This document shows, in pieces, positions 1-24,862 of a stretch of DNA of 24,862 bases (positions are counted from its first letter, which is position 1; the number at the start of each line of letters is the position of its first letter). The stretch is taken from IMG/VR virus record IMGVR_UViG_3300009488_000074, positions 1 through 24,862 of that record; one strand, 5' to 3'. The notes under the pieces were generated by a model that worked only from the letters and a program-made list of their open reading frames with translations, did no database searches and was not told the DNA's origin. This DNA comes from a virus. The position numbers and the translations under genes were made by a program.

Positions 1-1
1 A

Positions 2-331
2 AGTGATGCGTATATACAGGCGTTTTCACGAGGTGAATTGCCTGTACTTATCGGGCACCCTGCGAGCATGGGTCATGGAATTGATGGGCTACAGGATAAC
101 TGTTGCCACATCATATTCTACGGCATCACATGGAATTTGGAGTACTACCTACAAACCATCAGGCGAGTCTGGCGTCAAGGTAACGAAGCCGCGCACGTTA
201 TTGTTCACCGTATCATTGCAGAGGGTACGTTGGACGAAGTAGTCGTGGACACTTTGTATGAAAAGGGTGCCACGCAAGAGACCTTCCTTAGTGGGGTTGA
301 CACGTATGCTAAAAAGACCGCTTGCGTGTGA
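2..331 (+). CDS. SNF2-family DNA helicase, C-terminal fragment (5' end outside window)
   Basis: The reading frame is open to the left edge, so only the last ~109 residues are present. They match the end of the second RecA-like domain of phage SNF2/DEAD-type helicases. The segment GHPASMGHGIDGLQ corresponds to motif V, and the segment around TIRRVWRQGN, with paired arginines before a WRQGN, corresponds to motif VI with its arginine finger. After this comes the usual family tail (VIVHRIIAEGTLDE, then a short helix). Such enzymes use ATP to translocate on or remodel DNA during phage replication or recombination. The gene lies at the head of the plus-strand early/metabolic region and ends just before a promoter-like sequence. 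The family call is good; the exact role cannot be judged from the fragment. Confidence 0.85.
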   Translation, partial: SDAYIQAFSRGELPVLIGHPASMGHGIDGLQDNCCHIIFYGITWNLEYYLQTIRRVWRQGNEAAHVIVHRIIAEGTLDEVVVDTLYEKGATQETFLSGVDTYAKKTACV

Positions 332-350
332 AGAGGCTATGTGGTATACT
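322..350 (+). promoter_or_regulatory. Sigma70-like promoter before the 143-aa gene
   Basis: A TTGCGT box (322-327) and a TATACT box (345-350) are separated by exactly 17 bases. The -10 box has five of six consensus bases and the -35 box about three of six. It overlaps the end of the helicase gene and lies 40 bases before the ATG at 391, placing a start near 357. The 391 gene has a strong ribosome site (AAAGGAGAG) and its own terminator, which fits a separate transcript. It is a sequence match only. Confidence 0.5.
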
Positions 351-390
351 CTAAGAGCCACCTGGCAAACTCAACGAAAGGAGAGGCACA

Positions 391-822
391 ATGCCCGAAG
401 CATCCCGAGCTACCAAAGACCCGAGCGCCGCCGAAGAGGGCGCGAAAGAGCGCAAGCAGCGAGGCTCCCCCAACTTCCCGTTGGACGGCAAGATCACTGT
501 GCGCGTGGACTCCAACCCCAAGCGCGTCGGCTCCAAGGCCCACGCCCGTTTCGCTCTGTACAAGACGGGCGATACCGTGGAACAGTTCATGAAGAAGGGC
601 GGCACCTACAGCACCCTGAAGTGGGACACGGAGCACGGTTTCGTTGCCATCAACGAGACGCCGGAACAGCGCAAGGCATGGGAAGCCGACCAGAAGGCCA
701 AGGCGGATGCCAAGGCCGCGAAGGCCAAGGCCACTGCCGAAAAGAAGGCTGCTGCCGACGCCAAGAAGAAAGCCGCCGCCGAGGACAAAAAGACCGAAGG
801 CGGCACTCGCGCCAGCGCGTAA
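391..822 (+). CDS. Small basic phage protein with Ala/Lys-rich tail, unknown function
   Basis: This 143-residue protein has two parts. Residues ~25-92 form a compact, probably folded domain (key runs KITVRVDSNPKRVGSKAH and FALYKTGDTVEQFM, then LKWDTEHGFVAI) of a type I recall from other phages and prophages as hypothetical. Residues ~93-143 are a low-complexity, highly charged helix of Ala and Lys, resembling histone H1 or HU tails, which could bind nucleic acid (inference). Codons are strongly G/C-ending, unlike the downstream plus-strand genes and similar to the capsid gene, which suggests high expression. It sits between its own promoter-like element and a strong terminator hairpin, so it is probably monocistronic. 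The start at 391 follows AAAGGAGAG at good spacing. Function is not known to me. Confidence 0.8.
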   Translation: MPEASRATKDPSAAEEGAKERKQRGSPNFPLDGKITVRVDSNPKRVGSKAHARFALYKTGDTVEQFMKKGGTYSTLKWDTEHGFVAINETPEQRKAWEADQKAKADAKAAKAKATAEKKAAADAKKKAAAEDKKTEGGTRASA

Positions 823-848
823 CCTCCTCCCTGGTTCGCGCTGCACTT

Positions 849-878
849 CCCCGCCCCCTCGTGGGGCGGGGTCATTTT
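849..878 (+). terminator. Rho-independent terminator after the 143-aa gene
   Basis: A perfect 9-bp GC stem (CCCCGCCCC at 849-857 and GGGGCGGGG at 863-871) with a 5-base loop is followed by TCATTTT. It lies between the stop at 822 and the next ATG at 890. The T-run is short, so termination may be partial, allowing some read-through into the modification operon. Confidence 0.7.
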
Positions 879-889
879 CGAGGTGACCT

Positions 890-1672
890 ATGCGAATATT
901 TATTCCGACCTATGGGCGTTCGGGACAGCAGACTACGTTTGATGTCTTTGATGGCTACCTGCAATCTAAGTACAAGCCGACTCTAATCGTACAAGCACGT
1001 GAGTCACACCTGTATTCCCAGTACCCTCACATCGCACTGCCTGCTGGCATTGAAACTATATCGCCCACGCGCCAGTGGATTCTTGATATGTTCAACGGTA
1101 AGCTGCTCATGCTTGATGATGACCTGTTATTCTACAGGCGTAGGGAAGATGACCGCACCAAGTTTCGCAAGCTAACCAATGAAGATGTACTATTCATGTT
1201 CACTTGTTTAGAAGACATGTTGAACAACTTCGTGCATGTGGGCATGATGGGGCGCGAGGGCGGGAACCGCTACACGGAAGAGACTAAGGAAGTGGGGCGT
1301 ATGATTCGAGTGCTGGGATACCAGACGGAGGTACTCAAGCACCACAACCTGAAGTTTACGGATATTCCGCTTATGCAGGACCACCACATGAATCTCAGCT
1401 TACTGAAGCTCGGGTACCCCAACTGTATACTCTCAGAATTTGTCAACAATCAAAAAGGTGGTAGTGACGCCCCCGGTGGGTGCAGTCACTTCCGTACACC
1501 TGAGCTATTGGCTGACGCAGCCCGCCGACTGGAGGAACTGCACCGGCCATTCGTTAAGGCTGTGGAAAAAGAAACCAAGACTGCCTGGGGCGGGGGCACC
1601 CGCATTGACACTCGCATACAGTGGAAGAAAGCCTATGAACACGGCAGAGCAGCGAATAGCATACTGGATTAA
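890..1672 (+). CDS. TET-associated-type glycosyltransferase (TAGT-like), DNA base glycosylation
   Basis: A 260-residue GT-A-like glycosyltransferase that resembles the TET/JBP-associated glycosyltransferase family found in phages with hypermodified bases. The N-terminus MRIFIPTYGRSGQQTT is the nucleotide-sugar binding strand/loop. TRQW (60-63) precedes the core strand LMLDDDLLFYRRR, in which D76-D78 form the metal-binding DxD-type motif. The segment GMMGREGGNR (118-127) and the QDHHMNL segment (163-169, probable catalytic-acid region) are family-like, as is GGCSHFRT near 196-203. The family is thought to add sugar to hydroxymethylated pyrimidines in DNA. The start follows GAGGTGACCT. The 3' end overlaps the next gene by 38 bases, so the two are probably translated together. 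The family call is fairly secure; the acceptor base (5-hmU or 5-hmC) is inferred from the neighbours, which point to 5-hmU. Confidence 0.75.
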   Translation: MRIFIPTYGRSGQQTTFDVFDGYLQSKYKPTLIVQARESHLYSQYPHIALPAGIETISPTRQWILDMFNGKLLMLDDDLLFYRRREDDRTKFRKLTNEDVLFMFTCLEDMLNNFVHVGMMGREGGNRYTEETKEVGRMIRVLGYQTEVLKHHNLKFTDIPLMQDHHMNLSLLKLGYPNCILSEFVNNQKGGSDAPGGCSHFRTPELLADAARRLEELHRPFVKAVEKETKTAWGGGTRIDTRIQWKKAYEHGRAANSILD

Positions 1673-2483
1673 TCACCGGTGGAATATACTGGTTAAGCGG
1701 GAGCGTGGGGACCCTAGACCATGGACAACGGACCGTATACTACAGGACTTTCGGTTCTGTAACGTACACAGGGAAAACGACAAGGTCACCAAGTGGATAG
1801 CAGAACATTGGCGTAACCCCAATGTGAAACATGAAAACCTTATCCCCGCTCTGGTGCTGGCGCGGATGTTTAACTTGCCTGACACACTTCAGGCGCTGGG
1901 GTTCCCACACTTTTGGGATGTTGAAGATATGGCCTTTGGTTTGAAAGACCGTCGGGCCTGTGGTATTAAGATATTCAACGGTGCGTACCTCATCACTACC
2001 TGTGGTGTGAAGATGGATAAGATAGACTATGTATTCCGGGTGGCTGATGATACACGCAATTCAATGGTCAGCATACAACCAGAAAATACTCTGGAACACT
2101 GGCACCGACAGCTAACTCAGGTCAAGGGGCTAGGTAGTTTCCTGGCAGCACAGGTGATAGCTGACCTTAAGAACACACCTGGACACCCGCTACAGGAGGC
2201 TCCAGACCGGCTCACGTGGTGCGCCCCTGGCCCTGGTAGCCTGCGCGGGCTTGCGCGGCTCGAGAACGGGCGTAGGCCGTCTAAGAAGGCATTCTTAAGG
2301 GTGGCGCAGGCTGCACGCCAGCGGGTTGTCCCCCTGCTGGACCCCATGCCTGAAATAGACATGCAGGACTTTCAAAACTGCCTGTGTGAGTTTGACAAAT
2401 GGGAGCGTACATACTTTGGAGAATCAAAACCCAAGCAGCGATACGACGGAAGGCACCCTGACAGTACGAACCCAATACCATGA
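1635..2483 (+). CDS. HhH-fold thymine hypermodification protein (5-hmdU DNA kinase helical / aGPT-pyrophosphorylase-like)
   Basis: This 282-residue protein looks like the helical, DNA-glycosylase-fold proteins of thymine hypermodification pathways (aGPT-pyrophosphorylase / 5-hmdU DNA kinase helical domain group). The FRFCNVHRENDKVT segment (39-52) matches the family signature with F, N-V and R-E-x-D. VKGLGSFLAAQVIADL (163-178) is a helix-hairpin-helix followed by the Asp position (D177). APGPGSLRGL (197-206) matches the conserved GPGS-RG loop. I see no Walker A (GxxxxGKT/S) motif, so the P-loop kinase partner of known 5-hmdU kinases is not fused here. Members act on 5-hydroxymethyluracil in DNA, as kinase accessory or by transferring amino groups at the activated base. 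The ATG at 1635 lies inside the glycosyltransferase gene, after GGAAGAAA. Exact chemistry is unknown. Confidence 0.7.
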   Translation: MNTAEQRIAYWINHRWNILVKRERGDPRPWTTDRILQDFRFCNVHRENDKVTKWIAEHWRNPNVKHENLIPALVLARMFNLPDTLQALGFPHFWDVEDMAFGLKDRRACGIKIFNGAYLITTCGVKMDKIDYVFRVADDTRNSMVSIQPENTLEHWHRQLTQVKGLGSFLAAQVIADLKNTPGHPLQEAPDRLTWCAPGPGSLRGLARLENGRRPSKKAFLRVAQAARQRVVPLLDPMPEIDMQDFQNCLCEFDKWERTYFGESKPKQRYDGRHPDSTNPIP

Positions 2484-2493
2484 CGGGAGGGTA

Positions 2494-2631
2494 ATGGCTG
2501 TCCTGAATATACCAGAAGGACCACCCACCTGGATACAGATCTTTGGCTGCCTGGAAGACGCTGAAGTATTTTGTGAGGACCACAACCTGGAGTTCATAGA
2601 TAATGTCAGCACACCAGATCAGCAGGAATAA
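2494..2631 (+). CDS. Small hypothetical protein (45 aa)
   Basis: A short ORF sits between the hypermodification protein and the thymidylate synthase homologue. I chose ATG 2494 because GGGAGGG lies just upstream with good spacing, and because this start avoids overlap with the previous gene. The same frame is open further upstream to a GTG at 2386, giving 81 aa, but that start has no ribosome site and would overlap the previous gene by 98 bases. The protein is acidic and has no motif I recognise (MAVLNIPEGPPTWIQIFG..., ending in EDAEVFCEDHNLEFI). Its end overlaps the next gene by 29 bases. Confidence 0.5.
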   Translation: MAVLNIPEGPPTWIQIFGCLEDAEVFCEDHNLEFIDNVSTPDQQE

Positions 2632-3577
2632 CGTCAACGAGAATTACCCCGATGGGCTGTGGTGGCTCAAGACTGCCGGCGAGATGCAGGACAGTCGTAA
2701 TGGTAGAGTCATTGTAGCTCCTGGCCCTGTGCTCAATGTCTACCACCGCCCACGTGAACGTGTGTTATTCTCTGAGGTACGTGACGCCAACCCGTACTTT
2801 CACTTTTTCGAATCACTATGGATGCTGGCTGGCAGAAATGACCTAGCCTATGTGAAGCACCTGCTTCCCCGTATGGCAGAATACAGCGATGACGGTGTAG
2901 TGCTTCAAGGTTCGTACGGGTACCGCTGGCGACGTAATTGGGAAGAGGACCAGCTGTTTACTATCATAGACCACCTAGAAAAGGACCCTGAAAGTAGGCG
3001 GGCTGTCATACAGATGTGGGACCCTAGTGACTTACGTGCTCCTGGGAAGGACGTTCCCTGTAATACTCAGCTCTTTATAAGCGTTCGAGGGGACTTGTTA
3101 GACATGACTGTCACATGCCGCAGCAACGACGCAATCTGGGGATGCTATGGGGCCAATGTCGTACACTTCAGTTACCTACAAGAGTTCTTGGCCTGCGCGT
3201 TGAAAAAGATGGTCGGTAAGCTGTATCAATTCAGCAATAACTTCCACGTGTACCCTGAAATGCCCAGGTTTGAAAAACTGTACGCCCACCCCTCATCTAC
3301 GAATTACTATTTAGGGGAGGCCGTGTCGCCCGGCCCCCTCTTATTCCAAGGTGACTTTCAAAATTTTCTAATGGAACTAGAGGACTGGCTGGACACCCCC
3401 ACAAGCTCAAGTAGCTATCCCTTTTTATCTGGGGTAGCATACCCTATGTGGCTAAGTTTCACTAACCACAAGCAGGGCGAAAGGGAAGGCGCCCTTGAAT
3501 GGGCAGACCAAGTAGACGCTCCGGACTGGCGTCTGGCCTGCAAAGCCTGGTTGGAGCGTAGATATGCCAGCAAATGA
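2603..3577 (+). CDS. thyA-like: Thymidylate synthase-family enzyme, probable dUMP hydroxymethylase or thymidylate synthase
   Basis: A 324-residue protein of the thymidylate synthase / pyrimidine hydroxymethylase family, which adds a one-carbon unit from methylene-tetrahydrofolate to C5 of dUMP or dCMP. Visible landmarks are: E70 in FFESLWMLAGRND (catalytic Glu equivalent of E. coli E58), GSYGYRWRR (103-111), the phosphate-binding pair R132-R133, the nucleophile C153 in the VPCNTQLF segment, the R173-S-N-D176 motif, N185 after GCYGA (equivalent of N177, which selects uracil over cytosine), and the SNNFHVY segment near 236. Asn rather than Asp at the base-recognition site points to dUMP. The neighbouring genes make hydroxymethylation to 5-hmdUMP more likely than plain methylation, but sequence alone does not decide this. 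Start ATG 2603 overlaps the previous ORF and has a weak ribosome site. Confidence 0.85.
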   Translation: MSAHQISRNNVNENYPDGLWWLKTAGEMQDSRNGRVIVAPGPVLNVYHRPRERVLFSEVRDANPYFHFFESLWMLAGRNDLAYVKHLLPRMAEYSDDGVVLQGSYGYRWRRNWEEDQLFTIIDHLEKDPESRRAVIQMWDPSDLRAPGKDVPCNTQLFISVRGDLLDMTVTCRSNDAIWGCYGANVVHFSYLQEFLACALKKMVGKLYQFSNNFHVYPEMPRFEKLYAHPSSTNYYLGEAVSPGPLLFQGDFQNFLMELEDWLDTPTSSSSYPFLSGVAYPMWLSFTNHKQGEREGALEWADQVDAPDWRLACKAWLERRYASK

Positions 3578-3845
3578 CGAACAGGTAGGTGGCACTCATT
3601 ATAAAGGCCAGCCCATTGAACATTGGGATTTTGCCTTGATGCATGACATGCCGTACATGGAGGCACAAATATTCAAGTACGTGCTGAGATGGAAACAGAA
3701 GAATGGCATCTCTGACCTACGGAAAGCACAGCATTTTCTGCGCAAGCTGATTGAGTGGAACACTCCCACAATTGACGCAGCCAACAGGGAAATGAACCCT
3801 GACAGCGGGGAGCCGCGAGGCCAGGGTTATGTCAACCAAGACTGA
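3564..3845 (+). CDS. DUF3310-type protein (phage nucleotide-metabolism associated)
   Basis: A 93-residue protein of the DUF3310 type. The family signature is clear: GGTHYKGQPIEHWDF at the N-terminus, then IFKYVLRWKQKNGISDLRKAQ with the KY-x-x-R and KxG-x-x-DL-x-KA pattern, then a final helix (FLRKLIEW). Such proteins are common in phage replication/nucleotide modules and are sometimes labelled nucleotide kinase-like, but I know of no firm activity. The gene overlaps the thymidylate synthase homologue by 14 bases, with GGAG just upstream of the ATG, so coupled translation is likely. Its position supports a role in nucleotide supply for the modified genome (inference). Confidence 0.8.
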   Translation: MPANDEQVGGTHYKGQPIEHWDFALMHDMPYMEAQIFKYVLRWKQKNGISDLRKAQHFLRKLIEWNTPTIDAANREMNPDSGEPRGQGYVNQD

Positions 3846-3853
3846 GGTGCAAC

Positions 3854-4138
3854 ATGAACACAAGGGTATACATAGCGATGATGATACTGGTGGCTGGATA
3901 CATGGTTACCAACTCCCAGCCCAAGATGGATCCGGCCACCGGGCATTACATCTGGTGGCTCAACAATGAATTAACCCGCGTGGGCGTTGAAGCCCGCCAG
4001 TGGAAAGACATGGCTGAGGATATGGTGCGCGAAGTGGAGTGCATCCCCTTGGTAGGCGGAAAGGAGAACCGCAGGTTTAACAGACATGACGACCCGAGTA
4101 CCACAGTTAACGACCCTGAAAGGTATTGGTACTCATGA
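3854..4138 (+). CDS. Hypothetical protein with N-terminal membrane segment
   Basis: This 94-residue protein starts at 3854 after a clear GAGGTG ribosome site, 8 bases after the preceding stop. Residues ~5-20 (YIAMMILVAGYMV) are hydrophobic and could be a signal anchor or signal peptide. The rest is polar, with a Trp/Tyr-rich segment (HYIWWLNNELTRVGVEARQW) and a charged C-terminus. I recognise no family. The stop is followed directly by the structured non-coding segment at 4148-4250, so the gene probably ends a transcription unit. Confidence 0.6.
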   Translation: MNTRVYIAMMILVAGYMVTNSQPKMDPATGHYIWWLNNELTRVGVEARQWKDMAEDMVREVECIPLVGGKENRRFNRHDDPSTTVNDPERYWYS

Positions 4139-4147
4139 TTAGCGTGT

Positions 4148-4250
4148 CCCCCGTAGGTTGCCGGGGGAGGGGAGGTCGCACAAGCGACAGACAACCTCCC
4201 TGCCTTTGTGGCGGAGTTGCCGGTCCCGTTGCAGCGACCAACCGGCTTTT
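4148..4250 (+). ncRNA. Structured intergenic RNA: three consecutive hairpins, the last terminator-like
   Basis: About 115 bases between two small genes hold three hairpins in tandem. Stem 1 is CCCCCG (4148-4153) with CGGGGG (4162-4167). Stem 2 is GGGAGGT (4170-4176) with ACCTCCC (4194-4200), enclosing a small inner stem CGC/GCG around an ACAA loop. Stem 3 is GCCGGT (4219-4224) with ACCGGC (4241-4246), followed by TTTT. The layout could be a small RNA, an attenuator or a cis-regulatory leader for the gene at 4254; I recognise no known riboswitch class. I see no protein-coding signal here. Confidence 0.45.
4219..4250 (+). terminator. Terminator-like hairpin just upstream of the 78-aa membrane protein
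   Basis: GCCGGT (4219-4224) pairs with ACCGGC (4241-4246) around a 16-base loop that can pair further in part; the stem is followed directly by TTTTAT. It ends 4 bases before the ATG at 4254. A terminator this close to a start codon would limit or gate expression of the downstream genes. Confidence 0.5.
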
Positions 4251-4253
4251 ATC

Positions 4254-4490
4254 ATGAAGATGTACCAGCAAGAACACCTGCACCGCGTCATGGATGTAGC
4301 GGAGTGGATAAATAAGAACTCTTGGTGGGCCGTCATTATAGGTGGCGTTCAAGTTATAGTGGGTGCCATCTTAGAAGACCAAGCTGTCACCTGGGCGGGG
4401 GGAGCTATAGTCACAATAGGTACCCTCATGACTTTTGCTGTAAGTGGGACACTCATGTACGTGCGCTGGAGGAAAAGAATGTGGAAGTAA
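4254..4490 (+). CDS. Small two-TM membrane protein, unknown function
   Basis: A 78-residue protein with two likely transmembrane helices (about residues 22-40, NSWWAVIIGGVQVIVGAI, and 47-71, with AGGAIVTIGTLMTFAVSGTLMY) and a basic C-terminus (RWRKRMWK). The short polar N-terminus carries MKMYQQEHLHRVMD. Start ATG 4254 is chosen because the upstream in-frame sequence lies within RNA hairpins and is not protein-like; ATG 4260 is an alternative. No good ribosome site is visible for either. It could be a holin-like or superinfection-related membrane protein, but the recognisable holin is elsewhere (5183-5662). Its end overlaps the 2OG oxygenase start by 10 bases. Confidence 0.6.
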   Translation: MKMYQQEHLHRVMDVAEWINKNSWWAVIIGGVQVIVGAILEDQAVTWAGGAIVTIGTLMTFAVSGTLMYVRWRKRMWK

Positions 4491-5050
4491 AACCTGGCAG
4501 TTTCATCTACGAGTTTCCCCAAACGCTGAGTCGACCTTTTTGCGAGGGGGCCATATCTAAATTTGAGCTTGACCCCAATAAAGAAGTCGGCAGGTTTGGG
4601 GAGGGCACCCACGACCCCAACTTCAAAGCATCCACTGACCTTACTGATATCTCTAACCGTGCGGAATGGCAAGTAGAGGGTCAAGCATTTCTTGACTCAG
4701 TTACTGAAATCTTTGCATGGTTCCAAGAATTTGTGGGCAATGAGGACCAGTTCGACTACCCTGGCTGTAGAATACAGCGAACCGAACCTGGGCAGAAATA
4801 TGAGTACCATGTGGACACCGGCCCGGTGCCCGGAATAATCAACAGGATGCTGGCACTTATCTGGTACCTTAACGATGTAGAGGAGGGTGGGGAAACAGAG
4901 TTTTTACATCAAGGAATTAAAGTGCGACCGGAGGCTGGCAAGCTAGTGGTCTTCCCACCGTACTGGACTCACCCCCACCGTGGACTAACCCCTGTGTCTG
5001 GGACAAAGTACATCTGCACCACCTGGCTGCGGGTGAAAATGTGGTGCTAA
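4481..5050 (+). CDS. 2-oxoglutarate/Fe(II)-dependent dioxygenase (prolyl-4-hydroxylase-like)
   Basis: This 189-residue protein has the double-stranded beta-helix dioxygenase signature. H110-V-D112 in KYEYHVDTG is the HxD iron motif, LALIWYLNDVEEGGETEF (124-141) is the typical P4H core with the WYLND and GGETEF runs, H166 in THPHRG is the distal iron ligand, and K176, ten residues later, is the expected 2-oxoglutarate salt bridge. Members hydroxylate proteins or small molecules using O2 and 2-oxoglutarate; the sequence looks like the P4Hc group and not TET/JBP. GTG 4481 is chosen because GGAGG lies eight bases upstream, and it overlaps the membrane protein gene. As the last plus-strand gene it may belong to the modification operon, but the substrate is unknown. 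Confidence 0.85.
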   Translation: MEVKPGSFIYEFPQTLSRPFCEGAISKFELDPNKEVGRFGEGTHDPNFKASTDLTDISNRAEWQVEGQAFLDSVTEIFAWFQEFVGNEDQFDYPGCRIQRTEPGQKYEYHVDTGPVPGIINRMLALIWYLNDVEEGGETEFLHQGIKVRPEAGKLVVFPPYWTHPHRGLTPVSGTKYICTTWLRVKMWC

Positions 5051-5182
5051 CCCTTTGTTTTTACAGGGGTTTATAGGTAGGACGGCCTGTACGCCACCAG
5101 ACCGTTCCGTTATGGTACCCTTGCCTGGTACCCTACCGCCCTATAGAAGTACGGTCTCGAAGGCTCTGACGGCTCCGTTTTG
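5051..5182. other. Convergent intergenic region with nested inverted repeats
   Basis: This gap lies between the converging stop codons of the dioxygenase and the holin. TATAGGTAG (5072-5080) can pair with CTACC...CCTATA (5133-5145, with a 4-base bulge). GGTACC at 5114-5119 and 5127-5132 form a hairpin with a 7-base loop. AGACCGT (5099-5105) pairs with ACGGTCT (5151-5157). No long T-run follows any stem, so a classic intrinsic terminator for either strand is not obvious; the structures may still limit converging transcription. Confidence 0.4.
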
Positions 5183-5662
5183 CTACTTCTTACCCGTTTG
5201 GGCCATTCTACTGCCAAACCACCAGAGGACTGCGCTTGTCGCCAGATAAAGAACTGTGGCTACAATCTGCTCCTGCATTTCCATGTTGTTTGTGGCATGC
5301 GTGAAGAATATGGTGCCCATGAGCACTACCAGTATGAGCGTCAGGAGGGGGCGCATCAGTCCACGTACCACATCGACAAAGACTATCCAGCCGCTGTCCC
5401 CCGTGGACCATCGCTGGCCTGCTTCACGGTAGCTGGCTTCAAGACCACGCCATGCTGCTTCGGCTTCCTTACCCTCCTGTTTCTTGGACTCTATTTTGAG
5501 CGCTACCTCTGCCTCCTTGTCCATGTGCTTGAGTTCCATATCCATAATGGCAAGCTCTTGTGCGTGTTCCTGTTTGTTGGTGAAGTATTTCATCACCCCG
5601 CTGAGGGCGGTGCCAATCAGGCCGGTGGCCCCGCCCGTGAGCAGACCTAGTATGATATCCAC
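5183..5662 (-). CDS. Holin, three-TM type
   Basis: A 159-residue protein with three hydrophobic segments: residues ~3-24 (IILGLLTGGATGLIGTAL), ~101-120 (MRPLLTLILVVLMGTIFF) and ~133-150 (IVATVLYLATSAVLWWFG). A long charged coiled-coil-like stretch (~28-80) separates the first from the last two. This layout, with RPLLTL in the second helix and a WWFGSR end, matches the 3-TM holins of podoviruses and gene transfer agents. Holins form holes in the inner membrane to trigger lysis. The gene starts with GTG, sharing one base with the stop of the DUF5675 gene (TAGTG), so it is translationally coupled. It is the last gene of the late minus-strand operon. Confidence 0.75.
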   Translation of the reverse strand: MDIILGLLTGGATGLIGTALSGVMKYFTNKQEHAQELAIMDMELKHMDKEAEVALKIESKKQEGKEAEAAWRGLEASYREAGQRWSTGDSGWIVFVDVVRGLMRPLLTLILVVLMGTIFFTHATNNMEMQEQIVATVLYLATSAVLWWFGSRMAQTGKK

Positions 5663-6045
5663 TACGCTACCTCCAGCAAGAACGGTTGCTTTCCTAGATG
5701 CTTAAACAGTCGACGAGTGGTGGCCCTGCTAGTCAACACCGCAGGGAATCCATGTAGCTCGCCTATGCTCGAGCCTGGCAGTAGGCACCCCCGCGTATGA
5801 CGAGGGATGTTACCAGGATGTATTAGGATGTGGCTTCGCTTGGGCACCCCTGATACGAGGTAGACCCAGCCGTACTTGGGTGAGCGATGCCAGTGGCATT
5901 CATATTCACCAGGTGGTATGCAAGATTCATTCGGCTTGTTGTTTTTCCAGGGTGGCTCTAGCACGTAGGCGCGAAACCCTTGCGCGACCAGTGCCCCCAG
6001 ACTACACCGGTCGTTTTGAAGAAACCTATTTAACCTGACTTTCAA
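5662..6045 (-). CDS. DUF5675 family protein, lysis-module associated
   Basis: This 127-residue protein matches the DUF5675 pattern: LEPPWKNNKPNESCIPPGEY (the PW-x-NN and SCIP-x-GxY run), then YLVSGVPKRSHILIHPGNIP (VP-x-R-S-x-ILIHPGN), then a GCLLPGSS turn. The conserved Cys and His residues and the IHPGN loop suggest a small catalytic fold. The family often sits in phage lysis modules, but I know of no proven activity. TTG at 6045 is the probable start: it is in the right place for the family's N-terminus and overlaps the previous gene by 20 bases. Because no standard endolysin is seen nearby, it is a candidate for a cell-wall role (inference). Confidence 0.7.
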   Translation of the reverse strand: MKVRLNRFLQNDRCSLGALVAQGFRAYVLEPPWKNNKPNESCIPPGEYECHWHRSPKYGWVYLVSGVPKRSHILIHPGNIPRHTRGCLLPGSSIGELHGFPAVLTSRATTRRLFKHLGKQPFLLEVA

Positions 6046-6352
6046 GACGTTGTAGGACTGCGTCTTGTTTGTTCAACAGAATATCAAGTTGCCGCTGGAG
6101 AGCGGATAGACGCCTGTCATCACCATGATAATGTACACCATTGGCGTTCCTCTTTTCTATAACTTCCATTTCATTAACCACCTTATAGATGGCGAAGTCC
6201 ATATCGTCAGCGGTATTCTGCAACCGAAGCTGTTCATCAGCAAGCTGTCGGGTCTTAGCTTCTTCCCCGACAGCCCCTTGCATGACAAAGTAAGCACCGA
6301 AGGCCATAGACACGACGGCCCCCAGCGTCAGTACTCCACCAGCAATTTTCAT
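6026..6352 (-). CDS. Membrane-anchored coiled-coil protein, inner-membrane spanin (Rz-like) candidate
   Basis: From the ATG at 6352 this is a 108-residue protein. The N-terminal hydrophobic segment (MKIAGGVLTLGAVVSMAFGAYFVM region, about 1-26) is followed by a charged, helix-rich domain (about 32-108; segments such as EEAKTRQLADEQLRLQN and RRLSALQRQLDILLNKQ) suited to a coiled coil. A single N-terminal membrane anchor plus coiled coil next to a holin is the layout of i-spanins, which link the inner and outer membranes in lysis. An upstream in-frame start (6391) adds 13 residues and overlaps the previous gene; I prefer 6352, which lies 7 bases after the preceding stop. The assignment rests on architecture and position, not sequence identity. 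Confidence 0.5.
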   Translation of the reverse strand: MKIAGGVLTLGAVVSMAFGAYFVMQGAVGEEAKTRQLADEQLRLQNTADDMDFAIYKVVNEMEVIEKRNANGVHYHGDDRRLSALQRQLDILLNKQDAVLQRLESQVK

Positions 6353-6359
6353 AGTCGTG

Positions 6360-6869
6360 CTAGTTCCAGCCACCGCTGTACCCTGCACCACCGAACGACA
6401 CGTTGGCTCGGTTATCGTTCATCACTACCTCAGCTTGTCCCTGCCCCGCCTTCCATGTTTCGCAGGTCGGGCTGTGTACTTTTGCCTTCTTCATTGTCAG
6501 GCAGAAGGCAGCGGCAGCTGCTTCGGATTTCGCCTCGCCAGTTGTCTGCTGGGCAGCGAGCCACAACCCGCATATCTCGTCCCACTCGCTCGCAGTAATG
6601 CCTGCACCGAAGGCTGGCACGGCTCCAGTCACACCCCAGCCGAACCGACACTGAGCACTGGGAGGTGGGGCAGAAGGGTTTGGTGCGATAGCTGCTGGGT
6701 CAGGTATCTTTGCCGGAGGTGCTTCGTTGATTACAGCAGATCCATCGGCTGTAGCCTGCGCCTTCTGTACTTGCACTGCGATCTGTTTGTTACGTGGCGT
6801 TTGACGATACTCGCCGGCCAGGGCGGTCGACGCCAAGGCGAACAACACAATTCCAAGCAATGTCTTCAT
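6360..6869 (-). CDS. Secreted hypothetical protein with signal peptide
   Basis: A 169-residue protein beginning with a clear signal peptide (MKTLLGIVLFALASTALA, cleavage likely before GEYRQ). A Pro/Ala-rich linker (about 49-72) follows, then a domain with several cysteines (CRFGWG, ICGLWL, FCLTMKKAKV, TCETWK) and the run ITASEWDEIC. The C-terminus is Gly/Asn-rich. No lipobox is seen, so it is not a typical o-spanin lipoprotein. The paired cysteines suggest disulfides in the periplasm. Its ATG overlaps the previous stop by four bases (ATGA). I recognise the domain as a recurrent phage hypothetical without a known role; a lysis or superinfection role is possible. Confidence 0.65.
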   Translation of the reverse strand: MKTLLGIVLFALASTALAGEYRQTPRNKQIAVQVQKAQATADGSAVINEAPPAKIPDPAAIAPNPSAPPPSAQCRFGWGVTGAVPAFGAGITASEWDEICGLWLAAQQTTGEAKSEAAAAAFCLTMKKAKVHSPTCETWKAGQGQAEVVMNDNRANVSFGGAGYSGGWN

Positions 6870-7183
6870 TTGTTGAATACTCCTAGCTCCTTCTCGTACT
6901 CTTCCATAAAATCCTCCAACTCTTTTTCACGCTCCGCTGGTGACTTAAAGTTGGGGCTCTCTGGATTCTGTACGCTCAGGCGCATGTCCTCTGGGTTTTC
7001 ACGAAGCAGCCTAGCCTGCCATTCCTGACGTTGCCTGGCAATTTCTCGTTCTTGTTGCCAAGGATATCCTGAATATGCAAACAGCTTTGTCCCTTGAAAC
7101 TCCGGGGCAGTAGGGTCGGCGGGGTCGCCCGCCTCGTCAACCAGCATCCCTCCTGGGTTCCAACGGTCGTACCAGTCAGTCAT
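6866..7183 (-). CDS. Small hypothetical virion or lysis-region protein
   Basis: A 105-residue acidic protein. The start at 7183 shares one base with the stop of the tail fibre gene (TGATG) and has GGAGGCGG-like Shine-Dalgarno sequence upstream. A 7-residue longer in-frame start (7204) is possible but less likely. It begins MTDWYDRWNPGGMLV and has a Pro/Asp-rich middle and a Glu-rich helical C-terminus (AEREKELEDFMEEYEKELG) that could form a coiled coil. I recognise no family. It sits between the tail fibre and the lysis genes. Confidence 0.6.
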   Translation of the reverse strand: MTDWYDRWNPGGMLVDEAGDPADPTAPEFQGTKLFAYSGYPWQQEREIARQRQEWQARLLRENPEDMRLSVQNPESPNFKSPAEREKELEDFMEEYEKELGVFNK

Positions 7184-8607
7184 CACACCACCGCCTTGAT
7201 ACACAGAACCACGTAGACGTTGTCTGGGCGAGTTTCATTGCCCATACCTGTGCCTGCCGTGGTCTGTTTGATTTGGAAACTAACTCGCAGCGGATTGGGG
7301 TCAAACCCCTTGAGGTTCACCACACCGTTGGGAGCTTCGTAGCTGTGTTGATGGGGGCCGACCCCTTCAAGCTGTGTCGTACCGGGAGCATCCCCTGTGG
7401 TGCCGTCCCCTCGGTCACCACGGCTGGCAGCGTCAGGGTCCTGGCCTCTGCCCAAGTCCTGCCCACGTAGGAACTCACCCCGTAGGTCAGGCACATTAAA
7501 GTTAGGTCCCGCTCCACCGTAGGCATAGCCGAGGTAAGCAAAGAGCTCAGGGAAGTTGGCCGTCAGGTAGCTGGTGCCGTCACAGATTAACCACTCTGTG
7601 CCAAGGTTGGGAGGGTTGAGTGGGAAGCCTGCTATCTGCCCGACAGGCTGGTTGCCGGTGGATGTCGGGGTGTTACCACCTGACCCTCCACCACCAGGCC
7701 CGCCCACGAAGTTACCTTCAAAGTCAATGGCGGACATGACAGCGCCGGTTTCATCCCGCCACTCAGCAAGGTTGTCCGTCTGCCCAGCGCTCAGGCGTTT
7801 GGTGAAGCTCTTGTTGTAGCCTGCTCCCAGATTACTGGTTTCGAACGCGCCACCAGGCAGATTGCCTCCCCCTGTCTGTTCAAGTAAGCTCAAACGGGCA
7901 GTGTCGGCATCGGCCTGCCCGCCGAAGGGGTAGTGGGCCACATGGTTCGTACCGACAGCGGCGCTGATAGTGGCCCCCAGCCTTACTTCACCACCGCTGT
8001 TTTCATTCGTGGCCTTTACGAGCAAAGCCTCGGGAATGCTGTTCTCTAAGCGAACATGGTTGGCTTGGTCTGAATTGATAAGCCACACAGGGCGACCATC
8101 ACCCTGAACATAGGCTATGATACTACCATCAAACAACTCGTAGTCTACGAGATGTTCATCTTGTTCTGGGTCGTTGCCTTGGATGCGGAGCTGCACTTCA
8201 TCAGCCACACCATCAATGAATACTGGTGCGGTGACCAGACCACCGGCACCGTTGATAATAACATCGCCTTCAATAGTGAGGTTATCATCAATAATGACGC
8301 CGACCAACTCGCTGACCAGTATCTTTTGCACACCCTTGACCACCAGCCACCAGCGGCCATCACTTTCACGGTACAGACCACTGCCTGTCTCACCGATAAA
8401 CCGCAGACCCGGATTAGCCTCGGAACCGTCAATGATACCGAGGGCGGCCCTCATGGCTCCCTTGCCGTCGCGACTTAAGGAGTCTTCTACCTCCGCACCT
8501 AGGTCTTCCATGGTGGGGTTAGCCCAGCCATCGGACTCGATTAGAGTGTCCGTTATTACCGGATTCCCTGCGGGCAGAGTATACTGACCTGCTGCGTTAC
8601 GTGGCAT
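7183..8607 (-). CDS. Tail fibre protein with tail-collar domain
   Basis: A 474-residue tail fibre. Its N-terminus (MPRNAAGQYTLPAGNPVITD, then SDGWANPTMEDLGAEVEDSL) is the virion-attachment start seen on many podovirus fibres. The middle (about 100-300) is a beta-rich shaft. A Gly-rich linker (303-311, GPGGGGSGG) leads to a phage tail collar domain (about 321-385), with GTEWLICDGTSYL, FAYLGYAYGG and FNVPDLRGEFLRG. The end, GNETRPDNVYVVLCIKA (456-472), is the family's standard finish. Such proteins bind the host surface. It overlaps the downstream gene by one base and abuts the upstream gene. Confidence 0.85.
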   Translation of the reverse strand: MPRNAAGQYTLPAGNPVITDTLIESDGWANPTMEDLGAEVEDSLSRDGKGAMRAALGIIDGSEANPGLRFIGETGSGLYRESDGRWWLVVKGVQKILVSELVGVIIDDNLTIEGDVIINGAGGLVTAPVFIDGVADEVQLRIQGNDPEQDEHLVDYELFDGSIIAYVQGDGRPVWLINSDQANHVRLENSIPEALLVKATNENSGGEVRLGATISAAVGTNHVAHYPFGGQADADTARLSLLEQTGGGNLPGGAFETSNLGAGYNKSFTKRLSAGQTDNLAEWRDETGAVMSAIDFEGNFVGGPGGGGSGGNTPTSTGNQPVGQIAGFPLNPPNLGTEWLICDGTSYLTANFPELFAYLGYAYGGAGPNFNVPDLRGEFLRGQDLGRGQDPDAASRGDRGDGTTGDAPGTTQLEGVGPHQHSYEAPNGVVNLKGFDPNPLRVSFQIKQTTAGTGMGNETRPDNVYVVLCIKAVV

Positions 8608-10451
8608 TATTCTTCCCCACTATCTAGAAGTGTTGCGGACGCCGTGCCTATCTTTGGCTCCACAATTGAGTCCATGATCTGCTTGGCTCGCTCTTGCATG
8701 GGGTTTAGCCCGAATAGCATTCGTGCGCCCCCACGCCTGGACCCCACCATGCTCGTGCCCAGAGCAGGCAGAGCCATGAGGGGAGCGTATACCATGCTGC
8801 CAGCGCCGAGACCGACGCCACCCAGAGCACGGAACCATCTTGGGTCTTGGCCTGGCCCCATCGTTTGAAACGCTGGGTCTATAATGTCCTGGCCCCCACC
8901 ATATCCACGAATACGGTTGCGCTGACTGGTGCGTTTGCGGACTGCCCTTTCCAGATTACGCACAGGAATTTCTGGCTCGTCCCTGGCACGTGTGAACCCC
9001 CGCGCATCCTCCAGCAACATCTTGGCCCCGTAGGCTTTATTCACCGCCCGCAGTTGATTGGCTCCCTCCGTGGTAAGGCGTGATTCAAACAGGCCGTTGA
9101 GGTGCGTGTCGATTTGAGAGTATATTTCCTTTATACCCTGAGCATTATCCGACAGAGTTTCACGCTGGCTTAGGTCACGTATTTCACTGCGGATATGGTT
9201 TTGAAATCTTTTCAACTGCTGTGCAGTCATACCACTGACTTGGTATTCCTCCAGCAAGTCGTACATTTTCTTTTCAAAGCTGTCCCTAACACCCTTGTCC
9301 ACCATCCGCCCCTTATTAGCGAATGCGTCAATTACTCCTATGTCAAGGTCATCGTACGTAAACTTACCCTTGATTGGCGCAATGGCATCGTCGTACGCAC
9401 CATTGAATATAGTGTCCATCTCCTTAAAGTACGTGTCCGTACCAGGCTGGCTCACAGGTGGCGCATGTCCAGGGGGGACAGCCCTTCTGGCGAGCGCTGC
9501 GGAAACTTCATTTTCTGCACGTTCGCGCCCACCCTTGAGGCCAGGCAGGATGTCCTGCAAGTTTTCCTCAATATTCTTTACCAGTTTGGCGAAGGGTCGT
9601 AGCCCACTGGTTTCCACACCCTGCCCTAGAGTAGTCTGCACACCTTCGTCTGCTAGAATTTCAGCAGCCTCGTTACGCTCAAACATTCCAGTCAAGGTTT
9701 TGCGGCCTGCCTGAACACCTGCGCTCAGGGCTACAGGGAGGGCGGCACCAAGGACAGTCGTGGCACCACGCCCGAGTGTTTGACCTTCTAGCACAGGCTG
9801 CGCGAAACCTTCTGCACCACCGACTGCACCCGCAGCAGTCATCTTTGATGCCCACCGGGGTAGAGCAGAGGTAAGCTTCATAGCTGCTTGTTCTGCTGCA
9901 CCGAGGGGGACGGCAAACGCGCCGACATTGCCGGCGATATCACCAGTTGTACCTGCGTTGATAAAGGCTTCGCCTTCATCCATGCCCGCGCCTGCGCTAA
10001 GATCACGCCACGCCTGTACGTCAGCCTCATCTCCAGGGTCAAGGCCGACGGTAAGTTGCTTGATGCCGTGACCTATATCAGCTACGCCTTTACCGATGAG
10101 GGCATCAGCTCGTTGGTTGTAGTCCATGCCACGCTCACGCATGATTCTATTTATAGTTTCGGGCATGGCACGGCGTCCCACAGAGATGGGACCACCTGCC
10201 TGCGAGCGCTGATATTCAGCAACCTTAGCCAGACGCGCAGCCTCTTCAGGAGTTTTACTGCCTATGTCCAGCCCTGCCGTGGGGGCCACCGCTGCCTGAG
10301 GTGCCTGAGCGGCCACAGGAACGCCCGTAACGCCTTCGACTGCGCCAGGGCTAGGGGTGCCTGCCCCCGGTGCTGCGGACCGTCTAGCAGCCTCTCGAAC
10401 AAGCCTGCGGCGATTCGCTTCGGCAATTAACTTTTCAGCTTCAGAGGCCAT
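8607..10451 (-). CDS. Large virion protein, probable internal/DNA-ejection protein
   Basis: A 614-residue protein from the ATG at 10451 (an in-frame TTG at 10478 would add nine residues and overlap the upstream gene by 38 bases). The N-terminal third is Ala/Pro-rich and helical. Gly/Ala-rich, possibly membrane-interacting segments lie near the first third (GNVGAFAVPLGAAEQAAMK and TAAGAVGGAEGF) and near the C-terminus (LGGVGLGAGSMVYAPLMALPALG). The middle is charged and helical (DDAIAPIKGKF, RFQNHIRSEIRDLSQ). Helical segments with amphipathic Gly-rich stretches next to tail genes are typical of podovirus internal proteins that enter the cell with the DNA. I recognise no specific family; the role is inferred from position and composition. 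Confidence 0.6.
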   Translation of the reverse strand: MASEAEKLIAEANRRRLVREAARRSAAPGAGTPSPGAVEGVTGVPVAAQAPQAAVAPTAGLDIGSKTPEEAARLAKVAEYQRSQAGGPISVGRRAMPETINRIMRERGMDYNQRADALIGKGVADIGHGIKQLTVGLDPGDEADVQAWRDLSAGAGMDEGEAFINAGTTGDIAGNVGAFAVPLGAAEQAAMKLTSALPRWASKMTAAGAVGGAEGFAQPVLEGQTLGRGATTVLGAALPVALSAGVQAGRKTLTGMFERNEAAEILADEGVQTTLGQGVETSGLRPFAKLVKNIEENLQDILPGLKGGRERAENEVSAALARRAVPPGHAPPVSQPGTDTYFKEMDTIFNGAYDDAIAPIKGKFTYDDLDIGVIDAFANKGRMVDKGVRDSFEKKMYDLLEEYQVSGMTAQQLKRFQNHIRSEIRDLSQRETLSDNAQGIKEIYSQIDTHLNGLFESRLTTEGANQLRAVNKAYGAKMLLEDARGFTRARDEPEIPVRNLERAVRKRTSQRNRIRGYGGGQDIIDPAFQTMGPGQDPRWFRALGGVGLGAGSMVYAPLMALPALGTSMVGSRRGGARMLFGLNPMQERAKQIMDSIVEPKIGTASATLLDSGEE

Positions 10452-11556
10452 GTTCTGCTGGGTCCAACCCTGCGTCAATCATCTTTTGTCGTAGGTCATC
10501 ATCAGACATTTCTTCGTAGCCAGAAACGGTATCCTCAATTCCACCACCCACTAACAACTCTTCTGGGAATGGTTCGTAATACTCCTCCTTGGGCACAGAC
10601 CACTCTTCCCCCAGGCTGCTCTTGACTAATGCACTCACAGCCTTGGGGTTCTTTCTGGAAACAGTGACGGCATAGGCGTAGCTGTCCAGCACTTCCTTCA
10701 ACCGTTCAACACGTTTTTTCAGGTTAGCCCGTAGCTTTTCAGGCTTCATACCCATGTTGATTTCAGCTTGCTTCCAAGACTGGTTCTCACCTTTAGTCAG
10801 TGTAGCACCAAAGAACTCATGCCGCTCCACCAACTCAATGAAACGCTTGTACTGCTCCCACCAGGCCGCCTGTTCATCAGTTTCTTTGCTGGTGAACATG
10901 CCAAACTCTTGCGAAGCCAAGTTTTCCATGCGGCCGATCATGCCTGCCTGTGGCGTGACATAGCTGTCTTTGAAAGTGGCAAGGTTGTCAACCATTATTT
11001 TTATCATCTTATTGCCATCTTTCAGCTGCGTTGCTTCGCTATTGCTCAAAGACTTCGGCTGCTGCGTCTTGTGATGACGCATACGGAAACTATTTTCCTG
11101 CCTTGTTAACCGGGCTTTCTCTTTGTCAGACTGAGAGACCATGCGCTCATTGCGAAGACGAGCCAAATCCATGGCTTGTTCACGCTTGAAACGCAGGTCA
11201 GCTAATTCATCCGCACGGTCACGCGTGTAATCTGCTTCCTCTTGCTGTCGCTCAAGGGCAGCAGCCTCTTGTGCCGACCTTGTTCTAGCAGCTTGAAGTA
11301 CTCCTTGACGCCTTTCTACGTCACGAGCACCAGCCCGAGCTTGGAGGGCGCCCCTCAGCCCAGCGACCCGCTGCTGCCCTCCACGAAATTGCTGCGCCTG
11401 TATCTGGCTTGCCATGTTGGAAGTAACAGGGTCGCCGGCAACCATACCCGCCATCAAGTTGATGTTGGGTCTGTTCGCAGCTGCGGACATAGCATCAATC
11501 TGCGCTAACTCGCTGTTGCTCAGGCCGTACGGATTTTCTGCGGTTTTCTCAGCCAT
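10441..11556 (-). CDS. Coiled-coil virion protein, probable internal protein
   Basis: A 371-residue, strongly helical protein. Residues ~60-165 are rich in Arg, Glu and Gln (TRSAQEAAALERQQEEADY and LADLRFKREQAMDLARL), a likely long coiled coil. A compact conserved-looking region (about 235-290) contains FIELVERHEFFGATLTKGE and MKPEKLRANLKKRVE. I recall this pattern in other podovirus structural proteins of unknown role. The acidic C-terminus ends DDLRQKMIDAGLDP. It starts at the last base of the preceding stop (TGATG coupling) and overlaps the next gene by 11 bases. A role inside the virion or in ejection is inferred. Confidence 0.6.
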   Translation of the reverse strand: MAEKTAENPYGLSNSELAQIDAMSAAANRPNINLMAGMVAGDPVTSNMASQIQAQQFRGGQQRVAGLRGALQARAGARDVERRQGVLQAARTRSAQEAAALERQQEEADYTRDRADELADLRFKREQAMDLARLRNERMVSQSDKEKARLTRQENSFRMRHHKTQQPKSLSNSEATQLKDGNKMIKIMVDNLATFKDSYVTPQAGMIGRMENLASQEFGMFTSKETDEQAAWWEQYKRFIELVERHEFFGATLTKGENQSWKQAEINMGMKPEKLRANLKKRVERLKEVLDSYAYAVTVSRKNPKAVSALVKSSLGEEWSVPKEEYYEPFPEELLVGGGIEDTVSGYEEMSDDDLRQKMIDAGLDPAEHGL

Positions 11557-12119
11557 CAGACTTCATCCTCGTCGCTGCCTGCGCCTCCTTTCAACGACTC
11601 TAAGTACCCGGACCGCAGCATGGACATTTCCTCACTCGCCAACCGACGCTCTTCTTTTTGCTCTTTTTCTTTTTCACGAGCGACCCAGGCTTGCACGAGC
11701 TTAGCTCCATGTTGAGTAACGCTGGCAGGGACGTACACACGCCCGACCATCTTACCTGTTGGAGCTTCCAGCGACCCTTGCCGCAACTCGTCAGAGAGGG
11801 CACCGGCCCGCTGACCCTGGCTGAAACGTTCCTGCGCCTGCGGCATTCCAGCTACCAGATTGGCAGCCCCGGGTTGAAGTGCCGCCGGGATACCTGCGTT
11901 GATGCTAGGTCCCTGTTGAGGGAGGCCTAGCCCACTCTGAGGGGCGGCGGGGACACCGGGAGGAACCCCGGCTCCAGGGCCTGCCATGATAGGTGGGCCA
12001 CCCATTGGGCGACCTCCCGGCATTGGTGCTGGAAGACCTGGTGCTGGGCCGACTCCTGTGGGGCCGCCCTGCGCCCTGAGCGCCTGGACCTGCGCTGCCA
12101 TTCTTGGGTCAATGGGCAT
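11556..12119 (-). CDS. Pro/Gly-rich virion-module protein
   Basis: A 187-residue protein with an intrinsically disordered first half: repeated Pro, Gly and Ala (PAPGLPAPMPGGRPMGGPP and GAGVPPGVPAAPQSGLG, about 24-68). The second half (about 115-187) is more ordered, with GKMVGRVYVPASVTQHGAKL and a charged helix (REKEKEQKEERRLASEE). It overlaps the upstream gene by 11 bases and the downstream one by one base, inside the run of late structural genes. I recognise no family. It is likely a minor virion component or an assembly factor. Confidence 0.55.
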   Translation of the reverse strand: MPIDPRMAAQVQALRAQGGPTGVGPAPGLPAPMPGGRPMGGPPIMAGPGAGVPPGVPAAPQSGLGLPQQGPSINAGIPAALQPGAANLVAGMPQAQERFSQGQRAGALSDELRQGSLEAPTGKMVGRVYVPASVTQHGAKLVQAWVAREKEKEQKEERRLASEEMSMLRSGYLESLKGGAGSDEDEV

Positions 12120-13188
12120 AGCCTAATCCTCTCATGTCAACGTGCTTGATGCCGTTGATTTCAACAACAAGCTCGGGGTGTACCTCTTCCACTTCCTGAG
12201 CCACCGGACCAACGAACCACTCCTCGCCCCAGACATACTGGAAGGCGTAGCATGGAATGTTGTCCTCGTAGTAGCCTATATGTTCCAGATTGCGCTTGAC
12301 ACGTAGGTCGCACATCATCATGCTGCTACCCATATTCATAGCACCAGACATGAGAGCGTCCTTACTGGCCTGCTCGGCATTAAAGATGTCCATTTCATAG
12401 TCGGCCTGGCTCTTGGCTGCATCCATGTACTGCGTTGTCTCCGCTCGGCCCGCAGCCTGGAACCCTGGCATTTGAGGGGCGGACACTTGCTGGCCGGTGA
12501 GCAGAGCATTCAGCTCGTTGAGCGGCGTCTGGCGCTCCTGGAGCATCTCTGCTATCTGCATCTGGCGCAGGTTGTTCGCGTAGTTGGCGGCGGTTGTCTC
12601 CATTCCCAACTGCCCTTGAGCCTCCCCCATGGACGCTTGCATCATCTGCAAGTCCTGGCGCATTTCTGCATCGCCCAAGGAGCGCATGGCGTTGTCCCAC
12701 GCTCTTGTGCCTCGCTGGATACCCTGGTTGCTCAGCTGAGTTTCCAACCTGCTGCGGTCTTGTTCGCGCTGCGGCGCATAGAGGCTAGACATACGACCAA
12801 AGGCTTGGTCGCGCATCTCATTGGGGTCAGCTGACAACCCTACATAGTCGCCAAACTGGCTGAAATCTGGCCCTGCTTGGTACCCTTGCTCCACCCTGCC
12901 AAGCATGTCCTCCGCGAAACCACTTCGGGCAGATTGTATACGGAGTTGACTACTCAGTGCCTCCTGTGCTTCAGGGGTGAGCGTAGTAGTTTGATGGGCG
13001 GTAGTGTACTTCTCCCCCGTAACAGGGTCTCGCTGCGCCCTGTACTCCCAATCTTCACCTCCGAACGGCGTGCTGACCGTCGGCCGGTTGAAGTACATCT
13101 GCTGGTTCGTAGCAATTCTGCTAGACTCAGCTTGCTCCTCCGCTGCACCCCGATAATCAGGCGGCGGTGGCGGTGATGCCTTGCCCAT
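12109..13188 (-). CDS. Tail/virion protein with C-terminal peptidase S74-like chaperone domain (Cys variant)
   Basis: A 359-residue protein. The start (MGKASPPPPPDYRGAAEEQ) and the early segment with MYFNRPTVSTPFGGEDWEY resemble a common phage minor structural family whose members start with a Pro-rich tag and an N-x-PTxxTPxG motif. The centre (about 60-270) is helical and Gln-rich. The last ~67 residues resemble the intramolecular chaperone domain (peptidase S74): CDLRVKRNLEHIG, a YAFQYVW strand, FVGPVAQEVEEVHPELVV and a final VDMRGL. In S74 the catalytic pair is Ser and Lys five residues apart; here C293 and K298 hold these places. ATG 13188 follows TAGGAGAG and overlaps the GNAT gene by 32 bases. 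Confidence 0.7.
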   Translation of the reverse strand: MGKASPPPPPDYRGAAEEQAESSRIATNQQMYFNRPTVSTPFGGEDWEYRAQRDPVTGEKYTTAHQTTTLTPEAQEALSSQLRIQSARSGFAEDMLGRVEQGYQAGPDFSQFGDYVGLSADPNEMRDQAFGRMSSLYAPQREQDRSRLETQLSNQGIQRGTRAWDNAMRSLGDAEMRQDLQMMQASMGEAQGQLGMETTAANYANNLRQMQIAEMLQERQTPLNELNALLTGQQVSAPQMPGFQAAGRAETTQYMDAAKSQADYEMDIFNAEQASKDALMSGAMNMGSSMMMCDLRVKRNLEHIGYYEDNIPCYAFQYVWGEEWFVGPVAQEVEEVHPELVVEINGIKHVDMRGLGYAH

Positions 13189-13612
13189 ATTTCTCTCCTA
13201 AGCTGAGCCATTTCTGCACACGCGGATGCTCACGGTGCAAGCGCAGCAAAATAAGATCCTCCCCATCAGCATAACCGTCAGGGATACGTGTGAATTCTTC
13301 AAACCCTATGTTGGTGTCCATCTTCAGGGCTTTGGCATTGGTTGCATTCACCACTCCAATTAGCCAATTCAGCTTGAGCTGAACAAAGGGGTAGTAAAAG
13401 GTGAACCACAGGAACTCACGGCGCATCCAGTTCTTACCGTCTGCTGCTACATGAATTTGTGCAGTTTTTCCATTGGTGTCAGTATACCCCACGACGGCTT
13501 TCAATACACCCTTTTCCACCCAACCTATTGCACGGAAGTCGTCAGAGTAAGACACAGATACTCGTTGGTTGAGCCACCAGTGTAGGTCTTTTTCTGGCCT
13601 TACAACAATCAC
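13157..13612 (-). CDS. GNAT-family acetyltransferase in the virion module
   Basis: A 151-residue protein with GNAT fold features: a short N-terminal part, a beta strand region (LKAVVGYTDTNGKTAQIHVA), a basic RREFLWFTFYYPF segment, then NWLIGVVNATNAKALKMDTNIGFEEFTR, which matches the acetyl-CoA binding and Asn-rich helix typical of these enzymes. Small GNAT-like proteins are recurrent in podovirus late operons, in a place similar to T7 gp13, but their substrate is not known. Translation begins at a GTG that overlaps the stop of the upstream nozzle gene (GTGA). The family call is from motif layout; catalytic activity is not proven. Confidence 0.65.
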   Translation of the reverse strand: MIVVRPEKDLHWWLNQRVSVSYSDDFRAIGWVEKGVLKAVVGYTDTNGKTAQIHVAADGKNWMRREFLWFTFYYPFVQLKLNWLIGVVNATNAKALKMDTNIGFEEFTRIPDGYADGEDLILLRLHREHPRVQKWLSLGEKYGQGITATAA

Positions 13613-15255
13613 ATCAGGCCACCCTGTTCAAACGACAACGTCCAGTGTGTGAATACTAGGCGTGCCGGACCCCGCACCGTCATATATAGTGACAAGAACC
13701 TACCCAAGCAACCGACTCCTGACCAGGCTTTATAGGTATTGCCTGAACCAGACCAAAAGGCTTGGTCCCAGAAGTCGACATCCCACATGGCCCCGTCATT
13801 AGGAGCAAAGAATTGCGGCGACCCTTGTAGGTTGTCAAAGTCCCACTCATTATACATGACAATCTGAACACCAGGGGCGGAACTACCCTGAAACACGGGT
13901 TCCACAAGCTGGCATCTCTTAAGTTCAGGTGTGTCAAAATTGGAAAACCCTGTTTGCACTCGGCCAATAAGGTCTTCATTGGGCAAGCCGTCAAAGCCTA
14001 CGTTGTCCGAGTTACCCACGAACAATTCGTACACGTTGCCGTCCTGGTCCCCTCCGTACATAGTGCTTTCAAACACTACTACAGTCTGAATAGGCAGATT
14101 GGTCAACTGTGACCATGCGTTATTGTGAACACTGGCAGACCATATACGAGCCGCTCTCTCGTTAATAGTGACTGGCTCCTTAATCATGAACTGCTCTTCC
14201 CTAGGATAGTAGTGCAGTTCCCACTGTGGCTCGTCAAGATTTTCGCTAACCTTACGGGCCAAGATAGTCTGTATGTCAAACCCCATTGACTCAGCGGAGC
14301 CAATTTTCAACGCACCAGTAAAGAGCTCGCTTAGTGGAATAACGCCAGTTTCACACAATACCTGTACGTCACCACCAGACTTCATAGCTATTCTACGACC
14401 AGTAGGTACGCGCCCAACATCCCAAACGCCAACCATACTGAATGTGTCAGCATTTTCAGGGTCACTACCCTGGTAAGCAATGACATCGCCCTGACTACCA
14501 ATAACGATAAGAAAATCGTCAAGGCCATCGCCACCGTCGCGAGTCCACGAAACGAGTTGTTGAAGAGTACCACCCTGCCGGATGTAAGCGCCAAAGTCAA
14601 ACTCCTGCACCTCCCCGGCAATCTGGTCTACGGGGAGGTACCATGCTCTCGTGCTATTGCGGTCAATGAACCACAGCCTGCGCTTCCAGGACATAACATA
14701 GTCCCAGTTTAGGGGGTCGGTACCGTCTATCTCACCGACCCCCACGCCCGCCGGATGTTGAACCCAGCCCGTAGCAGTGGAATATGTGAGGTACCCATTG
14801 AACTCGTTAACGGCGCACAGGAAGTTGTCACCCGCTGTGGAAAACTGTATCCACGACCATTGGTCGGTAATGCCTGGTATCTGAGTAGCAAATGTGACAT
14901 CGCGCGGGGGTTGTATGGGGTTGTCCTGCCTGTCAGTAACATCTGTGATACCTTCAAATGTTACTGCGAAAAGTTTGTTGTCGCCAGGGTCCAGTGCTTC
15001 ATACGCCATGAGCGTATTTACAGGATCGTTAAGTTTATTCTGATGTATGCGGTACCCTGGCCGTAGCTCTAGACCATAGGGCTTGGACCAGAAATTGCGC
15101 AGCTGAAGTGCGTCTTGCAGCAACATCCCTGCAAGGGGCTTCTGAGAAATAAGCCCGTTAACAGGGGAGGGAGTCGTGACACGTTGCGTGTTACGAGTCT
15201 GCGCCGTCCTTAGACCAACGCCTACTCCCATCCGCGGTACTGGTTGTAATGGCAT
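13609..15255 (-). CDS. Tail nozzle / tail tubular B-like protein
   Basis: A 548-residue, beta-rich protein. The N-terminus (PSPVNGLISQKPLAGMLLQDA, about 30-50, and YGLELRPGYRIHQN near 60-73) carries the starting pattern of podovirus nozzle proteins, with NGL, P-x-x-M and GLxxRPGY. The rest has the many Trp and Gly residues and repeated short strands expected of a beta-propeller (T7 gp12 / P22 gp10 class). Its place right after the adaptor gene supports a role in the short tail, through which DNA leaves the capsid. It shares one base with the adaptor gene stop and overlaps the GNAT gene by four bases. Confidence 0.75.
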   Translation of the reverse strand: MPLQPVPRMGVGVGLRTAQTRNTQRVTTPSPVNGLISQKPLAGMLLQDALQLRNFWSKPYGLELRPGYRIHQNKLNDPVNTLMAYEALDPGDNKLFAVTFEGITDVTDRQDNPIQPPRDVTFATQIPGITDQWSWIQFSTAGDNFLCAVNEFNGYLTYSTATGWVQHPAGVGVGEIDGTDPLNWDYVMSWKRRLWFIDRNSTRAWYLPVDQIAGEVQEFDFGAYIRQGGTLQQLVSWTRDGGDGLDDFLIVIGSQGDVIAYQGSDPENADTFSMVGVWDVGRVPTGRRIAMKSGGDVQVLCETGVIPLSELFTGALKIGSAESMGFDIQTILARKVSENLDEPQWELHYYPREEQFMIKEPVTINERAARIWSASVHNNAWSQLTNLPIQTVVVFESTMYGGDQDGNVYELFVGNSDNVGFDGLPNEDLIGRVQTGFSNFDTPELKRCQLVEPVFQGSSAPGVQIVMYNEWDFDNLQGSPQFFAPNDGAMWDVDFWDQAFWSGSGNTYKAWSGVGCLGRFLSLYMTVRGPARLVFTHWTLSFEQGGLM

Positions 15256-16004
15256 CAGACTCCGTAATTCGTGTCAGGTATGTTCCAGTAATCCAAGTAG
15301 CGATAACCAGTGCGGTTGATAAGCGACAGCACCGGAGCGCCCTGGTCCTGTACGAAACGCTGCTCGTAGGCCACCTGAAAATCGCGCATGGCAGCAGCTG
15401 AGTCGAACCCCTTTACCTCAAGCCACTTGGCTTTCGCCAGGTAGTAGATGAGGTACTGGTCAATAAGAAAAACATCACCATTCTTAGTGGCAAAGTTCTT
15501 GAATAACAGCGCGTCATCCTGGTCTTGGACGTACCCCTGACTGATATACTCCATGCTCAGCGTTTGTCCTGGGGGTGGCGGAGGGCTTTTTATTTCCCAC
15601 TGGTTGTCCCTGACACGCCACAAGAGCCGGGTCACAAAATCGGCAGTCCGTACCGTCACACGCTGCCAATCCTGTGATAGGACAGGCCCAATCATAGGTA
15701 ACTGCTGACTGACATTCCACTGGCTTTGGTCCTTGAACATAAGGAAGTCTTCAGGCAATGGTATGAGCTTACTGCTCTGCCCTGGGAAATCCTCCACGAC
15801 AACCGTGGTGAAAGTCTTAAGCATCTGCTGCCAATCGTGCATGCCCAAGAGGTCCGTGCCCGCTTGGTTCACAGACTGCACCATCTGCTGCACGGCGGGG
15901 TCGTTAGACCCCGCCACATCAGTTTGCGCTGGGAACCCTACAGCCTGGAGGACTCGGTTTGCCAGGTTGAGTAGTGTGTCAGTCCGCGTTATCTGGAATG
16001 GCAT
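15255..16004 (-). CDS. Head-tail adaptor / tail tubular A-like protein
   Basis: A 249-residue protein. Visible features are the N-terminal helical part (DTLLNLANRVLQAVGFP), a Trp-rich core (MHDWQQMLKTF, then LIPLPEDFLMFKDQSQWN), PMIGPVLSQDWQRVTV, and the EYISQGYVQDQDDALLF segment. This order (Trp motif, LP-x-DF, PM-x-GP, EYIS-x-x-Y) is typical of podovirus adaptor/gatekeeper proteins (T7 gp11 / P22 gp4 class). These bind below the portal and join it to the tail nozzle. It overlaps the 201-aa gene by 26 bases and the nozzle gene by one base, which suggests coupled translation. Confidence 0.7.
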   Translation of the reverse strand: MPFQITRTDTLLNLANRVLQAVGFPAQTDVAGSNDPAVQQMVQSVNQAGTDLLGMHDWQQMLKTFTTVVVEDFPGQSSKLIPLPEDFLMFKDQSQWNVSQQLPMIGPVLSQDWQRVTVRTADFVTRLLWRVRDNQWEIKSPPPPPGQTLSMEYISQGYVQDQDDALLFKNFATKNGDVFLIDQYLIYYLAKAKWLEVKGFDSAAAMRDFQVAYEQRFVQDQGAPVLSLINRTGYRYLDYWNIPDTNYGV

Positions 16005-16584
16005 CGGTTACCTCCTGCGCGGCCATGAGGGCGGCCATCTGCTCCTTGAGCTCGGCAATTTCCTTGTCGCGCTCGGACAGCTGGTCCTCCATTTCCTGGG
16101 CACCTACTCCGCGCTGGCTGGCATCCATGTACTCCTTGGCCTTCTGCTTGTCGGCCTGGAAGCCCATGAAGTTTTTGCCGCCCTCGTCGGCTGCTGCGGC
16201 CAGTTGCTCCACCGTAACAATCTTGAAGAACTTGTACTCTTCCACGCGGCCAGGGGTCATCCAAGGCATGAGGCTGAGGGGCGTGCCCACCTGCTGCTCT
16301 TCCTTACCCTGCTTGTATGCTTCGTACTGGCGCGGAAACCGCTGAATATCCTGCTGGCGTGCCTGCCGCATGACCACAGAGTGCTTATCACCTGGCACGA
16401 TAATGGTAACAAAGTCTCGGTCCAAGTAAATGGGCCGCCCCTGCTCGTTGGAAGAGTGCTGGTCGAAGACTGCCTTGGTGCTGAACGTAGCGTACAGACG
16501 GTCATCATGCCTGAAACGCTGGGCACCTGTGGCGCTCGCTTCGTCAACGTAACGTGAATCCATAACTGATGGTGGTGTGCTCAT
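15979..16584 (-). CDS. Coiled-coil head/connector-region protein, unknown function
   Basis: A 201-residue protein whose first half is probably folded (RYVDEASATGAQRF, then RPIYLDRDFVTIIVPGDKHS). The middle has a GTPLSLMPWMTPGRVEEYKF segment and TVEQLAAAADEGG, which recalls phage proteins containing a GTPL-x-x-WP and TVEQLA pattern. The last ~40 residues are a predicted coiled coil (EDQLSERDKEIAELKEQMAAL). Its second half uses mainly G/C-ending codons, as the capsid gene does, hinting at abundance. It overlaps the PKD-lectin gene by four bases and the adaptor gene by 26. I do not know its function; position suggests a head completion or connector role. Confidence 0.6.
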   Translation of the reverse strand: MSTPPSVMDSRYVDEASATGAQRFRHDDRLYATFSTKAVFDQHSSNEQGRPIYLDRDFVTIIVPGDKHSVVMRQARQQDIQRFPRQYEAYKQGKEEQQVGTPLSLMPWMTPGRVEEYKFFKIVTVEQLAAAADEGGKNFMGFQADKQKAKEYMDASQRGVGAQEMEDQLSERDKEIAELKEQMAALMAAQEVTDAIPDNAD

Positions 16585-19500
16585 TTTGTAGCTCTCTTTA
16601 TAAGTCTAACATCGGATATATCTGCCCCGAGGTACGGCAGTCCTGGAATACTACCTGCTGGTATTTGAATATCCTTGCCCCCGCCACCTTGCGACCCTTG
16701 GAATCCACGTACACGTATGTCCAATGGCCCGTGGTTCAAAGAATTTTCAAACCGCAGAATATCGCCTGGCACAACTCCATAAGATTCCCAATTAGACACA
16801 CCATCAGTGGGCAACTGAATCAATGTGCTGAACCAATTAAGTGTGAGCTGTAAGGCCAACAAGCCTAAATCAGCTGTGGAGTCATAGAGTATGTCTAAAG
16901 CGAAGTTAGTTGGTGGAGGAAAGGCGATGCCTATGTACGGCCCAAAGGCCGATATACTGTGCGGAGAAACAATTACTGTATCGTGAAACTGCAAGTCAGA
17001 CGTTACCTTTTCAACAAGGAATTTACCCGTCATATCCACATTGGGGGAAAATGTAGTATTCTGCTCAATAGTATCCCCAGCGAAAACTCCAAAGACGTCC
17101 CAATTAGATGTGACAAACAGCTTGTCAGGGGCAAAGCCTTCTATGTCATCAGTGCCAGAGAGGGGGACGCCCACGGTGTCCAGTATATCGTTCTGTATGG
17201 GAGGCAGAGTCGGTATGCCGTTGTATGAAAACGGCCCGTAGTTTTCATCGCCCCAATCCAGCATTTGCTGGCCTTCAGCAAGAGTAAGTTTGGTGTCCCA
17301 CACCCACACACGCGCGATATCACCACCAAATTGACGCGCTGCATCGTCTCTATCGCCTAGGCGGAATATTTTGTTCGGACCTGGACCGTTGCCAGAAATA
17401 CCCGTTACTGTGAACGGTATTGAACCAGTTTTCTGGGCATAAAAATTGAACGCTGTGTCAACAGAACCGACAACCATGTACCAATTATATGAAATCAGCG
17501 CAGTTGCAGGAGGAGGTTCCGCCTGCATACTTTGACCGTAGAGGAGCGCACTACCTACGTTGTTCGGTGGCGCACGATAATTCATTCCAAGAGCATTTTG
17601 AGGCCCCGTGGTACCCCAGAACATTTGGTTCATCCCAGGGTTGGGCTCTTCCATGCCCTTGAAAATCATAGCAACTGAGAGGTTGCCCCCTGGGTCAGAG
17701 ACAATGTTCTTAAAGAGCTCAGTGTTCTTTGTTATTTCAAATCTAGCCGCGCCACTACCAGCAGGAAGACCAGTTGGGTCTTGAATCCAAGTGGGGGCCT
17801 CAGTGCTAACTCCTGAATAGTCAAGAGAAGTACCGTCGGTGCCCTTATTCAGTATTCTGGTAATGCCGCCACCATCTTGAATGGGGAAGTTGAAGGCCCC
17901 ACCAGCGAGCATTTGACTTTGGTCACCAAAGTCAAAGTCGTGAATAACTCGCGACGGCTGCGGGAATGCAGTAGGCGTAGGTGGAATAGGCGTTACACCA
18001 TCAACGACAGTAAAACCGTCATTGGTCACCTTAATGCCTTCATTGGAATGCCCTGTGCCTGTACCTCCGACACACTGAGCTCCATTACCATCTATGCCCC
18101 AACCACTGACAAAGAACTGTGGAGTATTGAAAGTAACAAGACGGACGCCGTTATGTTGATGGGCAATACCAGCAATGAACACACGGGGGACTACGCCGTC
18201 GTCTATTGCGACGTACATTTCACCCGACCCTGCCTGCGCTGTACCTTCAACGAAAACTGTACCCGCAGGTGGGTCCGCCCCTAGTGCGAGCTGAGTCAAC
18301 ACGAGCTCCTGCGTACCCCCACGTATCAACCTGCCGTTGAGAATCTGAGCATCAGCCAGCGCAGCAGCACTGAATGTAGCTGTGTCAAACGGAGTTGGCC
18401 CATCAAGGGCTGTGGCTGTCAAACGCAGAACGTAAGGGCCTACGTCATCAGGAGTAAAGAGGGGGTCCAACACTGTGTCATCAGAAAACGACCCCGTGCC
18501 ACCTGAGTCAATAGTCCACAATGTCGTGATTTCGTTGGTGCTGCCAACAGTGACAGTACCGTCCAGTTGAGTCTGCGCACCTGGGTCACCTGTGTAAGGA
18601 CCACCAGCATCCACCGTAGGCGGGACAGGGTCAGCTTCAAAGTTAGCATCATCAAAGACCGCTGGTCCATCACTAGGCGTGACCGTTAATCGCAGAACAT
18701 AAGAGCCAACATTAAACGGAGTGAATGTAGGATCTTCTATAGCGTCATTGGAAAAAATGCCGCTACCCGGAAAAGGTGGGTCAGACTCAATTGTCCACAG
18801 TAACACCGGCGCAGGATCGCTGCCTGGCGTCACTGTGGCATTCAAAGCTGTAGCTGTATTCCAATCGCCGGTGTACGGACCACCAGCTTCTACTGTAGGA
18901 GGTATGTCATCACTTTCAAAGTTGGCCGTATCGCTGACAGGGGGGCCGTCGCTGGGGTTAGCCTCCAGTTTCAGCACATACGCGCCTACCGTGTCTGGAG
19001 TAAACGTGGGGTCTTCTACATTGGCGGATGGGAGAAATGTGCCACCACCAGGACCAGAGTCAATGGTCCAAGTGAGGACAGGAGTAGGATCAGTACCAGG
19101 AGTAACGGTGGCATTGAGCGCCGTCGCAGTGTTGACGTCTCCATTGTACGGACCTCCAGCATCTACCACAGGCGGGACTGGCGTCGCCGCAGACAGGAGC
19201 TCAACTGCAATGATGCCCCAGCGGTCGGTAGCGTTGAGGGTCCACGACATAGTGACTGTCGCAGCACCTGGCTCGGTGCTGGCTGCACCATGCTCCTGCC
19301 TCGCACCGGCTACTGGCGAGGACAGGTTCCACAACTGAGTCTGCCCAGCGCCAACCGTGAACGGCCCGCCAGTATCCTCAGAGCCAACACCGTCTTGAAT
19401 AAGCTCGCCTACCGATGAGGCAATGTTGACCGTAGCTGTACCAGAACCAGAAGAACTCGCCGTGGCAATGTTGCCGATAGGAACTGTCTGGTCAACACCA

Positions 19501-19829
19501 GAGTAGTTAACTGCACCAGAGACAATGCCCTGGTCAGTACCTAGAACTTGGTCAAGCGTGATAACAACATTGAACGTGCCTACAGGAGGAGCCAGCAGCC
19601 TCCACATTTCAACACGAGTATCATCGTCTTCCGTCACCTGCCCGACAAAGGTCAGGGCAACACCATTATAGGTGACGGTAGAAACAACGTTGAAATCAGT
19701 GCGGTTGTTGAACGCCGTGGTGACGAGCAGCATACCGTCGGTCATTACCGGGACGGTGTGAGCAAATGTTACAGATATTACTGTATCATCTACATCTGTT
19801 GAAACTGTGCCTTCTACTTGAGCAGTCAT
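16581..19829 (-). CDS. Large PKD-repeat and lectin-like virion surface protein
   Basis: A 1082-residue multi-domain protein, longer than any neighbour. Residues ~1-215 form a beta-sandwich-like domain. Three tandem PKD/Ig-like repeats follow (about 221-305, 311-398 and 404-488), each starting with V-x-AGGPY-x-GD and ending with YVL-x-L and an F residue. A linker domain (about 490-620) leads to a concanavalin A / laminin-G-like lectin domain (about 625-865; FDFGDQ, FKGMEEP, VWVWDTKLTLAEGQQMLDWG). The C-terminus (866-1082) is beta-rich and unrecognised. No signal peptide is visible, so it should be assembled onto the virion. Such PKD and lectin units bind sugars or decorate phage heads. It overlaps both neighbours by four bases (ATGA). 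Confidence 0.75.
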   Translation of the reverse strand: MTAQVEGTVSTDVDDTVISVTFAHTVPVMTDGMLLVTTAFNNRTDFNVVSTVTYNGVALTFVGQVTEDDDTRVEMWRLLAPPVGTFNVVITLDQVLGTDQGIVSGAVNYSGVDQTVPIGNIATASSSGSGTATVNIASSVGELIQDGVGSEDTGGPFTVGAGQTQLWNLSSPVAGARQEHGAASTEPGAATVTMSWTLNATDRWGIIAVELLSAATPVPPVVDAGGPYNGDVNTATALNATVTPGTDPTPVLTWTIDSGPGGGTFLPSANVEDPTFTPDTVGAYVLKLEANPSDGPPVSDTANFESDDIPPTVEAGGPYTGDWNTATALNATVTPGSDPAPVLLWTIESDPPFPGSGIFSNDAIEDPTFTPFNVGSYVLRLTVTPSDGPAVFDDANFEADPVPPTVDAGGPYTGDPGAQTQLDGTVTVGSTNEITTLWTIDSGGTGSFSDDTVLDPLFTPDDVGPYVLRLTATALDGPTPFDTATFSAAALADAQILNGRLIRGGTQELVLTQLALGADPPAGTVFVEGTAQAGSGEMYVAIDDGVVPRVFIAGIAHQHNGVRLVTFNTPQFFVSGWGIDGNGAQCVGGTGTGHSNEGIKVTNDGFTVVDGVTPIPPTPTAFPQPSRVIHDFDFGDQSQMLAGGAFNFPIQDGGGITRILNKGTDGTSLDYSGVSTEAPTWIQDPTGLPAGSGAARFEITKNTELFKNIVSDPGGNLSVAMIFKGMEEPNPGMNQMFWGTTGPQNALGMNYRAPPNNVGSALLYGQSMQAEPPPATALISYNWYMVVGSVDTAFNFYAQKTGSIPFTVTGISGNGPGPNKIFRLGDRDDAARQFGGDIARVWVWDTKLTLAEGQQMLDWGDENYGPFSYNGIPTLPPIQNDILDTVGVPLSGTDDIEGFAPDKLFVTSNWDVFGVFAGDTIEQNTTFSPNVDMTGKFLVEKVTSDLQFHDTVIVSPHSISAFGPYIGIAFPPPTNFALDILYDSTADLGLLALQLTLNWFSTLIQLPTDGVSNWESYGVVPGDILRFENSLNHGPLDIRVRGFQGSQGGGGKDIQIPAGSIPGLPYLGADISDVRLIKRATK
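18366..19169 (-). repeat. Three tandem PKD/Ig-like coding repeats
   Basis: Within the 1082-aa gene, three units of about 93 codons recur (approximately 18915-19169, 18636-18899 and 18366-18620). Each contains V-x-AGGPY-x-GD, an LNATVTPG-like or LDGTVTVG segment, WTI-x-S, DPTFTP-like or DPLFTP, and YVLRL. The first two are most alike at protein level (both TALNATVTPG); the third is more diverged. The units probably arose by duplication. Confidence 0.8.
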
Positions 19830-20191
19830 CTACGTCTTATAGGCTCTCTGGGTTTCAACCTTGTCCGACGATCTCGCACAGCGTCTGGCCTAAGTCTCTC
19901 AGTTATATTGTCCAGGCCAATCACAAGATCAGTAGGTATGCTGACCCCACCATCAGGGTCAGATACCATAAAAACATTATCGGCGGTGAGATCCATACGT
20001 ACTTCAGGCTGGTCCTTTAATCCATCGGACCGGCTGTCGCCCGTACCTGCGATGGAAATTACAGACCTATCATTAATGTTACCACGCATGATAAGCGCGG
20101 TAAGCTGAAGTGTAACGTCGTCGTATTCAACGAGGGCGGAGCACACCCCGCCCTCGTTGGTTCTTGCGTACTCTCGCTCTACGAGAGCCAT
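19826..20191 (-). CDS. Small hypothetical head-region protein
   Basis: A 121-residue protein with a basic C-terminus (RRTRLKPREPIRRR). The middle is beta-like (ALVEYDDVTLQLTALIMRG, then EVRMDLTADNVFMVSDPDGG). It has no motif I recognise. It overlaps the PKD-lectin gene by four bases (ATGA) and starts one base after the stop of the 131-aa gene. It is probably a minor structural component translated together with its neighbours. Confidence 0.6.
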   Translation of the reverse strand: MALVEREYARTNEGGVCSALVEYDDVTLQLTALIMRGNINDRSVISIAGTGDSRSDGLKDQPEVRMDLTADNVFMVSDPDGGVSIPTDLVIGLDNITERLRPDAVRDRRTRLKPREPIRRR

Positions 20192-20192
20192 G

Positions 20193-20588
20193 TTACGGGG
20201 TGACGCCCCACGCCGACTGACCGGCCTGCAGAGTCTTGCCCGTGCGGTTGAGGGCCGTGCCAGGAGTCATGACGCCATCCGGTGCAATCACGGCGTTAAC
20301 CGTGATGAACACCAGCGTGGATGGCTGAAACTCCACGTCCTGGCCATCGATGGAGGGGCCGCCTACGGCTGCCCCGTCTTCTCCGATGCGCCGTTGCAGC
20401 GCGGTGAGGTCATTGGGGGTGGACCAGGGCTGAGGATACGGCCCGTAATCCGGTGCGTCGAAGACTGCTTTGGAGCCGATACCGATACCGCAACAGACAC
20501 CGCCACCGTTGTCATCGACAGCGTTGTCATTGGTCTGCGAAGGATCCGGGTCGATGAAGGCTCCGGCTCGTGCGGTTGGAAAAGTCAT
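20193..20588 (-). CDS. Small hypothetical protein, possible head decoration protein
   Basis: A 131-residue protein with an excellent ribosome site (AAAAGGAGGTTAG before ATG 20588) and codons as G/C-biased as the capsid gene, which suggests high expression. It begins MTFPTARAGAFIDPD, has a Gly- and Cys-containing stretch (NGGGVCCGIGIGSKAVF) and a beta-like C-terminal half (FQPSTLVFITVNAVIAPDG). I recognise no family. Its place right after the major capsid gene, the strong ribosome site and the small size fit a decoration or cement protein, but this is inference. A terminator between it and the capsid gene would reduce its transcript level relative to capsid. Confidence 0.65.
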   Translation of the reverse strand: MTFPTARAGAFIDPDPSQTNDNAVDDNGGGVCCGIGIGSKAVFDAPDYGPYPQPWSTPNDLTALQRRIGEDGAAVGGPSIDGQDVEFQPSTLVFITVNAVIAPDGVMTPGTALNRTGKTLQAGQSAWGVTP

Positions 20589-20605
20589 CTAACCTCCTTT
20601 TGCCG

Positions 20606-20634
20606 AAAAGATGGGCGGGGGCCTTACCCCGCCC
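20606..20634 (-). terminator. Intrinsic terminator after the major capsid gene
   Basis: An 8-bp GC stem (20613-20620 with 20627-20634) and a 6-base loop are followed on the minus strand by a short T-run (ATCTTTT, to 20606). It lies between the capsid stop at 20658 and the ribosome site of the next gene. Placed here it would let the capsid mRNA be more abundant than the downstream transcript. Confidence 0.7.
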
Positions 20635-20657
20635 GAAGCAACCCACCACCTGGGATG

Positions 20658-21637
20658 TTACGTGGTATCGAAGAGGCGACCCTGGAACTCGGAGCCGGAG
20701 GTGGTGACGTTACCGGCCCAGCCGAGGATCTGCACTTCGGCGTCCTGGTTGATGGCGTAGCGTTTGCTCGGCATCAGTGGTACCATGTTCCTGTCGCGGT
20801 GAGGCCGCAGGAAGATGTACTTGGTGTTGAGCATGAACGCCGTTTCCGGCGGGCAGAACCCACCGATACCACCGTCGAGCACGCAGTCCGCGTCCATGTA
20901 CTTATGGTCGGGAATCCGAGCTTGCCCACTTCCGTGCCGTTGAACCGCTGGAGGCTCTGCAGGCTGGAAATGTAGTAGTTCCAGAACACGCTGTCCATGG
21001 GGATGAGGTCGGGACGGTCGCTGCCACGCACGAGGCTCGCCCACGCCTGGTTCATCAGGTTCTGGACGTTGGCCGCCGTGAGGGCACCACCGTTGATGAC
21101 CGCGGAGTCGAATGCCTGGGAGCGCCAGAACGGGAACGCGGCACGATCGATACCGCCATACGTGCCCACGGTGGGATCCGTGGGTACGGCGATGTCGAGA
21201 CCACCGATCTCCTTACCACCGTCGCCGGTGCCGTCGGAGTACACGCCATCTGCCAGCGTGTTGGACATGGTGGACTCGGCCACGCTGATACGACCTTCCA
21301 TAAGGTCAATCATGCGCTCGCGGCCGTTGTTCTGGAGCATCTCGAGACCGGACATCACCACCGGGCAGGCAAGCTGCTTGATGGCGTACTCGGCTGCGGA
21401 AATCACGTCCTGCGCTGCCACCGGCAGGAGGTCGTAACCGCTGTACCAGCCGACGTTGCCGTTCTCGGCGAAGCTCAGCTCCTGAAAGATAACGGAACCA
21501 CCGCCGAAAGGCTTCACATTGCCACGCTGCTCGAGCCGAGCGAGCAAGGCGTTGTTCTTGGTTACGTTATCCGCGATTTGCCGCGTACGACTTTCGATAG
21601 TCGTAGCGACGATGTCGGATACGTTTGGGAATGCCAT
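20658..21637 (-). CDS. Major capsid protein, with apparent -1 frameshift near position 20912
   Basis: HK97-fold major capsid protein, read in two frames. Codons from ATG 21637 give 242 residues (MAFPNVSDIVATTIESRTRQ, later NGTEVGKLGF). After the TTC at 20914-20912, the in-frame sequence turns into an unlikely Ser/Thr/Arg-rich tail ending at 20774. The frame shifted back by one base at the CCC (20912-20910) instead gives PDHKYMDADCVLDGGIGGF, then LNTKYIFLRPHRDRNMVPL and EVQILGWAGNVTTSG, ending at 20658, which is the expected C-terminal capsid domain. Joined length is 326 residues, normal for this class. The break is either a missing base in the C-run (sequencing error or mutation) or a real recoding site. 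Codons are strongly G/C-ending, as in highly expressed genes. Confidence 0.75.
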
Positions 21638-21648
21638 TTGTAATCTCC

Positions 21649-21662
21649 ATAGGTGAACCTAT
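21649..21662 (-). promoter_or_regulatory. Short inverted repeat overlapping the capsid leader
   Basis: ATAGGT and ACCTAT flank a 2-base centre, 12 bases before the capsid ATG (21637), next to the GGAG ribosome site. It is too short to call an operator with confidence; it could affect translation. Confidence 0.25.
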
Positions 21663-21678
21663 TACCTGTTCGGCTTCC

Positions 21679-21735
21679 CCCTAGTGGGCTGGGCGATTGG
21701 AGCCCTTTGCTCTAGGGTCTCCCCGAACTGGGAGA
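21679..21735 (-). other. Compact two-hairpin structure between scaffold and capsid genes
   Basis: Immediately after the scaffold stop (21736) a 6-bp hairpin (21718-21723 with 21730-21735, 6-base loop) abuts a nested one: outer arms 21679-21684 and 21712-21717, inner arms 21686-21690 and 21701-21705. No T-run follows, so it is not a standard terminator. It may be an RNA processing or stability element that raises capsid expression. Confidence 0.45.
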
Positions 21736-22842
21736 CTACATGTCGGTCGAGTCCATTGCAGCTTCTATGGCTCCACGAAGGCTTGCGGGTTGGGATCTAC
21801 CAGCACCAGTGTCTGGCGATGAACCCTGGACCCCTACAGCTTTCGCTTTCGCCGCCGCTGCCGCTGTGCTTCTTGCGTCCGCTTCGCTTTGCAGCTTGCG
21901 TTGAGCAACGAGCTCAGCTAAGTCTGGTCGTAACAAAATAGCACGGTCGTATGCTTCTTGTAAAGTCATATTTTGGCTTCGCATTGCTGCGGCTTCCAAG
22001 AAGCTTGCCATTTCCAACTTTACATCTTCGTAGAACTCGTTTTTGACGTCTTGTGAAAACGCCGTAATTTCAGAACGTATGTCGGTCTGCATTTGTTCAG
22101 CAGACTGTATCTGGTTCTGCTGCACACCTTCCATGAACTGCTGGTACGGTGCCATCGCATGTTGAATTGCAGCAGTGACGTTGGGATCACCTGGTGGCAC
22201 TGCCCCATTGCCCGGACCTACATTCTGTTGATTGGTCAACACCTGGTCCAGCATCTCTATGCTCACACCATACTGCTGGATAAGCCCGCCCACGAGGGCA
22301 GCCTTCTCCGCTGGCGGTGAATGTCGTAGCTTGTATGCTGTACTCAGGTAATTGTCGAAAGCGTCCATAGCCGTGACGCCTCGACTTGCCATTTCCGCCT
22401 GGTACGGTGCGACTTTGTTGTCAAACTCTTGTTTGAACCTGCGTGCCTCGGCAACGATCTCCATACCGCGCGACATGTCTACCTCACGGCGCAGTATCTC
22501 CCCCTGCACATCAGCAGGCAACTCTCTGAATTTTTCCCGTAAAGCGGGTTTCCAACTTGCCGGAGGCTTTAGTCCGACGGGAGCTTGGACTTCTTCCTCT
22601 TGGATTTCTTCTTTGACGACGCTTTCTTCTTGCTCGCCGGTGGGAGGGGTGCTTTCATCGCTGGGTGGCTCGTCCGCCTCTCCCCCGGTCGGGGGCTCTC
22701 CTTCGGGTGGGGGGTCGTCCACCACAGGCTCGTCCACCACTGGCGGAGTCTCGTCCACTGGCGGTGTATCCACGCTCCCGCTTTCTTCAGTATCTCCATC
22801 GAACGCGGCCTCCAGATTTTCACGTAATGATTCGGGTGGCAT
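21736..22842 (-). CDS. Scaffolding protein
   Basis: A 368-residue acidic, helical protein directly upstream of the capsid gene, the normal scaffold position. Residues ~15-90 are a disordered acidic Pro/Glu stretch (TPPVDETPPVVDEPVVDDPP). The segment PASWKPALREKFRELPADVQ (about 94-113) followed by REVDMSRGMEIVAEARRFKQ is a pattern seen in podovirus scaffolds. The middle and end are Gln-rich helices, and the C-terminus has SLRGAIEAAMDS, likely the capsid-binding helix. Scaffolds direct procapsid assembly and leave before DNA packing. The start shares a base with the stop of the 109-aa gene. The call rests on position and composition, with moderate motif support. Confidence 0.75.
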   Translation of the reverse strand: MPPESLRENLEAAFDGDTEESGSVDTPPVDETPPVVDEPVVDDPPPEGEPPTGGEADEPPSDESTPPTGEQEESVVKEEIQEEEVQAPVGLKPPASWKPALREKFRELPADVQGEILRREVDMSRGMEIVAEARRFKQEFDNKVAPYQAEMASRGVTAMDAFDNYLSTAYKLRHSPPAEKAALVGGLIQQYGVSIEMLDQVLTNQQNVGPGNGAVPPGDPNVTAAIQHAMAPYQQFMEGVQQNQIQSAEQMQTDIRSEITAFSQDVKNEFYEDVKLEMASFLEAAAMRSQNMTLQEAYDRAILLRPDLAELVAQRKLQSEADARSTAAAAAKAKAVGVQGSSPDTGAGRSQPASLRGAIEAAMDSTDM

Positions 22843-23171
22843 TATGGTGGTCCTTCTAAGTGGTGGATTGCTCTTTCAACGTCCTCACGGCGGCCTTTGT
22901 CAGCCTCTAATTGTCTTTTCCGCGGGGCATCGGCCCATTCTTGCTTGTAGTCATCGATAGTTGTAAGATTATTCCGTCGCATGTACTCTCGGTGCTTCGC
23001 ACGCGATGAGATGTCAGTACCGTCCGTTGCACGCATCCCGTCATAGTGTCTATCACTGATAAGCGCATCAGTGTCCGACAAGTTCCTACGCGGAACGTAG
23101 TGGTTAACGGGCACCTCCTCAAGTTTGTACGATCCATCCGGCTGCCTGCGCTGTATCCAACGTCTATGCAC
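22842..23171 (-). CDS. Small conserved phage protein, unknown function
   Basis: A 109-residue charged protein between portal and scaffold. It carries RRNLSDTDALISDRHYDGM, then ATDGTDISSRAKHREYMRRN and a helical end (DDYKQEWADAPRKRQLEAD). I recall this pattern (ISDRHY..., DGTDIS-x-R-x-KHREYM) as widespread in podoviruses near the portal gene, without a known function. It overlaps the portal gene by eight bases and the scaffold gene by one base, so it is probably co-translated. Confidence 0.65.
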   Translation of the reverse strand: MHRRWIQRRQPDGSYKLEEVPVNHYVPRRNLSDTDALISDRHYDGMRATDGTDISSRAKHREYMRRNNLTTIDDYKQEWADAPRKRQLEADKGRREDVERAIHHLEGPP

Positions 23172-24862
23172 TGGTTCTGGCCCTCGCTATCATACGGGCG
23201 ATATCAGCGTCAGTTTCACCCTTGAGCCAGGCAATGCGCCTGTCGTTGGCCGCCTCCAGGTTATCCCGCTGTATTTCAGCCTGCGACTCTCGTGCTTCAA
23301 GCTGCATCTCTTGTGCAGATTCTTGCTGCTTGCGGGCTGCGTCAGCCTGGGCCTCGATGACCTCAGGCGGTGGCGGTTCGGGCTGCGCCTGCTTCTGCGC
23401 GATTTGCTTGAGCGCCTGGTCCACAGCCTGGTCCAGCACACCCTCTAGCATACGGCCATTCTTGAACCCAGCCGCCCCCCACTGTAGAGTCTGCAGAACG
23501 AGGGGGGCCATCTCCGGCGCAGCCTGGATAGCCTGCCAGCTCTGGCTGATAAGCTGGCCCATAGCCGTGATATACTCCATACGGCTCTGCTTTTCCACAG
23601 CATAGTCCGGAATGGACATGTCGTCCGCCTGCACTTCCAGGTGGTAGGAAACAACGGGCGTATTCTTCAACAACTGGATAGCCGGTTGAATAAGCGGATG
23701 GTCCGTCTGAGGGATGAACTGTATGAGACTTTTCTTAATGATAGTCTCCGGTTGGAAGTGCTTACTGATAATATCCGCCTTAATCCGCATTGCCTCTTGG
23801 ACGAATTCAGCAATAGTGCCCTGAATATACTGGAGGCGGACGCTACCGTATTGCGCCTTGAGTTGTTGAGCCCCCAGCGTTTCGCGCGCATTCGTGCTAC
23901 CCCGCATGATGTCACTGATGCCAGTCAGCTCATACAACTGCTGCACGAGGGTGTCGCGATACTGACTAAGCACGTTGATAGTGTTTACAATCTGCTCAAT
24001 TGGTATCCAGTCAATTTGACCCTGCACCCCTCCACGCTCAGCGAACATTGCCCAATTATCCACGGGAATGAGGCTGTTCTCGGTGCCTTGCTCGAAAAGT
24101 CGCTGTATGCCTTCAGCTGACTTGTCGTAAACTCCAGCGGCCTTACAAGCCTTGATGAGCCAGTTGATGCGAGTGTTGACGGTGTCAATTTCTTCATACT
24201 GGTCCTTCGTCATATAGTAGTCAGGACGCGGCACCATGTTGGATGTACTGTTGGTCGCGGTAAGCGGCTTCGGGCACGGAAAAAACCCTTCCAGGCCGAG
24301 GGGGTCATCTTTTTTGTCCAAGAGGCGGTCCGTATCTGTTACGGAAACCCAGTACACCGTCTTGTTCGTTTTATTCCAGATTTCCCACACGGAGGCTGTG
24401 GCCTCGGGGCGGCGAACAGGGGTATTGTCCTGTGCGCCCACTCGGTCCACATTCTCGAATTTGTCGCTGTAGGAAACACGGTCAGCCGTTTCAGCGCCGA
24501 AACGCTTGACCATACGCTCCTTAGTCATGTGCGCCTGACGCGCTACCCACCGTACCTCTTCCCAAATACGCGCAGGGCTCCATAGGAAGTCTTCCCAATG
24601 GATGTAGTCCGTAATGGCGTCCTCGTCTACGATTTGCTCGTAGGTAACAGGAGTACCAGGTATTGTCTGCTCAGCCGTGGTTACATCGTATCTAAGCCAC
24701 ACCTGACCAAGCCCAGGAACGAGGCGGTCTTCGGTGGCGTAAGCGAACGCGACGTCCATATCGCCTCTTGGGCGCTGGAGTCCAAGTTTGAGTAGTCGTT
24801 CCAGGATTTCCGCTGCCACTCGGCCCACATCGTCATTGAAATCGTCCCACTCGCGCTTAACG
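23164..24862 (-). CDS. Portal protein (5' end outside window)
   Basis: The reading frame is open to the right edge (visible extra residues VKREWDDFNDDVGR before the first internal start), so the N-terminus is missing; ~565 residues are present. Portal features of podoviruses are seen: an N-terminal part with DYIHWEDFLWSPARIWEEVRW (about 95-115), YYMTKDQYEEIDTVNTRINWL, GISDIMRGSTNARETLGAQQ in the core, a long helix (FVQEAMRIKADIISKHFQPE), and a helical C-terminus rich in Gln, Glu and Ala (EVIEAQADAARKQQESAQEM) that forms the barrel-like region. Portals form the dodecameric ring for DNA entry and exit and start capsid assembly. Terminase genes should lie beyond the edge. Confidence 0.85.
   Translation of the reverse strand, partial: VKREWDDFNDDVGRVAAEILERLLKLGLQRPRGDMDVAFAYATEDRLVPGLGQVWLRYDVTTAEQTIPGTPVTYEQIVDEDAITDYIHWEDFLWSPARIWEEVRWVARQAHMTKERMVKRFGAETADRVSYSDKFENVDRVGAQDNTPVRRPEATASVWEIWNKTNKTVYWVSVTDTDRLLDKKDDPLGLEGFFPCPKPLTATNSTSNMVPRPDYYMTKDQYEEIDTVNTRINWLIKACKAAGVYDKSAEGIQRLFEQGTENSLIPVDNWAMFAERGGVQGQIDWIPIEQIVNTINVLSQYRDTLVQQLYELTGISDIMRGSTNARETLGAQQLKAQYGSVRLQYIQGTIAEFVQEAMRIKADIISKHFQPETIIKKSLIQFIPQTDHPLIQPAIQLLKNTPVVSYHLEVQADDMSIPDYAVEKQSRMEYITAMGQLISQSWQAIQAAPEMAPLVLQTLQWGAAGFKNGRMLEGVLDQAVDQALKQIAQKQAQPEPPPPEVIEAQADAARKQQESAQEMQLEARESQAEIQRDNLEAANDRRIAWLKGETDADIARMIARARTSA

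Follow-up and report, generated by a model that had tools for sequence, protein, structure and literature searches.

Thymine hypermodification and an orphan glycosyltransferase

Phage thymine hypermodification has been characterised mainly via the kinase route to amino-thymines, in phages M6, ViI and phi W-14. What, then, would a phage make of thymine when the gene next to the hypermodification genes encodes not a kinase but a glycosyltransferase (GT) of the TAGT family? Glucosylated 5-hmdU was unreported in phages according to a 2019 paper, and TAGT is found without alpha-GT or beta-GT in 288 of 753 genomes (PMC13216743). Such a locus lies in the viral record IMGVR_UViG_3300009488_000074, a 24.9 kb genome fragment, whose 24,862 nucleotides are here called the window. 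For its genes and their relatives we assigned protein families and folds by computation, and compared conserved residues, the order of the genes and the way in which partner genes exclude or replace one another. We consider it likely that the window carries a 5-hydroxymethyluracil glycosylation cassette which involves neither phosphorylation nor amination of the base.

A compact cassette with a recurrent gene order

A first-pass annotation had proposed three overlapping genes at this place, and an ORF check of the window confirmed their presence, all on the plus strand: TAGT (890-1672), HMUDK_hel (1635-2483; hereafter HEL, also named aGPT-Pplase1) and a thymidylate synthase (TS)-family gene (2603-3577). 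The reading frames of TAGT and HEL share 38 bp, while HEL is joined to TS by a small ORF (2386-2631, plus strand, start uncertain) that overlaps both. TS in turn shares 14 bp with the gene of a DUF3310 protein (3564-3845, plus strand). This gene order is found again in numerous independent contigs, so the arrangement is not due to chance.

TAGT is a GT-A-fold glycosyltransferase

The families assigned in the first pass hold for all three proteins. TAGT matches PF20691 over positions 1-204 of 205 (E 2.4e-14, 54.2 bits, curated cut-off 27.5) and PHROG 842 (E 3.7e-41). A PDB search with its sequence gave no match, but a Foldseek search with the AF2 model (pLDDT 96) retrieved GT-A enzymes, with TarP, a UDP-GlcNAc GT, at the top (E 2.8e-6). 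The predicted structure places the protein in a GT-A fold with a DxD-type metal motif. The DDD motif noticed earlier (D76-D77-D78) is without variation in 58 aligned sequences, in which R202 is also invariant and D164 nearly so. Its predicted activity is the attachment of a sugar to 5-hydroxymethyluracil within DNA.

TarP, whose gene lies on S. aureus prophages, glycosylates wall teichoic acid. This nearest solved structure, together with the numerous phage GTs that target cell envelopes, would suit a moron-type enzyme modifying a protein or the host surface, with HEL and TS alone serving DNA. We regard this as highly improbable: TAGT constantly adjoins HEL and TS, in its slot it is exchanged exactly for DNA kinase or GT-B-like genes (see below), and the family has a known role on DNA in T2/T6, where TAGT puts a second glucose on alpha-glucosyl-hmC (PMC13216743). 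The T2/T6 enzyme also shows that the family is not tied to TET/JBP alone, its classical association according to the first pass. No TET gene was recognised here, in agreement with the first pass, although the Tet_JBP profile, with 0 matches in 48 genomes, was equally silent on the control set, so that the search had no positive control.

The TS-family enzyme is a predicted dUMP 5-hydroxymethylase

The TS-family enzyme matches PF00303 (E 3.5e-19) and PHROG 5131 (E 2e-99), and is 44-46% identical to its counterpart in M6-like phages. Its closest PDB relative is the CMP 5-hydroxymethylase MilA (5b6d, E 2e-22), the best TS scoring 7e-10. Cys153, Arg173, Asp176 and Asn185 are invariant in 181 sequences; Asn185 corresponds to the base-selecting Asn that had been pointed out, and its position is occupied by Asp in cytosine enzymes, among them MilA. 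In T4 dCMP hydroxymethylase, Asp179 determines the preference for dCMP over dUMP (PMC6400193). Moreover, Ser174 aligns with MilA Ala176, whose replacement by Ser, combined with K133R, moves the substrate of MilA from CMP to dCMP (PMC6400193). Asn185, Ser174 and the PDB comparison support the earlier proposal that dUMP is hydroxymethylated at the nucleotide level. The choice of a hydroxymethylase rather than a methylase follows family similarity, and Asn185, which is equally present in ordinary thymidylate synthase, counts against our reading in this respect.

These residues also bear on the substrate of TAGT. The T2/T6 enzyme (beta-glucosyl-HMC-alpha-glucosyltransferase) belongs to the same family as that of the window, with 27-29% identity and conserved DDD, R202 and D164, and in both cases the gene adjoins a hydroxymethylase gene, of the dCMP type in T2/T6. 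There, the base is a cytosine and TAGT adds the second glucose after the first has been added by alpha-GT, giving gentiobiosyl-hmC; that the enzyme targets the sugar on hmC and not the hydroxymethyl group directly counts against direct glycosylation of hmdU (PMC13216743). A T2/T6-like action of the window's TAGT, on glycosylated hmC or as an extension of another sugar, nevertheless appears unlikely to us. The window has a uracil-type hydroxymethylase and HEL, Asn instead of Asp is kept in 131/131 TS of the TAGT class, and a second GT was recognised neither in the window nor in a complete relative described below.

HEL weakly resembles base-flipping DNA glycosylases

HEL matches PF18723 (E 2.9e-37, 129 bits, cut-off 25). 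It is all-helical, and its AF2 model (pLDDT 95) shows a weak but consistent resemblance to the base-flipping DNA glycosylases of the HhH-GPD type: all 12 top Foldseek matches are HhH DNA glycosylases, with weak scores (E 0.07-2, TM about 0.35), and hhalign against HhH-GPD gave 57% and E 1e-4, in the HhH region only, with controls below 1%. A PDB search with the sequence gave no match. Asp191 is invariant and lies 24 residues past the second HhH glycine, as compared with about 20 in EndoIII-type enzymes. The invariant residues are identical between the HEL of TAGT loci and that of kinase loci. Residues 119-135 form a class-specific stretch, a candidate for the surface that touches the partner. 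HEL is predicted to bind DNA, and probably to flip out 5-hmdU and hand it to a partner enzyme.

The likeness of HEL to HhH-GPD glycosylases, its invariant Asp near the position of their catalytic Asp and an Asn185 that matches TS would also fit unmodified DNA, with an ordinary thymidylate synthase and a HEL active as a DNA glycosylase or in a repair-type role. This is very unlikely in our opinion, given that the nearest PDB relative of the TS-family enzyme is a hydroxymethylase, that a DNA-type GT is present and that close TS homologues occur in M6-like phages, whose DNA contains 5hmdU-derived bases (PMC6449724).

TAGT and the 5-hmdU DNA kinase exclude and replace each other

In the first-pass model, hmdU in DNA is activated by phosphorylation before it is decorated or glycosylated. 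HEL does take its name from the 5-hmdU DNA kinase, and phages of the kinase class have this HEL and TS as well. The 41.5 kb complete genome of a relative with 98% identity to the window (G001) was searched with Pfam models, our own profiles and a Walker A scan. Neither the hmdU P-loop kinase HMUDK_HMUD1 (PF18748) nor another P-loop kinase nor the amino acid:DNA transferase ADDT (PF18724) nor a second GT was recognised, and the sole plausible Walker A motif belongs to a VapE-like replication protein. A kinase or a TET enzyme encoded elsewhere in the genome was thus dropped as a candidate, the TET search lacking a positive control here as well.

Among 80 viral loci seeded with HEL, the partner is TAGT in 48, the kinase in 13 and both in none, while 12 have other genes in the slot; the hypergeometric probability of this exclusion is about 1e-6 before correction for relatedness. 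The same holds for 30 HEL records (16 with TAGT, seven with the kinase, none with both) and for the PF18748 kinase: seven records out of 32 encode it, and TAGT is missing from all seven. ADDT, which acts downstream of the kinase, was found in 8/11 kinase-class genomes and 0/37 others. With kinase and ADDT missing from G001 and with kinase and TAGT mutually exclusive in relatives, phosphorylation before glycosylation is the explanation to which we give scarcely any credence.

Conversely, HEL is adjacent in 77 of 80 loci seeded with TAGT; the TAGT end lies at most 120 nt from HEL in 108 of 132 cases and overlaps it in 92. The combination of TAGT with hmU-type proteins, considered unusual in the first pass, is instead the rule for this TAGT clade, and also occurs in the cultured phages LuckyBarnes (Brevibacterium) and Zepp (Microbacterium). 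Two kinds of genomes count against a strict coupling. In a few of them (G008, G003), several kb separate the GT from HEL, and in MW202897, which is a complete phage genome, TAGT and a hydroxymethylase occur without detectable HEL, so HEL is not always required.

Syntenic relatives differ by the exchange of this one gene: TAGT in L087 is replaced by a GT-B-like gene in L092, TAGT in L134 by a GT-B-like gene in L131, and TAGT in L118 and L123 by the kinase in L136. Among cultured phages, Zepp, with two TAGT genes, compares in the same way with Lucky3, which has a P-loop kinase. Zepp and Lucky3 grow on one laboratory host, M. foliorum NRRL B-24224. On the HEL tree the partner label requires 23 changes, of which at least nine for TAGT are forced by supported branches. 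The only HEL cluster at 70% labelled with both kinase and TAGT was rejected as a case of co-occurrence: the labels come from different genomes, i.e. a swap. Regarding the GT-B-like genes, L022 has a sub-threshold match to PF00534 (E 0.002), and neither its homologue L131 nor L092 has a match of its own. A third family, termed GT-like from slot position and motifs only, has no match in Pfam, PHROG, PDB or cultured phages.

A proposed glycosylation pathway

From these data we infer each of the following reactions, the sugar, the base flipping and the contact between HEL and TAGT. The TS-family enzyme would convert dUMP to 5-hm-dUMP, which would be phosphorylated by the DUF3310 protein or by host kinases, and the phage DNA polymerase would incorporate hmdU, replacing part of the thymine. 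HEL would then bind the finished DNA and probably flip out 5-hmdU, and TAGT would move a sugar from a host nucleotide-sugar to its 5-CH2OH, giving a base-J-like glycosyloxymethyl-uracil. HEL would be the common part, the slot beside it being taken elsewhere by the 5-hmdU DNA kinase, leading to amino-thymines, or by other GT-like genes. HEL-TAGT gene fusions, which would show the contact directly, were absent among the surveyed ORFs.

The best reading of the exchanges is that HEL presents hmdU and that the swappable partner sets the chemistry. It is quite possible, and we propose it tentatively, that HEL is a universal hmU-presenting adaptor, a glycosylase-like fold turned base-flipping platform on which unrelated writers were repeatedly docked; these may comprise P-loop kinases, the GT-A TAGT, GT-B-like enzymes, the third GT-like family and perhaps others. 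If true, glycosylated thymines similar to base J would form a large family in phages, with the window as one case.

Comparison with known systems

The M6/ViI pathway, which comprises a dUMP hydroxymethylase, a 5-hmdU DNA kinase with HMUDK_hel, and ADDT, is close to the window in its hydroxymethylase, in the invariant residues of HEL and in the surrounding gene order; in Yuavirus relatives, M6 among them, this HEL and TS are accompanied by the kinase. The window has TAGT instead of the kinase, ADDT was not found, and the predicted product is a sugar conjugate in place of an amino-thymine. Kinetoplastid base J, made by JBP1/2 plus JGT, is the same type of product as that predicted here, a sugar on the uracil 5-CH2OH in DNA. 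However, it arises by oxidation of thymine in DNA, whereas the hmU of the window would arise at the nucleotide level, and the organisms are unrelated.

LuckyBarnes and Zepp are close cultured cases, with TS, HMUDK_hel and two TAGT genes where the window has one. The HMUD1 kinase was not detected in the whole genome of LuckyBarnes or in an 8.5 kb stretch of Zepp. The TAGT of LuckyBarnes is distant from that of the window (28-31% identity) and the Zepp pair is located after TS, unlike in the window. Co-location of TAGT and HEL was already noted in pelagiphages; in the available part of that paper, the genes of HTVC023P-type pelagiphages are reported as thymidine hypermodification, and exclusion, swapping or a glycosyl-hmU model is not stated there (PMC9599517).

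A glycosylation branch sharing the hydroxymethylase and HEL with the kinase route would explain many solitary TAGT genes that lack an assigned substrate and would lead one to expect a base similar to J in phages. From such a branch one can also predict whether defences such as Type IV enzymes and DNA glycosylases would act on these phages, and the retention of HMUDK_hel despite a changed catalytic partner offers a handle on its role.

Neighbouring genes

The DUF3310 protein matches PF11753 (E 1.4e-6) and PHROG 236, "nucleotide kinase" (E 6e-17), and resembles part of phage nucleotide kinases. Its gene is present in 46/48 TAGT-class loci, and from its sequence it may be an hm-dUMP kinase or an accessory of one. 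A non-TET 2OG-Fe(II) oxygenase (PF13640, about 4490-5050), considered as a substitute for TET, was dropped as part of the cassette; it is linked in 3 of 48 TAGT loci. Across the loci surveyed, 55 ORFs are related to the small one between HEL and TS, which occurs in 18 of the 48 TAGT-class loci seeded with HEL. Finally, a basic 143-aa protein encoded upstream of TAGT (391-822, plus strand) has relatives in 32/48 TAGT-class loci and in 1/13 of the kinase class.

Genes of the cassette and predicted dUMP hydroxymethylation

The three cassette genes recognised by the first-pass annotation are present at the coordinates that it gave, and its family assignments hold, with clear profile matches for the glycosyltransferase TAGT (890-1672; PF20691, PHROG 842), the helical protein HMUDK_hel, hereafter HEL (1635-2483; PF18723, PHROG 2396), and a thymidylate synthase (TS)-family protein (2603-3577; PF00303, PHROG 5131). 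Between HEL and TS comes a small ORF (2386-2631), and the last bases of TS are shared with a DUF3310 gene (3564-3845). Since the cassette genes overlap, translational coupling is suggested. The window also carries structural genes (portal, major head, tail and collar-fibre proteins), which give the impression of a short-tailed phage. A 2OG-Fe(II) oxygenase of non-TET type (4490-5050; PF13640, PHROG 61) is seldom linked to the cassette in relatives.

The closest solved structure to the TS-family protein is MilA, a CMP 5-hydroxymethylase (E 2e-22), the best thymidylate synthase reaching 7e-10. The site of Asn185 is an Asp in MilA; the T4 dCMP hydroxymethylase chooses dCMP over dUMP through Asp179 (PMC6400193). 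Asn185 is invariant in 181/181 sequences, in the TAGT and kinase classes alike and including M6-like phages, and phage M6 DNA contains 5hmdU-derived bases (PMC6449724). In addition, Ser174 stands at the site of MilA Ala176, and A176S together with K133R shifts the preference of MilA from CMP to dCMP (PMC6400193). Taken together, the MilA match, Asn185, Ser174 and the M6-like relatives point to dUMP hydroxymethylation as the predicted activity, as had been proposed from the first reading.

A complete relative lacks the kinase

The window is the entire 24,862-base virus record. Its relative G001 (IMGVR_UViG_3300024432_000003; 41,516 bases, with terminal repeats) matches it at 98% along its whole length, so that the part missing from the window can be read there: it encodes a terminase, a VapE-like replication protein, DUF932, a family A DNA polymerase, a PD-(D/E)XK nuclease and an SNF2 helicase. 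G001 has one TAGT copy. The first-pass annotation had proposed a kinase-type activation step and a search for P-loop kinases among neighbouring genes; the gene content contradicts this step, as neither the 5-hmdU DNA kinase HMUDK_HMUD1 nor the amino acid:DNA transferase ADDT was found in the whole G001 record, and its single plausible Walker A motif lies in the VapE-like protein. A Tet_JBP search, run without a working control, gave no match in G001.

Partners of HEL exclude and replace each other

In whole-record searches of 30 HEL-positive records, 16 had TAGT, 7 the kinase and none both. Among 80 HEL-seeded viral loci, the partner was TAGT in 48, the kinase in 13, a third GT-like family (a putative glycosyltransferase) in 7, a GT-B-like gene in 4 and a nucleoside hydrolase in 1, with none in 7; two partner types in one locus were never observed (0/80). 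Conversely, 77 of 80 TAGT-seeded loci contained HEL and none the kinase, and the end of TAGT is no more than 120 nt from HEL in 108/132 cases. All these locus counts are of non-independent observations. Many loci are fragments, so a gene missing from a locus need not be missing from the genome, a problem which the whole-record and complete-genome searches lessen. The locus-finding patterns were built on an alignment rich in the TAGT class and the partner proportions are therefore biased, the exclusion being less affected.

Close relatives (HEL at least 70% identical) differ by exchange of this one gene: L087/L092 and L134/L131 (TAGT versus GT-B-like), and L118 and L123 (TAGT) versus L136 (kinase). 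The 70 kb phages G008 (TAGT) and G003 (GT-B-like) show the same exchange, but with the gene several kb from HEL. A tree built from 115 HEL proteins shows 23 changes of partner label; for the TAGT label, well-supported branches force at least nine. ADDT occurs in 8/11 kinase-class genomes versus 0/37 others (hypergeometric 4e-7 before correction for relatedness). Among cultured phages, LuckyBarnes has TS, two TAGT and HEL, Zepp has two TAGT, and in Lucky3 a different P-loop nucleotide kinase (PF18751) adjoins HEL. The complete genome MW202897 has TAGT, the hydroxymethylase, HD and DUF3310, with HEL undetectable.

TAGT and HEL in the proposed pathway

The AF2 model of TAGT (pLDDT 96) matches GT-A enzymes in Foldseek, TarP being the top match (E 2.8e-6). 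D76-D78, R10, T16, G197 and R202 are invariant in 58 sequences and D164 almost so. The T2/T6 member of this family acts on DNA, placing a glucose on hmC that is already glucosylated, and it has been proposed that solitary TAGTs are novel transferases (PMC13216743).

For HEL (AF2 model, pLDDT 95) the Foldseek matches are weak, yet the top twelve are all HhH DNA glycosylases. Comparison with the HhH-GPD profile yielded an in-register alignment of the HhH (57%, E 1e-4); the same comparison gave <1% with TAGT and the third GT-like family. In 63 sequences, with TAGT or kinase partner alike, R15, N43, R46, D49, T52, R77, A117, Y118, F169, D177, D191, G199-P-G201, G205, C251, E252 and K255 are invariant, and positions 122, 124, 129 and 132 are conserved mainly within the TAGT class. 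The M6 kinase favours TG/TC contexts (PMC6449724), and we infer that HEL is a candidate for DNA reading of this type. HEL homologues also occur in bacterial and archaeal genome contigs (L164-L187; several Patescibacteria, archaea and others), most without TS, TAGT or kinase nearby, and possibly act outside phage DNA modification.

In the proposed pathway, the TS-family enzyme would convert dUMP to hm-dUMP, the DUF3310 protein and/or host kinases would raise it to hm-dUTP, which would be incorporated, and TAGT, helped by HEL, would transfer a sugar to the 5-CH2OH. The gene families are already known, and their co-location in pelagiphages has been described (PMC9599517). According to a 2019 paper, glucosylated hmdU had not been reported from phages, and the literature searched, which covers the key papers incompletely, contained no later report of it. 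Relative to this literature, both the pattern of exclusion and swaps and the reading of HEL as an adaptor appear to be new.

Other genes in or near the slot

L102 (IMGVR_UViG_3300026184_000061) has HEL and a third-family GT-like gene ahead of TS, and between these two sits a sulfotransferase-like gene (8825-9604; PF13469, sub-threshold E 2.7e-4), which possibly serves extra decoration of the sugar. In L120 (IMGVR_UViG_3300033405_000001), a 463 kb phage contig, a nucleoside hydrolase-like gene (7078-7977; PF01156, E 2e-12) occupies the slot directly before HEL, and no GT or kinase was detected near this slot. An HD-domain 5'-deoxynucleotidase-like gene, which may deplete dTTP, often follows TS (71 ORFs; e.g. 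L092 9804-10346), but neither the window nor G001 has it. L087 and L092 carry a 324-aa ORF about 2 kb upstream of HEL, ahead of the glycosyltransferase slot, with related ORFs in 17 cases; the L092 copy resembles a radical-SAM protein. Finally, a helicase-like ORF of G008 (C1:61160-63508, minus strand) contains an insertion with intein-like features (782 aa versus 510 aa in G003).
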